DNA of 64,000 nucleotides, taken from positions 1-64,000 of the forward strand of contig NZ_SLXH01000020.1 in the NCBI RefSeq assembly GCF_004341365.1, written 5' to 3'. Positions 1 to 64,000 of the stretch are shown one piece after another. Position numbers and translations under genes: made by a program. This DNA comes from Simplicispira metamorpha (GTDB lineage Bacteria; Pseudomonadota; Gammaproteobacteria; Burkholderiales; Burkholderiaceae_C). Within the stretch, counting starts at the first letter, position 1, and each line of letters starts with the position of its first letter. The notes under the pieces were generated by a model, which saw only the letters and a list, made by a program, of their open reading frames with translations, was not told the origin of the DNA and did not search any database.

Positions 1-112
1 GCGCAAGTTTGGGGCCCAACTACAGCCCCAGACGGGCGCGCTTGTCAGCGAACGACTGTGGAATCAGGCTATTGAGATACCTATTTAGCAATCCCCGTTT
101 TGGCTCAAATTT
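1..112. other. Left edge, no gene supported
   Basis: I see no coding sequence with a start, ribosome site and family resemblance here. The stretch lies downstream of the pirin gene, which reads leftwards, and may hold its transcription end, but I find no clear hairpin plus T tract. Confidence 0.4.
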
Positions 113-814
113 TCAGGCCGCCAGATCAAACACCAGCACTTCCGCATCCTGGGCGCGGCCCAGTGACAACAGCGACTCGTTTTCCAGCAGCGCCGCATCT
201 CCCGCCGACAGCGGCTGGCCATTGACCTCCAGCGCCCCGCGCACCAAAAACACATAGCACTTGCGCTCCGGGTTGAGCACCCGCGTGGCCGATTGCCCGG
301 CGTCGAACAGCCCCGCGTACAGGCGGGCATCGGCATGGATGCGCACCGAGCCCAGCGCGCGATCGGGCGACGCCACCAGCCGCAGCAGACCGCGTTTGTC
401 AGCCTGCGGAAAATGCGCCTGCTCGTAGCTGGGCACGATGCCATGCAGGTTGGGCTGCAGCCAGATTTGCAAAAAGTGCGTGGTCTGGCCCGGCGCATGG
501 TTGAACTCGCTGTGTACCACGCCGCTGCCTGCGCTCATGCGCTGCACGTCGCCGGGCGCAATGGCGGTGACGTTGCCCAGGTTGTCCTGGTGCGCCAGCT
601 CACCCGAGAGCACGTAGCTGATGATTTCCATGTCGCGGTGGCCGTGGCTGCCAAAGCCGGTGCCGGGGGCGATGTAGTCCTCGTTGATCACGCGCAGGTT
701 GCCAAAGCCCATGTGCAGCGGATCGTGGTAGTGCCCAAAAGAAAAGCTGTGGTGGGAGCGCAGCCAGCCGTGGTCGGCATAGCCCCGGTCTTGTGATTTG
801 CGGATGGTCAGCAT
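113..814 (-). CDS. Pirin family protein (bicupin)
   Basis: A 233-residue pirin. Pirins are non-haem iron bicupins; bacterial members can act as quercetinases or redox sensors. The N-terminal cupin keeps the metal ligands His57, His59, His101 and Glu103 in the contexts GSHGHRDMEI and VVHSEFNHA, matching the ligand spacing known from human pirin. The start at 814 is preferred over the in-frame ATG at 820 because an AGGAG lies 6 nt upstream of it. The length is normal for the family. The gene is divergent from a LysR regulator 105 bp away, a common arrangement that suggests control by that regulator. The family call is firm; the substrate is unknown. Confidence 0.9.
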   Translation of the reverse strand: MLTIRKSQDRGYADHGWLRSHHSFSFGHYHDPLHMGFGNLRVINEDYIAPGTGFGSHGHRDMEIISYVLSGELAHQDNLGNVTAIAPGDVQRMSAGSGVVHSEFNHAPGQTTHFLQIWLQPNLHGIVPSYEQAHFPQADKRGLLRLVASPDRALGSVRIHADARLYAGLFDAGQSATRVLNPERKCYVFLVRGALEVNGQPLSAGDAALLENESLLSLGRAQDAEVLVFDLAA

Positions 815-919
815 CAACATCTCCTGGTAAGTACCCCCACTGTAGGCCGCCTGGGGCGTGGCGCGGTGCAGCACAATTGACGGGGGATTTCAAAAATATT
901 CAATCCACATGGGTAGAGC

Positions 920-1882
920 ATGCAAAGTCCGCGCAATGTTTTGACGCCCGAGAGCCTCTCCATGCTGCAAGCCATTGCCCAGACGGGCAGCTTTGCCGCC
1001 GCTGCGCGCCACCTGGGGCTGGTGCCCAGTGCCCTCACCTACCGGGTGCGCCAGATCGAGGACGCCCTGGATGTGCTGCTGTTTGACCGCAGCGCGCGCC
1101 AGGCGCGGCCCACGCAGGCGGGCGCCGAACTGCTGCGCGAGGCCGCACGCCTGCTGCAAGAGATAGACACCGTGGCGCACCGGGTGCAGCGCGTGGCCAC
1201 GGGCTGGGAGCCGCAGCTCACCGTGTCGGTGGATGGCGCCATCTCACCCGGCACGGTGCTGGATTTGGCCGAGGCTTTTTACGCCCTGGCCCCGCCCACC
1301 CAGCTCAAGCTGCGCGAGGAAATCCTCACCGGCACCCTGGAGGCGCTGACCTCGGGCCGCGCCGATCTGGCCATTGGCGTGGCGGTCAACACCTCCAACG
1401 TGGCGGGCGTGCAGCTGGGCTTGCTGGGCGAAGTCGCTTTCATTTTTACCGTGGCCCCGCACCACCCCCTGGCCGCGCTGCCCGAGCCGCTGACCGATGC
1501 CACCTTGCTGGGCCACCGGCTGGTGGCCGTGGCCGATTCGGCGCACAGTGGCCGCGTCAGCATGGGACTGCTGGGTGGGCAGGACGTGCTCACGGTGGAC
1601 TCGATGCAGGCCAAAGTGCAAACCCAATTGCGCGGCCTGGGCTACGGTTTCTTGCCTGAGCCCATGGCCCGGCCCTACATCGCTGCCGGGCACCTGGTCA
1701 CGCGCCGCGTGGCCCGGCCCGCGCGCAACGTGCGCATGTACTGCGCCTGGAACGGCGCCGCCCAGCCCGTGGGCGGGCGCGCCTTGCAGTGGTGGCTGGG
1801 CCAATTGCAAAGCCCCACCACCCAGGCCGCGCTGCTCGAAAACCACCCCATGCAGGCGCACCGCATGGCCGCTGGCGTGTAG
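920..1882 (+). CDS. LysR-family transcriptional regulator
   Basis: A 320-residue LysR-type regulator. The N-terminal winged helix-turn-helix (residues about 5-65) has the usual Q-T-G-S-F-A-A-A-A-R-H-L pattern, and a periplasmic-binding-protein-like effector domain spans roughly 90-295. It is divergent from the pirin gene, so the natural target is the shared 105 bp intergenic region, with autoregulation likely. No cysteine or metal motif hints at the effector. The C-terminal tail after about residue 300 is extended and Gln/Ala rich. The family assignment is secure and the regulon is inferred from position only. Confidence 0.88.
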   Translation: MQSPRNVLTPESLSMLQAIAQTGSFAAAARHLGLVPSALTYRVRQIEDALDVLLFDRSARQARPTQAGAELLREAARLLQEIDTVAHRVQRVATGWEPQLTVSVDGAISPGTVLDLAEAFYALAPPTQLKLREEILTGTLEALTSGRADLAIGVAVNTSNVAGVQLGLLGEVAFIFTVAPHHPLAALPEPLTDATLLGHRLVAVADSAHSGRVSMGLLGGQDVLTVDSMQAKVQTQLRGLGYGFLPEPMARPYIAAGHLVTRRVARPARNVRMYCAWNGAAQPVGGRALQWWLGQLQSPTTQAALLENHPMQAHRMAAGV

Positions 1883-1933
1883 AGTGGCCCTCCTCTATTC
1901 GATATTCCTCCTCCGCCCTCTGAAAGGCCTTTC

Positions 1934-3088
1934 ATGCCCCCCCGCTCCCCCGCTCCAGCACCCCGCCGCCGTCCCTCTTCTGCCGCCAGCGCTGCCAGCG
2001 CCCCCGAGACGGGTACCGCACCACGCCACTTTGCCGTCATCGGCGCCGGGCTGGCTGGCATTGCCTGCGCCCGCACGCTGGTGCAGGCTGGCCACCGCGT
2101 CACGGTGTTTGAAAAAACCGACCGGGTGGGCGGGCGCACCGCCACGCACGACTCGCCCTTTGGCAGTTTTGATGCAGGTGCTCAGTATTTCACCGTGCGC
2201 GACGAGCGCTTTGGCCAGGCCCTGGACACGGTGCCAGGGGTGTTCCGCCCCTGGAGCGCCAATGCCGTGCGTGTGCTCGACGCCACCGGGCGGGTCAGCG
2301 CGGCCAGCCAGCCCACCAACGAGCCGCACTGGGTGGCCAGCCCTGGCATGGATGCCCTGGCACAGGCCTGGGCCCAGCCGCTGCTGCAGGCGGGCAACCT
2401 GCACCTGAATGCGCATGTGGTGCGCATCCAGCGCGACCGGCTGGACGCAGGCCAATGGCAGGTACACGCCGAAAGCGCCGATGGCGCCCAACAGGTGGTG
2501 GCAGGCTTTGATGGCGTGCTGCTGGCCCAGCCCGCCGACCCGGCGCGTGCGCTGCTCGACGCCTCGGCCCTGAAAACACCGCTGGTGGCCGCCATGGCCA
2601 ATGTGGTCACGGCCCCGTGCTGGACGCTGATGCTGGCCTTTCCGCAGGCCGTGCGCCCGGGCCTGACCACGCTGGGCCCGCAGTGGAACGCCGCGCGCAG
2701 CACCCACCACCGCATTGCCTGGCTGGCCCGCGAATCCTCCAAACCCAAACGCAGCAGCGTAGAGCGCTGGACGGTGCAGGCCAGCCCAGCCTGGTCGCAC
2801 GAACACCTGGAAGACGACAGCGAGCGCGTGCAGGCCAAGCTGCTCAAAGCGTTTGGCGAAGTCACCGGCATCCGGGCCGAGCCCGGCTATGTTGCGCTGC
2901 GCCGCTGGCGCTACGCCCAGACCACACAGCCCCTGGGCGAATCGCACCTGTGGGATGGCAAAACCGGCATCGGTGCCTGCGGCGACTGGTGCCTGGGCCA
3001 CCGCCTGGAAGACGCCTTTGTTTCGGGTCTGGAGCTGGCCCTGGCCGTGACCGCGCAATTTCCCAGCCCGCAAGCCGCTGTGGCATGA
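1934..3088 (+). CDS. FAD-dependent amine-oxidase-like oxidoreductase (renalase type)
   Basis: A 384-residue flavoprotein of the NAD/FAD oxidoreductase (amine oxidase-like, renalase-type) group. An N-terminal Rossmann dinucleotide-binding motif GAGLAG lies at residues 37-42 with the ribose-binding Glu60 and the following RVGGR motif at 64-68. A C-terminal GDWCLG-like flavin contact segment is followed by an [10 protein letters not shown] helix, typical of the family. A Pro/Ala-rich extension of about 30 residues precedes the fold. The start has AAGG about 8 nt upstream. The stop codon overlaps the gluQ start (ATGA), so the two are translationally coupled. The substrate is not predictable; closely related proteins act on reduced nicotinamides or amines. 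Confidence 0.8.
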
Positions 3089-4098
3089 GCCTCAGCGTGC
3101 CCACCGCTGCGCCCGCCACCGCCGCTGCGGCACCCACGGCGGGCGGCTACGTGGGCCGGTTTGCGCCCTCGCCCACGGGGCCGCTGCACGCGGGCTCGCT
3201 GGTGGCGGCGCTGGCCAGCTGGCTGGACGCGCGCGCCCACGGCGGGCAATGGCTGGTGCGCATCGAAGACGTGGACACGCCGCGCTGCCAGAGCGGCGCT
3301 GCCGAACACATCCTGCACCAGCTGGCCACCTGCGGCCTGCACCCCGACGGCCCTGTGCTGTGGCAGTCCAGCCGCGCCAGCGCCTACCAGGCCGCCCTGG
3401 ACGCTCTGCTGGCGCGCGGCCTGGCCTACCCCTGTGCCTGCTCGCGCAAAGACATCGCCCTGGCCCACGCCGCCCAAGGCCACGCCCGCGAGCGCCACAC
3501 CGAGCTGCCCTATCCCGGCACCTGCCGCAGCGGCCTGCATGGCCGAAACGCGCGGGCCTGGCGCTTCAACGCACACGATGTATGGTCAAAAGTGGCTCAA
3601 ACGCCCTACCAGTGCGCGCAAGCAGCTTCGTTTTTAATAGCAAACAATACCCTGCACTGGCAAGACCGCCGCCTGGGCGCACAGCAACAAGACGTGCCCG
3701 CCAGCGTGGGCGACTTTGTGCTGCGGCGCGCCGATGGCCTGTGGGCCTACCAGTTGGCCGTGGTGGTGGACGACGCTGCCCAAGGCATCACCCACATCGT
3801 GCGCGGCGAGGATTTGGCCGACAACACACCGCGCCAGATGCTGTTGCAGCACGCGCTGGGCGTGCCCACGCCGCACTACCTGCACACCCCGCTGGTGCGC
3901 GCCGCCGATGGCGAGAAGCTCTCCAAGCAGCACGGCGCGCCCGCCATCGACCTGCGCCAGCCCTTGCAGGCACTGTCAGCCGCTGCCACCGTGCTGGGCT
4001 TGTCATCCTTGTCACATCACGGCGAAATTGCGTTGCCAGAAGCCCTCGCACTGTGGGTCAGGGCCTGGATGCCTCTCTACAATCTGCCCCGTGACTGA
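3085..4098 (+). CDS. gluQ: Glutamyl-Q tRNA(Asp) synthetase
   Basis: GluQ-RS, a truncated GluRS paralogue that attaches glutamate to the queuosine base at position 34 of tRNA-Asp. It keeps the class I signature [11 protein letters not shown] (residues 28-38), the RIEDVD motif near 60, the Cys cluster CACSRKD near 116 with a downstream PGTC that binds zinc, and KLSKQ near residue 277. It lacks the anticodon-binding domain, as expected. At 337 residues it is somewhat longer than usual because about 22 residues (about 167-189) are encoded by a dispersed repeat that is inserted in frame. It overlaps the upstream oxidoreductase by ATGA and the downstream trmB start by 8 nt. Confidence 0.93.
3586..3651 (-). 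repeat. Dispersed ~60 bp repeat, in-frame copy inside gluQ
   Basis: Reverse-oriented copy of the window-wide repeat. On the minus strand it reads CTATTAAAAACGAAGCTGC, then TTGCGCGCACTGG, then GAGCCACTTTTGACC, nearly identical to the copy at 60107-60165. It is translated as part of GluQ between the RAWRF segment and the HWQDRRLG segment. Confidence 0.8.
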
Positions 4099-4903
4099 AC
4101 CCCAAAACACCCTCCCCACACCCGACGCTGGCGCAGCCAGCGCCCCCGCTCCCAGCGCCATGCCCCACCCTGCCGCCACGGCCACTGACACCGCCGCTGC
4201 CGCCGCCCAGCATGGCGCACCCGCTGGCGTGGCCTACCCCAAAACCATCAAGAGCTTTGTCCGCCGCGCTGGCCGCACCACCACCGGCCAGGCCAAGGCG
4301 TTTGAAGACCTGGGGCCGCGCTTTATCCTGCCCTACAGCCCCCAGCCGCTGGACGCCAACGCCGCCTTTGGCCGCAGCGCACCGCTGATTCTGGAAATCG
4401 GCTTTGGCATGGGCGAGGCCACCGCCCACATCGCCCGCGTGCGCCCCGACGACAACTTCTTGTGCTGCGAAGTGCACGAGCCCGGCGTGGGCGCACTGCT
4501 CAAGCGCCTGGGCGAGCAGGGCCAGACCAACATCCGCATCCTGCAACACGACGCCGTCGAGGTCATCGACCACATGCTGGCGCCGGGCAGCCTCGATGGC
4601 GTCCACATCTTTTTTCCCGACCCCTGGCACAAGAAAAAGCACAACAAGCGCCGCCTGATCCAGCCGCCCCTGGTGGCCAAGCTGGCCGCGCGCCTCAAGC
4701 CCGGCGGCTACTTGCACTGCGCCACCGACTGGCAGCCCTACGCCGAACAGATGCTGGAGGTGCTCAGCGCCGAGCCGCTCTTGGCCAACAGCGCCAGCGG
4801 CTACGCCCCGCAACCCGACTACCGCCCGCTGACCAAGTTCGAAAACCGGGGTCTGCGCCTGGGCCACGGCGTGTGGGATCTGGTGTTCCTGCGCCGCGCC
4901 TGA
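4091..4903 (+). CDS. trmB: tRNA (guanine-N7-)-methyltransferase
   Basis: TrmB methylates G46 in the variable loop of tRNAs using S-adenosylmethionine. The SAM motif [10 protein letters not shown] sits near residue 101 and the family-specific [15 protein letters not shown] around 172-186. The C terminus [15 protein letters not shown] is also typical. I chose the GTG at 4091, which overlaps the gluQ stop and would allow coupling, giving 270 residues. An ATG at 4160 would give 247 residues, closer to the usual length; the first 50 residues are Ala/Pro-rich low complexity. Neither start has a good ribosome site. Together with gluQ it makes a tRNA-modification gene pair. Confidence 0.92.
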
Positions 4904-4947
4904 CCGCCCCCCTTGGCTTCCCGTTACCAGCCGCCATTGCCATTGCC

Positions 4948-5994
4948 ATGAAACCCATCTTGCAAAACCTTGTGGAAATGACAGGCCAGCGCGACCACCT
5001 GCGACTGGAAATCTCCGTCCTGTCCACGCTGCAAAAACTCTCGGGCATCACGCAGGTGCGGGCGCTGGAAATGTTCACCATCAACGATGTGCCCCAGGTG
5101 CGCCCACGCACCTGGCAAGGCGCCAGCGACTGGATATCCAACGACGAAGAAGCCGCCAAAGACCCGCACCGCGAGCCACTGGCCCATTACCCGGCGCTGC
5201 ACGCCTGCGTGAGCGAGCGCACGGCCCACGCACAGGCACGCATCGGCAAGGGCCGCTACACGCTGTGGCTGCCCGTCTGGATGCACGACAAGGCCACCAC
5301 CTGCCTGGAAATCAGCCAGAGCCGCCCCTTCTCGGCGCACCGGCTGGATGTGATTACCGGCATCTTCAACGTCTACCAAAACTACCAAAGCCTGCTGGAC
5401 TACAGCGAGCGCGATGCCCTCACGGGCCTGTACAACCGCAAGACGTTTGACGAGCAGTTCTCGCGCCATGCCAGTTACCGTCCACCTGCCACGCAGCTGA
5501 CCGAACTGCCCCAGGCAGACTGCCACGAAGACGTGGCCGACGGGCCGCGCCAGCAGTGGCTGGCCGTGGTGGACATTGACCATTTCAAACAGGTCAACGA
5601 CCGCTTTGGCCACCTGTATGGCGATGAAGTGCTGATTTTGCTGGCCAACATCCTGCGCAGCTCATTTCGCACCCACGACCGCATTTTTCGCTTTGGCGGC
5701 GAGGAGTTTGTGGTGCTGCTGCGCTCGACCAGCCTGGACGTGGCGCACAAAGTGTTCAACCGCTTTCGCCTGGCGGTACAGGAGTACCCGTTTCCGCAGG
5801 TGGGACAGGTCACCGTCAGCATTGGCTTTGTCGGCACCGCCCTGGGCTTGCCCGTGGAAATTCTGGGCCAGGCCGACCAGGCGCTGTACTACGCCAAAGA
5901 GCATGGCCGCAACCAGGTCTGCTTCTACGACGACCTGATCGCCAGCGGCGATCTGGTCACCCAGGTGGCCCACGACGACGTCGAATTGTTCTGA
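4948..5994 (+). CDS. Diguanylate cyclase (GGDEF)
   Basis: A 348-residue soluble diguanylate cyclase that would make c-di-GMP from two GTP. The C-terminal GGDEF domain begins at DALTGLYNRKTF (about residue 155) and has the active-site loop GGEEF at about 250-254. An inhibitory I-site RTHD lies the canonical five residues upstream, so product inhibition is expected. The N-terminal 150 residues form a cytoplasmic sensor-like domain of no family I can name; no membrane segment is visible. The region from about 190 to 215 (Pro/Thr/Asp-rich) is an unusual loop within the GGDEF fold. It converges on a HD-GYP gene 12 bp away. Confidence 0.9.
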   Translation: MKPILQNLVEMTGQRDHLRLEISVLSTLQKLSGITQVRALEMFTINDVPQVRPRTWQGASDWISNDEEAAKDPHREPLAHYPALHACVSERTAHAQARIGKGRYTLWLPVWMHDKATTCLEISQSRPFSAHRLDVITGIFNVYQNYQSLLDYSERDALTGLYNRKTFDEQFSRHASYRPPATQLTELPQADCHEDVADGPRQQWLAVVDIDHFKQVNDRFGHLYGDEVLILLANILRSSFRTHDRIFRFGGEEFVVLLRSTSLDVAHKVFNRFRLAVQEYPFPQVGQVTVSIGFVGTALGLPVEILGQADQALYYAKEHGRNQVCFYDDLIASGDLVTQVAHDDVELF

Positions 5995-6006
5995 GCGCCC
6001 CCACCG

Positions 6007-9000
6007 CTACACCAGCTTCGGCTTGCGGTAGAGCAACTGCTCGATGGCGTCCAAGTCCACGCTATCGCGCTGGCTGTCGGGCAAAAAGCGCTGGGCATAG
6101 TCCTGCCAAACGCCGCTGCGCAAAAAGAACCGGAACACCTCCTCGTCGATGTGCTGCTCGCGCACCATGCGCGCCATGATAGACAGCGCCTCGGACAGCG
6201 TTTTGGGCGGCTTGTAGGGCCGGTCGGAGGCCGTCAGCGCCTCGAAGATATCGGCCAGCGTCATCACCCGATCGGCCAGCGTGAGCTGATCGCCCTGCAA
6301 TCGGCGCGGGTAGCCAGTGCCATCGAGCTTTTCGTGGTGCGAGCCGGCAATGGCTGGCACGCGCGCCAGGTGCGGCGGAAACGGCAGGCCACTGAGCAAG
6401 ATGATGGTCTGCACGATGTGGTCGTTGATCTTGAAGCGGTCTTCGTCGGTCAGCGTGCCCCGGCGCACGGCCAGGTTGTGCAGCTCGCCCAGGTGTACCT
6501 CCTGGGGTGGCAGCACCATGTCAAAGCCCCAGCGGTTGGCCGGATTGCCCGCCTCTACCGGCGGGCGGCGCGCGCCCCAGGACACGACGTGCTCGGGCCG
6601 GTCGGCCAGCAAAAACTCCTGCGCGGGCAAGGGCGGTATGGGCACGCCCAGCAGCCGCTCGTGCTCGGCCCGCGACAGGCCGATGCGGTCGTCAAAATGG
6701 CGCTGCCAGCGCTGCACACCAATGGCGTGCAGGCGCTGCACGTCGGCATCGGCCATGGACTCGCCGCCCACGTTGCTTTGCGCCACAAAGGCAAAGTCGG
6801 CCTGCAATTGCTCTTTCTTTTGTAGCAGCTCGCGCTCTATCTGCGCGGGTTCAGCACCAGAAACAACCTGCTTCCAATAATCCAGTTCGGCGTCGCGCCA
6901 CAGCACCTCAAAACGCATGCGCACCTCGTGGATGCGGTTGTAGAGCGTCTCCAGCTTGGTGGCCTTGTCGATGATGTGCTCGGGGCTGGTCACTTTGCCG
7001 CAGTCGTGCAGCCAGGCGCCCAAGCGGAACTCGTACAGCTCGGCCTCGGTCATGGAGACGTCGGCAAAAGGCCCTTCGCGCGCATCGCACATGCGCTGCA
7101 TCACGGCCTCTGCGAGCTGGGGCACGCGCTCGCAGTGGCCGCCGGTGTAGGGGCTTTTGGCGTCGATGGTGTCGGCCAGCACGCGGATGACGGCATCAAA
7201 CAGCTTGCGCTGGCCTTCGATGAGGTTGCGCGTTTCGATGGCCACCGACAAGGTGCCCGAGAGTTTTTCGACAAAAGCGCGGAAGTGCCCCTCGCCCTGG
7301 CGCCGGTCTTGCACGTAGCGCAGCACCAGCAGGCCCAGGGGCTGGCCGCCGCGCGTGCGCAGCTGCACGCGCAGCACCTGCTGGGCCAGTGCTCCATCTG
7401 GCGCGCCTGGTGCGGCCAGCACATCGTCCAGCGGGTGCTCGGTGTAGTTGATGAAGTGCGCCATGCCCAGTTGCTCGGGGTACAGCGGCTGGTCTTGCGG
7501 GTCGGCGCAGTAACGGGCAGTGCGCTCCAGGTGGGTGCTGTCGCCATCGACCAGATAGACCGCGCCGCCACTGCAAATGCTGGCCTGCACCAGCTCGTAC
7601 AGCACGCTGGAGAGCATCACATCCAGGCGCGACTCGGCACTGATATGGCGGCTGATGCGCAAAAAATCTTCGATGGTGGCGGACATGCGGTCCATCACCA
7701 GCCCCAGCTCGCGCACCTCGCGCACGGGGGAGGCGCGGCGCTGGGGACGGCGAAAATCAAACAGTGCCAGCGACTGCGCCTGGGCCGCCAGGCCACTGAG
7801 GCTGCTGCCCACACGCCGCCCGGCTATCCACCCCAATGGCAGCAGCAGGCCGATCAGGCCCAGTGACAGCCACAGCTGGCGGCGCAGATCGCGGTTCAGG
7901 TCAGAGAGCAGTTCAGCGGTGGGCATGGCCATCAACAGGTGCAAATCCCGCCAGCGCATGGACTGCAACGGCTGCACCTGGCCCAGCCACTCTTCGCCCT
8001 GGGCCTCAAAGCGGCGCGACTCGCCCGGCTTCATGCCCAGCGTGTGGATGGCAATCAGGCTGGGCACCCCCAGCTCGCTCAAGGGGCGCATGCGGGCCTG
8101 ATCGCCTTCGCGCTGCAACACGCGGGACATGTCGGGGTAGGCCAGCACCCGACCCTCCTTGTCCAACACCGCGATTTCCGTGCGCGGCACCAGGCGCAAA
8201 CCACCGATTTCCCGGCCCAGATCGGTCAGTGCCACATCCAGTCCCAGCACCGCGCTGCCCTCTTCGCTGGGCTGGCTCAGAGTGACGCCCATTTCATGGG
8301 TGGTAAAAAACACGTAGGGCGCCGTGAGAATTTGCGCCTTGGTCTGCACCGCCTCGGCATACCAGGGCCTGGTGCGCGGGTCAAAGCGGTATTGCGGGCG
8401 TATCGACGTGCTCACGAGTTCCAGCTGCGCATCGTAAAAGCTCCAGCGCCCTACCAGCGGCGCGCCGCTGCCCTGCTCCCGGGCCACGGACTGCAGCAAA
8501 AACGCGGCATGGGGGGGCGCCCCCTCCTGCGCGCGCAAAGCCGCGTTGCGCAGTGGCCGCACCAGCAGAAACTGCCCATCGGGGTAGCCCACGTACACCG
8601 CTGACAGCAGCTGGTTCTGGTGGAGCAAACGCACCAGCACCGGCAGGCGGCGCAGGCGCTGCGCCAGGGTGGGGGCCGTGGTAACGGGGTCAAATGCCAG
8701 CAGCCGCAAAGTGGCATCTGCCGGGTTGACGATGCGGTGCATGCGCTCGCTGACCAAGAGGCTCACACGATGCGCACTGTCGCTGGAGGCGGCCATGATG
8801 GCCTGGCGGGCACTGGTGCTGATCTGGTAGGTCATCAGCGCCGTCAGCAGCAGCATGGCCAGCACCACGACCGATGCGGTCAGCACCTCAAACCGAACTG
8901 TGGCGCGGCGCCACCAGGGCAGTGACAGCGCCAGCCCCGCATCCAGGGCGGGGCGCTGGGGTGGTTGGCGGGGCTCGGGGGTGCTGTCTCGCGGGGAATC

Positions 9001-9012
9001 CATGTTCCCCAT
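6007..9012 (-). CDS. Membrane HD-GYP c-di-GMP phosphodiesterase with periplasmic sensor
   Basis: A protein of about 1000 residues. A first membrane helix at about 42-62 is followed by a large periplasmic sensor region (Cache-like by layout), a second helix near 385-405, a HAMP-like stretch, a GAF-like region, and a C-terminal HD-GYP domain. The last has HCERVP near 625, the metal motif HDCGK near 668, and the signature HHEKLDGTGYP near 890, so hydrolysis of c-di-GMP to GMP is expected. The start is uncertain: in-frame GTG at 9039 and ATGs at 9012 and 9003 all lack a well-spaced ribosome site; 9012 is used. It is convergent with a diguanylate cyclase and may oppose it. Confidence 0.88.
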   Translation of the reverse strand: MGNMDSPRDSTPEPRQPPQRPALDAGLALSLPWWRRATVRFEVLTASVVVLAMLLLTALMTYQISTSARQAIMAASSDSAHRVSLLVSERMHRIVNPADATLRLLAFDPVTTAPTLAQRLRRLPVLVRLLHQNQLLSAVYVGYPDGQFLLVRPLRNAALRAQEGAPPHAAFLLQSVAREQGSGAPLVGRWSFYDAQLELVSTSIRPQYRFDPRTRPWYAEAVQTKAQILTAPYVFFTTHEMGVTLSQPSEEGSAVLGLDVALTDLGREIGGLRLVPRTEIAVLDKEGRVLAYPDMSRVLQREGDQARMRPLSELGVPSLIAIHTLGMKPGESRRFEAQGEEWLGQVQPLQSMRWRDLHLLMAMPTAELLSDLNRDLRRQLWLSLGLIGLLLPLGWIAGRRVGSSLSGLAAQAQSLALFDFRRPQRRASPVREVRELGLVMDRMSATIEDFLRISRHISAESRLDVMLSSVLYELVQASICSGGAVYLVDGDSTHLERTARYCADPQDQPLYPEQLGMAHFINYTEHPLDDVLAAPGAPDGALAQQVLRVQLRTRGGQPLGLLVLRYVQDRRQGEGHFRAFVEKLSGTLSVAIETRNLIEGQRKLFDAVIRVLADTIDAKSPYTGGHCERVPQLAEAVMQRMCDAREGPFADVSMTEAELYEFRLGAWLHDCGKVTSPEHIIDKATKLETLYNRIHEVRMRFEVLWRDAELDYWKQVVSGAEPAQIERELLQKKEQLQADFAFVAQSNVGGESMADADVQRLHAIGVQRWQRHFDDRIGLSRAEHERLLGVPIPPLPAQEFLLADRPEHVVSWGARRPPVEAGNPANRWGFDMVLPPQEVHLGELHNLAVRRGTLTDEDRFKINDHIVQTIILLSGLPFPPHLARVPAIAGSHHEKLDGTGYPRRLQGDQLTLADRVMTLADIFEALTASDRPYKPPKTLSEALSIMARMVREQHIDEEVFRFFLRSGVWQDYAQRFLPDSQRDSVDLDAIEQLLYRKPKLV

Positions 9013-9078
9013 AGTGAGGGGTAAACGCCTTTGCGTCACCCCCTTTTTCTACCAATCAGCGGGCACAGCCGCCCGCCA

Positions 9079-11916
9079 TCACACCTTCTGCGTCACCCAG
9101 CCCACCACCGAGGCCAGTGCGGCTGGCAGCTGCGCGGCATCGGTGCCACCGGCCATGGCCATGTCGGGCTTGCCACCGCCCTTGCCGCCCACCTGTTGGG
9201 CGACAAAGTTGACCAGCTCACCGGCCTTGATGCGGCCCACGCTGTCGGCTGTGACGCCTGCGGCAATCTGCACCTTGTCGCCATCGACGGCGGCCAGCAC
9301 GATGGCGGCGGTTTTGAGCTTGTCCTTGAGCTTGTCCATGGTCTCGCGCAGGGTCTTGGCGTCGGCGCCGGGCAGCACCACGGCCAGCACCTTCAGGCCC
9401 TTGACGTCCACGGCCTGCGTCAGCAGCTCATCGCCCTGCGCGGAGGCCAGCTTGCCCTTGAGCGCGGCGACTTCTTTTTCCAGGGTGCGGGCATTGTCCA
9501 GCGCCTGGGTGATGCGGGCGTTCAGCTCGGCCACGGGCGCTTTGAGGGTGCCAGCGGCCTGCTGCACGGTGTCTTCCAGGTTTTGCAGATAGGCCAGCGC
9601 GTTGGTGCCCGTCACGGCCTCGATGCGGCGCACACCAGCGGCCACGCCGCCCTCGCCCACCACCTTGAACAGACCGATGTCGCCCGTGCGCTGCACGTGC
9701 GTGCCGCCGCACAGCTCGCGGCTGGTGCCGATGTCGAGCACACGCACGGTTTCGCCGTACTTCTCGCCAAACAGCATCATGGCGCCGGTTTTTTGTGCGC
9801 TTTCAATGTCCATCACGCGCGCCTGGGTGGCGGCGTTGGCCAGGATTTCTTCGTTCACGCGGCGCTCGATCTCGCGGATTTCGGCGGCACTCACGGGGGC
9901 ACCATGGGCAAAGTCAAAGCGCGTGCGTTCGGCGTTGACCAGGCTGCCTTTTTGCTGCACATGCGCGCCCAGCACCTCGCGCAGGGCCTTGTGCATGATG
10001 TGCGTGGCCGAGTGGTTGCGCACCGTGGCCGCGCGCACCGCCGTGTTGACGGCAGCCGCCACATGGTCGCCCACGTTCAGCGTGCCTTCATCGAGTTGGC
10101 CGTGGTGGCCGAACACGTCGGCCTTGATCTTGAGCGTATCGCCCACGGCAAAGCGGGCCGAGCCGCTGGTGATCACGCCCTCGTCGCCCACCTGGCCGCC
10201 GCTTTCGGCGTAGAACGGCGTGCTGTCGAGCACCACCACCCCGGTTTGACCCTGCTTCAGGGCTGCAACGCTCACCCCGTCTGCGTAAAGCGCTACGATT
10301 TTTGCAGTCGCTTGCAGCTGCTCGTAGCCCACAAACTGGTTGCCCGCGCCGGTGTATTCCAGCGCCTTGTCCATCTTGAACTTGCCGGCGGCGCGCGCCT
10401 GGGCCTTTTGTTTTTCCATGGCGGCAGCAAAGCCGGCAGCATCCACTTCCACGCCATGCTCTCGGCACACGTCGTTGGTCAGGTCCAGCGGGAAGCCATA
10501 GGTATCGTGCAGCTTGAAGGCCACATCACCGGGCAGAACCAATCCAGACCAATCGCGAACCACAGCGTGGACGCATGGGCACTCAGATAAGCCCGGAACA
10601 TCGCTCTTAAGTTCTTGCACCTCGGCATCACTCAAAGACCGGTTAGCCAGGATGACCGTTTCCGCAACGGCCGCATCACTCTTAAATGAAAGCAGCTTGA
10701 TAGCTCTGCCTTCAGATGCAAACCAATTCAGGCCGGGAGTTTTCAAGACACGTTTTGCTTGAGCAATGTCAAGCACTGAGTCGAGCATATCCATGCCGTA
10801 GGCCAGCGTTTCAAAGAAGCGCTCTTCCTCGGTCTTGAGGATGTCGGTGATGCGTTGCTCTTGCGCGCGCAGTTGCGGGTAGGCATCGCCCATCAGCCGC
10901 GCTAGGTCGGCCACCAGCTTGTGGAAGAACGGGGTCTTCTGGCCCAGCTTGTAGCCATGGCGGATGGCCCGGCGCACGATGCGGCGCTGCACGTAGCCCC
11001 GGCCTTCGTTGCTGGGGATGACGCCATCGCTCACCAAAAACGCCGTGGCGCGGATGTGGTCGGCAATCACGCGCAGGCTCTTGTTGTTCAGGTCGGTCAC
11101 GCCGGTTTCGCGGGCGGCGGCCTGGATGAGCTGGTCGAAGATGTCGATTTCGTAGTTGCTGTGTACGTGTTGCAGGATGGCGGCCAGGCGCTCCAGGCCC
11201 ATGCCGGTGTCCACACAAGGCGCGGGCAGCGGCGTGACGGCGCCGGTTTCGTCCATGTTGAACTGCATGAACACGTTGTTCCAGATTTCGATGAAGCGGT
11301 CGCCGTCTTCATCGGGGCTGCCGGGGGGGCCACCGGGGATGTGGTCGCCGTGGTCGTAAAAAATCTCGGAGCACGGGCCGCAGGGGCCGGTGTCGGCCAT
11401 CATCCAGAAGTTGTCGGATTTGTAGCGCCCGCCCTTGTTGTCGCCAATGCGGATCACGCGCTCGGGCGGCAGGCCGATTTCTTTCGTCCAGATGTCGTAG
11501 GCCTCGTCGTCTTCCTGGTACACGGTGGCCAGCAGGCGGTCGGCGGGCAGCTTGTACACCTCGGTCAGCAGCTCCCAGGCCCATTTCAGCGACTCGCGCT
11601 TGAAGTAGTCGCCAAAGCTCCAGTTGCCCAGCATTTCAAAGAAGGTGTGGTGGCGCGCGGTGTAGCCCACGTTTTCCAGGTCGTTGTGCTTGCCCCCTGC
11701 GCGCAGGCAGGCCTGCACCGACACGGCGCGCTGGTAGGGGCGCTTGTCGGTGCCCAGGAACACGTCCTTGAACTGCACCATGCCCGAGTTGGTGAACATC
11801 AGCGTGGGGTCGTTGCCCGGCACCAGCGGGCTGGACGCCACCACGGTGTGGCCCTTGGCGGCAAAAAAGTCCAGAAAGGTCTTGCGGATGTCGGCAACGG
11901 TAAAGCTGGGGGTCAT
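9079..11916 (-). CDS. alaS: Alanine--tRNA ligase with an inserted segment
   Basis: AlaRS charges tRNA-Ala. The class II catalytic core is at the N terminus ([16 protein letters not shown]), the editing domain has HSATH near residue 630 and CGGTHV for zinc, and a C-terminal oligomerisation/DHHA1 region follows. The start [14 protein letters not shown] at 11916 is chosen because it aligns with the family start; an upstream in-frame start at 11964 would add 16 atypical residues. At 945 residues it is about 70 longer than the E. coli enzyme (876). The excess is one block at about residues 383-459, just before the conserved [15 protein letters not shown], and is visibly less G+C rich than its surroundings. 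Confidence 0.95.
10538..10768 (-). other. AT-richer ~77-codon insertion within alaS
   Basis: This part of alaS codes for about 77 residues between a MDMLDSVLD helix and LPGDVAFKL, which are close together in ordinary AlaRS. Base use is roughly half G+C, against well above 60 percent on both sides, and codons such as AAA, TTT, TTA and CTT are frequent. The reading frame stays open, so the segment is translated. No family resemblance is recognised. It contains CPC and [11 protein letters not shown] motifs of unknown meaning. Confidence 0.7.
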
Positions 11917-12005
11917 GGTTTTTTCTTCACAAGGGGGGTGTGCAATGGCGTGCCCGTGCGGCAAAAACGGCGCGATGCGGGCGAATCGGCAATTTTAGGG
12001 GGCTT

Positions 12006-13397
12006 TCACGCACTGGTTTGCTGCTGCAAAAAAGTGAAAACGCTGTCGTCCTGGCAATGCGCCACGTTGAAGCGCAGCCACGGACTGGGCTCCAGATTGA
12101 CGGCAAACAGGTGCCCGGGGCCCAGCAAAATATCCTGCTCTGCGGCCTTGTAGGCCAGCTCGCTGGCGTTCTGGATGGCCGGGTGGCGCGCCCACAGAAA
12201 CATGCCCGCCTTGGGCTCGCAAAACAGCACAAACCCCAGGCCCAGCAGGCGTGCGGCCACCTGCTGCTGTGCCAGGGCCAGGCGCTCGCGCAGGTTTTTG
12301 GTGTGCTTGCGCCAGCGCCCATCGAGCAAGGCGCCATAGGCCAGGCGCTCGGTGAACTCGGACGAGGTCAGGCCCGCAATCATCTTCAGGCGGGCCACGT
12401 CTTCGACCAGATCAGCGCTGGCGGCCAGGTAGCCCACCCGGATGTTGGGCGAGATGGTTTTGGAAAAGCTGCTGATATAGACCACGCGGCGCAACTGGTC
12501 GAGGCTGGCCAGCGAGGCGCGCGGCTCGGGGTCAATGTCGGCGTAGATGTCGTTTTCCACCACCGTGAAGTCGTACTTCTCGGCCAGTTGCAGCACCCGG
12601 TGCAGGTGGCTGGCCTGCGCCGTAGAGGCCGTGGGGCTTTGCAGGCGCGGCTGGGTGAAAAACACCTTGGGCCGGTGCTGCGCAATGCGCTCTTCCAGCA
12701 CCTCCAGGTCGTAGCCCGTGGGCGTGCGCGGCGCGCCAATCAGGCGAGCGCCCAGAAACCGCAGCGACGAGAGCAAATTGGCATAGCCGGGTTCGTCCAC
12801 CAGCACGGCGTCACCGGCGCGCACCAGGCGGCGCGCCACCAAGTCCATGGCCTGGGTGGAGCCGTGCGTGAGCAGCACCTGCTCTGCCGTCACCACCACT
12901 TCGTGTTCGGCCAGCAGATCGCGCACCAGCTGGCGCAGGGGCAGGTAGCCTTTGGGCTCGCCGTAGCCGCTCAGGTCAGCGTCTTCGGCGGCCAGCGCAC
13001 GCAGGGCGCGGCGCACGCCGTCGGCAAACAGCCAGTCGCCGGGCAGCCAGCCGCAGCCGGGCTTGAGGCGCAGCGCGCGGTTCTCAAAGATGCGGCGCAT
13101 GTACCACATCGAGTCAAAGCTGTACTGCCCCGATGCCTCGGCGGGCGCCAGTGCCTCATCAGCGCGGCGGCGCACAAAAAAGCCCGAGTGCGGGCGCGAC
13201 ACAAAATAGCCCTGCGCCACCAGCCGGTCGTAGGCGTCCACCACGGTGTACACGCTGACCCCGTGGGCATGGGCAAACTGCCGGATGGAAGGCACCTTGG
13301 CGCCTGCGCGCAAAGAGCCGTCTTCCACCATCAGGCGAAAGCCGTCCACCACCTGCAATACCAGGGGCGTCGTTGATTGGGGATTGAGTGAAAACAT
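12006..13397 (-). CDS. MocR/GabR-type PLP-dependent transcriptional regulator
   Basis: A 463-residue MocR-family regulator. The N-terminal GntR-like winged helix (residues about 10-75, with IRQFAHAHGVSVYTVVDAYDRL) is fused to a fold-type I aminotransferase-like domain (about 95-460). The PLP-binding lysine is expected in SSFSKTISPNIRVGY near residue 309. Proteins like GabR and PdxR sense PLP or a PLP-GABA adduct. It is divergent from gabT with a 167 bp intergenic region, next to a polyamine importer and gabD, so GABA/putrescine-responsive control of these genes is the likely role. Function beyond the family is inferred from context. Confidence 0.87.
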   Translation of the reverse strand: MFSLNPQSTTPLVLQVVDGFRLMVEDGSLRAGAKVPSIRQFAHAHGVSVYTVVDAYDRLVAQGYFVSRPHSGFFVRRRADEALAPAEASGQYSFDSMWYMRRIFENRALRLKPGCGWLPGDWLFADGVRRALRALAAEDADLSGYGEPKGYLPLRQLVRDLLAEHEVVVTAEQVLLTHGSTQAMDLVARRLVRAGDAVLVDEPGYANLLSSLRFLGARLIGAPRTPTGYDLEVLEERIAQHRPKVFFTQPRLQSPTASTAQASHLHRVLQLAEKYDFTVVENDIYADIDPEPRASLASLDQLRRVVYISSFSKTISPNIRVGYLAASADLVEDVARLKMIAGLTSSEFTERLAYGALLDGRWRKHTKNLRERLALAQQQVAARLLGLGFVLFCEPKAGMFLWARHPAIQNASELAYKAAEQDILLGPGHLFAVNLEPSPWLRFNVAHCQDDSVFTFLQQQTSA

Positions 13398-13425
13398 AGG
13401 ATGCAGACATGGCGCCCCGCGCGGC

Positions 13426-13466
13426 CCAAGGGTTTGTATGTACAGGGCGCCTGCACAACACAGTGC
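13426..13466. promoter_or_regulatory. Shared 41-nt block, copy A (regulator-gabT intergenic region)
   Basis: Begins CCAAGGGTTT and ends CACAGTGC, and matches the block at 14995-15035 at 29 of 41 positions with no gap. The centre TGTACAGGGCGCCTGCACA is an imperfect palindrome. It lies 29 bp from the MocR gene start and 98 bp from gabT. A second related stretch (GTATCTGTATATG..GCC) lies at 13482-13500. It is a candidate operator for the MocR-type regulator. Confidence 0.5.
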
Positions 13467-13564
13467 TTAGCTGACCGGGGGGTATCTGTATATGTTAGCC
13501 CGCCCGTATGCCTTCTAGAGTCAGGGCCAGTCTCACCCACTTGCCCATGCCCTGAAGGAGCCCC

Positions 13565-14863
13565 ATGCAACGCGAACCCCACCTGAACAACGCCGCCCTG
13601 TTTGCCCGCCGCGAAGCCGCCATTCCGCGCGGCGTGGGCCACAGCCACCAAATCTTCATCGACCGGGGCGAGAACGCCGAAATCTGGGATGTGGAAGGTC
13701 AGCGCTACATCGACTTTGCTGGCGGCATTGCCGTGCTCAACACCGGCCACCGCCACCCCGCCGTGGTCGAGGCCGTGAAGGCACAGCTCGACCGCTTCAC
13801 GCACACCTGCTTTCAGGTGCTGGCCTACGAGTCGTATGTGGAACTGGCCGAGCGCCTCAACGCCATGGCGCCCGGCGACTTTGCCAAGAAAACGCTGTTC
13901 CTGACCACCGGCGCCGAGGCCGTGGAAAACGCGGTGAAGATTGCCCGCAGCGCCACGGGCCGCTCGGGCGTGATCGCCTTTGGCGGCGGCTACCATGGCC
14001 GCACGCTGCTGACCATGGGCCTGACGGGCAAGGTCGTGCCCTACAAGGCCGGGTTTGGCCCCTTCCCCAGCGAAGTGTTCCACGCCCTGTTCCCCAACGC
14101 CCTGCGCGGCGTGAGTGTGGATGACGCCATGGACTCCATCGAGGCCATCTTCAAGAACGAGATCGAGCCCAGCCGCGTGGCCGCCATCATCATCGAGCCG
14201 GTGCAGGGCGAAGGCGGCTTCAACATCGCCCCGCCTGAGCTGCTGCAACGCCTGCGCGCCCTGTGCGACCAGCACGGCATTTTGCTGATTGCCGACGAAG
14301 TGCAAACCGGCGCGGGCCGCACCGGCACCTGGTTTGCCGTGGAGCAAAGCGGTGTGGCGCCCGACCTGATCACCATGGCCAAATCGCTGGCCGGGGGCTT
14401 TCCGCTGGCCGCCGTGACGGGCCGCGCCGACGTGATGGACGCCCCCACCGCAGGCGGCCTGGGCGGCACCTACGCGGGCAGCCCGCTGGCCTGCGCCGCC
14501 GCGCTGGCCGTGATCGACGTGTTTGAAAAAGAAAACCTGCTCCAGCGCAGCCGCGACGTGGGCCAGCGCCTGACCAACGGCCTGCGGGCCATCGCCGCCA
14601 AGCACCACAGCATTGGCGACGTGCGCGGCATGGGCGCCATGGTGGCGTGCGAGCTGTTCAAGAACGGCAACCCGCAAGAGCCCGACGCCGCCCTGACCAA
14701 GCGCATCGCCACCGAAGCGGCCGCGCGCAAGCTCATCTTGCTGACCTGCGGCACCTACGGCAACGTGATCCGCATCCTGGTGCCGCTGACGGCCAGCGAC
14801 GCGCTGCTGGACGAGGGCCTGGCCATCATCGCCGAGTGCTTCGACGCCGCCTTGGCCAGCTGA
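13565..14863 (+). CDS. gabT: 4-aminobutyrate--2-oxoglutarate aminotransferase
   Basis: A 432-residue class III aminotransferase that transfers the amino group of GABA to 2-oxoglutarate, giving succinate semialdehyde and glutamate. Visible family features are the TTGAEAVENAVKIARSATGR segment, the GYHGRT motif, DEVQTGAGRTGTWF, and the Schiff-base lysine in TMAKSLAGGFPL near residue 273. The length matches GabT (about 426). A GAAGGAG lies 5 nt upstream of the ATG. The product is the substrate of the gabD enzyme encoded downstream, and a PotABCD-type importer lies between. Expression is probably controlled by the divergent MocR protein. Confidence 0.93.
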   Translation: MQREPHLNNAALFARREAAIPRGVGHSHQIFIDRGENAEIWDVEGQRYIDFAGGIAVLNTGHRHPAVVEAVKAQLDRFTHTCFQVLAYESYVELAERLNAMAPGDFAKKTLFLTTGAEAVENAVKIARSATGRSGVIAFGGGYHGRTLLTMGLTGKVVPYKAGFGPFPSEVFHALFPNALRGVSVDDAMDSIEAIFKNEIEPSRVAAIIIEPVQGEGGFNIAPPELLQRLRALCDQHGILLIADEVQTGAGRTGTWFAVEQSGVAPDLITMAKSLAGGFPLAAVTGRADVMDAPTAGGLGGTYAGSPLACAAALAVIDVFEKENLLQRSRDVGQRLTNGLRAIAAKHHSIGDVRGMGAMVACELFKNGNPQEPDAALTKRIATEAAARKLILLTCGTYGNVIRILVPLTASDALLDEGLAIIAECFDAALAS

Positions 14864-14902
14864 GCGCACGCAGTGGTCGGAGGAATGGGCGCACTCAAAA
14901 AT

Positions 14903-14965
14903 AGAGTCAAAAGTGGTTCTAACGCCCGTTGGATATGCGCCAGCAGCTATCATAAAAATAGCAAA
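14903..14965 (-). repeat. Dispersed ~60 bp repeat, intergenic gabT-potA
   Basis: Reverse-oriented copy with AAAAGTGG at the left and CAGCAGCTATCATAAAAATAG at the right. It lies between the gabT stop and the promoter block of potA. Confidence 0.75.
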
Positions 14966-14994
14966 AATCCACTTCCCCCCGGCGCTGCGCACCA

Positions 14995-15035
14995 CCAAGG
15001 GTTTCTGTGTAGAGGCCCGGCGTGCGGCACAGTGC
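14995..15035. promoter_or_regulatory. Shared 41-nt block, copy B (upstream of potA)
   Basis: Second copy of the block found before gabT. The outer parts CCAAGGGTTT and CACAGTGC are identical and equally spaced, and the interior is diverged. It ends 61 bp before the chosen potA start. The region after it contains GTACCTGTTTGCC, similar to the second box of copy A. This suggests common control of gabT and the importer. Confidence 0.5.
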
Positions 15036-15096
15036 GCGCCGCACAGCCCCCTTGTGTACCTGTTTGCCACCCCCTGAAGCCCCTACAGTTGATCGC

Positions 15097-16200
15097 ATGG
15101 CTTCGATTACCGGACACCCTGTCATGACCGCAAACGACGCCCTCGTCACGTTCCGAGGGGTACAAAAAACCTATGACGGCACCAGCCTGGTGGTGCGCGA
15201 CCTGAACCTGGACATCCAGCGCGGCGAGTTTTTGTCGCTGCTGGGGCCATCGGGCTCGGGCAAGACCACCACGCTGATGATGCTGGCGGGGTTTGAGTCG
15301 CCCACCGCGGGCGAGATCAGCCTCGGCGGCGTGCCCATCACCCGCACACCGCCGCACAAGCGCAACTTTGGCATGGTGTTCCAGAACTACGCGCTGTTTC
15401 CGCACATGACGGTGGCCGACAACATCGCCTACCCCCTCACGGTGCGCAAACTGGGCCAGAGCGAGCGCGAGGCCAAGGTCAAGCGCGCGCTGGACATGGT
15501 GCAAATGGGCGCCATGGGTGCGCGCTTTCCGGCGCAGCTCTCGGGCGGGCAGCAGCAGCGCGTGGCGCTGGCACGCGCCCTGGTGTTCGACCCGCAGCTG
15601 GTGCTGATGGACGAGCCCCTGGGCGCCCTGGACAAGCAACTGCGCGAGCACATGCAGATCGAACTCAAGGCCCTGCACCGGCGCCTGGGCGTGACTTTTG
15701 TGTACGTCACCCACGACCAGGCCGAGGCGCTGACCATGAGTGACCGCGTGGCCGTGTTCAGCGACGGGCGCATCCAGCAGATCGACCGCGTGGACTGCCT
15801 CTACGAAACTCCCGTCAACCGCTTTGTGGCCAGCTTTGTCGGCGACAACGCCGTGCTGGACGCCACCGTCCACACCACCACAGGCGAGCACTGCGAGGTG
15901 CGCATGCCCAACGGTGCCCTGCTGCGGGGCGTGAACGTCAACCGCGCCAACGTGGGCGACCGCGTGCAGTGCAGCGTGCGCCCCGAGCGCATCGAGCTGG
16001 CCGAAGCAGGCAGCGCCAACACCCTGCCCGGCCAGGTGATGGACGTGATTTATTTTGGCGACCACCTGCGCCTGCGCTGCCAGATGGGCGCCGAGGCCGA
16101 GGTCATGGTCAAACTGGCACTGAACCACCCCGCCGTGCCCACGCCCGGGCACACCGTCCACCTGCATGCGCCGCCCCAGCACATGCGCGTGTACCTCTGA
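15097..16200 (+). CDS. potA: Polyamine ABC transporter ATPase (PotA-like)
   Basis: ATPase subunit of a spermidine/putrescine-type importer. Walker A GPSGSGKTTT, signature LSGGQQQR, Walker B VLMDEPLGALD and the H-loop THDQ are all present, followed by a C-terminal TOBE domain (about 280-365). It is 367 residues from the ATG at 15097, or 358 from the ATG at 15124; neither has a strong ribosome site. It is the first gene of a potA-potD-potB-potC order with close spacing. The position between gabT and gabD argues for uptake of putrescine or GABA rather than iron or sulfate, though the transported compound is inferred. Confidence 0.87.
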   Translation: MASITGHPVMTANDALVTFRGVQKTYDGTSLVVRDLNLDIQRGEFLSLLGPSGSGKTTTLMMLAGFESPTAGEISLGGVPITRTPPHKRNFGMVFQNYALFPHMTVADNIAYPLTVRKLGQSEREAKVKRALDMVQMGAMGARFPAQLSGGQQQRVALARALVFDPQLVLMDEPLGALDKQLREHMQIELKALHRRLGVTFVYVTHDQAEALTMSDRVAVFSDGRIQQIDRVDCLYETPVNRFVASFVGDNAVLDATVHTTTGEHCEVRMPNGALLRGVNVNRANVGDRVQCSVRPERIELAEAGSANTLPGQVMDVIYFGDHLRLRCQMGAEAEVMVKLALNHPAVPTPGHTVHLHAPPQHMRVYL

Positions 16201-16240
16201 ATCTTCCCCCCCCAAAAAAACCATGAAGGAGACAAGCACC

Positions 16241-17302
16241 ATGCAAAAGAACACCAAGCCCCCCATCCGCCACCTGCTCCAGCCCCTGCTGCTGGCCGCC
16301 GCCAGCGCACTGGCCTTGCCCGCACTGGCCCAGCACAACCTCACCGTGGTGAACTTTGGCGGCGCCAACGGCGCTGCGCAAAAGAAAGCCTATTTCGAGG
16401 CCTACGAAAAGGCCACCGGCGGCAAGATCACCCAGGTGGAATACAACGGCGAGCAGGCCCGCATCAAGGCCATGGTGGAAGCCAAGAAAGTGACCTGGGA
16501 CGTGATCGAAGTCGAAGGCCCGGACATCAGCCGGGGCTGCGACGAGGGCCTGTTCGAGCGCATGGACTGGGCCAAGCTGGGCAACAAAGCCGACTTCGTT
16601 CCCGCCGCTGTGCATGAATGCGGCGTGGGCACCTTCGTGTGGTCCACCGTGCTGGCCTACAACGGCGACAAGCTCAAAAATGCGCCCACCGGCTGGGCCG
16701 ACTTCTGGGACGTGAAGAAATACCCCGGCAAGCGCGGCCTGCGCAAAGGCGCGCGCTACAACCTTGAATTTGCGCTGATCGCCGATGGCGTCAAAACCGC
16801 CGACGTGTACAAGGTGCTGGCCACCAAAGACGGCGCCGACCGCGCCTTCAAGAAACTGACCGAACTCAAGCCCCACATCCAGTGGTGGGAAGCGGGCGCC
16901 CTGCCACCGCAGTTCCTGGTGGCGGGCGATGTGGCCATGACCAGCGCCTTCAGCGGCCGCATCGACGCCGCCCAGCGCGAGGGCCAAAACCTGCAAATCG
17001 CCTGGGCAGGCGGCATCTATGACCTGGACTACTGGGTCATGCCCAAGGGCGTGGTCAACAAAGAGGCAGCCATGAAGTTCATCGCCCTGGCCAGCAGCCC
17101 CGACGCCCAGGCCGAGTACGCACGCACCATCTCCTACGGCCCCACCAACACCAAGGCCATGGCCAAGATCGATGCCAAGACGCAGGCCCTGCTGCCCACG
17201 TCGCCCGCCAACAGCAAGGATGCACTGCGCTTTGACGTGGCCTTCTGGGCCGACCAGGGCGAAGCGCTGGAGAAACGCTTCACCGCCTGGGCCGCGCAAT
17301 AA
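16241..17302 (+). CDS. Polyamine ABC transporter substrate-binding protein (PotD/PotF-like)
   Basis: A 353-residue periplasmic binding protein. A Sec signal peptide (about residues 1-30, ending PALAQ) precedes HNLTVVNFGGANGAAQKKAYF, the usual start of the PotD/PotF cluster. The start is set by AAGGAG 9 nt upstream. It is the ligand receptor of the importer encoded by the flanking genes and sits between the ATPase and permease genes. The ligand is probably putrescine, GABA or a related amine given the gab neighbours. The C-terminal region DVAFWADQGEALEKRF is conserved in this transporter class. Confidence 0.85.
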   Translation: MQKNTKPPIRHLLQPLLLAAASALALPALAQHNLTVVNFGGANGAAQKKAYFEAYEKATGGKITQVEYNGEQARIKAMVEAKKVTWDVIEVEGPDISRGCDEGLFERMDWAKLGNKADFVPAAVHECGVGTFVWSTVLAYNGDKLKNAPTGWADFWDVKKYPGKRGLRKGARYNLEFALIADGVKTADVYKVLATKDGADRAFKKLTELKPHIQWWEAGALPPQFLVAGDVAMTSAFSGRIDAAQREGQNLQIAWAGGIYDLDYWVMPKGVVNKEAAMKFIALASSPDAQAEYARTISYGPTNTKAMAKIDAKTQALLPTSPANSKDALRFDVAFWADQGEALEKRFTAWAAQ

Positions 17303-17370
17303 GCGCTGGCGCCGCTGCACTGGCACCGTTTTCGGGATATTTCCGCGCACCCTCTGATGAAAGCACCCGC

Positions 17371-18630
17371 ATGAGCACAGCCGCAATGGCCGCCGCGCCC
17401 AGCGCGCACGCAGGCCCTGAACTGGCGCAGCAACTGCGCCGTGCCGAGCGACGCAAGCGCCTGCGCGCCCTGGCACTGACCCTTCCCCTGCTGGCATTTT
17501 TGCTGGTGGTGTTTTTGCTGCCCCTGGGCAGCCTGCTGGTGCGCGCGGTAGAAAACCCCGAAGTCGCTGACACCCTGGCGCACACCGGCCAGGCCCTGTC
17601 GGGCTGGGACCGCCAGGGCGCCCCGCCCGATACCGCCTACCAGGGCCTGGTGCAAGACCTCTCGGCCCTGCAAGAGACGGCCCAGGTGGGCGCGCTGGCA
17701 CGGCGCCTGAACAGCGAAATCAGCGGCGCGCGCTCCCTGGTCATGGGCACCTACCGGGCCTTGCCCGTGCCCGCGGGCCTGGACGCCGCCCAGACGCGCG
17801 ACTGGCTGCTGGCGCACGACGCGCGCTGGGGAGAGCTGCCCTACTGGCAGGCCATTGCCAAAAACGCCTCGCGCTGGACGCCCGACTACCTGCTGGCCGC
17901 CGTGGACTTGCAACGCACCCCGCAAGGCGCCATCGAGCAGGTGGGCGCCGAGGCCGCCGCCTTCCGCGACATCCTGGGGCGCACCTTCCAGATGAGCGCC
18001 ACCGTCACGCTGCTGGCCATTCTGATCGGCTACCCGCTGGCCTACTGGCTCAGCACGCTCTCTGAGCGGCGCGCCAACCTGATGATGATTCTGGTGCTGG
18101 TGCCGTTCTGGACATCGGTGCTGGTGCGCATCGCTGCGTGGATCGTGCTGTTGCAAAACAACGGTCTGGTCAACCGGCTGCTGATGTTCCTGAACCTCAC
18201 CGATGCGCCCGTGCCGCTGCTGTTCAACCGGCTGGGCGTGGTCATTGCCATGGTGCACATCCTGCTGCCGTTTCTCATCCTGCCGCTGTACAGCGTGATG
18301 AAGTCGATTCCGCCCAACTACCTGCGCGCGGCTGTCTCGCTGGGCAGCCCACCGCTGGCCGCGTTCTTTCGCGTCTATGTGCCGCAAACCTACCCTGGCG
18401 TGGCCGCAGGCGGCCTGCTGGTGTTCATCACCGCCATTGGCTACTACGTCACGCCCGCACTGCTGGGCGGCCCCAGCGACCAGATGCTGAGCTACTACGT
18501 GGCGCAGTACACCAACGTCGAGGTCAACTGGGGCATGGCCGCCGCACTGGGCTCGGTGCTGCTGGTGACCACGCTGGCGCTGTATGGCGTGTACCGCAAG
18601 TTCGGCAAGGCCGAGCTGAGCCTGGGCTAA
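17371..18630 (+). CDS. potB: Polyamine ABC transporter permease, long form (PotB-like)
   Basis: Inner-membrane permease of 419 residues. A first membrane helix (about 33-55, LALTLPLLAFLLVVFLLPLG) is separated from the five-helix MetI-like core (about 205-410) by a hydrophilic periplasmic loop of roughly 140 residues. E. coli PotB is only about 275 residues and lacks this loop. The coupling-helix segment YSVMKSIPPNYLRAAVSLGS contains the EAA-like pattern that contacts the ATPase. It follows the binding-protein gene by 68 bp and precedes potC by 16 bp. Confidence 0.87.
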   Translation: MSTAAMAAAPSAHAGPELAQQLRRAERRKRLRALALTLPLLAFLLVVFLLPLGSLLVRAVENPEVADTLAHTGQALSGWDRQGAPPDTAYQGLVQDLSALQETAQVGALARRLNSEISGARSLVMGTYRALPVPAGLDAAQTRDWLLAHDARWGELPYWQAIAKNASRWTPDYLLAAVDLQRTPQGAIEQVGAEAAAFRDILGRTFQMSATVTLLAILIGYPLAYWLSTLSERRANLMMILVLVPFWTSVLVRIAAWIVLLQNNGLVNRLLMFLNLTDAPVPLLFNRLGVVIAMVHILLPFLILPLYSVMKSIPPNYLRAAVSLGSPPLAAFFRVYVPQTYPGVAAGGLLVFITAIGYYVTPALLGGPSDQMLSYYVAQYTNVEVNWGMAAALGSVLLVTTLALYGVYRKFGKAELSLG

Positions 18631-18646
18631 CCGGAGAACCCCCGCC

Positions 18647-19462
18647 ATGAAAACCCCCTACTTCCCCGCGCACTACCGCCTGGGCGACAAACTGGGCTGG
18701 CTGCTGCTGCGCGCCTTCAGCATCGGTGTGCTGCTGTTCTTGCTGCTGCCCATCTTTGTCATCGTGCCGCTGTCGTTCTCCAGCGGCTCGTTTCTGGCCT
18801 ACCCGCTGCCGGGCTGGTCATTGCAGTGGTACCGCGAGCTGCTGGCTTCGCCCGAATGGGCCCGCGCCGCGCGCAACAGCTTCATCGTCGCGCCCCTGGC
18901 CACCGTGCTGGCCACCACGCTGGGCACGCTGGCGGCCATGGGGCTGGCGCGCACCCGCTTCATGGGCCGGGGCCTGGTCAGCGCCTTGCTGATTGCGCCC
19001 ATGGTGGTGCCCATCGTGGTCGTGGCCGTCAGCACCTACCTGTTTTTTGCGCGCATCGGCCTGTCGGAAACCTACTTGGGTCTGGTGCTGGTACACGCTG
19101 CGCTGGGTGCGCCGTTTGTGGTGACCACCGTGCTGGCCACGCTGCAAGGCTTCAACCACAACCTGGTCAAGGCCAGCCTGAGCCTGGGCGCCAGCCCGCT
19201 GCACACCTTCTTCAAGGTGACGCTGCCGGTGATTGCGCCGGGCGTGATTTCCGGGGCGCTGTTTGCGTTTGCCGCCTCGTTCGACGAGGTGGTGGTCACG
19301 CTGTTCCTGGCCGGGCCCGACCAGGTCACGCTGCCGCGCCAGATGTTCACCGGCATCCGCGAGAACATCTCGCCCGTCATCGCCGCCGTGGCCACGCTGC
19401 TGACGCTGTTCACCACGGCGCTGATGATGACGCTGGAATGGCTGCGCGGGCGGCGCAAGTGA
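18647..19462 (+). CDS. potC: Polyamine ABC transporter permease (PotC-like)
   Basis: A 271-residue inner-membrane permease with six predicted helices. The EAA loop reads FNHNLVKASLSLGASPLHTF, which docks on the PotA ATPase. A CGGAG-type ribosome site precedes the ATG by about 10 nt. The length is normal for PotC. It is the last gene of the importer operon. The following 194 bp hold a dispersed repeat and then the gabD start. Confidence 0.88.
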   Translation: MKTPYFPAHYRLGDKLGWLLLRAFSIGVLLFLLLPIFVIVPLSFSSGSFLAYPLPGWSLQWYRELLASPEWARAARNSFIVAPLATVLATTLGTLAAMGLARTRFMGRGLVSALLIAPMVVPIVVVAVSTYLFFARIGLSETYLGLVLVHAALGAPFVVTTVLATLQGFNHNLVKASLSLGASPLHTFFKVTLPVIAPGVISGALFAFAASFDEVVVTLFLAGPDQVTLPRQMFTGIRENISPVIAAVATLLTLFTTALMMTLEWLRGRRK

Positions 19463-19483
19463 GCGCCTGCGCTGTTTTTCACA

Positions 19484-19546
19484 CCAAATCAGCCTCCAGC
19501 CCTTTCACAGCAAGCGCTACCAGCTACGCTTTCAATAGCAAAAATT
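19484..19546 (-). repeat. Dispersed ~60 bp repeat, potC-gabD intergenic
   Basis: Reverse-oriented copy: AAATCAGCCTCCAGC, then CAAGCGCTACCAGCTACG, ending TCAATAGCAAAA. It is placed just after the potC stop. Confidence 0.8.
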
Positions 19547-19656
19547 ACCCTGAACCACCCTGCGCGCCTGTCACCAGAGCGAGCGCACCCGGGGCGGGTT
19601 TGGGGTAAGTTCCTGTTTTCTTCCACTGTGTTTTCTTCACACCCGTCGGAGCCTTC

Positions 19657-21153
19657 ATGCCTACCAGCCACACCGCCAGCCCCCTCGCCCAGCTTGCCGA
19701 CCCCAGCCTGCTCAAAACCGATGCCCTCATCAACGGCCAGTGGGTGCCGGGCAGCAGCCGCTTTGCTGTCCACGACCCGGCCACGGGCGCGCACCTGGCC
19801 GACGTGGCCAACCTGGGCCCGCAAGAAGCCGAGCAAGCCATTGCCGCCGCCAACGCCGCCTGGCCCGCCTGGCGCGCCAAAACCGCCAAAGAGCGCAGCA
19901 CCCTCCTGCGCAAGTGGTACGACCTGCTCATGCAGCACCAGGACGACCTGGCCCGCATCATGACCGCCGAGCAGGGCAAGCCCCTGGCCGAGGCCAAAGG
20001 CGAAGTGGCCTACGGCGCCAGCTTTGTCGAGTGGTTTGCCGAAGAGGCCAAGCGCGTCAACGGCGAGACACTGCCCCAGTTCGACAACAACCGGCGCCTG
20101 CTGGTGCTCAAACAGCCCATTGGCGTGTGCGCAGCCATCACGCCCTGGAACTTCCCGCTGGCCATGATCACGCGCAAAGTGGCACCCGCGCTGGCCGCAG
20201 GCTGCCCGGTGGTCATCAAACCGGCGGAACTCACACCGCTCACCGCCCTGGCCGCCATGGAGCTGGCCCAGCGCGCGGGCATTCCGGCGGGCGTGCTGAA
20301 CATGCTCTGCGCCGATGCCACCAACTCCATTGCCATCGGCAAGGTGCTGTGCGAAAGCAGCGTGGTGCGCCACATCAGCTTCACCGGCAGCACCGAGGTG
20401 GGCCGCATTCTGATGGCGCAGTCCGCCCCCACCGTGAAGAAAATGTCGCTGGAGCTGGGCGGCAACGCGCCCTTCATCGTGTTTGACGATGCCGACATCG
20501 ACAGCGCCGTCGAAGGCGCCTTTGCCAGCAAGTACCGCAACGCTGGCCAGACCTGCGTGTGTACCAACCGCTTTTACGTGCAGGAAGGCGTGTACGACGA
20601 ATTCGTGGCCAAGTTTGCCGCCCGGGTAGCAACCGCCAAGGTCGGCAACGGCTTTGAGGACGGCGTGAACCAAGGCCCGCTGATCGAAGAAGCCGCGCTG
20701 CAAAAGGTGCAGCGCCACGTTGATGACGCCATCGCCAAAGGCGGCCAGGTGCTGGTGGGCGGCAAACGCCTGAACGATCTGGGCAGCGGCCAGTTCTTTG
20801 AGCCCACCGTGATCGCCCACGCCAGCGCCGACATGCTCTGCGCCCGCGAAGAAACCTTCGGCCCGTTCGCGCCGGTGTTCAAGTTCGCCACCGAAAAAGA
20901 GGCGGTGGACGCGGCCAACGCCACCGAGTTCGGTCTGGCCAGCTACTTCTACAGCCGCGACGTGGGCCGCATCTTCCGCGTGGGCGAGGCGCTGGAGTAC
21001 GGCATGGTGGGCATCAACGTGGGCATTCTGGCCACCGAGCATGTGCCCTTTGGCGGCGTCAAGCAATCGGGCCTGGGCCGCGAGGGCTCGCACCACGGCA
21101 TGGACGACTACGTGGAGATCAAATACCTCTGTCTGGGCGACATCCAGAAGTGA
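19657..21153 (+). CDS. gabD: Succinate-semialdehyde dehydrogenase
   Basis: A 498-residue aldehyde dehydrogenase of the GabD group that oxidises succinate semialdehyde to succinate with NAD(P)+. The NAD-binding PWNFPLAMITRK, the Gly-rich FTGSTEVG, the general base in LELGGNAPF, and the catalytic cysteine in NAGQTCVCTNRFY are all present. The CVC pair is the redox-sensitive Cys-X-Cys known from SSADHs. The length matches E. coli GabD (482) plus a short N-terminal extension. It completes the GABA route begun by gabT, with the importer genes between the two. Confidence 0.92.
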   Translation: MPTSHTASPLAQLADPSLLKTDALINGQWVPGSSRFAVHDPATGAHLADVANLGPQEAEQAIAAANAAWPAWRAKTAKERSTLLRKWYDLLMQHQDDLARIMTAEQGKPLAEAKGEVAYGASFVEWFAEEAKRVNGETLPQFDNNRRLLVLKQPIGVCAAITPWNFPLAMITRKVAPALAAGCPVVIKPAELTPLTALAAMELAQRAGIPAGVLNMLCADATNSIAIGKVLCESSVVRHISFTGSTEVGRILMAQSAPTVKKMSLELGGNAPFIVFDDADIDSAVEGAFASKYRNAGQTCVCTNRFYVQEGVYDEFVAKFAARVATAKVGNGFEDGVNQGPLIEEAALQKVQRHVDDAIAKGGQVLVGGKRLNDLGSGQFFEPTVIAHASADMLCAREETFGPFAPVFKFATEKEAVDAANATEFGLASYFYSRDVGRIFRVGEALEYGMVGINVGILATEHVPFGGVKQSGLGREGSHHGMDDYVEIKYLCLGDIQK

Positions 21154-21172
21154 TGCCGTGCAACAGGCCCGC

Positions 21173-21236
21173 TGCAATTGCTCTTTTTTTGATAGCTGCA
21201 AGCGCTTATTGCACGGGCGTTTGAGGCATAAAACAC
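21173..21236 (+). repeat. Dispersed ~60 bp repeat, downstream of gabD
   Basis: Forward copy with CAATTGCTC, TTTTGATAGCTGCAAGCGC and GGCGTTTGAGGCATAAAA. It lies 20 bp after the gabD stop and before the tRNA-Gly promoter. Confidence 0.8.
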
Positions 21237-21291
21237 CTGTATTTTGATGGCCTGAGCGGGCTGGCGTAGCCAATGGCCTGCGGCAGCTGCC

Positions 21292-21297
21292 TATAAT
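21292..21297 (+). promoter_or_regulatory. -10 element of tRNA-Gly
   Basis: A perfect TATAAT ends 10 bp before the mature tRNA 5' end. The -35 position (GCCAAT area) is poor. Confidence 0.5.
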
Positions 21298-21307
21298 CAG
21301 CGCCTTC

Positions 21308-21381
21308 GCGGGTGTCGTTCAATGGTAGGACTCTTGCTTCCCAAGCAAATAACGTGGGTTCGATTCCCATCACCCGCTCCA
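21308..21381 (+). tRNA. tRNA-Gly(CCC)
   Basis: 74 nt with encoded CCA. The acceptor GCGGGTG pairs with CACCCGC, the T arm carries GGTTCGATTCC, and the anticodon loop is TTCCCAA, giving anticodon CCC for GGG codons. It closely resembles E. coli tRNA-Gly(CCC). Confidence 0.96.
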
Positions 21382-21412
21382 GTCCAGTATTCCAGGCCGT
21401 ACCAGGCCACCG

Positions 21413-21447
21413 CAAGCCCCCTCCTTCATCGGTAGCGGGGCTTTTTT
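21413..21447 (+). terminator. Intrinsic terminator after tRNA-Gly
   Basis: Stem AAGCCCC / GGGGCTT (21414-21420 with 21437-21443) followed by a T run to 21447. Confidence 0.75.
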
Positions 21448-21462
21448 CTTTGGCTTTGTTGT

Positions 21463-22673
21463 GTGTCATCCCCTGTGAGCGTCAACATGGTTGCATCCCT
21501 TCTTGTCGGCATGCTGTGCGCACACCTGCTGTGCTTTGCAGTGATGTTTTTGCTCATCAGCAAGCGTTTGCACGGCAACACCATGGGCATGGATTTTTTC
21601 GCCCTGGGCAACCTGCTGCTGGGCTTGGCCTATGTGCTGCAACTGCTGGAAGGCGGCCCCGCCTGGAGTGTGATGAGCGTGGTCAACCACACCCTCACAC
21701 TGGCAGCACCCATCGCCTATGGGCTCGGTGCCATGCGTTTTTTTGGGTACCAGGCGCCCTTGTGGCGTCCGTTGGTCGCTTTTGCCATCGCCTACGCCGC
21801 TGCGCAGTGCCTGGTGCAGTGGGGTTGGGGGCCGGTGGCCCGCTACGCCATGCTCGCAGGAATGTCGGCACTGCTGTTTTTTGGCATGGTGATCGCTGTG
21901 GTCTATGGCGTGCGCACATTTGCCAAAGATTTGTACGGAGAGATGGTTTTTTTGCGCTGCTGATCGGCGGCATTGGCGTGCTCAACGCGATCAAGTTCGT
22001 GAAGATTGTGGATGGTGGCCTGCCAGCGCTGCACATGGACAGCCAGTTTCAGATGGTGTTCTACATCTACATGTCATCCCTGGCCACCGTGCTGCCGCCC
22101 GCCATCGTCTGGCTGGTGCTGCGCCGCCTGACCGATGACCTGCGCAGCATGGCAGCGCGCGATCCGCTGACGCAGTTGCTCAATCGCCGGGGGCTGTCAG
22201 AGGCGCTGCAGCAGCATTTCCACTCCCGCCATGCCACACCGGCGTACTTGCTGCTGGTGGACATCGATCATTTCAAGCGCATCAACGATACCTATGGCCA
22301 CCACGCTGGAGATGCCGTGCTGTGCCAGGTCGCAAAGGTGTTGCGCGCTACGGTGCGCCGGGGCGACTTGGCAGGCCGCATTGGCGGAGAAGAGTTTGTC
22401 GCCATCTGCCTGGACACCGACGGTGTGGGCGCCGCGCACCTGGCGGAGCGCTTGCGATCGGTCATCGAAAGTCAAGCCATCCACGTTGCTGGTAGCGACC
22501 ATCTGCTGCACTGCACGGCCACGATCGGGGTGTCACACCACTTCGCCAGCCCGCATGCCTGGGAGGGCGCCATGCGCGAAGCCGACGCGGCCCTGTACCG
22601 TGGCAAAGCCGCTGGACGCAACCGGGTCGAGTGGGCAGAGGGCTTTCACGGCCACGCTGGCGCCCCCGGATGA
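21463..22673 (+). pseudogene. Membrane diguanylate cyclase split by a frameshift at a T7 run
   Basis: Two frames together make one protein. Frame 1 (21463-21963; GTG at 21463 or ATG at 21487) codes for about 160 residues with six or seven hydrophobic helices and ends GEMVFLRC-stop. The downstream frame resumes with FFALLIGGIGVLNAI, one more helix, and a complete GGDEF domain starting DPLTQLLNRRGL, with active loop GGEEF and an RRGD I-site five residues before it. The frames meet at seven T (21947-21953); eight T would give GEMVFFALLIGG without interruption. It could be a true null, an assembly error at the homopolymer, or a slippage-rescued gene. If expressed, the product is a membrane-sensing cyclase. 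Confidence 0.8.
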
Positions 22674-22824
22674 CACGGTGCGCCGTGGCACGTTCTCGAA
22701 TGCAACCGCGCTACCGCAAAAAAGATTCGCAAATTGTCTTTATTGTCAGCACGTGTTTCACCCGCTTGCGGCGAAGTGCAAGGCACCTCCACAATGAATC
22801 CGTTGTCTTTTAACGGAGGCTTTC

Positions 22825-23043
22825 ATGACGCTGCAGTTGCTTCGGGATCTTTCTCGCTCCACCCTGCCCCTGACCGTGAATGACAGGGACGCCATCGACC
22901 AATTACGGCTGCTGCGCGCTGCCGGGTTGGTGGCTGTGTTTCTCTCTTCACCCCACTCGCCCACGCCCTTTGCCCGGGTGCTGGTGGTCACGCCAGAGGG
23001 TCGGCGGGCACTGTCTTCGTCAGACCAGATGGCTATTGTGTAG
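22825..23043 (+). CDS. Small conserved-looking hypothetical protein (72 aa)
   Basis: Not recognised. The ATG has AACGGAGG 7 nt upstream, one of the best ribosome sites in the window, and third-position G+C use is normal for the genome, so it is probably real. The product is soluble, mostly helical at the N terminus (NDRDAIDQLRLLRAAGLVAV), with a short strand-like ARVLVVTPEGRRAL ending. The helix-turn-then-VTPEGR pattern is reminiscent of the small winged-helix tail of some regulators, but this is only an impression. It stands alone between the broken GGDEF gene and a repeat. Confidence 0.6.
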   Translation: MTLQLLRDLSRSTLPLTVNDRDAIDQLRLLRAAGLVAVFLSSPHSPTPFARVLVVTPEGRRALSSSDQMAIV

Positions 23044-23096
23044 CTGGAAAAAAGCAGTTTGGGTGCGTGGTTGCCCCCCTGTGCAGGGGCTTCATT

Positions 23097-23162
23097 TTTC
23101 AGGTCAAATCAGGCTCCAGCGCTTTTGCTACAAGCGCCAGCAGCTCTCTTTTCAATAGCACA
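23097..23162 (-). repeat. Dispersed ~60 bp repeat, convergent intergenic
   Basis: Reverse-oriented copy: CAGGTCAAATCAGGCTCCAGC, CAAGCGCCAGCAGCTC, TTTTCAATAGCA. It lies between the small hypothetical gene and the end of the pseudouridine synthase gene. Confidence 0.8.
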
Positions 23163-23181
23163 AAAACTGCCAATCACACCC

Positions 23182-24099
23182 TCAAGGCAGCGCCAGCAGG
23201 CTGCGCTGGCTTTGCCATTGCAGCGCCTTGCCGCTCAGGGGGTCGGTAAAGGCCAGTGTTTGGGCCAGCAGTTGCAGTGGCCTTGAGAAGTCGCCTTCCG
23301 GCGCATCGTTGACCTCGGGGTAGAGCGCATCGTGGCGCAGCGGCAGGCCCAGCGCCGCCATATGCACACGCAGTTGGTGGCGCTTGCCGGTGACGGGACT
23401 GAGACGGTAGCGCGCCCAGCCACCGGCCACCTCCAGCACCTCCATGCGGGTGCAGGTGTTGGGCTCGCCGGGCACCTCGTGCATGCGGAAAAACTGCGGG
23501 CTCTCGTCCAGGCGGCTGCAGTGCTCGCGCGGGAAGGCCAGTTCCTGGCGCCAGGGCGCCACAGCCTCGTAGTGCTTGGTGATGGTGCGGTCACGGAACA
23601 GCGCCTGGTAGCGCCCGCGCGTAGCGCGCTGCACTGAAAAAAGCACCAGCCCGGCGGTATCGCGGTCAATGCGGTGCAGGGGCGATAGCTCTGGCAGCCC
23701 CAGGCGTTTTTTGAGGCGCACCAGCAGCGTCTGCTGTAAATACCGCCCCGAGGGGGTGACGGGCAAAAAATGCGGCTTGTCGGCCACCAGCAGGTGCTCG
23801 TCCTGGTAGAGCACCACTTCATCGAACGGAATCACCGGCTCGGCGGGCAGGTGGCGGTAGTAATACAGGCGCAGGCCGCGCTCAAAAGGCCGCTGGGCAG
23901 TGACGCGCACGCCATGCTCATCGACCACATCGCCCGCCTCGATGCGGCGCAGCCATTCGGCACGGTCCACGGCAGGCAAATGCTGCGCCAAAAAATCCAG
24001 CATGCTGCCCTGCCCCGCAACGGGCAGCGCCACGCAGCTGGGGCCTACGCCATCGCGCAGGGGCAGGGGCAGAACGTGGGGGTCTCGGGGGTGGTGCAT
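23182..24099 (-). CDS. RluA-family pseudouridine synthase
   Basis: A 305-residue RNA pseudouridine synthase. The catalytic motif HRIDRDTAGLVLFSV contains the conserved aspartate; KHYEAV and KRHQLRVHMAALGLPL are also family motifs. The N-terminal part is S4-like (LPAVDRAEWLRRIEAGDVV). The closest group is the one often annotated as RluA/YmfC-like or simply pseudouridylate synthase in Comamonadaceae; the RNA target cannot be assigned from the sequence. The start at 24099 is the first plausible Met; no strong ribosome site is seen. Confidence 0.85.
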   Translation of the reverse strand: MHHPRDPHVLPLPLRDGVGPSCVALPVAGQGSMLDFLAQHLPAVDRAEWLRRIEAGDVVDEHGVRVTAQRPFERGLRLYYYRHLPAEPVIPFDEVVLYQDEHLLVADKPHFLPVTPSGRYLQQTLLVRLKKRLGLPELSPLHRIDRDTAGLVLFSVQRATRGRYQALFRDRTITKHYEAVAPWRQELAFPREHCSRLDESPQFFRMHEVPGEPNTCTRMEVLEVAGGWARYRLSPVTGKRHQLRVHMAALGLPLRHDALYPEVNDAPEGDFSRPLQLLAQTLAFTDPLSGKALQWQSQRSLLALP

Positions 24100-24218
24100 G
24101 GCGGTGGCGCGCCACTATACATTCGGCAATGCTGGTACAAAATGCACTGGCACCCCAACCCCCACAGGCTTACGCTGGCCCAACGCCGGTTTCTTTGATG
24201 GCAACGCTGTAAAAAACC

Positions 24219-26909
24219 ATGGACATTCATTACCTCACCCCCCTTTTTTCGCCCGAATCCATTGTTGTCTTCGCAGGCCAGGCGGATGAGCCGTCCACAC
24301 AAACCTTGCTGGGCGGCGTATTGCACGAGTTTTTGCGCGCCCAGACTTACAGCGGCACATTGCAGTTTTTGGACACACAGGCCAGCGGCACGCTGGCAGA
24401 CCTGGCGCAGGTCAAGGCCGATCTGGCCATCATTGCCCTGCCGCCCAAAGAAGTGGCCGCCACACTGGAGCTGGCAGCCCGCATGCACTGCCGCGCCGCC
24501 CTGGTGCTGTCCAGCGGCACCAGTGCCGACGATGCCGCCGAGCTGAAAAAAATCGCCCAGCGCGAGGGCATCCACCTGCTGGGCCCCAACTGCCTGGGCC
24601 TGCAACGCCCGCAACTGCAACTCAACGCCAGTGCGGCGGGCCCGCTGGCGCAGTCGGGGCCGCTGGCGCTGGTGTCGCAGTCGGGCGCGCTGACCTCGTC
24701 GATTCTGGATTGGGCCCGGGGCAATGGCGTGGGCTTTTCTTCGGTGGTGTCGCTGGGGCCCAATACGGCGGTGGACATTGCCCAGGTGCTGGATTTTCTG
24801 GCCCACGACCGGCACACCCAGAGCATCGTGGTGTACCTGGAGGGCATCAGCAACGCGCGCAGCTTCATGAGCGCGCTGCGCTCGGCGGCCAACACCAAGC
24901 CGGTGGTGGTGCTCAAGGCCGGGCGCAAGCCAGCGGGCAACGAAGCGGCGCAAACCCACAGCGGCACCATCGTCGGCAGCGACGATGTGTTTGACGCAGC
25001 CCTGCGCCGGGCGGGCGCGGTGCGGGTGCGCTCGTTTGTGGAGCTGTTCTCGGCGGTCAAATGCCTGGCATCGCGCTACCGGCCCGTGGGGCGGCGCCTG
25101 GCCATCATTGCCAATGGCGGTGGCCCCGGCGTGCTGGCGGCCGACTGGGTCAATGAAATTGCACTGGAACTGGGCAAGCTCTCAGCGGCCTCCGTCAGCG
25201 CGCTGCAACCGCTGTTGCCACCGCACGCCTCGCTGACCGACCTGATCGACCTGTCCGAATCCGCAGGCCCCGAGCACTACAAAGCCGCCATTGAGGCCGC
25301 CGACAAAGACCGCCAGATCGACGGTGTGCTGGCCATTTTCTCGCCGCGCCCCGGCACCGATGCCCAGGGCATTGCGCAGGCGCTGGCCGATGCCAAGCCG
25401 CGCATGGGCAAGCCGCTGCTGACCTGCTGGATGGGCGATGCCTCGGTCATGGCGGCGCGGGGGGTGCTCAAAATGGCAACGATTCCCAGCTTTCGCACAC
25501 CCGAGGCCGCGGTGGGCGCTTTTGGCAACATCGCCTCGTTCTACCAAAACCAGCAACTGCTGCAACAAACGCCGCCACCGTTGTCCACGCTGGCCAAGCC
25601 CGATATCGAAGGCGCACGCCTGGTCATTGAAAGCGCACTGGCCGAACGGCGCAAAGTGCTGACCGAGATGGAGTCCAAAACGCTGCTGGCAGCGTTTCAC
25701 ATCCCTGTGACCAAGACCATCCTGGCGCGCAGTGCCCACGAGGCCATGATGATCGCCACCCAGTTGGGCTTTCCGGTAGCGCTCAAGATCGACTCGCCCG
25801 ACATCTCGCACAAGTCCGACGTGGGCGGCGTGGCCCTGAACGTGATGAGCGGTGCAGCCGCGCGCGACACCTACACCGACATGGTGCAGCGCGTGACCCG
25901 GCTGCAGCCCAACGCCCGCATCAACGGGGTGACGGTGCAAATCATGGCCCCGGCGCGGCGCGGGCGCGAAATCTGCATCGGCCTGGTGGCCGACGACCCG
26001 TTCGGCCCGGTCATCTCTTTTGGCGCGGGCGGCACCATGATCGAGCTGATCGACGACAAGGCCATGGAGCTGCCACCGCTGAACCAGTTTCTGGCCCGCC
26101 GCCTGATCGAGCGCTCGCGCGTGTCCGAAACGCTGGGCGCCTGGCGCGGCGCCAGTGCAGCCAATATCGAAGCCCTGGAGCAGGTACTGCTGCGAGTTTC
26201 GGAAATGGCCTGCGAGCTGCCCCAACTGCGCGAAATGGACATCAACCCCATCATCGTGGACGAACACGGTGCCGTGGCCGTGGATGCACGCATCGCCATC
26301 GACCAGGCCCCGCAAACCACCATCGGCAGCGCCAACCATTACGGGCATTTGTCCATCCTGCCCTACCCCGCACGCCATGAGCAGGTGTGGCCGCTGCGCG
26401 GGGGCGGTGAATACACGGTGCGCCCCATCCATCCGGGCGATGCGCAGATGCTGCAAACGCTGGTGCAGCAGCTGTCGCCGCAAAGCCGCTACTACCGCTT
26501 TGTTTCTTCCATGGCAGAGCTGCCGCCCAGCATGCTGGCGCGCTTCACGCTGATCGACTACGACCGTGAAATGGCACTGGTGGCCATCCACAAGCAACGC
26601 ACGGCAGGCGCCGACGGCCATATCGTGGAGACCGAGCGCATGGTGGGCGTCTCGCGCTACGTGACCAACCCCGACCGCTCCAGCTGTGAATTTGCCCTTG
26701 TCGTGGCCGACGATTTCAATGGCAAGGGCCTGGGATCGCGGCTGATGCTCAGCATCATGGACGTGGCCCGCGAGAAAGGCTTGAGCGAAATCGACGGCCT
26801 GGTGCTGGCCAACAACCCGGGCATGCTCAAACTCATGCGCAGCCTGGGCTTTTCCATCAAAGCCTACGCGGAAGACCCGGACTTCAAGTTCGTGACGCAC
26901 AAGCTCTGA
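24219..26909 (+). CDS. PatZ-like bifunctional acyl-CoA ligase / GNAT acetyltransferase
   Basis: An 896-residue protein with the domain order of protein lysine acetyltransferase Pat/PatZ. It has a CoA-binding domain (about 8-130), succinyl-CoA-ligase-like flavodoxin domains (about 145-470), an ATP-grasp domain (about 485-705) and a C-terminal GNAT domain (about 735-890, with VVADDFNGKGLGSRLM for acetyl-CoA). PatZ enzymes acetylate and switch off acetyl-CoA synthetase. In the ligase-like part the segment AQTHSGTIVGSDDVFDAA keeps a histidine near residue 246, the position of the phospho-histidine in true ADP-forming acyl-CoA synthetases; as I recall, the enterobacterial Pat lacks it. Residual ligase activity is therefore possible. 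Confidence 0.85.
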   Translation: MDIHYLTPLFSPESIVVFAGQADEPSTQTLLGGVLHEFLRAQTYSGTLQFLDTQASGTLADLAQVKADLAIIALPPKEVAATLELAARMHCRAALVLSSGTSADDAAELKKIAQREGIHLLGPNCLGLQRPQLQLNASAAGPLAQSGPLALVSQSGALTSSILDWARGNGVGFSSVVSLGPNTAVDIAQVLDFLAHDRHTQSIVVYLEGISNARSFMSALRSAANTKPVVVLKAGRKPAGNEAAQTHSGTIVGSDDVFDAALRRAGAVRVRSFVELFSAVKCLASRYRPVGRRLAIIANGGGPGVLAADWVNEIALELGKLSAASVSALQPLLPPHASLTDLIDLSESAGPEHYKAAIEAADKDRQIDGVLAIFSPRPGTDAQGIAQALADAKPRMGKPLLTCWMGDASVMAARGVLKMATIPSFRTPEAAVGAFGNIASFYQNQQLLQQTPPPLSTLAKPDIEGARLVIESALAERRKVLTEMESKTLLAAFHIPVTKTILARSAHEAMMIATQLGFPVALKIDSPDISHKSDVGGVALNVMSGAAARDTYTDMVQRVTRLQPNARINGVTVQIMAPARRGREICIGLVADDPFGPVISFGAGGTMIELIDDKAMELPPLNQFLARRLIERSRVSETLGAWRGASAANIEALEQVLLRVSEMACELPQLREMDINPIIVDEHGAVAVDARIAIDQAPQTTIGSANHYGHLSILPYPARHEQVWPLRGGGEYTVRPIHPGDAQMLQTLVQQLSPQSRYYRFVSSMAELPPSMLARFTLIDYDREMALVAIHKQRTAGADGHIVETERMVGVSRYVTNPDRSSCEFALVVADDFNGKGLGSRLMLSIMDVAREKGLSEIDGLVLANNPGMLKLMRSLGFSIKAYAEDPDFKFVTHKL

Positions 26910-26979
26910 CGCTGCACGCCCCCAGGCACAACGGGCCACCGCACGGCCTGGGGCACGCCCCAACCACCACTGGTACGCC

Positions 26980-28491
26980 ATGCAATGCATCACCCCACAT
27001 CGGCCTTACCCGCTGTTTGATACGGCGACCACCCAGCGCATCGAGCGCCACGCTGCTGCCGCGCTGCCCGCGCACACCTTGATGCAGCGCGCGGGCCTGG
27101 CTGTGGCGCAGTTGGCCCGGGCGCTGGCACCGCACGCGCGCACCATCTGGATTGCCTGTGGCCCCGGCAACAACGGCGGCGATGGCCTGGAGGCCGCCAT
27201 GCACCTGCACCGCCAGGGCCTGGACGTGGCCGTGACCTGGCTGGGTGATCCGGAACACTGCCCTGCCGATGCACGCCAATCGTGGCAGCGCGCGCAGCAA
27301 GCCGGCGTTGCGCTGGTCAAACACCCCCCCGCACTGGGCCCACAAGACCTGTGCATTGACGCCTTGCTGGGTATAGGTCTGCGCCCCGGCCCGGTGCCAG
27401 AGCCATTGCTGGCACTGCTGCAGCAGCTGTACGCCAGCCCCGCCACGCTGCTGGCCGTGGACGTACCCACCGGACTGCAAGCCGATACAGGGCAATACGC
27501 GGCTGGTTTTTTTCCCAGCGCAGCCACCGTCCCCCAGCACGCACCTTCTGCTGCGCGCCACACCCTGAGTCTGCTGACGCTCAAACCTGGCCTGTTCACG
27601 GCTGCGGGACGGGATGCTGCAGGCACCGTCTGGCTGGACGACCTGCTCACTACCCCCCCCGCACACGAGGCACCTTGTGCCTGGCTGACAGGCCCACCCC
27701 ATCCGCTGCCACGCCCCCATGCCAGCCACAAAGGCAGCTATGGCGACGTGGCGGTGGTGGGTGGAGAAGGGCTGCATGCACGCGGCATGGGCATGGTCGG
27801 CGCGGCGATTTTGGCGGCACGCGCTGCGTTGCACAGCGGTGCAGGCCGCGTGCTGGTGAGCCTGCTCGGCAACACCCAACTGCAATTGGACATACAGCAA
27901 CCCGAGCTGATGCTGCGCGAGTTTGCTGCCCTGCCACTGGAGCAATTGACCGTGGTGTGCGGCTGCGGTGGCGGCGAGACTGTGCGCACCGTGCTGGCGC
28001 AGGTGCTGGAGCGCAGCGCACGGCTGGTGCTCGATGCCGATGGGCTCAACGCCGTGGCCTCGTCTGAGTCCTTCCAGCAATCCCTGCAAATGCGGGCGCA
28101 GCGCGGTCAGACCACCATCCTCACGCCCCATCCCCTGGAAGCTGCGCGCCTGCTGGGCACCAGTGCCGCCCAGGTGCAAGCCCACAGGCTGATGGCAGCA
28201 CAGCAACTGGCCCAGCGCTTTGCTTGCGTGGCGGTACTCAAGGGCTCCGGCACGGTCGTGGCAGCACCTGGCACCACGCCCTGGCTCAACCCGACAGGCA
28301 ACGCCCGTTTGGCTGCTGCGGGCACTGGCGATGTACTGGCAGGCATGGTGGCAGCACGCTGGGCCAGCGGCATCCACGCGCCGCAGGCGGCCACTGAGGC
28401 CGTATTTGCACACGGCCTGGCCACCGACCAGTGGCCTGCCAAGGAAGCACTGACTGCTGGGGTGTTGGCCCAAGGTCGGCATTTTTTCTGA
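26980..28491 (+). CDS. nnr: Bifunctional NAD(P)H-hydrate epimerase / ADP-dependent dehydratase
   Basis: A 503-residue metabolite-repair enzyme that converts damaged NAD(P)HX back to NAD(P)H. The epimerase half (about 1-215) has the CGPGNNGGDGLEAA motif and LLAVDVPTGLQADTG. The dehydratase half (about 240-503, ribokinase-like) has HKGSYGDVAVVGG, LDADGLNAV, TPHPLEAARLLG, and the nucleotide loop NARLAAAGTGDVLAGM. The fused order and length match the E. coli YjeF protein (515). It starts 70 bp after the PatZ-like gene and is followed by an intrinsic terminator. Confidence 0.92.
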   Translation: MQCITPHRPYPLFDTATTQRIERHAAAALPAHTLMQRAGLAVAQLARALAPHARTIWIACGPGNNGGDGLEAAMHLHRQGLDVAVTWLGDPEHCPADARQSWQRAQQAGVALVKHPPALGPQDLCIDALLGIGLRPGPVPEPLLALLQQLYASPATLLAVDVPTGLQADTGQYAAGFFPSAATVPQHAPSAARHTLSLLTLKPGLFTAAGRDAAGTVWLDDLLTTPPAHEAPCAWLTGPPHPLPRPHASHKGSYGDVAVVGGEGLHARGMGMVGAAILAARAALHSGAGRVLVSLLGNTQLQLDIQQPELMLREFAALPLEQLTVVCGCGGGETVRTVLAQVLERSARLVLDADGLNAVASSESFQQSLQMRAQRGQTTILTPHPLEAARLLGTSAAQVQAHRLMAAQQLAQRFACVAVLKGSGTVVAAPGTTPWLNPTGNARLAAAGTGDVLAGMVAARWASGIHAPQAATEAVFAHGLATDQWPAKEALTAGVLAQGRHFF

Positions 28492-28556
28492 TACCACCCC
28501 ACTCACAGGGCAGCGATTCGGTATAGACACATCGACTTTTTCACGCCTTCGTGGCT

Positions 28557-28587
28557 GCGCACTCCAAAGAGTGCGACCTGTTTTTTT
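28557..28587 (+). terminator. Intrinsic terminator after nnr
   Basis: Stem CGCACTC / GAGTGCG (28558-28564 with 28569-28575) with a four-base loop, then ACCTG and seven T. It separates nnr from the signalling operon. Confidence 0.65.
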
Positions 28588-28701
28588 CCTGCGGTAGGAT
28601 GTTGTGGTGAATTGTCACAAAGTGCATGGGGTTAATGCCTGCACTGTCGGTGCGGTGTAGGTTTCGCGGCGCACTCCTCCCACGGCCAACCACATCTTTC
28701 T

Positions 28702-30510
28702 ATGACTGCTTCTACATTTTCTGTTTCGCCTGCTCTTGTGCGCTCGCGCATGAAGGTGGGCACAGCCATGGGGCTGGGTTTTGCCCTGGTCATTGTGTTG
28801 GGTGTTGTCATGGCCCTGGTGGCCTGGGTGCAGTTCACCCGCGCCAGCGCAGAGGCCACCGTATTGGTGGAAGACCGCATGGTCAAGGTCACGCGCGCCA
28901 ACGAGATCATTGACAACCTCAACAGCCAGGCCAATGCCGTGCGCAACATTGTGCTGGCGGGAGACCCTGCAACCATGCAAGCAGAAAAGCAACGCATCGA
29001 CAGACTGCGCACGCAAGGCGTCGAGTTGCTCAAGTTGCTGGACCAGTCGCTCAACTCGCCCGAAGGAAAAGCCAATTTCCAGCGGGCCAAGGACGCCGGT
29101 TGGACGTATGTGGGACAGCTTGACAAGGCCATCGCCCTGGGCATGGCCAACGACACTGCACAGGCCCGGGACATTTTGATCGGCCCGGCACGCCAGGGCC
29201 ATGAGCAGGCGATTGACGCACTCAAAGACACCGTGGCCTTCCAGCAAAAGCAGATGGAAGTGGCTGCACACCGCATTGAAGACATTGCCAGCAACACCAG
29301 CCGACTGATGCTGGTGATTGCCTTGCTCTCGGCCTTGATCGGTGCAGGGGTGGCGTTTTTTCTCACCCGCTCCATCACCCGCCAGCTGGGGGGCGAGCCC
29401 TATTACGCTGCGGCGATTGCGCATGAAATTGCCGATGGCAACCTGGCTGTGCAGGTGCAACTGCGTCCGGGCGATACCACCAGCTTGCTGGCCACCATGC
29501 AGATGATGCGTGACAGCCTGGCCCAGGTGGTGGCACGCGTGCGCCAGGGCAGCGAGGCCGTCGCTACCGCCAGCGCGCAGATTGCCCAAGGCAACCAAGA
29601 CTTGTCTGGGCGCACTGAAAGCCAGGCCAGCGCGCTGGAAGAAACCGCCGCCTCGATGGAGGAGCTGGGTTCCACCGTGCGGCAAAACGCCGACAACGCG
29701 CGTGCGGCCAACCAGCTGGCGCAAAGCGCCTCCGGCGTGGCGGTGCAAGGCGGCGAAGTGGTGGCCCAGGTAGTGCAGACCATGGACGGCATCAGCACAT
29801 CGAGCAAGAAAATTGCCGACATCATCAGCGTCATCGACGGCATTGCCTTCCAAACCAACATCCTGGCACTGAATGCCGCCGTCGAAGCGGCGCGGGCTGG
29901 CGAACAAGGCCGGGGCTTTGCCGTGGTGGCCAGTGAGGTGCGCAGCCTGGCCGGGCGCAGTGCCGAGGCATCCAAAGAGATCAAGCGCCTGATCACCGAC
30001 AGCGTCGATCGTGTCGAACAAGGCAGCACCTTGGTCAACCAGGCCGGACAGACCATGGAAGAAGTGGTGCACAGCGTGCGCCGCGTGACCGACATCATGG
30101 GCGAGATCAGCGCGGCCAGCAGCGAACAAAGCGCTGGAGTCACCCAGGTCAGCGAGGCCGTGACGCACATGGACCAGGCTACGCAGCAAAACGCTGCGCT
30201 GGTGGAGGAAATGTCTGCGGCGGCCACCAGCCTGAACCAGCAAGCGCAAGACCTGGTGCAGGCAGTGTCTGTGTTCCGTCTGGAGGCGGGATCAGCCTAC
30301 CGCCCTGTTGCACGCAGTGCAACAGCACCAGCACCACGCCCGGCTCCACCAGCGCCCAAGGTGCCAGCCACAGCGCCAGCAGCAGCCAGACTGACCGCTC
30401 GCGCCCCGGCACCGGCCAAAGCCCCTGCGGCCCATGCGCCTGCGAGCACTCCCGCAATGCCCCCCCCACCACCGGCCAAGCACAACGACGACGATTGGGA
30501 AGCTTTTTGA
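28702..30510 (+). CDS. Methyl-accepting chemotaxis protein
   Basis: A 602-residue chemoreceptor. Membrane helix 1 is at about 22-44 and helix 2 at about 200-221, with a periplasmic four-helix-bundle-sized ligand domain between them. HAMP follows, then the methyl-accepting cytoplasmic domain, whose hairpin tip contains IAFQTNILALNAAVEAARAG near 379-400. After about residue 525 comes a long Pro/Ala-rich linker, and the protein ends NDDDWEAF, resembling the C-terminal pentapeptide (NWETF in E. coli Tar) that tethers CheR/CheB. It is the first gene of an operon with a binding lipoprotein (2 bp gap) and an EAL protein. Confidence 0.93.
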   Translation: MTASTFSVSPALVRSRMKVGTAMGLGFALVIVLGVVMALVAWVQFTRASAEATVLVEDRMVKVTRANEIIDNLNSQANAVRNIVLAGDPATMQAEKQRIDRLRTQGVELLKLLDQSLNSPEGKANFQRAKDAGWTYVGQLDKAIALGMANDTAQARDILIGPARQGHEQAIDALKDTVAFQQKQMEVAAHRIEDIASNTSRLMLVIALLSALIGAGVAFFLTRSITRQLGGEPYYAAAIAHEIADGNLAVQVQLRPGDTTSLLATMQMMRDSLAQVVARVRQGSEAVATASAQIAQGNQDLSGRTESQASALEETAASMEELGSTVRQNADNARAANQLAQSASGVAVQGGEVVAQVVQTMDGISTSSKKIADIISVIDGIAFQTNILALNAAVEAARAGEQGRGFAVVASEVRSLAGRSAEASKEIKRLITDSVDRVEQGSTLVNQAGQTMEEVVHSVRRVTDIMGEISAASSEQSAGVTQVSEAVTHMDQATQQNAALVEEMSAAATSLNQQAQDLVQAVSVFRLEAGSAYRPVARSATAPAPRPAPPAPKVPATAPAAARLTARAPAPAKAPAAHAPASTPAMPPPPPAKHNDDDWEAF

Positions 30511-30512
30511 CC

Positions 30513-31517
30513 ATGCTGGTGCTGCCCCGTCACTTTGGCCACCGCTGTGCGGCCTGGCTGGCATCGGTCTGCATGGTCTGGCTGCTGGCTGGTTGCGGCC
30601 CACGCTATGAGCCGCCACTGATGGTGGGAACCAACATCTGGGCCGGTTATGAGCCTTTGTATCTGGCACGCGACCTGGGCTATTACAAGGGCCAACCCGT
30701 GCGCCTGGTGGAACTGGGCTCCACCACCCAGGTGATGGACGCACTGCGTACCGGACGTCTGGATGTGGCTGGCGTCACCTTGGACGAGGCACTGACGCTG
30801 GCCCACGAAGGGGTACCCATTGCAGTCATCTGGGTGATGGACATCTCGGCTGGGGCCGATGCCATCGTGGCCCGCCCTCCCATCACCCAAGTGACGCAAC
30901 TGCGCGGGCGCCGTGTGGGGGTAGAGCAAACTGCCGTGGGCGCCTACATGCTGCAAGGTGCGCTACAGCAAGCGGGGCTGAAGGTAGGAGACGTGACAGT
31001 GGTGCCGCTGCCGATTGATGAACATGTGGCCGCCTGGCGCAGTGGCAACGTCGATGCTGTAGTGACCTTTGACCCGGCCCGCCAGACCCTGCTGAAAGAA
31101 GGGGGGAAAGAGATTTTCGACAGCCGCGCACTCCCCGGCGAAATCGTTGATGTGTTGGTGGCCCGCCACAACGCCTTGCAGTGCTGCGAACAGCGCATTG
31201 CTGCATTGCTCAAAGGCCAGCGCCAGGCTCTGGACTATTTGGCACAGCACCGCGACGATGCCTTGCTGCGCATGTCGCGCCGCCCAGGCAGCCCGCCTGA
31301 AGACGTGGGTGTAGCCTTGGCTGGAATGGAACTGCCTGACGCCGCACGCAACCGCAGCCTGCTGCAAAGCCCTGCTGCCGGGGCAGCCCCCAGCCCCACG
31401 CTGCACGATACGGCACAGCGCCTGGCGCAGATCATGCGTGCCAAAGACATCTTGGGCCACGATGTGTCGGTGCAAAATTTGATTGATGCGCGCTTTGTAC
31501 GGGAGCCATCGCCATGA
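30513..31517 (+). CDS. Orphan NMT1/SsuA-type substrate-binding lipoprotein
   Basis: A 334-residue periplasmic binding protein of the NitT/TauT (NMT1-like) group. The signal peptide ends in a lipobox LLAGC with Cys28 as the lipidated residue. The mature part opens VGTNIWAGYEPLYLARDLGYY, the diagnostic start of this family. No ABC permease or ATPase gene is adjacent. Instead the gene starts 2 bp after a chemoreceptor stop and its own stop overlaps the start of a PAS-GGDEF-EAL gene (ATGA). This argues that the protein presents a ligand to membrane signalling proteins rather than to a transporter. The ligand is unknown. Confidence 0.88.
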   Translation: MLVLPRHFGHRCAAWLASVCMVWLLAGCGPRYEPPLMVGTNIWAGYEPLYLARDLGYYKGQPVRLVELGSTTQVMDALRTGRLDVAGVTLDEALTLAHEGVPIAVIWVMDISAGADAIVARPPITQVTQLRGRRVGVEQTAVGAYMLQGALQQAGLKVGDVTVVPLPIDEHVAAWRSGNVDAVVTFDPARQTLLKEGGKEIFDSRALPGEIVDVLVARHNALQCCEQRIAALLKGQRQALDYLAQHRDDALLRMSRRPGSPPEDVGVALAGMELPDAARNRSLLQSPAAGAAPSPTLHDTAQRLAQIMRAKDILGHDVSVQNLIDARFVREPSP

Positions 31518-34048
31518 CACACCAGCCCTTGCCACCGACGAGCGCACCCCTTCCCACGGTGCGGGTGCTACCGCTGCGCTGGTGGCTGCCGCTGACGCTG
31601 GTGATCACCTGCGGGCTGGCTTTTACGCTGTTGGTGCTACAACAACAGCGCCACTACGCCCTCGATTTACAGCATTTCAGCGACCGCACCGCCCATGCCG
31701 AACTGCTGGGCACGCAGCGCAACCTGGAAACCGTGCTGCGCCGCAAAGACGGCAGTGGCCTCGACGGCGTGGTGGCCGAGCTGGGTCTGAACCCGGCGGT
31801 GGCCCACGCGCTCTTGCTCGACGCAAGCGACGGCGTGCTAGCGGCCACCCGGTTTGCCTGGCGTGGCAGTCCTGGCGTGGAAGTGCTGCCGCATTACCCA
31901 CAAGACCTGGTGAACAAGGCACGCCAGCAACAACGTGAGCAACTGCACTTGGACGTGGAGCAGCGCCACCTGTGGGCCGTAACCCCAGTCATGCTGGCGC
32001 TGGAAGCCGGGGCCATCCGTTCCAGCCGCCAAGGCGTGCTCTTGGTGGAATACGACCTGACGCCGATTGCTGCGCAATCGAGCGCCCACATCCGCCAGCA
32101 AGCCCAGGTTTTTGCCGCCGTAGTGCTGCTGGCGGCGATGTGTTTGCTGGTGCTGGCGCGCTGGGGCGTGATGCGCCCCGTCAACGCACTGCGCGCCAGC
32201 ATGGCCCGCATTGGCGCAGGTGATTTTCAGGCGGTACCAGCGCTGCGCGGCGAGGGCGAATTCCAAGAACTGGGCCAAGCCCTGGGGCAGATGGCACAAG
32301 CGCTACAGCACAGCAGCCAAGCACTGCGCGAGAGCGAAGCACGGTTTCGCCAGCTCTCCGATGTGTCCTTTGAGGCCATTTTCTTGCACGCGGGGGGACG
32401 CATTGTGGACGCCAACGCTGCCGCCGAGCGCCTAGTGGGCGTAGCCCCCGGTAGTTTGCGTGGCACCGATATGCTGTCCTGGGTGGCACCGGGTAGCCGC
32501 GATGCCATCCGCCAACGCATTTCACTGCGCATTGAGGGCACATGGCAAGTAGACATGGTGGACACCCAGGGCCAATTGATTGCTGCCGAAGCCAGCGTGC
32601 GCCAGCGTGAGATTGATGGCAGCTCGCTGCGGGTGGTGGCCGTGCGCGACATCCGTGAACGCTTGGCCGCTGAGGCACAAATCCGCCAACTGGCCCATTT
32701 CGATGCCCTCACGGGTTTGCACAACCGGCGCTTTTTGCTCGAGCAAGTGGCGGCGGAGCTGGCCCGTCCGTCCGTGGATGGCCAGCCTCAGCGCGCTGCG
32801 CTGGCCACGCTCAACCTCAACGCCTTCCAGTCAGTGAACGACTCCTTGGGCATGGCAGCTGGGGATGCGGCACTGCGCATCGTGGCACAGCGCTTGAGCA
32901 GCTTGTTGACTGCCGGTCAGAGCCTGGCGCGTGTGGACGGCGACACGTTCGCCATCTTGGTAACCGACTTACAAGGCAATCTGCAAACTGCCAGCGCCCA
33001 GGCAGCACGTGCCATTGAGCAACTGTTGACAGCCGTGGCTGAACCGTTGGAAGTACAAGGCCAGACCTTGCACCTCTCCGCAGGTGCCGGGGTAGTGATG
33101 ATCCCCAACGACAGCCGCGACCCACCCGAGCTGTTGCGCGAAGCCGAAACCGCGATGCACCGCGCCAAGGAAGCGAACGATACCCAAGTACAGTTTTTCG
33201 CCCACGCCCTGCAAGAAGCGGCAAGCGAGCGCCTGGCCCTGCGCAACGACCTGCGCCAAACCTTGCGCTTGCCGCCGTCAGCGCAGCAATTGCTACTGCA
33301 TTACCAGCCCCAAGTGAACGCAGCGGGCAACCTGCTGGGGGTAGAGGCACTGGTACGCTGGCAACATCCCAGCCGGGGTCTGATACCGCCAGGTGCTTTC
33401 ATTGCCGAGGCTGAATCCTGCGGCCTGATCGTTCCCTTGGGCCACTGGGTACTGCAAGAGGCGGTAGCGTGCCTGCGCCGCTGGCAGCAGCAGACCGACT
33501 GCGCCCCGTGGGCCAAGCAGTTGACCATGGCTGTCAACGTCAGTCCACGCCAGTTCCGCGAGCCCGACTTCATCTCCCGCATCGAAGACGTGCTGGCGCA
33601 GGTGGGGGTCAGCGCCTTGTCACTGGAGCTGGAACTGACCGAAAGCGTGGTGGCCGACGACCTGGAAACCACCCTGGAAAAAATGGCTTTGCTGCGTGAC
33701 CGGGGCGTGCGCTTTGCCTTGGATGACTTTGGCACTGGCTACTCCAGCCTGGCCTACCTCAAGCGTTTGCCCATCGACACGCTGAAGATCGACCGTTCCT
33801 TCGTCATGGATATTGATGCCACCACACAAAGTGGCCCGGGCAAACGTCCGGCTGTATTGATTGACGCCATCATCGCCATGGCGCACCAACTGGAAATGCG
33901 CGTGCTGGCCGAAGGCGTGGAAACCGGCACCCAGCGCGAGCGTTTGGTGCGCGCGGGCTGTGATATTTTTCAGGGCTACCACTTCAGCCGCCCTCTGCCC
34001 GAGGCCGGTTTGCAAGCCTGGGCCAACCAGCTGCACACCAGCGAATAA
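31514..34048 (+). CDS. Membrane PAS-GGDEF-EAL protein, probable c-di-GMP phosphodiesterase
   Basis: An 844-residue protein. Membrane helix 1 (about 23-43) and helix 2 (about 198-218) flank a periplasmic domain of about 150 residues. HAMP (about 220-270), PAS (about 280-395), GGDEF (about 400-560) and EAL (about 575-830) domains follow. The GGDEF loop is degenerate (RVDGDTFAI), so cyclase activity is not expected. The EAL domain keeps VEALVRW, ELTESV, DDFGTGYSSL and KIDRSFV, so it should hydrolyse c-di-GMP. It is translationally coupled to the preceding lipoprotein gene, which suggests that the loaded lipoprotein controls this enzyme. Confidence 0.92.
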   Translation: MTHQPLPPTSAPLPTVRVLPLRWWLPLTLVITCGLAFTLLVLQQQRHYALDLQHFSDRTAHAELLGTQRNLETVLRRKDGSGLDGVVAELGLNPAVAHALLLDASDGVLAATRFAWRGSPGVEVLPHYPQDLVNKARQQQREQLHLDVEQRHLWAVTPVMLALEAGAIRSSRQGVLLVEYDLTPIAAQSSAHIRQQAQVFAAVVLLAAMCLLVLARWGVMRPVNALRASMARIGAGDFQAVPALRGEGEFQELGQALGQMAQALQHSSQALRESEARFRQLSDVSFEAIFLHAGGRIVDANAAAERLVGVAPGSLRGTDMLSWVAPGSRDAIRQRISLRIEGTWQVDMVDTQGQLIAAEASVRQREIDGSSLRVVAVRDIRERLAAEAQIRQLAHFDALTGLHNRRFLLEQVAAELARPSVDGQPQRAALATLNLNAFQSVNDSLGMAAGDAALRIVAQRLSSLLTAGQSLARVDGDTFAILVTDLQGNLQTASAQAARAIEQLLTAVAEPLEVQGQTLHLSAGAGVVMIPNDSRDPPELLREAETAMHRAKEANDTQVQFFAHALQEAASERLALRNDLRQTLRLPPSAQQLLLHYQPQVNAAGNLLGVEALVRWQHPSRGLIPPGAFIAEAESCGLIVPLGHWVLQEAVACLRRWQQQTDCAPWAKQLTMAVNVSPRQFREPDFISRIEDVLAQVGVSALSLELELTESVVADDLETTLEKMALLRDRGVRFALDDFGTGYSSLAYLKRLPIDTLKIDRSFVMDIDATTQSGPGKRPAVLIDAIIAMAHQLEMRVLAEGVETGTQRERLVRAGCDIFQGYHFSRPLPEAGLQAWANQLHTSE

Positions 34049-34066
34049 TCTTGGGGCGTAAACGGT

Positions 34067-34348
34067 TCAGGCGTGGGTGCGAACCCAGCTTTTGAGCACG
34101 TCATTGATGCGGGTTTGCCAGCCGTCGCCCGATGCCTTGAATCTCTCCAGCACTTCCACATCCAGGCGCAGCGTTACCTGGGCCTTGGTGCCGCTGCCCA
34201 GTGGGCGACCACGGCGCACCAGGGGTTTGGCCTGCGCCCATTCGGCATCCGTGAACGGCACCGCGTCAGGGTCTGCCAGCGCAGCAGCAGCAATGGCTGC
34301 ATCCTCGGCAGGTGTCGGCAGAATGGTTCCGGCTTTAAGTTTCGGCAT
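34067..34348 (-). CDS. brnA: BrnA-type antitoxin
   Basis: A 93-residue antitoxin. The C-terminal ribbon-helix-helix region carries TKAQVTLRLDVEVLERFKASG followed by GWQTRINDVLKSW, the standard BrnA signature; the N terminus binds the toxin. It represses its own promoter in the known BrnTA systems. The start overlaps the end of brnT by 14 nt in the usual toxin-antitoxin order. The antitoxin frame is intact although the toxin frame is broken. It lies in a decayed island region beside tRNA-Pro. Confidence 0.85.
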   Translation of the reverse strand: MPKLKAGTILPTPAEDAAIAAAALADPDAVPFTDAEWAQAKPLVRRGRPLGSGTKAQVTLRLDVEVLERFKASGDGWQTRINDVLKSWVRTHA

Positions 34349-34614
34349 AGCGTTTCACCTCTCGGCTGTTGGCTTTTCTCAAACTGATAACGCGGCGCTC
34401 TGTCGGCTGCTCAGGCGGGCGGTCAACAAACACCAGGGCCATGGTGCGCAAGCCGATGTAGCCCAGCGCCACCATGCGGTGGCTCGCCATAGTCCCGGCG
34501 CTTGTCCGGCCACACCACGGCGGTGTCCCATTCAAAGCCCACTGCATCCGATAGTGACAGCCCATGCTTTGCCAGATTGGCGCTGTCTTTGGCCGGGTCG
34601 AATGCGACTTTCAT
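34335..34614 (-). pseudogene. brnT: BrnT-type ribonuclease toxin, frameshifted
   Basis: Two frames give one BrnT. The first reads MKVAFDPAKDSANLAKHGLS to DKRRDYGEP. The second resumes MVALGYIGLRTMALVFVDRP and ends REVKRYAET. The break lies in the GCGGTGG stretch at about 34476-34482; removing one base restores DYGEPRMVALGYIG, as in intact BrnT. BrnT is a RelE-fold mRNA endonuclease, and the second frame holds its C-terminal catalytic half. The antitoxin gene remains intact, which fits safe loss of the toxin. Confidence 0.8.
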
Positions 34615-34637
34615 CGCTTAATTGTAGTTACGTTTTT

Positions 34638-34766
34638 TCAGAAGCGCACGACCCTGTTTACTGGCGCTGCCCCACGGCGTGTCACCTCGCTCATGCCGTG
34701 GGCCTTGGCCACCTGGCGCAGCGCCAGCAGCAGTACCAGCACCGCCCCCTTGTCGCCGCTGTCGCC
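34638..34766 (-). pseudogene. Fragment resembling an addiction-module antidote (HTH) protein
   Basis: The minus strand carries GAVLVLLLALRQVAKAHGMS then EVTRRG, similar in pattern to the helix-turn-helix of the putative addiction-module antidote family, where ALxxIARARGMxxVA is followed by a Leu/Ser-rich second helix. There is no start codon, and the part after the HTH is replaced by unrelated codons. Together with brnTA it suggests a former toxin-antitoxin-bearing element. This is a weak call based on a short match. Confidence 0.3.
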
Positions 34767-34816
34767 AGGGGTGGCTACGCGCCCACGGGTCTGGCCTTGT
34801 TGTCCGGCTCAGACTT

Positions 34817-34881
34817 CAAAAACGATAGCTGCTTGCGCGCACTGTATAAGGGCTGGTGCTGGTTTTGACTGGTAAATCAGG
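34817..34881 (+). repeat. Dispersed ~60 bp repeat at the integrase truncation point
   Basis: Forward copy: AAACGATAGCTGCTTGCGCG, CACTG, then GGGCTGGTGCTGGTTTTGAC. It abuts the truncated 3' end of the integrase fragment and lies between two 14-bp direct repeats, AGGGGTGGCTACGC, at 34767-34780 and 34898-34911. Confidence 0.75.
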
Positions 34882-35278
34882 CTGTAGCCATGTAGCTAGG
34901 GGTGGCTACGCCGCTTTCACGGATTTGGTGGTAGCTGCTCCAGCCCGGCGACCGTTTTGCGTACCCCTCGCGCGCCACCAGCTCGAGCCCCTCGCCCAAA
35001 TTGGCAGCGGCCTTGCGCTGACCCACCCTGCTCTCCTGCACGGGGTCAAAGCCGCCAGCCTTGACGGTGTTGGCGGCATCGCGGGCAGCGGCCAAGCCCA
35101 CCTCTGGGTAACTGCCAAGCGCCATGCGCCCTTCTTTGCCGTCCTTGCGGTACTTCCAGAACCACCGCTTGAAGCCGCTCGGGCTGATTTCCAGATACAG
35201 GCCACCAGAGTCGGCCAGTCGCTCGCGCTTTTTTTCTGGTGGGCAGGTGGTTTTCTTGCAGGCGGTATCGGTCAGCAT
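34877..35278 (-). pseudogene. Truncated tyrosine integrase (N-terminal part)
   Basis: 133 residues matching the N-terminal arm-binding domain (DUF4102) of P4-type integrases: RLADSGGLYLEISPSGFKRW, WKYRKDGKEGRMALGSYPEV, GLAAARDAA. Intact relatives are about 400 residues; the core-binding and catalytic domains with R..H-R-Y are missing. It reads away from the 3' end of tRNA-Pro, the usual arrangement for an island integrated at a tRNA. The truncation coincides with a dispersed repeat. Confidence 0.82.
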
Positions 35279-35465
35279 GGTGCAGCTCCTCCAAGCGGTG
35301 GGGGAACAGCAGGAAATGGGCTTCTACAGAGGAGGATGGGGGAACAAAACCCCCGTTTCCCTACGTCTGCGCCAGTTGTTCCCCCGTTTGTTCCCTCGTT
35401 TTAAGGGGGCTTGCAATGTGCCTTGTTGGCCTATCTTGCCCAGTTGCTCACCCGTTCGCCCAATG

Positions 35466-35498
35466 AAAAACCCGCCAACTGTTTCCGGTTGGCGGGTT
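35466..35498 (-). terminator. Intrinsic terminator after tRNA-Pro
   Basis: Minus-strand stem AACCCGCCAAC / GTTGGCGGGTT (35488-35498 with 35469-35479) followed by T residues, just past the tRNA 3' end. Confidence 0.8.
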
Positions 35499-35511
35499 CT
35501 GTACTGTCAAA

Positions 35512-35588
35512 TGGTCGGTGTGAAAGGATTCGAACCTTCGACCCCTTGCACCCCATGCAAGTGCGCTACCAGGCTGCGCCACACACCG
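35512..35588 (-). tRNA. tRNA-Pro(GGG)
   Basis: 77 nt including encoded CCA. The acceptor CGGTGTG pairs with CACACCG, the T arm has GGTTCGAATCC, and the anticodon stem CTTGC/GCAAG encloses loop ATGGGGT, giving anticodon GGG. A truncated integrase downstream marks it as a former island insertion site. Confidence 0.96.
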
Positions 35589-35599
35589 ACAAGAATTGA

Positions 35600-35628
35600 A
35601 TTATATACTGAAAATTTACCCTATCCAA
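35600..35628 (-). promoter_or_regulatory. Promoter of tRNA-Pro
   Basis: -35 TTGGAT (35628-35623) and a perfect -10 TATAAT (35605-35600) with 17 bp between them, 11 bp before the mature tRNA 5' end. Confidence 0.7.
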
Positions 35629-35695
35629 GAATCAGTCAATTTTTGTGAAAAAAACCGCAACAACGCTGTAGATCCACCGGAACAGCCACACCCGC

Positions 35696-36022
35696 TCAGG
35701 CAGCAGAGGCCGCCTGAATCTGCTCTTTCAGCTTGCTGCTGGCGTGAAAAGTCACCACCCGGCGCTCGCCAATCGGAATGATCTCTCCGGTGCGCGGGTT
35801 GCGCCCGGGCCGGGGCGCCTTGGTGCGTATCTGAAAATTGCCAAAACCAGACAACTTCACATCCGCACCGTCGATCAGCCGCTGCGCAATCAGCTCAAAA
35901 AACGCATCCACCATGTCTTTGGATTCGCGTTTGTTCAAGCCCACATGGTCAAACAGCAAATCGACCAACTGCGCCTTGGTCAATGCAGGTGTGTCGGGGC
36001 TTTCTGTGCCGGATTGCGTCAT
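35696..36022 (-). CDS. ihfA: Integration host factor subunit alpha
   Basis: A 108-residue HU/IHF-fold DNA-bending protein. [21 protein letters not shown] opens the fold, GRNPRTGE forms the DNA-intercalating arm with its proline, and the IhfA-type [12 protein letters not shown] is present. The start at 36022 has GGGAG 6 nt upstream; an earlier in-frame start at 36049 is less likely. It is the last gene of the thrS-infC-rpmI-rplT-pheS-pheT-ihfA series, 19 bp after pheT, as in many proteobacteria. IHF acts in recombination, replication and sigma-54 transcription. Confidence 0.95.
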
Positions 36023-36041
36023 GCTGTGCTCCCGTTGCGCA

Positions 36042-38480
36042 TTACACACGCAATCTGGCGCCGGTCTGGGCGGCCAGTTGCGCTACCACTGCCTGCACGG
36101 CGGCGTCGATGTCCGCCTCGGTGAGCGTGACCTCGCCGCTGCCCAGCGTCAGGCGCACAGCCAGGCTCTTCTCACCGGGCGCCAGACCGGTGGTCGGGGC
36201 CGCGTCAGCACCCTTGACTGGCTTGGGACGGTACACATCGAACAGCACCGCATCGCGCAGCAGCGCTTCGGGCACGGCAGAGTGGATCGCCGCCATCAGC
36301 TGGGCATGGGTCACACTCTCGGCCACCACCACGGCCAGATCGCGCTCCACGCTCTGGTGCTTGGGCACGGCCTTGAACTGGGGCACCACGCGCTGCAACA
36401 CGGCATCGAGTTCCAGCTCAAACAGCACCGGCGCCTGGGGCAGCTCCCACGACTGGCGCCACTGCGGGTGCAACTCGCCGACAAAACCGATGGCGCGGCC
36501 CGCCAGCAGCACCTGCGCGCAGCGGCCCGGGTGCATGGTCGGGTGGGTGGCGGGCACAAACTCGGCCTTCAGGGGGTACAGCAGCGCTTCCACATCGCCT
36601 TTGACATCAAAGAAGTCGATGGCCTGCTCCTTGCGTCCCCACTGCAGCACGTCGGCTGGGCCGCAGGCCAGACCGGCGATGCGCATGGGCTGGTCAAAGC
36701 CTTCCACGGTGGAGTCGGTGTTGGCCACCGAGGCATCGCGCAAAAACACCCGGCCCAGCTCAAAGACGCGCACGCGCTGCGCACGGCGGTCCAGGTTGAA
36801 CTTCAAAACCTGTAGCAGTGAACCCAGCAAGGACGAGCGCATCACGCCCATTTGGCTGGCAATCGGGTTGAGCAGCTTGATCGGCTGGGCATTGCCCGCC
36901 AGTTCGCGCTCCCAGCGCTCATCGACGAAGCTGAAGTTGATGGTTTCCTGGTAGCCCAGCGCGGCCATCTGGCGGCGCGCAGCAAAAGCACTGCGCTGGT
37001 TTTCAGCACGCAGCTTGGGCGTGATGGGCGCCAGCGGCGGCGTGGTGGGCAGCTGGTTGTAGCCCACCATGCGCGCCACTTCTTCGATCAGGTCTTCTTC
37101 AATGGTCAGATCAAAGCGGTAGGACGGCGGCGTGACGGTGATGGTGCCCTCGCCCTGCGCCAGCGGCAGGCCCAAGCGGGCCAGCGCGTCGGCGCACTGC
37201 GCTTGCGTCAAAGGCATGCCAATCACACGGGCAGCGCGGGCCACGCGCAAGGTGACGGGTTGGGCCTGCGGCACATTCACCTGCACATCATCGACCGGGC
37301 CAGCGCTGCCGCCACAAATGGCCTGCACCAGTGCGGTGATGCGCTCGATGTGCTCCACCGTCTGGCCGGGATCGACACCGCGCTCAAAGCGGTGCCCGGC
37401 GTCGGTAGAAAAGTTATAGCGGCGCGAGCGCCCGGCAATCGCCTTGGGCCACCAAAAAGCCGCTTCGATATAGACGTTTTGCGTGTCGTCCGACACCGCT
37501 GTGGCATCGCCGCCCATGATGCCAGCCAGCGATTCCACCTGCTGGTCGTCGGCGATCACGCCCACCTGGCCATCGACCTCCACGGTGTTGCCATTGAGCA
37601 GCTTGAGCTGTTCGCCCGGCTGGCCCCAGCGCACATCCAGGCCGCCGTGGATTTTGTCGAGGTCAAAAATGTGCGAGGGTCGGCCCAGCTCGAACATGAC
37701 GTAGTTAGAAATGTCCACCAGCGGCGCCACGCTGCGCTGGCCACAGCGCGCCAGGCGATCGACCATCCACTGCGGCGTGGCGGCGCGCGGATTCACGCCG
37801 CGCACAATGCGCCCGGAAAAACGGCCGCACAAATCGGGGGCGCTGATTTTGACGGGCAGGCGGTTGGTGTGCGCCTGCGCCACGGCCGGAAACTCCGGCT
37901 GCTTGAGCGGCGCGCCGGTCAGGGCGGACAGCTCACGGGCAATGCCGTACACGCTCAGGGCATGGGCCAGATTGGGCGTGAGCTTGAGCGTGAACAGCGT
38001 GTCGTCCAGGTTCAGGTGCGCGCGGATATCCTGGCCCAGCGGGGCGTCGGGTGCCAGCTCCAGCAACCCGCCATGCTCCTCAGACAGCTTGAGCTCGCGC
38101 GCCGAGCACAACATGCCCTGGCTTTCTACGCCGCGCAGCTTGCCCACCTTGATGAGAAAAGGCTTGCCGTCTTCACCGGGCGGCAGTTCAGCGCCCACCA
38201 GCGCGCACGGCACGCGGATGCCCACGCGCGCATTGGGCGCGCCGCAGACGATATTGAGCAGCTCAGGCTGGCCCACGTCCACCTGGCACACGCGCAGGCG
38301 GTCGGCGTTGGGGTGCTGCTGCGCGTCCTTGATCTCACCGACGACGATTTTGGTGAACGGCGGCGCAACCGGTTGTAATTCTTCGACCTCCAGCCCCGCC
38401 ATGGTCAGGGTGTCGGCCAGTTCTTGGGTGGAAAGCGGCGGGTTGCAGAATTCGCGCAACCAGGATTCAGGAAATTGCAT
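36042..38480 (-). CDS. pheT: Phenylalanine--tRNA ligase beta subunit
   Basis: 812 residues, the normal length for bacterial PheT. Its domains in order are a tRNA-binding EMAP-like domain (about 40-150, LRVCQVDVG), B3/B4 editing domain (about 210-380), B5 (about 405-475), the catalytic-like fold (about 490-690) and a C-terminal anticodon-binding FDX-ACB domain (about 715-812, with ERDLAVVV). It forms an alpha2-beta2 enzyme with PheS. The pheS gene lies upstream, separated by 120 bp that hold two inverted half copies of the dispersed repeat. Confidence 0.96.
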
Positions 38481-38502
38481 AGTCAGACTTTGTTGGCGTG
38501 CT

Positions 38503-38595
38503 CTGAAAAAGAGAGCTGGTAGCGCTTACTGGCAGGTCGTTTCAGCATAAAAACACGATGAAACCCAGTGCAGCCGTGCGCTAGCAGCTCACTTT
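38503..38595. repeat. Two inverted partial copies of the dispersed repeat between pheS and pheT
   Basis: A forward half copy (GAGCTGGTAGCGCTTACTGG, then CATAAAAACA) is followed by a reverse half copy (GTGCGCTAGCAGCTCAC). The GAGCTGGTAGCGC and GCGCTAGCAGCTC arms can pair across the insert, forming a long hairpin inside the pheST transcript. Confidence 0.65.
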
Positions 38596-38600
38596 TTTGA

Positions 38601-39653
38601 TTATTGGAACTGCGACAGGAAGCGGATATCACCGTCAAAGAACAGTCGCAGGTCGTTCACGCCATAACGCAGCATGGTCAGGCGATCCGGGCCCATGCCA
38701 AAGGCAAACCCGATGTATTTCTCTGGGTCCAGGCCCATGTTGCGCACCACGTTGGGGTGAACCTGGCCCGAGCCAGCCACCTCCAGCCAGCGCCCGGCCA
38801 GCGGGCCGGTCTGGAACTGGATGTCGATTTCTGCACTGGGCTCGGTGAACGGGAAAAAACTGGGACGAAAGCGCAACACCAAATCATCGCTTTCAAAGAA
38901 CGTGCGGCAAAAGTCGGTAAACACGACCTTCAGGTCTTTGAAGCTGACATTTTCGCCAATCCACAGCCCTTCGCACTGGTGGAACATGGGCGAATGCGTG
39001 GCGTCGCTATCGACGCGGTAGGTACGGCCGGGCACGATGACGCGGATTTCGGGCATGGCCTGGCCCGCATCCAGCAACGCGCGGTGCTTTTTCACATGCT
39101 GCACGGCGTAACGCACCTGCACCGGGCTGGTGTGCGTGCGCAGCAAATTGGGCGCGTGCGCAGGGCCACCTTCGACATAAAACGTGTCGTGCATGGAGCG
39201 TGCGGGGTGGTCTTCGGGCGTGTTCAGCGCCGTGAAGTTGAACCAGTCGGTCTCAATTTCCGGGCCTTCGGCCACGTCGAACCCCATGGAGCCAAAAATG
39301 CCTTCGATGCGTTCCAGCGTCAGCGATACCGGATGCAATCCGCCCGCACCGCGCTGGCGGCCCGGCAAACTCACGTCCAGTGCTTCGGCCTGCAATTGCA
39401 ACTGCAGTTCAGCGTCGGCCAGCGCCTGGCGGCGGGCAGTGAGGGCTGCTTCAATCGCTTGCTTGGCCACGTTGATGGCAGCACCGCGCGATTTCTTTTC
39501 CTCTACGGAAAGCTGTGCCATGCCTTTCATGAGTTCGGTCATGCGACCGGACTTGCCCAAAAACTGGGCCTTGGCATTTTCCAGATCGGCCGGTGTTGCA
39601 CTCTGTGCAAACAGCTGCCGCGCACTTTCGACCAGGGAGTCCAACTCGTTCAT
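38601..39653 (-). CDS. pheS: Phenylalanine--tRNA ligase alpha subunit
   Basis: 350 residues. An N-terminal coiled coil (about 1-85) is followed by the class II catalytic core, with [49 protein letters not shown] and [18 protein letters not shown]. Length and motifs are standard. It charges tRNA-Phe together with PheT. The upstream gap to rplT holds a terminator-like hairpin, so part of the transcription may be attenuated before pheS. Confidence 0.96.
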
Positions 39654-39663
39654 ATTCGCTCTT

Positions 39664-39707
39664 GAAAAAGAAACAAGGGCTAGCGCCTTTTCAAGCTCTA
39701 GCCCTTG
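39664..39707 (-). terminator. Terminator or attenuator hairpin between rplT and pheS
   Basis: A perfect 10-bp stem CAAGGGCTAG / CTAGCCCTTG (39707-39698 with 39683-39674) followed by TTTCTTTTTC on the minus strand, ending 11 bp before the pheS start. A second perfect inverted repeat, GAACGCTAT / ATAGCGTTC, lies just upstream at about 39721-39745. No leader peptide with Phe codons was found. Confidence 0.6.
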
Positions 39708-39754
39708 CTGTTTGTGCGCTGAACGCTATCGAATCAATAGCGTTCGCCGTGAAC

Positions 39755-40114
39755 TCAGGCAGCCAGCTTGGCCTTGACCTGCTCCACGATGCTACCGAAT
39801 GCAGCCTTGTCATGCACGGCCAGATCGGCCAGCATCTTGCGGTCGATTTCGATGCAGGCTTTCTTCAGGCCGTTAGCGAACTGGCTGTACGTCAGGCCCA
39901 GTTCACGGGCACCGGCGTTGATACGGGCAATCCACAGCTGGCGGAAGACGCGCTTGCGGTTACGACGGTCACGGTAGGCGTATTGCCCAGCCTTCATCAC
40001 CGCCTGTTTGGCGATGCGATAGACGTTACCGCGGCGACCACGGAAACCCTTGGCGAGTTTCAGAACTTTTTTGTGACGGGCATGGGCCGTTACACCACGT
40101 TTGACGCGAGGCAT
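39755..40114 (-). CDS. rplT: 50S ribosomal protein L20
   Basis: 119 residues, the usual length, beginning [20 protein letters not shown]. It binds 23S rRNA domain II early in assembly and in other bacteria represses the rpmI-rplT unit. Located 26 bp after rpmI in the conserved translation cluster. Confidence 0.98.
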
Positions 40115-40140
40115 GTATTTACTCCTTGTTCGTCAGTGAA

Positions 40141-40344
40141 TTACAGGCCCGACTTGGGCAGCATCTGCGCCATGTGACCCATATTGGTCTCATGAACGGC
40201 GGCGATACCACGCAACTGGCGCTTGTTCTTGGTGGTCTTCTTGGTCAAGATGTGACGCTTGAAGGCATGACCGCGCTTGACGGTACCACCCGGACGAACG
40301 CGGAAGCGCTTTTTAGCGCTGCTCTTGGTCTTCATTTTGGGCAT
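40141..40344 (-). CDS. rpmI: 50S ribosomal protein L35
   Basis: 67 residues beginning [17 protein letters not shown], a typical L35 with the Lys/Arg-rich body. An AGGAG lies 5 nt before the start. The 185 bp upstream, towards infC, hold hairpins that could be an L20 operator or terminator. Confidence 0.98.
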
Positions 40345-40443
40345 GTGAATGCTCCTTTAGTTGTGCTCGTGAGGCGTCTGCAAACCGATTTGCAAACTTG
40401 TTGGCCCCGAGCCACTTTTATCGACAGGCATAACGCCCATCAC

Positions 40444-40468
40444 GGAAAAACGCTTGCGCTGTTTTTCC
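40444..40468 (-). terminator. Hairpin in the infC-rpmI gap
   Basis: Perfect arms GGAAAAAC / GTTTTTCC around a GC-rich loop; either strand ends in a T-rich arm. It may be a weak bidirectional terminator or part of the leader that controls rpmI-rplT translation. Confidence 0.4.
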
Positions 40469-40529
40469 TGCAAGCAGAACCACCTTTTCAGGCAGCCCTG
40501 GCTTATTTCAATGGCACTAGGCCAATAGA

Positions 40530-41117
40530 TTATTCAGCAGGCGCTTCAGTGACCGTTTTGGCCGCAGAAGCTTTTTTGCGAGCAGGCGCAATCATCATGA
40601 TCATCTGCCGACCTTCCAGCCGAGGGAATTGCTCGACCAGAATGGTGTCGGCCAGATCGTCGCGAATGCGATTGAGCAATGCCAAACCCAGCTCTTGGTG
40701 CGTGATTTCACGGCCACGAAACCGCAGCGTGATCTTGCACTTGTCGCCATCCGCCAAAAAACGGCGGATGTTGCGCATTTTGATGTTGTAGTCGCCATCG
40801 TCCGTACCAGGACGAAACTTGACTTCCTTGATCTCAATGACCGTTTGCTTGGCTTTGGCTTCTGCAGCACGCTTTTGCTCAAGGTACTTGAACTTGCCAT
40901 AGTCCATGAGACGGCACACTGGAGGGTTGGCTGTGGCGGCAATTTCAACCAGATCCACATCCAACTCGCCTGCCATACGCAAGGCTTCCATCAAGCTGAC
41001 CACGCCGAGCGGCTCGTTCTCAGGGCCGGAAAGACGCACTTCAGGCGCCATGATTTCACGGTTCAGACGGTGTTTGCGCTCTTCGCGGTGGCGACGATCA
41101 CGAAATTCAGTAGCTAT
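40530..41117 (-). CDS. infC: Translation initiation factor IF-3
   Basis: 195 residues from the proposed start, ending in a Lys/Ala-rich tail. It has the N domain with [19 protein letters not shown], the linker [18 protein letters not shown], and the C domain [20 protein letters not shown]. Family members usually begin with (M/I)ATEFRDRR. Here the codon at that place is ATA (41117-41115), preceded by AAGGTGA at proper spacing. In-frame GTG (41126) and TTG (41132) overlap that ribosome site and are less likely. An AUU/AUA-class start is the known basis of IF-3 autoregulation, since IF-3 rejects such starts. Confidence 0.93.
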
Positions 41118-41175
41118 GGCTATCACCTTCAATCAAAATGCTACAAAAAGCGTAGCTGCTTTGGCACACTGCGCA
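41110..41175 (+). repeat. Dispersed repeat (diverged) at the thrS-infC junction
   Basis: Forward, diverged copy: CAAAATGCTACAAAAAGCG, TAGCTGCTTTGGC, ACACTGCGC. It fills the gap and reaches the infC ribosome site on the opposite strand. Confidence 0.5.
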
Positions 41176-41180
41176 AGCGC

Positions 41181-41203
41181 AAAAGCCTTTCATCAGGCTT
41201 TTT
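41181..41203 (-). terminator. Hairpin overlapping the thrS stop codon
   Basis: Arms AAAAGCCT / AGGCTTTT with a six- to seven-base loop containing the thrS stop. The T tract on the minus strand is only four long, so it is a weak terminator at best. Confidence 0.4.
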
Positions 41204-43112
41204 CAGCGACAGTCTTACTGATGAGTTCAATAAACGCATCAATAGACATCACACCAAGGTCTTTATTGCCCCGAGCTCGCACTGCGACTGCACCGGCTGC
41301 ACGCTCCTTGTCGCCAGCGACGAGGATGAAAGGCAGCTTCTGCATGGAATGCTCACGTATTTTATACGTAATCTTTTCGTTTCGCAGGTCCAGCGCTACG
41401 CGCAAAGGGTGCTGCGGCAGTGCTTTTTCGAGTTTTTCGGCAATTTCACGACAGTAATCGGCCTGGTTGTCGGTGATATTGAGCACCGCCACCTGCACCG
41501 GTGCCAGCCAGGTGGGCAGTGCACCAGCGTGTTCTTCGATCAAGATCCCGATAAAACGCTCCAGGCTACCGACAATGGCGCGGTGCAAAATTACCGGGCG
41601 CTTGCGCGATCCATCTTCGGCCACATATTCGGCATCCAGGCGCTCGCTCAGGTTGAAATCCACCTGTATGGTGCCGCACTGCCATTCGCGGCCAATCGCA
41701 TCTTTGAGCGTGTATTCGATCTTCGGGCCGTAAAAGGCACCATCCCCCTCGGAAATCACAAACTCGCAGCCCGAATGGCGCAGGCTGTCCATCAGCGCCT
41801 GTTCGGCCTTGTCCCAGAGTTCGTCCGAACCGATGCGCGCAGCCGGACGGGTCGAGACTTTGTACAGGATGTTGGTAAAGCCAAAATCTGCATACACCTG
41901 CTTAAGCACCTTGGTGAAGGTGTCGCATTCAGCCAGAATTTGGTTTTCGGTGCAAAAAATGTGCCCATCATCCTGCGTAAAGCCGCGCACACGCATGATG
42001 CCGTGTAAGCCACCCGAAGGCTCATTGCGGTGGCACTGGCCAAACTCACCGTAGCGCAGCGGCAGATCACGGTAGCTTTTGATGCCTTGCTTGAAGATCA
42101 GAATGTGACCAGGGCAGTTCATCGGTTTGAGCGCGTAATCGCGCTTTTCCGACTCGGTGATGAACATGTTGTCACGGTACTTGTCCCAGTGGCCGGTTTT
42201 TTCCCACAGGGTCTTTTCCAAAATCTGCGGGCCCTTGACCTCTTGGTAATGGTTGTCGCGGTACACACGGCGCATGTACTGCTCCACCTCCTGCCACAGC
42301 GTCCAACCTTTGGGGTGCCAGAACACCAGGCCGGGGGCATGTTCGTCCATGTGGAACAAATCCAGTTCGCGGCCCAGCTTGCGGTGGTCACGCTTTTCGG
42401 CTTCTTCCAGACGGGTCAGGTACTGCTGCAGCTCATCCTTACTGGCCCAGGCCGTGCCGTAAATGCGTTGCAGCATCTCATTGTGGTGGTCACCGCGCCA
42501 GTAGGCTCCTGCCACTTTCATCAGCTTGAAGTGCTTGAGCTTGCCGGTGCTGGGCACGTGGGGACCACGGCACAGGTCTTCAAACGCTCCTTCACGGTAC
42601 AAACTCACATCTTCATTGCTGGGGATGCTGGCAATCAGCTCGGCTTTGTAATGCTCGCCCAAGCCTTTGAAGTAGGCCACTGCTTCGTCACGCGGCAGTA
42701 CGCGACGCACCACAGGCTCGTCTTTGTTGGCCAGTTCGGCCATTTTCTTTTCGATAGCAGCCAAGTCTTCAGGGGTGAACGGGCGCTTATACGAAAAGTC
42801 GTAATAAAAACCGTTGTCGATCACCGGGCCGATGGTGACTTGCGCATCCGGGAACAACGCCTTCACCGCATACGCCAGCAAGTGGGCGGTGGAGTGGCGA
42901 ATCACGTCCAGGCCGTCAGCGTCCTTGGCAGTGACGATGGACAACGGGCTGTCCTGCGTGATTTGGTAGCTGGTATCGACCACTTTGTCGCCAATCTTGC
43001 CTGCCAGCGCCGCTTTGGCCAAACCGGCACCAATCGAGGCGGCCACCTCGGCCACTGTGACAGGGCCGGGGTATTCGCGCTGAGAGCCGTCGGGGAGCGT
43101 GATGTGAATCAT
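41193..43112 (-). CDS. thrS: Threonine--tRNA ligase
   Basis: 639 residues from the ATG at 43112 ([13 protein letters not shown]), which has AAGGA 6 nt upstream; a longer in-frame reading from 43229 runs through the attenuator and is not real. It has a TGS domain (1-60), the second editing domain with [11 protein letters not shown], a class II core with zinc ligands in MNCPGH and the downstream [11 protein letters not shown], and a C-terminal anticodon domain. Length equals other proteobacterial ThrRS. It heads the translation operon and is preceded by a leader with a Thr-rich peptide and a terminator. Confidence 0.97.
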
Positions 43113-43154
43113 GAAAATCCTTGTCAAATCCAAAAAATGAATGCGCGCTGTTCG

Positions 43155-43260
43155 AAAAAAAAGCGCGGAACAAGTCCGCGCTTTGGAGGGATAGGCAAAT
43201 CTCGTGCAGGCGCGAACCACCGGCCTCAAAGGCCGGAAAAAGTCTCCGATGTAGTTCGCG
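43155..43260 (-). promoter_or_regulatory. Ribosome-dependent transcription attenuator of thrS
   Basis: On the minus strand strand 1, CGCGAACTAC (43260-43251), pairs with strand 2, GTGGTTCGCG (43220-43211), enclosing an inner CCGGCC/GGCCGG stem. Strand 2 can instead pair with strand 3: GTTCGCGC (43217-43210) with GCGCGGAC (43181-43174). Strand 3 with strand 4 forms the terminator AAAGCGCGGA / TCCGCGCTTT followed by eight T (43184-43155). Thr codons of the leader peptide lie in strand 1 and the peptide stop lies just before strand 2. This is the classical trp/thr-type switch. Confidence 0.75.
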
Positions 43261-43267
43261 GTGTCAT
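43226..43267 (-). CDS. Threonine-rich leader peptide of thrS
   Basis: A 13-residue frame [13 protein letters not shown] with four Thr codons, ACA, ACT, ACA, ACT, which are the codons least expected in this high-G+C genome, where ACC/ACG dominate. AAAGG lies about 10 nt upstream of the ATG. A ribosome held at codons 5-6 covers strand 1 of the attenuator; one reaching the TGA covers strand 2. The peptide itself probably has no other function. Confidence 0.7.
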
Positions 43268-43385
43268 AACCAGATTGCCTTTCTCGCTCTTATGCAAATG
43301 AAAATTTGCTTGGATTTTACCCGAATACGCCAAAAGTCCGGTACAGACTGCACCGCGCTTTTGGCACTTCAGCGCACCACGCTAC

Positions 43386-44348
43386 TCAGTGGGTACACAA
43401 GTCCGGCTCGCCCTGCCCCCGTTGCCAGCAAGGACTTTGCCGATGGGGATCGGGGTACGGAATACCGTCGTCGTCAAGGCGCACTGGGTAGGTACTGAAT
43501 CCGCTGGCCCCGGCACGGTCGAAGGTCATGCGCAGCACCCAGGCTTGGCGCTGGCGGTCGTTGTCGGTTTCTTTCATGACGAAGTTGCCCACGCTGTAGA
43601 TGATGGGTTTGTCCTGGTACAACTCCACGTCTTGCGTGACATGGGGGTGCCCGCCAATGATGGCATCTGCTCCGGCATTGATCAGCAAGCGCGCCAGCTG
43701 CCGCTGCCTGCCGTTGGCTGTCGACTCGTTTTCCCAACCCCAGTGCATGAATACCACCACCAGATCGGCACGGTGCTGCTGGCGTGCGCGCTGGATATCG
43801 GCCACCACTTGCTCATCTTCGCTCCAGGCAATGCCGGGCGCATCGTGGTCGGCCTCAAAACTGCGCGGCATGAACTCGTTGTAACTCAGCAAAGCCACGC
43901 GCAAACCAGCCAGCTCCACCAGCCACGGGGCATGGGCTTCACTGAGATTGCGCCCACCTCCTGCCTGGGCCAGATTCGCGGCCTGCAACCACCCCAGCAT
44001 TTCGGCAAATGCCGCCCGGCCATAGTCGCCCGAGTGGTTGTTGGCCAACGTGACGCCATCGAGATGGCGGCGCAATACCGGCAACACTTGAGGGTGAGCG
44101 CGAAAGGTGTAGTTTTTGTCCACTGGCTCACCGGTGGTGGCAACCACACACTCCAGGTTGGCCACGCGCACATCGGCACTGGCAAAGAGCGGCGCCACGG
44201 CGGCCAGTGGATCACCGCCGCGGGCAATCAGGGCGCCTGCGGCATCGTCCAAGGTGGTGTCCCCCGCGAACACCAAAGAAAACGAGGGTGTATCCGCACT
44301 CCCCCAGCTGCACGCCAGGCCAAGCAGCAAAGCCAGCGCCCATTTCAT
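43386..44348 (-). CDS. CapA-family poly-gamma-glutamate-synthesis-type metallophosphatase
   Basis: 320 residues with a Sec signal peptide (about 1-25). The CapA/metallophosphatase-like core shows FAGDTTLDD near 35, NLECVV near 74, LANNHSGDYG near 110, VVFMHWGWEN near 203, IIGGHPHVTQ near 235 and YSVGNFV near 255. These match the CapA (PgsA) fold, but a full poly-glutamate synthesis operon is absent. The role is uncertain; many such proteins are periplasmic phosphoesterase-like enzymes. The start overlaps the stop of the upstream exported protein (ATGA), so the two are co-translated. The short C-terminal PCWQRGQGEPDLCTH tail has two Cys. Confidence 0.83.
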   Translation of the reverse strand: MKWALALLLGLACSWGSADTPSFSLVFAGDTTLDDAAGALIARGGDPLAAVAPLFASADVRVANLECVVATTGEPVDKNYTFRAHPQVLPVLRRHLDGVTLANNHSGDYGRAAFAEMLGWLQAANLAQAGGGRNLSEAHAPWLVELAGLRVALLSYNEFMPRSFEADHDAPGIAWSEDEQVVADIQRARQQHRADLVVVFMHWGWENESTANGRQRQLARLLINAGADAIIGGHPHVTQDVELYQDKPIIYSVGNFVMKETDNDRQRQAWVLRMTFDRAGASGFSTYPVRLDDDGIPYPDPHRQSPCWQRGQGEPDLCTH

Positions 44349-44770
44349 GGTGCGACCTCCATCAAAGCACATTGGTATACCAGTTCACGCTCCATAGGCC
44401 CTGCATATAGGCGCTGCTCACCCGTGAGTGCAACGCGTCCATCCGGCCCTGGGGATGGATAAGGAGGCCAGTATTTGGCTTGCTGTATCAGCACCGGTTG
44501 GCGCTGCGTCTGCCAATAAACATAAATGCTCAGGTGCCCCAGTTGCGCCCCCTGCCCCACCAGCACCGGCTTGAAGCGAAAACGCCCGGCAATGTCCACC
44601 CCGGCGACACGATAAGGATCTTCAGTGGGCATGGCGACGACTGTCTCCGTTGTGCCAGCGTAAGTCACCTGACATTGCAAAACGGTCACAGCCCACACCG
44701 GCGACCACCCCATGCAGCCCACCAACCCGGCCAGCAGCCCTGCACACACCCTTGTTGGCAAGCAATTCAT
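44345..44770 (-). CDS. Exported hypothetical protein, coupled to the CapA-like gene
   Basis: 141 residues, not recognised. A signal peptide covers about 1-27 (VGCMGWSPVWA). The mature part is beta-rich, with two Cys (LQCQVTY near 33 and VYQCALMEV near the end) that could form a disulfide, and a central IYVYWQTQRQPVLIQQAKYW. It ends in an ATGA overlap with the CapA-like gene, suggesting a joint envelope function. No lipobox motif fits well. Confidence 0.65.
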   Translation of the reverse strand: MNCLPTRVCAGLLAGLVGCMGWSPVWAVTVLQCQVTYAGTTETVVAMPTEDPYRVAGVDIAGRFRFKPVLVGQGAQLGHLSIYVYWQTQRQPVLIQQAKYWPPYPSPGPDGRVALTGEQRLYAGPMERELVYQCALMEVAP

Positions 44771-44785
44771 CGACCTACTCCATGC

Positions 44786-44810
44786 AAAAAAGCCACCCCG
44801 CAGGGTGGCT
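44786..44810 (-). terminator. Intrinsic terminator of aceA
   Basis: Minus-strand stem AGCCACCC / GGGTGGCT (44810-44803 with 44798-44791) followed by six T. It lies 50 bp past the aceA stop. Confidence 0.85.
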
Positions 44811-44859
44811 GGCTACGGGCAGAAACCCGGCGCTCTGGCAAGCGCCTGGGCCTGCTATA

Positions 44860-46191
44860 TCAGTGGAACTGCTCTTCTTCGGTAGAGCCTGTCAGTGCCT
44901 TGACGGAGGAAGAACCGCCCTGGATCACGGTGGTCACGTCATCGAAGTAACCTGCGCCCACTTCTTGCTGGTGCGATACGAAGGTGTAACCCTTGTCGCG
45001 GGCAGCAAATTCTGGCTCTTGCACCATGTTGACATAGTGCTTCATGCCTTCGCCACGGGCGTAAGCGTGGGCAAACTGGAAGGTGTTGAACCAGTTGATG
45101 TGGATACCGGCCAGCGTGATGAACTGGTACTTGTAGCCCAGTGCCGACAGCTCTTCCTGGAACGAAGCGATCTGCGAGTCGTTGAGGTTTTTCTTCCAGT
45201 TGAAGGAAGGCGAGCAGTTGTACGACAGCAGCTTGCCGGGGTTGGCGGCCAGCACGGCCTGGGCAAATTCACGGGCGAAGCCAATGTCGGGCACGCCGGT
45301 TTCGCACCACACCAGGTCGGCGTAAGGAGCGTAGGCCACGCCACGGCTGATGGCTTGTTCCAGACCGTTTTTGACGCGGTAGAAGCCTTCTTGCGTGCGC
45401 TCGCCGGTCAGGAAGGGCTGGTCGTTGGCGTCGTGGTTGCTGGTGATCAGGTTGGCGGCTTCTGCGTCAGTACGGGCCAAGATGATGGTGGGCACGCCCA
45501 TCACGTCAGCAGCAAAACGGGCCGAGATCAGCTTTTCGCAGGCTTCTTGCGTAGGAACCAGCACCTTGCCGCCCATGTGACCGCACTTCTTCACGGCAGC
45601 CAGTTGGTCTTCAAAGTGAACGCCCGCAGCACCGGCGGCGATCATGTTCTTCATCAGTTCGAAAGCGTTGAGCACGCCGCCGAAACCGGCTTCGGCATCG
45701 GCCACGATGGGCAGGAAGTAGTCGATGAAGCCTTCATCGCCAGGGTTGATGCCACGGCCCCACTGGATTTCGTCAGCGCGCTTGAAGGTGTTGTTGATGC
45801 GGCGCACCATGGTGGGCACCGAGTCGTAGGCGTACAGCGACTGGTCGGGGTACATGGTTTCCGACGTGTTGCCGTCAGCAGCCACTTGCCAGCCCGACAG
45901 GTACACGGCTTCCAGACCTGCTTTGGCTTGCTGCATGGCTTGACCGGCGGAGATAGCGCCGAAGGCATTCACGTAGCCCTTCTTGGCACCGCCGTTGACC
46001 TTTTCCCACAACTTTTCAGCGCCGCGACGGGCCAGCGTGTGCTCGATAGGCAGCGAACCGCGCAGACGCACCACGTCAGCAGCGCTATAGCCGCGCTTGA
46101 CACCCTTCCAGCGGGGGTTTTGTGCCCAGTCTTTTTCCAAGGCGGCAATTTGCTGTTCGCGGCTGAGTTGTTGGGTCAGGGATTGGGGCAT
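44860..46191 (-). CDS. aceA: Isocitrate lyase
   Basis: 443 residues, near E. coli AceA (434). It splits isocitrate to glyoxylate and succinate in the glyoxylate shunt. The catalytic [11 protein letters not shown] is near residue 198, with [21 protein letters not shown] near the N terminus and [10 protein letters not shown] near 330. A GGAG lies 9 nt before the chosen ATG; an upstream in-frame start at 46242 is unlikely. The gene is alone, with a terminator downstream and palindromic operator candidates and AT-rich DNA upstream. No malate synthase gene is adjacent. Confidence 0.96.
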
Positions 46192-46254
46192 GTGGTCACT
46201 CCAGAGGTTGTTGAATTTACAGGGCGGCAGTGCGTCGCTCACAGAGCAACTTTA

Positions 46255-46270
46255 AGTCTTATACAAGACT
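46255..46270. promoter_or_regulatory. Operator candidate 1 upstream of aceA
   Basis: AGTCTTATACAAGACT, an inverted repeat with perfect 6-bp arms, 64 bp upstream of the aceA start. It shares TCTTATA-AAGA with site 2, 30 bp away centre to centre (about three helical turns). Confidence 0.6.
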
Positions 46271-46284
46271 AAAGCAACCTCTTA

Positions 46285-46300
46285 TGTCTTATATAAGACA
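46285..46300. promoter_or_regulatory. Operator candidate 2 upstream of aceA
   Basis: TGTCTTATATAAGACA, a perfect 16-bp palindrome. It is of the size and symmetry seen for dimeric regulators such as the GntR family. The regulator is not encoded in the window. Confidence 0.65.
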
Positions 46301-46526
46301 AAAGAATTTTTCTTTTTAAATCAATTACTTAATATCTTATTTTCACAATATGAATTTTTTATTTCTGTTGTGAAAAATAAAAGCACATGGTGAGCGTCCT
46401 TTTTTTCACTATGTAGAAAATTTATTTCATTTAACGAAAAATGATGCCCCTCCCACCTTGTGCGCAACGCAAGGCCGCGCCGCCCTCCTCCCCCTGCGGC
46501 ACCCAGGCCTGGTGGTCCAGCCGCAC
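46301..46526. promoter_or_regulatory. AT-rich region upstream of aceA with inverted repeat
   Basis: No gene seen. The stretch 46301-46440 is strikingly AT-rich for this genome and contains a perfect 9-bp inverted repeat, TTTTCACAA (46340-46348) with TTGTGAAAA (46368-46376). It lies between the aceA promoter region and the end of the MFS gene. Base composition suggests promoter elements, an upstream activating tract or IHF/H-NS-like binding, or old transferred DNA. Confidence 0.5.
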
Positions 46527-47717
46527 TCAAGCCGTCTCGATGACCGGGGTGTTGCGCGCCAGCACAGCCAGCCCGGTAGTCAGGGCGGCCATGGCGATGC
46601 AAAAAATCATGATCGCCACCGGCAAACCCAGGTGGTCGGACAGCCAGCCCACACCCAGAATAGGCACGATGGTGCCCAGGTACCCCACCACCAGGTACGT
46701 GGAGAGCAAGCCCGAGCGCGTCTGCGGTTGCGCCACCTTGTTGACGATGGCAATCCCGGCCAGGTTGACCAGGCCATGGCCGCTGGCGGTGGTGAGCACG
46801 CTGAGTACAAACAGCGCAGGCCAGCCCGTCCAGGTGGTGGCCATCAGCAGCAGGTTGCACACGGCCAGCAAACCCAGCCCCCAGATGGCACAGGTTTTGG
46901 TGTGTACCGGGCGGGCCAGCCACTGAAAACCGGCCGACAAAAACAAAATCATGGCGATGGACAAGCCGCTCACGGCAGGCCCGTGCCAGGGCACCATTTG
47001 CACCATGAAGCTCGGTGCCAGCGAGGCATACAGGCCAAAAATCCCGAAAGTGCTGAAAGCCCCCAGGCAAGCGATCAGAAAAGGCCGGCGCACGGCAGGC
47101 AGCGGCAAGGTGATGCGCGGCAGCCAGTCGCGGGCGGTCAGGGCGGGGGCGTTGGCAGGCAGCGCCACGCGCACCTGAAACAGCGCGTACAACGCCAGCC
47201 CGCCCAGCACCAGACTGGGGATATAGGCGCTGACCAAGGGCTGCGGCAGCCACTGCGCGATCAGCCCGCCCACCAGCGGCCCCAGACCAAAACCCAGCGC
47301 CATGGCAAAACTGGTCATGGCAGAGGCACGCATGACGTTGCCGCTGCGGCTGAGCTGGGTCAGGCCGATGGAGGCCGAGGTGGTGATCATTCCCGAAGCA
47401 ATGCCGATGAGCACACGGCTAACGACAAACGACACCACGCTCCAGGCCGCCGCCGACAGCAGCACCCCCGCCGTCACCAGCGCCAAACCGCTGCGCAGCA
47501 CCGGCAAAAAGCCAAACCGGTCACTCAACCGCCCCAGAAACAGCAAACTGGCCAACGCCCCGCCCATATAAGCCACATAGATGCCGGTGATGTGGCTGGG
47601 CTGTAGTTGCCACTGCGCCTGGTACAGCGGGTACAGCGGACTGGCCAGGGCCGTGCCCATGACCCCCACGCACATCGCAAAACAAACCCAGGCAAACGGG
47701 GGCCAATGGCGTTGCAT
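46527..47717 (-). CDS. MFS transporter
   Basis: A 396-residue major facilitator with 12 predicted helices. The loop 2-3 motif reads GRLSDRFGFLPVL, and the first helix begins right after MQRHWPPFAWVC. The layout is that of drug/sugar efflux-type (AraJ-like) members. The substrate is unknown. It starts 54 bp before a dispersed repeat and belongs to no obvious operon; the peptide-type binding protein gene lies upstream on the same strand. Confidence 0.82.
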   Translation of the reverse strand: MQRHWPPFAWVCFAMCVGVMGTALASPLYPLYQAQWQLQPSHITGIYVAYMGGALASLLFLGRLSDRFGFLPVLRSGLALVTAGVLLSAAAWSVVSFVVSRVLIGIASGMITTSASIGLTQLSRSGNVMRASAMTSFAMALGFGLGPLVGGLIAQWLPQPLVSAYIPSLVLGGLALYALFQVRVALPANAPALTARDWLPRITLPLPAVRRPFLIACLGAFSTFGIFGLYASLAPSFMVQMVPWHGPAVSGLSIAMILFLSAGFQWLARPVHTKTCAIWGLGLLAVCNLLLMATTWTGWPALFVLSVLTTASGHGLVNLAGIAIVNKVAQPQTRSGLLSTYLVVGYLGTIVPILGVGWLSDHLGLPVAIMIFCIAMAALTTGLAVLARNTPVIETA

Positions 47718-47770
47718 AAAAAATGGGGGCCTGCCAAGGCCCCAGTCAAATGTGAAGCGGCTCTTTTAAC

Positions 47771-47833
47771 ATGAAAATAGCCTCAAACGCACGCCCAATG
47801 GGCGCAAGCAGCTCTTCTTTTAGGAGCAAAATA
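47771..47833 (-). repeat. Dispersed ~60 bp repeat, upstream of the MFS gene
   Basis: Reverse-oriented copy: GAAAATAGCCTCAAACGC, GGGCGCAAGCAGCTCTTC, TTTTAGGAGCAAAATAG. Confidence 0.75.
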
Positions 47834-47872
47834 GGCTGTGGCGCTGCGCCATGCGCCCACAGCCCGGCGCCA

Positions 47873-49441
47873 TCAGGGCGCCACGCGCACCCAGCGCAGC
47901 TCCAGCCAGTTGTCGGCGCGGTGGACCACGCTCACGTTGGTGCGGGTGGCCCAGGCGCTGTACTGGCGGTGCAGCGGAATATGGTGAACCTGGTCGTTGT
48001 GGCGCTTGAACACCTGTTTGATCAGCGCCTTGCGCTTGTCCGGGTCGGCCTCTTTGCTGGAGGCTGCGGCCAGCGCGTCCAGCTCATCGTCCTTGAAGTT
48101 GCCCCGGTTGTATTCGCCCACGCCTTTCTCACCCCGGTTGCGGTAGATGGGCGTGAAGGTGGTTTCGGGGTCGGTGATGGAGCCGCCCCAACCAAACAGG
48201 TAGGCCGAAGTGTCGAGCTTGTCCAGCTTGGCAAAGAACAGCGCCTTGGGCTGGGCATTGACGCGCACCTTCACGTTGGCCTTGGCCCACTGCGCCGCCA
48301 GCGCCTGGCAGATGCGCTCGTCGTTAACGTAGCGGTTGTTGGGGCAATCCAGGGTGAACTCAAAGCCCTGCGGGTAGCCCGCTTCGGCCAGCAGCTTTTT
48401 GGCAGCGGCCAGGTCAAACGGCAGGCGCGCCTCAATCTCGGGGTCGTTGAAGCTGCCCAGCGGCGATGGCATGAGCGCCCCGGTCGGGCTGGACTGGCCG
48501 TTCATCAGCCGGGTTTTGATGGTCTCGATGTCGGTGGCGTAGTACAGCGCCTTGCGCACGCGCACGTCCTTGAACGGGTTTTTGCCCTTGCTGCCGTACA
48601 GCAGTTCATCACGGCCCTGGTCCATGCCGATGTAGAGGACGCGGTTTTCCGGCCCCTCCACCACCTTGATCTGCGCGGTGCTGCGCAGGCGATCGAGGTC
48701 GCGCGGGGGCGGGTCGAGCACCAAATCCACCTCACCCGAGAGCAGCGCCGCCGTGCGCGTGGCATCGCTCTTGATGGGCGTATAGACCACCTGCTGCACG
48801 TTGCCCTCTATCTGGCCCCAGTAGTTAGGGTTGCGCTTGAGCACGGTTTTCACATCGGGCTCGCGTTTTTCCACGATCCAGGGGCCGGTGCCGTTGGCGT
48901 TGAAAGCCGCGTAAGACTCTTCCTTGCTGGCAAAGTTTTGCGTTTGCGTGGCCTTGTGCTCCTCGGCCCAACCCTTGCTCAGGATGTAGAGCGCGTTGAG
49001 GTGCTGCAAAAACACCGGGTTGAACTGCGGCAGGTTGAACTCCACCGTCAGGTCATCGATCTTGCGCGCCTCGCCCAGGGCGCTGGCGTAGGCGGCGATT
49101 TGCGACGTGGGCTGCTTGGCGCGTTGCAGCGAGAACACCACATCGTCTGCCGTGAACGCGCGGCCATCGTGGAACTTGACGCCCGGGCGCAGCTTGAACG
49201 TCCATTGCAGTGGGCCGTTCTGCTTCCACTCGGTGGCCAGCTGCGGGACGATGTTGAGCTGCTTGTCGCGCGCCACCAGAAACTCATAAATCTGGCCGTT
49301 GACCACGTTGGTCAGCGACTCGTTCTGGGCATACGGATCGAGGGTGAGCGGGTCGCCCGCTGCGGCCCAGCGCAAAGTTTGGGCCTGGGCCGCCCCCAAC
49401 AGCGAAGCGGACAACAGGCCAAGGCAAAGAAGGTGTCGCAT
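47873..49441 (-). CDS. Peptide/nickel-type ABC substrate-binding protein (SBP_bac_5)
   Basis: 522 residues with a signal peptide (about 1-21, GAAQAQ) and the family-5 binding-protein fold: LRWAAAGDPLTLDPYAQNES, the WTFKLRPGVKFHDGRAFTADDV motif near 90-110, and VRKALYYATDIE near 285. This family binds oligopeptides, nickel, haem or opines. No permease or ATPase gene of the Opp/Dpp type is adjacent. It lies 31 bp downstream of metQ on the same strand and is likely co-transcribed with it, so a link to methionine or methionyl peptides is possible but unproven. Confidence 0.85.
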   Translation of the reverse strand: MRHLLCLGLLSASLLGAAQAQTLRWAAAGDPLTLDPYAQNESLTNVVNGQIYEFLVARDKQLNIVPQLATEWKQNGPLQWTFKLRPGVKFHDGRAFTADDVVFSLQRAKQPTSQIAAYASALGEARKIDDLTVEFNLPQFNPVFLQHLNALYILSKGWAEEHKATQTQNFASKEESYAAFNANGTGPWIVEKREPDVKTVLKRNPNYWGQIEGNVQQVVYTPIKSDATRTAALLSGEVDLVLDPPPRDLDRLRSTAQIKVVEGPENRVLYIGMDQGRDELLYGSKGKNPFKDVRVRKALYYATDIETIKTRLMNGQSSPTGALMPSPLGSFNDPEIEARLPFDLAAAKKLLAEAGYPQGFEFTLDCPNNRYVNDERICQALAAQWAKANVKVRVNAQPKALFFAKLDKLDTSAYLFGWGGSITDPETTFTPIYRNRGEKGVGEYNRGNFKDDELDALAAASSKEADPDKRKALIKQVFKRHNDQVHHIPLHRQYSAWATRTNVSVVHRADNWLELRWVRVAP

Positions 49442-49472
49442 AGGTGGTGCTTTCTGAAGTGCAGTGGCGGGC

Positions 49473-50270
49473 TCAGAACCCGGGCAGCACCGAACCCTTG
49501 AACTCGGTCTGGATGAACTGGCGAATTTCTTCGGTATGGTAGGCCTTGAGCAGCTTGACCACCCAGGGCTTGTCTTTGTCGGCCTCGCGCACGGCAATCA
49601 GGTTGACGTAGGGGCCTTTGGCATCTTCCAGCACGATGGCATCCTTGGTCGGGTTCAGGCCCGCCGGGATGGCAAAGTTGGTGTTGACCGCCGAAGCGTC
49701 CAGATCGTCCAGCGAGCGTGGCAACTGGGCCGCATCCAGCTCCACAAACTTGAGCTTTTTCGGGTTGGACACCACATCCAGCGGTGTGGCCTTGAGGCCA
49801 GCGCCTTCCTTGAGCTTGATCAGGCCACTGCTTTGCAGCAGCAACAGCGCGCGGCCCCCATTGGTGGGGTCGTTGGGCAGGCCAAAGCGGGCGCCGTCTT
49901 TCAGCTCGGCCAGGCTCTTGACCTTTTTCGAGTACAGGCCCATGGGGAAGTTGACCGTGTAGCCCACCGACACGATCTTGTAGCCCCGGTCTTTGACCTG
50001 CGCGTCCAGATAGGGCTTGTGCTGGTAGGCGTTGGCGTCGAGGTCGCCCGAGGCCAGGGCCGCGTTGGGCTGCACGTAGTCGCTGAACTCGATCACCTGA
50101 ATCTGCAAACCCTGCTTGGCCGCGACTTTTTTCACTTGCTCAAAAATCTGCGCGTGCGGGCCTGCGGTGACGCCGATTTTCAGGGGCTTGTCCTGGGCCA
50201 GCGCGCTGGAACCGAAGCTGGCGACCAAGGCCAGGGCGAAGGTGGATTGCAACAGAGAGCGCTTGTTCAC
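49473..50270 (-). CDS. metQ: Methionine ABC transporter substrate-binding protein
   Basis: 265 residues of the MetQ/NlpA family: KIGVTAGPHAQIFEQVKKVA, EFSDYVQPNAALASGDLDAN, FQHKPYL-type AYQHKPYLDA, and GYTVNFPMGLYSKKV. The GTG start at 50270 is chosen because AAAGG lies 8 nt upstream. The signal peptide ends SSALAQ and has no lipobox cysteine, so the protein should be soluble in the periplasm, unlike the E. coli lipoprotein. Its partners metI and metN lie about 2.7 kb away on the same strand, separated by three unrelated genes. Confidence 0.9.
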   Translation of the reverse strand: MNKRSLLQSTFALALVASFGSSALAQDKPLKIGVTAGPHAQIFEQVKKVAAKQGLQIQVIEFSDYVQPNAALASGDLDANAYQHKPYLDAQVKDRGYKIVSVGYTVNFPMGLYSKKVKSLAELKDGARFGLPNDPTNGGRALLLLQSSGLIKLKEGAGLKATPLDVVSNPKKLKFVELDAAQLPRSLDDLDASAVNTNFAIPAGLNPTKDAIVLEDAKGPYVNLIAVREADKDKPWVVKLLKAYHTEEIRQFIQTEFKGSVLPGF

Positions 50271-50300
50271 AGGAAAACCTTTCAAATAGGAATGGGTTGT

Positions 50301-50328
50301 ATCTTAAAAATAACTCTATAAAACCCAA
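50301..50328 (-). promoter_or_regulatory. Candidate promoter of metQ
   Basis: -35 TTGGGT (50328-50323) and -10 TAAGAT (50306-50301) with 16 bp spacing, in an AT-rich divergent region, 31 bp before the metQ start. Confidence 0.35.
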
Positions 50329-50470
50329 ACGACTATTTTTTCATTTTTTCAATCTTTTAAGGCATAACAAATACCCGCCGCAGCCGGGTCAGGGTAGCGC
50401 CGGTAGTCGCTCCAGCAGTCGCGCCGTATGCTGGGAATTTCCACCTCCAACGGCAACCAGGGCAGGCACC

Positions 50471-51115
50471 ATGAACCCATCGAACCGCGCCACCGTGTTC
50501 CGCGACCGTACCGACGCTGCCCACCAACTGGCAGCGCAGTTACAGCCCTACCGTGGCAAAAAGCCGCTGGTATTGGCCATACCGCGCGGTGCGGTGCCCA
50601 TGGCCAAATCCCTCGCGGCGGCGCTGGAGGGTGACTTCGACGTGGTGCTGGTGCGCAAGCTGCGCGCACCCTTCGCGCCCGAAGTCGCCATTGGCTCCGT
50701 CGATGAGAGCGGCTGGACTTATCTGTCGCCCTACGCCGCTACGGCAGGTGCCGATCAGGACTACATCGCCGCCGAGAAGCAGCGGCAACTGGAAGTCATC
50801 CGCCAGCGGCGGGTGCAGTACACGCCGATACGGCCACCCCTGAACCCTGCGGGGCGCATCGTCATCGTGGTGGACGACGGCCTGGCGACCGGCGCCACCA
50901 TGGTGGCCGCCTTGCACGGCCTGCGCCAGCGCCATCCCGCCAAGCTGATCTGCGCCGTGCCGGTGTCGTCACCAGAGGCGCTGGCCATGGTTCGCCCCTT
51001 GGCCGACGAGGTGCTGTGCCTGCAAGCGCCCGCAGAGTTCCATGCCGTGGGCCAGTTCTACCGGGACTTTTCCCAGGTCGAGGACGATGAAGTCATCGCC
51101 CTGCTCCAGCCATAG
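50471..51115 (+). CDS. Phosphoribosyltransferase-domain protein
   Basis: 214 residues of a type I phosphoribosyltransferase fold. IPRGAVPMAKSLA is the early loop and VVDDGLATGATMVAALHGLR is the PRPP-binding signature near 135-155. FDVVLVRKLRAPFAPEVAIG and YIAAEKQRQLEVIRQRRVQY are typical of the stress-island group often found beside hydrolase and alcohol dehydrogenase genes in Betaproteobacteria. The substrate is unknown. The ATG has AGG about 6 nt upstream. It reads against the two following genes and forms with them a cassette between metI and metQ. Confidence 0.85.
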   Translation: MNPSNRATVFRDRTDAAHQLAAQLQPYRGKKPLVLAIPRGAVPMAKSLAAALEGDFDVVLVRKLRAPFAPEVAIGSVDESGWTYLSPYAATAGADQDYIAAEKQRQLEVIRQRRVQYTPIRPPLNPAGRIVIVVDDGLATGATMVAALHGLRQRHPAKLICAVPVSSPEALAMVRPLADEVLCLQAPAEFHAVGQFYRDFSQVEDDEVIALLQP

Positions 51116-51135
51116 GGAGACATGGGCGAACCGGG

Positions 51136-51795
51136 TCAGGCGGGCGTATCAGGCGGCAGGCAGGTTTCAAACCAGTCAGCCGCTTGCCGGGCCACAGCCT
51201 CCAGGGTGCCTGGTTCCTCGAACAAATGGGTGGCGCCCGGAACCACGCTCAAGCGGTGCGGGCAGTGCATCAGCGCAGCCGCCTGCCGATTGAGTTCGAG
51301 CACCTCTTCATCACGGCTGCCCACCAGCAACAGGGTGGGGCAATCCACACGCGCCAAGTCCTCGGGCCCTGCCAGGTCGGGCCGTCCGCCACGCGACACC
51401 ACGGCACGGATGGCAAAGCCCGGTGCAGTGGCCGCCCTCAGGGCCGCTGCGGCCCCGGTGCTGGCACCAAAGTAGCCCACGGGCAGAGACTGGGTGAGCG
51501 GATGCCGGGCCAGCCAGCGTGTTGCCACGCACAGCCGCTGCGTCAGCAGGGAAATATCGAAGCGGCTGCGGTAGTCCTGGTCTTCCTCGGGCGTGAGCAA
51601 ATCCAGCAGCAAAGTGCCCACGCCACGCGTGTGCAGCACCCCGGCCACATAGTTGTTGCGCAGGCTGTGTCGGCTGCTGCCACTGCCATGGGCGAACAGC
51701 ACCACCCCGACAGGTGCCGTGGGCAGCGCCAGCAGGCCCTCGATATGCACCTGGCCCACGGGAATATGAACCAGCTGTTCCAGTGGCAAGCTCAT
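51136..51795 (-). CDS. Dienelactone-hydrolase-like alpha/beta hydrolase
   Basis: 219 residues of the alpha/beta hydrolase fold: VLFAHGSGSSRHS for the oxyanion region, and GYFGASTGAAAAL with the nucleophile Ser in G-A-S-T-G (a GxSxG variant). TLLLVGSRDEEVLEL carries the acid Asp and PGATHLFEEPG the catalytic His. The start overlaps the stop of the upstream alcohol dehydrogenase (ATGA), so they form an operon. The substrate is unknown. Confidence 0.83.
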   Translation of the reverse strand: MSLPLEQLVHIPVGQVHIEGLLALPTAPVGVVLFAHGSGSSRHSLRNNYVAGVLHTRGVGTLLLDLLTPEEDQDYRSRFDISLLTQRLCVATRWLARHPLTQSLPVGYFGASTGAAAALRAATAPGFAIRAVVSRGGRPDLAGPEDLARVDCPTLLLVGSRDEEVLELNRQAAALMHCPHRLSVVPGATHLFEEPGTLEAVARQAADWFETCLPPDTPA

Positions 51796-52811
51796 GGGCG
51801 CCTCCCGTCAGAGGTCGACGCCCCGCAGGCCACGCGCAGTACTGCAGCCCCCTGGAATGCGCCCTGGCGCAACTGCGCCAGCGCTTCATTGGCCTGCTCC
51901 AGTGCAAACACCCGCACCTCGGTGCGCAGCGGGGCCTGCCCGATGGCCTCAAAAAACGCCAGCCCGTCGCTGCGCGTCAGGTTGGCCACGGAGCGGATGC
52001 TGCGCTCGCCCCACAACCAGGCATAGGGAAAGCCGGGAATGTCGCTCATGTGGATGCCCGCGCAGACCACGCAACCGCCCTTGTCGAGCTGCCGCAGGGC
52101 AATGGGAACCAGAGAACCTGCGGGCGCAAAGACCAGGGCCGCGTCCAGCGGCTGCGGCGGCGCCTCGTCGGTGCCCCCGGCCCAATCCGCGCCCAGGCTG
52201 CGGGCGAATTCCTGGCTGGCCCCATCGCCAGGACGGGTGAAAGCAAAGACATCGCGGCCTTGGGCACGCGCCAGCTGGGTGATGAGGTGCGCAGCCGCGC
52301 CAAAGCCATAAACGCCAAGCCGGTGCGGATCACCCGCCAAACGCAGCGCCCGGTAGCCGATAAGACCGGCGCACAGCAACGGTGCCAAATGCACGGCATC
52401 GGGCGCTTCGGGCAAGGGCAGGCAATAGCGCGCATCGGCCAGTGTGTAGTCGGCATAACCGCCGTGGATTTGGTAGCCCGTGAAGCGGGCCTGCCCACAC
52501 AGGTTCTCGCGGCCACTGGTGCAAAAGCGGCATTGCCCGCAAGTCCAGCCCAGCCAAGGCACCCCCACCCGCTGGCCCAGCCGCCAGCCCTGCACACCGG
52601 CCCCCAGGCCCGCAACCCGGGCCACGATCTCATGGCCGGGCACCACGGGCAGCACCGGCTCGGGCAACTCGCCATCGAGCAAATGCAGATCGGTGCGGCA
52701 CACCCCGCAAGCCTCGACGGCCAGCAACAACTGACCCGCCCCGGGAACGGGCTGCACCAGCTCGGTCAGCCGCAGAGGGCGGCCAGGCTGCTCCAGAACC
52801 ATGGCGCGCAT
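51792..52811 (-). CDS. Zinc-dependent alcohol dehydrogenase family protein
   Basis: 339 residues of the zinc MDR family. Structural zinc ligands are in GWTCGQCRFCTSGRENLC near 95, and catalytic ligands in ACGVCRTDLHL near 37 and GHE near 62. The cofactor motif GVYGFGAAAHLITQLA is near 170. The start at 52811 has a G-rich ribosome site 5 nt upstream; a GTG at 52817 is the alternative. It is coupled to the hydrolase gene downstream. It is a stress-cassette member, and its substrate is probably an alcohol or aldehyde. Confidence 0.86.
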   Translation of the reverse strand: MRAMVLEQPGRPLRLTELVQPVPGAGQLLLAVEACGVCRTDLHLLDGELPEPVLPVVPGHEIVARVAGLGAGVQGWRLGQRVGVPWLGWTCGQCRFCTSGRENLCGQARFTGYQIHGGYADYTLADARYCLPLPEAPDAVHLAPLLCAGLIGYRALRLAGDPHRLGVYGFGAAAHLITQLARAQGRDVFAFTRPGDGASQEFARSLGADWAGGTDEAPPQPLDAALVFAPAGSLVPIALRQLDKGGCVVCAGIHMSDIPGFPYAWLWGERSIRSVANLTRSDGLAFFEAIGQAPLRTEVRVFALEQANEALAQLRQGAFQGAAVLRVACGASTSDGRRP

Positions 52812-52942
52812 GAACACCCCCGGTTGTCAGGATTGAACAGAGCACCATCTTCCGCCCCGCAGCCATGCGGGTCAAGCCGCTGGAATCGGCAAGCGCGCGC
52901 ACCATCAAGCCAAGTTACTTTTGGCCCGGCCTATGTCGAAAG

Positions 52943-53005
52943 TTTCAGTAAAAAACGCCTCAAACCTTTTCCAGGAGAGCGCTAGCAGCTATATTTTTAA
53001 TAGCA
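52943..53005 (-). repeat. Dispersed ~60 bp repeat, cassette-metI junction
   Basis: Reverse-oriented copy: AAAAACGCCTCAAACC, GAGCGCTAGCAGCTATATTT, TTAATAGCAATC. It ends directly at the metI stop. Confidence 0.8.
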
Positions 53006-53006
53006 A

Positions 53007-53672
53007 TCAACGGTGGCTCAGGCGGCGCACAACCCAGTCGCCCAGGCTCTGGATGGCCTGCACGAAGAAGATCAGCACCACCACCACGGCCAGCATGATG
53101 TCGGGCAGAAAGCGCTGGTAGCCGTAGCGGATGCCCAGGTCGCCCAGACCACCGCCGCCAATGGCGCCCGCCATGGCAGAGTAGCCCGTCAGGCTGACAA
53201 AGCTGATGGTCAGGCCCGCGACGATGCCGGGCAGCGCCTCGGGCAACAGAATCTTCCAGACGATCTGGCCGGTGGTGGCGCCCATGGATTGCGCCGCCTC
53301 GACCAGGCCGTTGTCCACCTCGCGCAGCGCGGTCTCGACCAGGCGCGCAATGAAGGGCGCGGCCGCCAGCGTCAGCGGCACCACGGCGGCGCCCGTGCCG
53401 ATGGACGAGCCCGTAATCAGCCGCGTGAACGGGATGATGGCCACCAGCAAGATGATGAACGGCGTAGAGCGCACGGCGTTCACGATCCAGCCCACGGTTT
53501 TGTTCAGCGGACCGTTCTCCAGCACGCCGCCCTGGTCGGTCAGGCGCAAAAACACGCCCAGCGGAATGCCAATCAGCGCCCCCACCACGCCCGAGATGCC
53601 GACCATGACGATGGTTTCCCACAGCGAGGTGGCAAACAGCTCCAGCATCATTTCCGAGAAATTTTCAAACAT
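53007..53672 (-). CDS. metI: Methionine ABC transporter permease
   Basis: 221 residues with five membrane helices, matching MetI (217). The EAA loop is DNGLVEAAQSMGATTGQIVW, and GYSAMAGAIGGGGLGDLGI is the conserved MetI region. It follows metN by 3 bp. Partner MetQ is encoded downstream after an interrupting three-gene cassette. Confidence 0.94.
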   Translation of the reverse strand: MFENFSEMMLELFATSLWETIVMVGISGVVGALIGIPLGVFLRLTDQGGVLENGPLNKTVGWIVNAVRSTPFIILLVAIIPFTRLITGSSIGTGAAVVPLTLAAAPFIARLVETALREVDNGLVEAAQSMGATTGQIVWKILLPEALPGIVAGLTISFVSLTGYSAMAGAIGGGGLGDLGIRYGYQRFLPDIMLAVVVVLIFFVQAIQSLGDWVVRRLSHR

Positions 53673-53675
53673 CGC

Positions 53676-54719
53676 TCAATCCTTGCTCACCACTTCTTCC
53701 ACCTGCACGCCCGCAGCGCGCAAATGGGCAATCGCGGCGCGCAGCCGCTCGGCCTCGCCGCTGGCAAACACGGCCAGCGAGCCAAAGGTCTGGTTCTGTA
53801 TCTCATCGACCTGGCCGTGCAGGATGCTCATGTCCACGCCAAACTCGCGCACCATGTGGGAGAGGATGGGCTGGTAAGCGCTCTCGCCCGCATATGACAG
53901 GCGCAGCAACTGGCCCGCGCCGCCCTGCAACTGGGCCGAGAGTTTGCGCACATGGGCCAGCACGCTGGCGGGCAGCTCTTGCGGCACGATCTCGTCGATC
54001 AGGCTCTTGGTGATGGCCTGCTGCGGGCGGGTGAACACCTCCAGCACGCGGCCTTGCTCGGCAATGCGGCCAGCGTCGATCACGGCCACGCGGTCGGCAA
54101 TTTGCTTGATGACCTGCATCTGGTGGGTGATGAGCACCACCGTCAGGCCCATTTCCTGGTTCACCTGGCGCAGCAGGTCGAGGATGGAGCGCGTGGTTTC
54201 GGGGTCAAGCGCCGAGGTGGCCTCGTCGCTCAGCAGCACCTTGGGGTGGCTGGCCAGCGCGCGCGCAATGCCCACGCGCTGCTTTTGCCCGCCGCTGATC
54301 TGCGCCGGGTAACGGTCGGCCAGGGCGCTCAACCCCACCAGCTCCAGCAGTGGGCCTACGCGCTGGCGGATGGCGGCCTTGTCCATGCCGGCCAGCTCCA
54401 GCGGCAGCGCGGCGTTGTCAAACACCGTGCGCGAAGACAGCAGGTTGAAGTGCTGGAACACCATGCCGATGTCGCGGCGCGCGGCGCGCAGGTCGGCATC
54501 TGACAGCAGGGTCAGGTCGCGCCCGGCCACGATCACTTCGCCGCGCGTGGGCCGGTTGAGCAGGTTGATCACGCGCACCAGCGAGCTTTTGCCCGCGCCG
54601 CTGCGCCCGATGATGCCGAACACTTCGCCCGGCGTGATGTGCAGGTCGATGCCGCGCAGGGCCTCGACCGGGCCTTGTGGGCCCTGGTAAATCTGGGTGA
54701 TACCCCGTAAGTCGATCAT
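53676..54719 (-). CDS. metN: Methionine ABC transporter ATPase
   Basis: 347 residues. Walker [11 protein letters not shown], signature [12 protein letters not shown], Walker [13 protein letters not shown] and the H-loop ITHQM are present. A C-terminal regulatory NIL (ACT-like) domain covers about 270-345, which in MetN binds intracellular methionine and inhibits transport. The start at 54719 ([13 protein letters not shown]) agrees with the family. The upstream region holds inverted repeats that may control the operon. Confidence 0.94.
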
Positions 54720-54801
54720 GGAAGCAAAGCGCCGCGCCCGTGCCGGTGTTGCGGGGCACCAGGCAGGCGGCGGCGCGTGAAGTTGGGCAGGGCAGTAATG
54801 T

Positions 54802-54848
54802 AATGCTTTGGCATAAGAGGCCAAAGCATTTCGTTATTCAGTAATAAC
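54802..54848. promoter_or_regulatory. Two inverted repeats upstream of metN
   Basis: AATGCTTTGGC (54802-54812) with GCCAAAGCATT (54820-54830), a perfect 11-bp pair, and GTTATT / AATAAC (54833-54848). They may be the terminator of the upstream MFS gene, an operator of metN, or both. Confidence 0.5.
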
Positions 54849-54910
54849 AAACCCTGGCAAACCGCGAATTCCAAGGGTAAACCCGCAAAACCACCCCAGG
54901 GCCGTTGCCA

Positions 54911-56143
54911 TCATGACCAAGCGTGCAGTTTGCGCGACACCAGTACGCCCAGCACCCCGACCCCCAGCGCCGCCAGGGTGAACATGGGCGCCAGCAGGCC
55001 CCGGTCCACGCTGGCGGCCATGACCAGCACGCCGCAGGACTGCCCCAGAAACAACAGGCAGGCAAACAGCGTAACCGCCGTGCCCCGGGCCTCGGGCGTC
55101 ATCTGCGTGGCCTGGGTTTGCAAGGTGTTGTGCAGCATGTAAAAGCCCAGGCCCGAGGCAAAGCACCCAGCCACCGCGCCCGCTATCCAGGGCGACCAGG
55201 CCAGCGCCAGCAGACCCGCCGCCAGCAGCGTGCCGCCGGTCAGGGCCAGGCCGCGTTCGCCCAAAGCAGCCAGCCAGCGCCGCGCGAACAGGCTGTAGCA
55301 CAGCCCGCCCACGCCATACAGCACCATCACCGCGCCCGCTGCCGAGGCGCTCAGGCCAAAGCCGTCGATGAGGCGGCTGGGCACAAAGGCCAGCGTGCCA
55401 AACGCGCAGGCGCCCTCAATGGCCGTGACCGTGAGCACCCAGCGCACCCGGGGCACGCGCAGCAAGGCCAGCGTTTTTTGGACATAGGAGAGCGCCGATG
55501 CCGGTGGTGCCGCAGCCTCTGTAGCTGTGGCCGCTCCAGTACCCGCAGCCGAACCGGGCGCAGGCACCGCAGCGCCCTGCCCACCGCGCAACTGGCGCAA
55601 CAAACCTGCCGCTGCCAGTGCAAACAACAGCGCCAGCGCAGCAAACGCACTGCGCCAGCCCCAGTTTTGTGCCGCAAAGCCGCCAAACCACTGGCCAAAC
55701 ATCATCCCCGAGACGGTGGCGCCCATCAGCCGGGCCAGGGCCTCTTGGCGCTGGGCGTAGGGCACCTGGTCGCCAATCCAGGCCATGGACAGCGGGATGA
55801 TGCCCGCCGCCGCCGCACCCATGGCCGCGCGCGCCAGCACCAGCAGCGTCAGGCTGGGCGCCAGCGCGGTGATGGCGCTGAACACCGCACAGCCCGAAGC
55901 CGCCGCCGCAATCACCCGCAGCTTGCCGATGCGGTCGCCCAGCGGGCCGTAGAACAGCTGCAACACGCCGTAGGCCACGGCAAACGCGGCCACCACGGCA
56001 GAGGCATCGCCCGTAGTCACCGCAAACTCCTGCGACAGCGTCACCAGCATGGGGTCGCACACACGCATGGCGGCCATGCTGGCAAAGGCCGCCAGGCCGA
56101 TAGTGCGCAGCATCACGGTGTCCTGGGTCACGGCGCTGGGCAT
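54911..56143 (-). CDS. MFS transporter
   Basis: 410 residues and 12 predicted helices from the ATG at 56143 (MPSAVTQDTVMLRTIGLAAF). Motif A reads GPLGDRIGKLRV, and there is an Ala/Pro/Thr-rich central loop (about 190-220). It resembles multidrug or sugar efflux permeases of the YnfM type. The substrate is unknown. Longer in-frame readings upstream are Gly/Arg/Pro-rich and look non-coding. It reads towards metN and away from the copper operon. Confidence 0.82.
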   Translation of the reverse strand: MPSAVTQDTVMLRTIGLAAFASMAAMRVCDPMLVTLSQEFAVTTGDASAVVAAFAVAYGVLQLFYGPLGDRIGKLRVIAAAASGCAVFSAITALAPSLTLLVLARAAMGAAAAGIIPLSMAWIGDQVPYAQRQEALARLMGATVSGMMFGQWFGGFAAQNWGWRSAFAALALLFALAAAGLLRQLRGGQGAAVPAPGSAAGTGAATATEAAAPPASALSYVQKTLALLRVPRVRWVLTVTAIEGACAFGTLAFVPSRLIDGFGLSASAAGAVMVLYGVGGLCYSLFARRWLAALGERGLALTGGTLLAAGLLALAWSPWIAGAVAGCFASGLGFYMLHNTLQTQATQMTPEARGTAVTLFACLLFLGQSCGVLVMAASVDRGLLAPMFTLAALGVGVLGVLVSRKLHAWS

Positions 56144-56512
56144 GGCGCCCCCTGCGGTGGCTGAGCCGCGCAGCGCGGCGCCCGGCAAAGGGCCTGGGGG
56201 CAGGCAGAAGGGATCGGGCACTCGGGCCGAGAGGCAAAAGAAAAGGAAAAATCCAGCACGACAGCACACAAGGCCCACCGGCAGCGGGCCGCTCCAAACA
56301 ACACGGGCCGCCATGGTACGCGCGCTGCGCAGGCATTGCAGCGCCCCGGTTTTTATCAAAAAGGTGAGCTGCTAGCGCAAGCCCCGCAAGGGCTGGAAGC
56401 CGATTTGGCTCCAAATGGGCATTGCTTTGTCTGCGCAGCCCCCAACGACTGTGGCCTGCACCGCGCACCCGGCGGGGCGGGAACCATTGCCAGCGCGCCC
56501 TATCATTAGCGG
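56144..56512. other. Divergent intergenic region, MFS gene / copper operon
   Basis: No gene seen. It holds the upstream sequences of both divergent genes and one copy of the dispersed repeat. I find no clear -35/-10 pair and no CueR- or CopR-type inverted repeat that I would name. Confidence 0.45.
56351..56413 (+). repeat. Dispersed ~60 bp repeat (diverged), upstream of the copper operon
   Basis: Forward copy: TTTATCAAAAAGGTGAGCTG, CTAGCGC, AAGGGCTGGAAGCCGATTTG. Confidence 0.65.
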
Positions 56513-57040
56513 ATGCGCCGTGCTTTTTATCTGTGGATGGTTGTGCTGCTGGTTCTGCGTGGACTGGTGGGCAACGCCATGGCCTACGAGGCGTGGCCCG
56601 GATCGGCCCCACAGCCTATGACCAGCGCACAGCAGCAGCACCACGCCAGCGCTGGCGATCTGGCGCAGCACGGGCACCTGGCAGACGCCGGTGCCACCAC
56701 CCCAGCCCACAGCGCGGGCAGCGGCGGCGAGCGGCACTCCGGCACCGCCACAGCACCAGCTGACGCCGCCCAGAACGCGGCCATCCCTGCCCACTGCACC
56801 ACGCTGCCAGCCGCAGCCCACGCCACACCCGACGCCAACGCCCACGGCGATGCCGACGCCAGTTGCGACGCGGGCCACGGCCCCGCCTGCACGGCCTGCG
56901 ATATTTGCTACTCGTCGGTGCTGGCCGCCGCCCTGCCTGCCAGCGCCATCGTCCCCCCGGTGGCCACAGCGCCGCCACAGCGCGACGCCTGCTTCTCCAG
57001 CGCCTGCGCGGCGCAGGACATCAAACCCCCCATCTCCTGA
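56513..57040 (+). CDS. Exported His/Cys-rich protein, first gene of the copper cluster
   Basis: 175 residues, not firmly recognised. A hydrophobic N-terminal helix (about 5-24) serves as signal or anchor, followed by an Ala/His-rich region (HH, HGH, several single His) and the motif HGPACTACDICYSSVLAA near 123-140, which resembles the DUF2946 type of small exported proteins found beside copper and cobalt genes. Cys and His could bind metal. It precedes a TolC-like gene by 128 bp and shares its direction, so it probably belongs to the copper operon. Confidence 0.6.
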   Translation: MRRAFYLWMVVLLVLRGLVGNAMAYEAWPGSAPQPMTSAQQQHHASAGDLAQHGHLADAGATTPAHSAGSGGERHSGTATAPADAAQNAAIPAHCTTLPAAAHATPDANAHGDADASCDAGHGPACTACDICYSSVLAAALPASAIVPPVATAPPQRDACFSSACAAQDIKPPIS

Positions 57041-57168
57041 GCCTGCCAACGGGTGCGTGCACTGGCGTGCCGCCCCAGCGCGTGCCCCGGCACGCGCCGC
57101 CCTTGGTGTACCCGGCACCCGCCCATGCGGGCTGGGTACACGCTGCGCAGCGTTTTCAGGAGCTTTCG

Positions 57169-58695
57169 ATGTCGTTCTTCTCCATTTTTTACCCCCGTAC
57201 CGGTGCCCGGCGCGGCGCCCCCCTCGCGGCTGCGCTGGCGCTGCGGGCACCGGCCCCGTCGCCGCGCCGACCACCGCCCTGGCGGCGCCTGTCCCTGCTG
57301 GGCGCAGCCGCCGTGCTGGCGGGCTGCGCCAGTGTCTCGCCGGACGGCCTGCGCAGTGACGTGGCCGCACTCACCGCAGGCCGCACCGGGGGTGTGGACG
57401 CCGCCCTGCCAGGCACCAACCCCGCCGCCCGCGCCCAGGCGCAGCAGGCCATCGCAGGTTGGCTGGCACAGCCCCTGACGCAAGACACCGCCGTGCGCAT
57501 CGCCCTGCTCAACAACCCCGGCCTGCAAGAGCGGCTGGCCGCGCTGGGCGTGGCCGATGCCGAGCGCGTGCAGGCCCTCACGCTGCCCAACCCACACCTG
57601 ACCCTGGGGCGCTTTGCCAACGGCCACGAGCGCGAAATCGAACGCAGCCTGTCCTTTGGCCTGCTCGATCTCATCACCCTGCCCTGGCGCAGCGCACGGC
57701 AGGCCGAACGCCTGCACCTGGCTACGCTGCAAGCGGCGCAAGACGTGGTCACGCTGGCGGCCGACACCCGCCGCGCCTGGCTGCGCGCCGTCGCTGCCGA
57801 GCAGGTGGCGGCCACACACGAGCGCATGGTCGAAGCCGCCGAGGCCGGTGCCGAGCTGGCCCAGCGCATGGTGCGTGCGGGCAACTGGAGCCGCCTGCAA
57901 CAAGCGCGCGAACAGGCCGTGCTGCACCAAGCCCGCGCCCAACTGGCCCGCGCCCGCCTGACCGCCGCCACCGAGCGCGAGCAGCTCCACCACCGCCTGG
58001 GCGTGTGGGGCGAATCGGCGCAGTACCCGTTGGCCCAGCAGCTACCGCCACTGCCCACCAGCGCCTGGAGCGCCGACGACCTCGAAGCCACCGCCCTGCG
58101 CGAGCGCCTGGACGTGCAGGCCGCACGCCGCCAGCTCGACACCCTGGCCCAGCGCCAGGGCTGGAGCCGCGCGGGCGCCGTGTGGGGCAACGTCGGTGTG
58201 GCCTATAGCCGCAACACCGCCACCGAACGCGCCAGCGGCCACCGCGACGTGCAGCGCGGCTGGGAACTGGAGCTGCCCCTGCCCCTGTTCGACTGGGGCG
58301 GCGCCGCCCGCAGCCGTTCGCAGGCCGAGGTAGAGCAAGCATCGGCCCAGTTGCAAGACACCGCCGTGCGCGCCCGCAGCGAAGTGCGCGCCGCCTGGCA
58401 CACCTACCGCACCGCGCTCGACCTGGCGCGCCAGCAACAAACCGAGGTGCTGCCGCTGCGCCAATTCATCACCGAGGAAACCACCCTGCGCTACAACGGC
58501 ATGCTGGCCAGCGTGTGGGAACTGCTGGCCCAGGCCCGTGCCAGCACGCAAGCCGTCGCGGATGCCATCAACGCCCAGCGCGACTTCTGGCTGGCCGATA
58601 CCGACCTGCAATTGGCCCTCACGGGCACCTCGCCGGGCGCCTTGCAGGGCCTGAGCCCCGGTGCCACCGCTCCCTCCACTTCCCAAGGCCACTGA
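57169..58695 (+). CDS. TolC/CusC-family outer-membrane efflux lipoprotein
   Basis: 508 residues. A basic N-terminal extension leads to a lipobox LAGC (Cys53). Two repeated outer-membrane-efflux segments follow (about 120-280 and 300-490) with long helical stretches (LRAVAAEQVAATHERMVEAA, VRAAWHTYRTALDLARQQ). The start is set by AGGAG 7 nt upstream. Such proteins form the exit duct of CusCBA/RND-type pumps, but no RND or membrane-fusion gene is in the cluster, so it must pair with a pump encoded elsewhere or act in an atypical copper export. It is followed after one base by the multicopper oxidase gene. Confidence 0.85.
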   Translation: MSFFSIFYPRTGARRGAPLAAALALRAPAPSPRRPPPWRRLSLLGAAAVLAGCASVSPDGLRSDVAALTAGRTGGVDAALPGTNPAARAQAQQAIAGWLAQPLTQDTAVRIALLNNPGLQERLAALGVADAERVQALTLPNPHLTLGRFANGHEREIERSLSFGLLDLITLPWRSARQAERLHLATLQAAQDVVTLAADTRRAWLRAVAAEQVAATHERMVEAAEAGAELAQRMVRAGNWSRLQQAREQAVLHQARAQLARARLTAATEREQLHHRLGVWGESAQYPLAQQLPPLPTSAWSADDLEATALRERLDVQAARRQLDTLAQRQGWSRAGAVWGNVGVAYSRNTATERASGHRDVQRGWELELPLPLFDWGGAARSRSQAEVEQASAQLQDTAVRARSEVRAAWHTYRTALDLARQQQTEVLPLRQFITEETTLRYNGMLASVWELLAQARASTQAVADAINAQRDFWLADTDLQLALTGTSPGALQGLSPGATAPSTSQGH

Positions 58696-58696
58696 C

Positions 58697-60079
58697 ATGA
58701 ACCGCCGCAACTTCTTCTCCGGCGCCGCCACGGCGGTCGCCGCCGCCTCCGTCAGCCGCGTGGCCCTGGCCGCGCTGCCCGAGCCCGCCATGCAAACCAG
58801 CGCCGATACCGCACCGCCACTGCACCCGCCCACGGGCCGCCCCTACCACCCGGTGGTCACGCTCAACGGCTGGACAGCGCCCTGGCGCATGAACGCGGGC
58901 GTGAAAGAGTTCCACCTGGTGGCCGAGCCCGTGGTGCGCGAAGTGGCGCCCGGTTTCATGGTCAACATGTGGGGCTACAACGGCCAGAGCCCCGGCCCCA
59001 CCATCGAGGTGGTCGAGGGCGATCGCGTGCGCATCTTCGTCACCAACCGCCTGCCCGAGCACACCACCATCCACTGGCACGGCCAGCGCCTGCCCAATGG
59101 CATGGACGGCGTGGGCGGCCTCACCCAGCCCGCCATCCAGCCCGGCAAGACCTTCGTGTACGAGTTTGTGGCGCGCCGCCCCGGCACCTTCATGTACCAC
59201 CCGCATGCCGACGAGATGGTGCAGATGGCCATGGGCATGATGGGGCTGTGGATCACCCACCCCAAAGGCAGCCACCCGCACATCGCCAAGGTGCAGCGCG
59301 ACTACGCCTTTTTACTCAACGCGTTTGATGTGGAGCCCGGCAGCATGACGCCCCAAGTCAACACCATGCTGGAGCACAACATCTGGTGCTGGAACAGCCG
59401 GGTGTTTCCGGCCATCAGCCCGCTGGTGGCCCGCCAAGGCGAGCGCGTGCGCATCCGCGTGGGCAACCTCACCATGACCAACCACCCCATCCACCTCCAC
59501 GGCCACGAGTTCGAGGTGACCGGCACCGATGGCGGCCCCGTGCCGCCCAGCGCACGCTGGCCCGAAGTAACCACCGACGTGGCCGTGGGCCAGATGCGGC
59601 AGGTCGATTTCATTGCCGACGAGCCCGGCGACTGGGCCCTGCACTGCCACAAAAGCCACCACACCATGGGCGCCATGGGGCACAGCGTGCCCACCATGGT
59701 GGGCGTTGGGCAGGCGGATCTGGTCAGCAAAATCCAGAAAATCGTCCCCGATTACATGGCAATGGGCGAGCACGGCATGGCAGAGATGGGTGCCATGGAA
59801 ATGCCCCTGCCCGACAACACCCACCCCATGATGACCGGCACCGGCCCCTTCGGGCCGCTGGAAATGGGCGGCATGTTCACCACGCTCAAAGTGCGCGCCA
59901 ACCAGCCTGCGGGCGACTACAGCGATCCGGGCCACTTCAACCAGCCACCGGGTACGCGCGCCTACGAGTGGCAAGGTGCCCCGGCCAACACCCCGCGCCC
60001 CGCACGGGCAGACGCACCGGGCACCGCACCCGGCGCCGCCCATGCGCGCAAGCCCTCTGCTGGCGCTCACCCACACTGA
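58697..60079 (+). CDS. Periplasmic multicopper oxidase
   Basis: 460 residues. A Tat signal with RRNFFSG (residues 3-9) suggests export after folding with copper. All copper sites are visible: HWHGQRLP near 126, YHPHADE near 168, HPIHLHGHEF near 263, and ALHCHKSHHTMGAM near 315, giving type 1 Cys and type 2/3 His. A Met/His-rich loop (MAEMGAMEMPLP and similar) near 365 is like those of copper-tolerance oxidases such as CopA/CueO. The expected role is oxidation of Cu(I) to Cu(II) in the periplasm. It is coupled with TolC-like and cupredoxin genes. Confidence 0.9.
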   Translation: MNRRNFFSGAATAVAAASVSRVALAALPEPAMQTSADTAPPLHPPTGRPYHPVVTLNGWTAPWRMNAGVKEFHLVAEPVVREVAPGFMVNMWGYNGQSPGPTIEVVEGDRVRIFVTNRLPEHTTIHWHGQRLPNGMDGVGGLTQPAIQPGKTFVYEFVARRPGTFMYHPHADEMVQMAMGMMGLWITHPKGSHPHIAKVQRDYAFLLNAFDVEPGSMTPQVNTMLEHNIWCWNSRVFPAISPLVARQGERVRIRVGNLTMTNHPIHLHGHEFEVTGTDGGPVPPSARWPEVTTDVAVGQMRQVDFIADEPGDWALHCHKSHHTMGAMGHSVPTMVGVGQADLVSKIQKIVPDYMAMGEHGMAEMGAMEMPLPDNTHPMMTGTGPFGPLEMGGMFTTLKVRANQPAGDYSDPGHFNQPPGTRAYEWQGAPANTPRPARADAPGTAPGAAHARKPSAGAHPH

Positions 60080-60102
60080 ATACACCCCCGCGAGAAGCCC
60101 CC

Positions 60103-60600
60103 ATGAAAACTATTAAATTGATAGCTGCTTGCGCTTTACTGGCAAGCGCCGGAGCCACTTTTGGCCATGAAAACTCACCCCACCATGCTGCCAGTACCGC
60201 CATGCCCCCAGAGCAAAAAGACTGGGGCATTGCGGGCGACGTCCAGGCCGTAAGCCGCACCATCACCGTCCGCATGGGTGACAACATGCGCTTTACCCCC
60301 GGCCACATCGAGGTACAGGAGGGCGACACCGTGCGCCTGCGTGCCGAGAACCAAGGCAAGGTGCTGCACGAGATGGTGCTGGGCACCAGGGCTGAACTCG
60401 ACCAGCATGCACAAATGATGCAAAAATTTCCTGGCATGGAGCACGATGCACCCTACATGGCCCATGTGCGCGCGGGCCAGCGCGGCGACATCGTCTGGCA
60501 ATTCAACCGACCCGGCACCTTTGACTTTGCCTGCCTGATTGCCGGTCACTACCAGGCGGGCATGACCGGCACTATCACCGTCGTGCCGCGCAGCCGCTGA
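60103..60600 (+). CDS. Cupredoxin-like periplasmic copper protein with a repeat-derived signal peptide
   Basis: 165 residues. A signal peptide (about 1-21) ends ASAGATFG and is encoded by the dispersed repeat. The mature protein is a plastocyanin-like cupredoxin with MRFTPGHIEVQEGDTVRL, first His ligand in VLHEMVLG near 89, and C..H..M ligands in FACLIAGHYQAGMTG near 143-152. A Met-rich loop (QMMQKFPGMEHD) lies between. It probably shuttles copper or electrons to the oxidase encoded 23 bp upstream. The ribosome site is weak. Confidence 0.85.
   Translation: MKTIKLIAACALLASAGATFGHENSPHHAASTAMPPEQKDWGIAGDVQAVSRTITVRMGDNMRFTPGHIEVQEGDTVRLRAENQGKVLHEMVLGTRAELDQHAQMMQKFPGMEHDAPYMAHVRAGQRGDIVWQFNRPGTFDFACLIAGHYQAGMTGTITVVPRSR
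60107..60165 (+). repeat. Dispersed ~60 bp repeat, coding for a signal peptide
   Basis: Forward copy ACTATTAAATTGATAGCTGC, TTGCGCTTTACTGG, GCCGGAGCCACTTTTGGCC, the close match of the gluQ copy. In frame it gives Thr-Ile-Lys-Leu-Ile-Ala-Ala-Cys-Ala-Leu-Leu-Ala-Ser-Ala-Gly-Ala-Thr-Phe-Gly. Confidence 0.85.
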
Positions 60601-60650
60601 TGGGCAGGCCGCAGCCACCACTTCCATTCACTGCAACGAAGGAAAACGCC

Positions 60651-61181
60651 ATGTACCACCCCACTGTGTCACTGGCCACTTTGGCCACAACCCGCACCCC
60701 CACCCTGCGCCGGCGCCAATGGCTGGCCACCCTGCCTGTGCTGGGCGCAGCCCTGGTCGCCCCGCGCCTGGTGTACGCAGCCGCCAGCACCCCCATCGAG
60801 GTCTGGAAAGACCCCAGCTGCGGCTGCTGCCACGACTGGATAGAGCACATGCAGGCCAACGGCTTTGATTTCACCATCCACGACAGCGGCAACACTGCCG
60901 TGCGCACCCGCCTGGGCCTGCCGCAAAAGCTCGGCTCCTGCCACACTGCCTTGGTGGGCGGCTACCTGATCGAAGGCCATGTGCCCGCCAGCGACGTGCG
61001 CGCACTGCTCCAGCAAAAGCCCCAGGCACTGGGACTGGCCGTACCCGGCATGCCAGTGGGATCGCCCGGCATGGACGGCCCGGCCTACGGCAACCGCCGT
61101 GATCCGTACGACGTGCTGCTGGTGGCCCGAGATGGCAGCACCCGCATCTTCAAGCGCTACCACCAGAAAGCATCGGCATGA
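60651..61181 (+). CDS. DUF411 metal-binding protein
   Basis: 176 residues of the DUF411 family. A signal with twin Arg (LRRRQWLATLPVLGAALVA) precedes IEVWKDPSCGCCHDWIEHMQ, the CGCC metal site, and GVQ-type SCHTALVGGYLIEGHVPA. DUF411 members are found in copper and silver resistance clusters and are thought to bind copper in the periplasm. AAGGA is 9 nt before the ATG. It overlaps the next gene by ATGA. Confidence 0.9.
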   Translation: MYHPTVSLATLATTRTPTLRRRQWLATLPVLGAALVAPRLVYAAASTPIEVWKDPSCGCCHDWIEHMQANGFDFTIHDSGNTAVRTRLGLPQKLGSCHTALVGGYLIEGHVPASDVRALLQQKPQALGLAVPGMPVGSPGMDGPAYGNRRDPYDVLLVARDGSTRIFKRYHQKASA

Positions 61182-61567
61182 AAGCACTCGCTCAATCCAT
61201 CGCCACCGTGCTGCTCTGGGGCGCACTGGGCTCTGCCCTGGCGCAGCCTGCCGCGCCAGCAGACGGCCACGACAGCCACCACAGCGCCGCACCTGGCGCA
61301 GCGGCCCCGCAAAGTGCCCCCGCCAGCACCCAGACAGACCCCAGTGACCTGAGCGAAGGCGAAATCACCCGCTGGGACCCGCGCACGCTCAAGGTCACAC
61401 TGCGCCACCGGGAGATCAAAAACCTGGGCATGCCACCCATGACCATGGTGTTTCGTGTACCGGATGCGGGCATGGTGGGTGGCCTGCAACCGGGCGCCAA
61501 GGTGCTTTTCCGGGCCGAACAGGTCAACGGCGCCTATGTGCTGACGCGCCTGCAAGCAGCGCCATAG
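61178..61567 (+). CDS. CusF-like periplasmic copper-binding protein
   Basis: 129 residues. A signal peptide (about 1-22, ending ALAQ) and a His-rich linker (DGHDSHHSAAPG) precede the CusF domain TLKVTLRHREIKNLGMPPMTMVF. Compared with E. coli CusF the His and the MTM methionines that bind Cu(I) are conserved, but the tryptophan that stacks on the metal is Met here (GMPPMTM for NWPEMTM). This should give open four-ligand-like sulfur-rich binding. It is the last gene of the copper operon, coupled to the DUF411 gene. Confidence 0.87.
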   Translation: MKALAQSIATVLLWGALGSALAQPAAPADGHDSHHSAAPGAAAPQSAPASTQTDPSDLSEGEITRWDPRTLKVTLRHREIKNLGMPPMTMVFRVPDAGMVGGLQPGAKVLFRAEQVNGAYVLTRLQAAP

Positions 61568-61601
61568 CACAGCGCAGTGCGCGCCACCATAATCGCGCGC
61601 C

Positions 61602-62618
61602 ATGAACACACCTCCCAACGCCAGCGATGCTGGCAGCATCACCCGCGTGGCCGGCATTGAAGTGGGCCATTTCACTGACACGCGCCGCCCCACGGGCTGC
61701 ACCGCCATCCTGGCGCGCCAGGGCGCCGTGGCGGGTGTGGATGTGCGCGGCGCCGCCCCCGGCACGCGCGAAACCGATCTGCTGCACCCCAGCAACCTGG
61801 TCGAGCAGGTGCATGCCATCGTGCTCTCGGGGGGCAGCGCCTGGGGGCTGGATGCGGCCAGCGGCGCCATGCGCTGGCTGGAAGAGCATGGCGTGGGCCT
61901 GGACGTGGGCATAGGGCGCGTGCCCATCGTGCCCGCCGCCGTGCTGTTCGACCTGCCGGTGGGCGACATGCGCATCCGCCCCGATGCAGCAGCAGGCTAC
62001 GCGGCCTGTGCTGCCGCATCCGGGGCCGACCCCGCCGAGGGCAATGTGGGCGCAGGCACCGGCGCCAGCGTGGGCAAGCTGTTTGGCATGGCCCGCGCCA
62101 TGAAGGGCGGCGTGGGTACGGCATCGGTCACGGTCGCTGGCATCACGGTGGGGGCGCTGATTGCCTGCAACGCCGTGGGCGATGTGATCGACCCTGACAC
62201 CGCGCAGGTGCTGGCCGGTGCGCGCACCCCGGACGGGCGGCAGCTGCTGGGCAGCCGCAGCGCCCTGCTGCGCGGTGCGCTGCCGCACACCATCCTGCCC
62301 GGCACCAACACCACGATTGGCGTGGTGGCCACGGATGCCATCCTGAGCAAAACGCAAGCGCACCGCCTGGCCGTGGCCGCGCACGATGGCCTGGCGCGCA
62401 GCATCAACCCGGTACACACCCAACTCGACGGCGACACGCTGTTTGCGCTGGGAACAGGGGCCTCGGGCCAGCGCCCCGACATGCTGCTGCTGTGCGCCCT
62501 GGCCGCCGAAGCCACGGCCCGCGCCACCGTGCGCGCGGTGCGGGCAGCGCGCAGCATCACCACCGCTGAGGGCTTGCACCTGCCCTGCGCTGCGGCGCTG
62601 GCCGCTGGCCTGGACTGA
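61602..62618 (+). CDS. P1-family (DmpA-like) N-terminal-nucleophile peptidase
   Basis: 338 residues of peptidase family P1 (DmpA/BapA): GIEVGHFTDTRRPTGCTAIL, VLSGGSAWGLDAASGAMRWL, GNVGAGTGASVGK and TNTTIGVVATDAILSKTQAH. These enzymes self-cleave to expose a Ser/Thr nucleophile; here the likely site is the Asn-Thr step near residue 236. They remove N-terminal amino acids, sometimes beta- or D-residues. No signal peptide is seen. It starts 34 bp after the copper operon but is probably independent of it. Confidence 0.87.
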   Translation: MNTPPNASDAGSITRVAGIEVGHFTDTRRPTGCTAILARQGAVAGVDVRGAAPGTRETDLLHPSNLVEQVHAIVLSGGSAWGLDAASGAMRWLEEHGVGLDVGIGRVPIVPAAVLFDLPVGDMRIRPDAAAGYAACAAASGADPAEGNVGAGTGASVGKLFGMARAMKGGVGTASVTVAGITVGALIACNAVGDVIDPDTAQVLAGARTPDGRQLLGSRSALLRGALPHTILPGTNTTIGVVATDAILSKTQAHRLAVAAHDGLARSINPVHTQLDGDTLFALGTGASGQRPDMLLLCALAAEATARATVRAVRAARSITTAEGLHLPCAAALAAGLD

Positions 62619-62644
62619 GCTGGACTGGGTGGGGTAGCGCCCGG

Positions 62645-64000
62645 TCAGCGCGCTGGCAGGATGCGCAGCGCGCCCTCGGCACTCAAGCGGTCGCGCATAC
62701 GCCGTGTCATGGATTGCGTGCTGCCGTCGGGGGCGGTGAACAAAAACAGCGTGCCCTGAGGACTGGCCCAGGTCAGCTGCGTGCGCACCCGGCGCCGGTT
62801 GCTGACCAGCTCCACCCAGACGCCAACAGCAAAGCCATCGTCGGCAGAGGCTGCGGGCGCTGGCAGGTCATCGAGCACGATGTCCAGCTCGGCTGAAGCA
62901 TTCAGGGCCATATTGGGGGCGGCTGCAGCGGGCAGGGTGGCCGGTGCAGCGGGTGCCTCAGGCACCTCCAGCGCCCGCTGGTGCAGGCCCTGCAACAACG
63001 AGACAAAGGCACTGATTTCTGCCTCCGGATAGGCAATGCTGCGCATGCCTTCTTCCAGCGTGGCCCGCATGCCGGGCAGCGCCTGCGCCAGACGCTCCCG
63101 GTCGGCGCTCTCCATGCCGCTCTGGACGCTCCAGAACAGCAGTGGCACCAAGGCCAGATAGCCATGCGGGTCGCCCTCTGCGCCCTGCGGGTCTTGCAGT
63201 TGCGCCTGGGCTACCACATCGGCCCAGGGGCCAGTGGCAAAGTCCATGATCTCCACGGGCACCTGACCCACCTCGGCAGACAGGCCACGGATATTGGCCG
63301 CCACTTGCTGCGCCAGCTGTTGGCGCCTTTGCGCCCGTGCCGCAGCACGCGCTTGCGCCGCACGCTGCTCCTGCTGTGCTTGCTGTTTCTGCTGCTGCAC
63401 GGCCCAGGCCGCCTCCAACGCCTTGAGCACGGACTCGAACGGAGCAGCGCTGGTGATCTCCATGCCCGACAGGTGGGCCACGGCCTGGTCCGTCAAGCGC
63501 ATGAAGCCGCTAAAGCCTGGGGCATCGACAGAATCAAACGCCATGCTGCGCTGGGTCAACTCATCAAGCAGGCGACGAGCAGGGTGCTGCTCGTCGCTGA
63601 AAAACTGTGCATCGCAACGCACCAATTGGGCAATGGCTGGGCCAAGACCTTGCACCGCCTGCTGCACTGGCGGCAGCAGGCGCGTGTCCTGGGCAATGTT
63701 TTGCATCATGCGCGCCACCACATCCACCGCCATCGCCTGGGGGTCGGGTGCCTGGGTAGGCGCGACGGCGTACGCAGTGCGCGACACGCCCTGCCCCAGC
63801 CGGTCAACAAGGCTGCCCTGCTGGCTGTACGACAGGCGATCGACCAACCGCTCCAGTTCAGCCATGTCTTGCAGGGCCGCCACCGATGCAGAGGCAGAAA
63901 CATCTGCCTCGGGCAGCCTGCGCGGATCGGACGCCCGTGCCCAGGCGGAACGCGCTCCTCCGGGCGACAGGGCCACTGCGCCGCTGTGGGCGCCGCCGCC
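62645..64000 (-). CDS. DUF1631 family protein, C-terminal part
   Basis: The frame runs from the stop at 62645 to the right edge without interruption, so the 5' part is outside the window. About 450 residues are visible. They resemble the C-terminal two-thirds of the DUF1631 family (about 750 residues): SYSQQGSLVDRLGQG, PAIAQLVRCDAQFFSDEQHP, LLDELTQRS. A helical, Gln/Ala-rich segment (QQKQQAQQEQRAAQARAAAR) forms a coiled coil. The end (GVWVELVSNRRRVRTQLTWA, SPQGTLFLF) looks PilZ-like by eye, hinting at c-di-GMP binding, but this is tentative. Confidence 0.82.
   Translation of the reverse strand, partial: GGGAHSGAVALSPGGARSAWARASDPRRLPEADVSASASVAALQDMAELERLVDRLSYSQQGSLVDRLGQGVSRTAYAVAPTQAPDPQAMAVDVVARMMQNIAQDTRLLPPVQQAVQGLGPAIAQLVRCDAQFFSDEQHPARRLLDELTQRSMAFDSVDAPGFSGFMRLTDQAVAHLSGMEITSAAPFESVLKALEAAWAVQQQKQQAQQEQRAAQARAAARAQRRQQLAQQVAANIRGLSAEVGQVPVEIMDFATGPWADVVAQAQLQDPQGAEGDPHGYLALVPLLFWSVQSGMESADRERLAQALPGMRATLEEGMRSIAYPEAEISAFVSLLQGLHQRALEVPEAPAAPATLPAAAAPNMALNASAELDIVLDDLPAPAASADDGFAVGVWVELVSNRRRVRTQLTWASPQGTLFLFTAPDGSTQSMTRRMRDRLSAEGALRILPAR

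Follow-up and report, generated by a model that had tools for sequence, protein, structure and literature searches.

The thrS locus and its leader region

The window, by which we mean the whole stretch of 64,000 nucleotides of Simplicispira metamorpha DNA that was analyzed, carries the threonine--tRNA ligase gene (thrS) on its minus strand, preceded by a short open reading frame (ORF), several potential stems and an intrinsic terminator. The elements of the leader were recognized in the sequence and are listed here, with thrS and the first gene downstream of it, in the direction of transcription:

43314..43319, minus strand: probable −10 element (TAAAAT) of the thrS leader promoter
43278..43285, minus strand: ribosome-binding-site-like sequence GAGAAAGG
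43254..43271, minus strand: 18-base stretch GGTTATGACACCGCGAAC, invariant in 31/31 aligned Comamonadaceae leaders, these loci having been chosen partly by the pattern ATGACACCGCG[AG]AC, which falls inside it
43226..43267, minus strand: thrS leader ORF, 13 codons and a TGA stop
43251..43260, minus strand: strand 1, CGCGAACTAC, containing Thr codons 5 and 6
43220..43236, minus strand: inner hairpin, CCGGCC (43236–43231) with GGCCGG (43225–43220), stop codon in the loop
43210..43220, minus strand: strand 2, GTGGTTCGCGC
43173..43184, minus strand: strand 3, the 5′ arm of the terminator, AAAGCGCGGACT
43155..43169, minus strand: strand 4, TCCGCGCTTT, with the T run of the intrinsic terminator (eight T, 43162–43155)
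41193..43112, minus strand: thrS, threonine--tRNA ligase (NCBIfam TIGR00418, 718.6 bits, cut-off 383.65)
40530..41132, minus strand: infC (IF-3) reading frame (TIGR00168), first gene downstream of thrS

The leader ORF runs on the minus strand from its ATG (43267–43265) to its TGA (43228–43226), with Thr codons ACA (43264–43262), ACT (43255–43253), ACA (43252–43250) and ACT (43243–43241); the 13-residue frame, ribosome site and four Thr codons that a preliminary description of this DNA had reported were all found. GAGAAAGG is separated from the ATG by 10 bases, which is a long spacing, and its GG (43279–43278) is invariant in the 31 aligned Comamonadaceae leaders. A consensus scan of the thrS leader region returned no σ70 site; elements resembling TAAAAT were seen by eye 5′ of the leaders of many relatives. 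The leader has the features of a short, putatively translatable ORF with a ribosome-site-like sequence, and it recurs among relatives (see below). The stretch at 43271–43254 also includes a possible GGT/ACC stem with the leader ATG in its loop, and its invariance apparently exceeds what pairing and codons explain.

Strand 1 (CGCGAACTAC, 43260–43251) can form 10 pairs with GTGGTTCGCG (43220–43211), while strand 2 (GGTTCGCGC, 43218–43210) can pair instead with strand 3 (GCGCGGACT, 43181–43173); the terminator stem, 43184–43175 with 43169–43160, is separated from the thrS ATG by 47 bases. All three pairings of the preliminary description (1:2, 2:3 and 3:4 with eight T) are therefore present in the window, although two of its details required correction: strand 1 contains just two of the four Thr codons, codons 5 and 6, and the inner hairpin carries the stop codon in its loop, before strand 2 rather than at it. 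The terminator at 43184–43155 is the sole terminator-like site in 43050–43500, where shuffled sequences are expected to yield 0.6, so the hairpin by itself is not rare. The fold of the window's leader has a z-score of −4.68, with 0/200 shuffles equally stable; in a looser duplex test over the whole region of the window alone, neither 2:3 (p = 0.129) nor 1:2 (p = 0.085) was significant.

Downstream, the true start of infC probably lies inside the frame at 40530..41132; an ATA start codon is suggested at 41117 (ATAGCTACTGAATTT), reminiscent of E. coli infC, which starts at AUU. pheS and pheT (TIGR00468, TIGR00472) follow infC, and the reading frames seen between infC and pheS are those that we take to be rpmI and rplT, giving the order thrS-infC-(rpmI)-rplT-pheS-pheT. 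thrS and the following genes are putatively co-transcribed. The gap between rplT and pheS holds a terminator-like hairpin at 39707–39665 on the minus strand (CAAGGGCTAG...CTAGCCCTTG followed by TTTCTTTTT), at which no Phe-rich ORF was seen by eye.

Distribution and codon content of the leader

Recurrence was assessed in 102 thrS upstream regions, comprising the window, 21 further loci of its genus (26 genomes searched, 22 usable thrS loci with the window) and 80 named loci, nearly all of them Burkholderiales by label; at least two entries are repeats from the same contigs (L012 = L040, L020 = L056). Leaders of the MTPRT type, recognized by ATGACACCGCG[AG]AC, a pattern whose definition already imposes Thr 2 and Thr 5, were present in 63/102 regions, namely 19 of the 22 same-genus loci (window counted) and 44 of the 80 named loci. 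A diverged leader built around R-T-T and followed by a terminator was found in 12 more of the named loci, mostly Alcaligenaceae, so that 56/80 have a Thr-coding leader and terminator of one type or the other. Across the order, leader and terminator were found in 52 of 107 sampled genomes and 19 of 32 families, the genomes being a non-random sample picked by hand across families from the better-scoring part of 295 matching genomes. These leader counts do not include variant cores in families f3, f9 and f22 (e.g., MRPPTT-, MTPLT-), two short or misplaced fetches (L195, G245) or L179 (f12).

Beyond the shared MTPRT the leaders vary, with MTPRTTTTTPTRV (Roseateles violae, L099) at one end and MTPRTSSEKLAGR (L019 and L020, of the window's own genus) at the other; MTPRTSSEKLAGR and MTPRTQEISPLAL are examples with Thr 2 and Thr 5 only. 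The preliminary description had held that close relatives lacking the Thr codons would tell against an attenuator, and this is partly the case: L019 and L020 are reduced to those two codons and the leader is missing from three same-genus loci (L011, L013, L015); the remaining 19 of the 22, L019 and L020 among them, retain it. No leader was found in 27 of the 102 thrS loci. On a tree of 99 ThrRS N-termini, the 27 leaderless rows require 10 changes (bootstrap 9–11), at least 5 leader changes being forced by well-supported branches, and the deepest branch has leaders to either side of it, the root being a midpoint set for drawing only. We read this distribution as that of what looks like an old element that has been lost several times. 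One MAG contig labeled Chitinophaga pinensis (Bacteroidota; L041) carries a thrS and leader of Comamonadaceae type; since it clusters with Malikia in the tree, it appears to be mislabeled.

The residues past the core played no part in the choice of loci. In 109 distinct leaders, Thr accounts for 196 of 870 such residues (22.5%), compared to 2.7% when the same DNA is read in its other two frames, an approximately eight-fold excess; Thr makes up 4.5% of codons in seven genes of the window. The residue immediately after the core is Thr in 66/109 leaders, and single leaders contain up to 8 Thr codons. The excess is uneven, with at most two Thr codons in 25/109 leaders and a Thr share past the core that runs from 0 (f3, f9, f23, f32) to 0.40 among families. 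ACT or ACA makes up 257/401 leader Thr codons, many of them within the conserved block, as against 12/141 in the seven window genes, where CGA is 4 of 193 Arg codons. In the core, Arg is encoded by CGA in 103/109 leaders and the next Thr by ACT in 100/109, figures that are not independent evidence since the loci were chosen mainly by CGA-AC. As judged by codon content, the leaders are enriched in codons for the amino acid that is handled by the thrS product.

Alternative pairings and the ribosome-stall model

Pairing was examined in an alignment (A1) of 31 Comamonadaceae leaders. Near-duplicates (L007, L012, L016, L023, L056) were dropped before A1, and four loci of unusual layout (L035, L052, L080, L084) were kept out by choice; L005, L022, L047, and L048 failed the terminator rule and are absent from the parsed set, L104 was excluded from A2, and the mis-parsed L083 was left out of the duplex, codon, stall and shuffle tests and entered A1 with ends set by hand. 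For the 1:2 stem, inner hairpin and terminator together, A1 contains 23 cells in which both sides of a pair have changed, against 7.7 in shuffles (0/500 as high); by a stricter count 7 pairs changed on both sides, a number reached by 25/500 shuffles. Both-side changes affect 5 of the 6 pairs of the inner hairpin, and 4 of the 9 lower 1:2 pairs are invariant and so carry little information. The terminator helix (3:4) is paired in 93.2% of cells and the 2:3 helix in 90.6%; in the latter 2 pairs changed on both sides (139/500 shuffles as high), with a covariation score reached by 12/500. The search for compensatory changes that had been proposed earlier is thus favorable for 1:2, inner hairpin and terminator taken together, while 2:3 is without clear covariation.

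Of 122–123 parsed leaders, 48 were used in a duplex test, 57 in a partner swap and 43 in a shuffled-leader control. The 2:3 pairing beats dinucleotide shuffles of the same leader (p < 0.05) in 16/48 (Fisher combination over 20 family medians, 1.5e-4) and the 1:2 pairing in 10/48 (0.008). When partners were swapped between families, the native combinations had only a slight advantage (median rank 0.31 for 2:3, 0.34 for 1:2); this test is weak, GCGCGG being shared by many families, and shuffled leaders were made the main control.

The behavior of the alternative stems was modeled by folding the RNA as transcribed up to the terminator loop in three states. In the first, a stalled ribosome hides all RNA as far as 13 bases beyond the first base of the core Thr codon; the second is free of ribosomes; in the third, the ribosome has reached the stop codon. 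Over 122 leaders, the predicted extent to which upstream RNA occupies strand 3 is 0.71 in the stalled state, 0.37 when free and 0.53 with the ribosome at the stop, and stalled exceeds free in 117/122; the window gives 0.76, 0.06, and 0.62, respectively. Since strand 3 is still held with the ribosome at the stop, termination in the model needs release of the ribosome and refolding of 1:2. The stalled-minus-free difference is 0.322 for natural leaders vs. −0.039 with shuffled leaders; it lies above the shuffled mean in 43/43 and at rank 0.1 or better in 26/43, and the accompanying Wilcoxon value of 2e-13 is optimistic because the leaders are related. For the window alone, the switch is larger than in all 30 of its own dinucleotide shuffles. 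The 1:2 and 2:3 pairings are mutually exclusive by sequence, and a stalled ribosome is predicted by the model to switch them.

Model R1, whose alignment includes the window, gives the leader 151.3 bits, with no other site in the genome scoring above 23.7. Aside from the window's own genome and one genome of the same family, matches of 24–28 bits were obtained in 3/183 genomes of the class, in a search whose filters lose weak matches; by eye, in the printed stretches, these three out-of-order matches look like ordinary terminators and were rejected as leaders. Of a further 29 genomes of the class, 27 were scanned upstream of thrS for a terminator preceded by a short ORF with three or more Thr codons, and one, L250, qualified; the rule would miss two-Thr leaders, and at least L236 and L246, perhaps also L262 and L264, were misplaced. 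Family f62 (same class, other order; L250, L265–L277) has a different thrS leader and terminator in 12/14 genomes, with an ATG-NNN-ACT-ACN leader of seven or eight residues (MSTTTAHR, MRTTVLQR, MDTTRAHR, and others) and, in 10/12, a terminator-like GC hairpin beginning 27–31 bases past the last sense codon. Here the switch test is null (−0.05 vs. −0.04 shuffled; 6/12 above the shuffled mean), which indicates that a positive outcome is not built into the test. The simple stall model fails for the f62 leaders; if regulatory, they would act by another arrangement.

Probable threonine-dependent attenuation and other readings

The reading best supported by the order-wide recurrence, the approximately eight-fold Thr enrichment and the 43/43 switch test is a ribosome-mediated attenuator that would set transcription of thrS according to the supply of charged tRNA-Thr; we put its probability at about 0.85. 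When Thr-tRNA is sufficient, the ribosome would complete the leader and leave, 1:2 and the inner hairpin would fold, and strand 3 would be free for the 3:4 terminator, ending transcription near 43155. When Thr-tRNA is scarce, the ribosome would wait on the Thr codons and cover strand 1, strand 2 would pair with strand 3, the terminator would fail, and thrS, perhaps with the following genes, would be transcribed. The rare CGA that immediately precedes the Thr codons probably delays the ribosome and aids its synchrony with the polymerase. The mechanism is classical; the less usual part is the regulated gene, thrS.

In seven leaders examined codon by codon, placing the stalled ribosome on almost any sense codon yields a near-identical predicted antiterminator (0.71–0.76 in the window), so threonine specificity would have to come from the codon content. 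This result, the leaders that keep Thr 2 and Thr 5 only, and the CGA core, for which the loci were mainly picked, would also fit a general translation-coupled attenuator that responds to overall ribosome speed or initiation rather than to threonine. We consider that improbable given the Thr excess past the core and immediately after it, the leaders with as many as 8 Thr codons, and the identity of the controlled gene as thrS.

A fixed role for the GC hairpin, mainly as a 5′ mRNA stabilizer or partial terminator with the leader ORF as a bystander, gains something from the leaderless loci: in 21/27 a terminator-like hairpin is present no more than 420 bases upstream of thrS, in several cases near a −10-like element. 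It is nevertheless very improbable in light of the conserved, Thr-enriched ORF, the compensating substitutions within the inner hairpin and the control with shuffled leaders. Leaderless loci such as L011, L013, L015, L053, L057, L058, L060, L062, L069, L076, and others keep a hairpin of the GCGCGG...CCGCGC-T type, which lies close downstream of a −10-like element. Probable repeated loss of the sensor with the hairpin left behind would offer natural experiments on the decay of attenuators.

Direct binding of ThrRS or tRNA-Thr to the invariant leader RNA, in the manner of the E. coli thrS operator or a T-box, is the least probable reading: it would account for 18 bases invariant in 31/31 leaders beyond what pairing alone explains, but the T-box model is not among the Rfam matches with E up to 10 in 43100–43400, and by eye the other families share just the in-frame CGA-ACT, as expected of a codon signal.

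Within the attenuator reading, a tentative extension, which we are inclined to doubt, is that the near-invariant GGTTATGACACCGCGAACT block serves, beyond its role as codons, as a built-in ribosome timer, through an obligatory slow CGA-ACT pair or the AUG-loop stem, with one or two Thr codons being enough, and that the system is an old Burkholderiales control of thrS replacing the E. coli type. Such a timer, if true, would account for the survival of leaders whose Thr codons are limited to positions 2 and 5.

The proposed attenuator resembles the thrL leader of the E. coli thrABC operon in its Thr codons, alternative stems and intrinsic terminator. The thrABC leader, whose sensed codons include Ile, controls biosynthesis genes, whereas the window leader precedes thrS and has no match to Thr_leader with E up to 10. 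The pheM leader of E. coli pheST is likewise a leader-peptide attenuator of an aminoacyl-tRNA synthetase operon, but it senses Phe and precedes pheST rather than thrS; in the present gene order pheST follows thrS-infC-rpmI-rplT. The E. coli thrS operator, with tRNA-like arms over the thrS ribosome site that are bound by ThrRS, and the thrS T-box of Firmicutes provide feedback on the same gene as the window leader, but there ThrRS or tRNA binds the RNA directly, without a leader peptide. Burkholderiales would thus have a mode of thrS control unlike either textbook system, with a leader conserved enough for direct testing.

No Rfam family reaches its gathering score over the thrS leader, so Rfam-based annotation misses it, and neither T-box nor Thr_leader is among the 5 Rfam matches with E up to 10 in 43100–43400. 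A match to ncS025 (Burkholderia sRNA 25; 26 bits, cut-off 46) was set aside as a chance hairpin match; in the sections of two reports available to us, NcS25 is located between BCAL3007 and a porin gene and not at thrS (PMC10117139, PMC5688073). A Leu_leader match in L094 is also below its cut-off (27.4 bits vs. 50, E = 0.076).

The preliminary description regarded a leader-peptide attenuator for thrS in a Betaproteobacterium as not standard. It is not the first time that a leader peptide has been proposed for thrS: Table 4 of an RNA-seq study of Streptomyces lividans TK24 lists thrL-thrS, with a Thr leader peptide proposed as an attenuator (PMC8079986). According to the same part of that study, S. 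lividans thrL is, like the window leader, a short Thr-codon ORF ahead of thrS (MKRVRPFLETTPGFVPAR), but it belongs to an actinobacterium, starts leaderless and is followed by a hairpin without a uridine-rich stretch, its termination being called unclear (PMC8079986). The window, by contrast, has a canonical terminator, a ribosome-site-like sequence and order-wide recurrence. Excerpts of PMC1262725 mention pheST attenuation and describe candidate attenuators ahead of trpS and leuS, both synthetase genes, in Streptomyces; PMC2965389 covers hisS leaders, and the single mention of threonyl-tRNA synthetase in its main text is as an RNA-binding E. coli protein that regulates itself. In the literature searched, as far as its text was accessible, no report of a thrS leader peptide was found for any Betaproteobacterium. 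A comparative survey published in 2010 by Lopatovskaya and colleagues may have listed thrS earlier, and we therefore make no claim that the thrS leader is unpublished. That survey concerns attenuation of amino acid and aminoacyl-tRNA operons, as cited in the accessible part of PMC4833913 (Lopatovskaya et al., 2010, Mol Biol 44:128).

Given the order thrS-infC-rpmI-rplT-pheST, Thr supply might also touch IF-3, ribosomal proteins and PheRS. Upstream, thrS or its leader stands in many families (e.g., L143, L169–L171, L185, L188, L196, L200, L202) directly 3′ of a tRNA gene, with anticodon GAC (Val, by eye) and an Rfam tRNA match in L185, arranged as if the two were co-transcribed.
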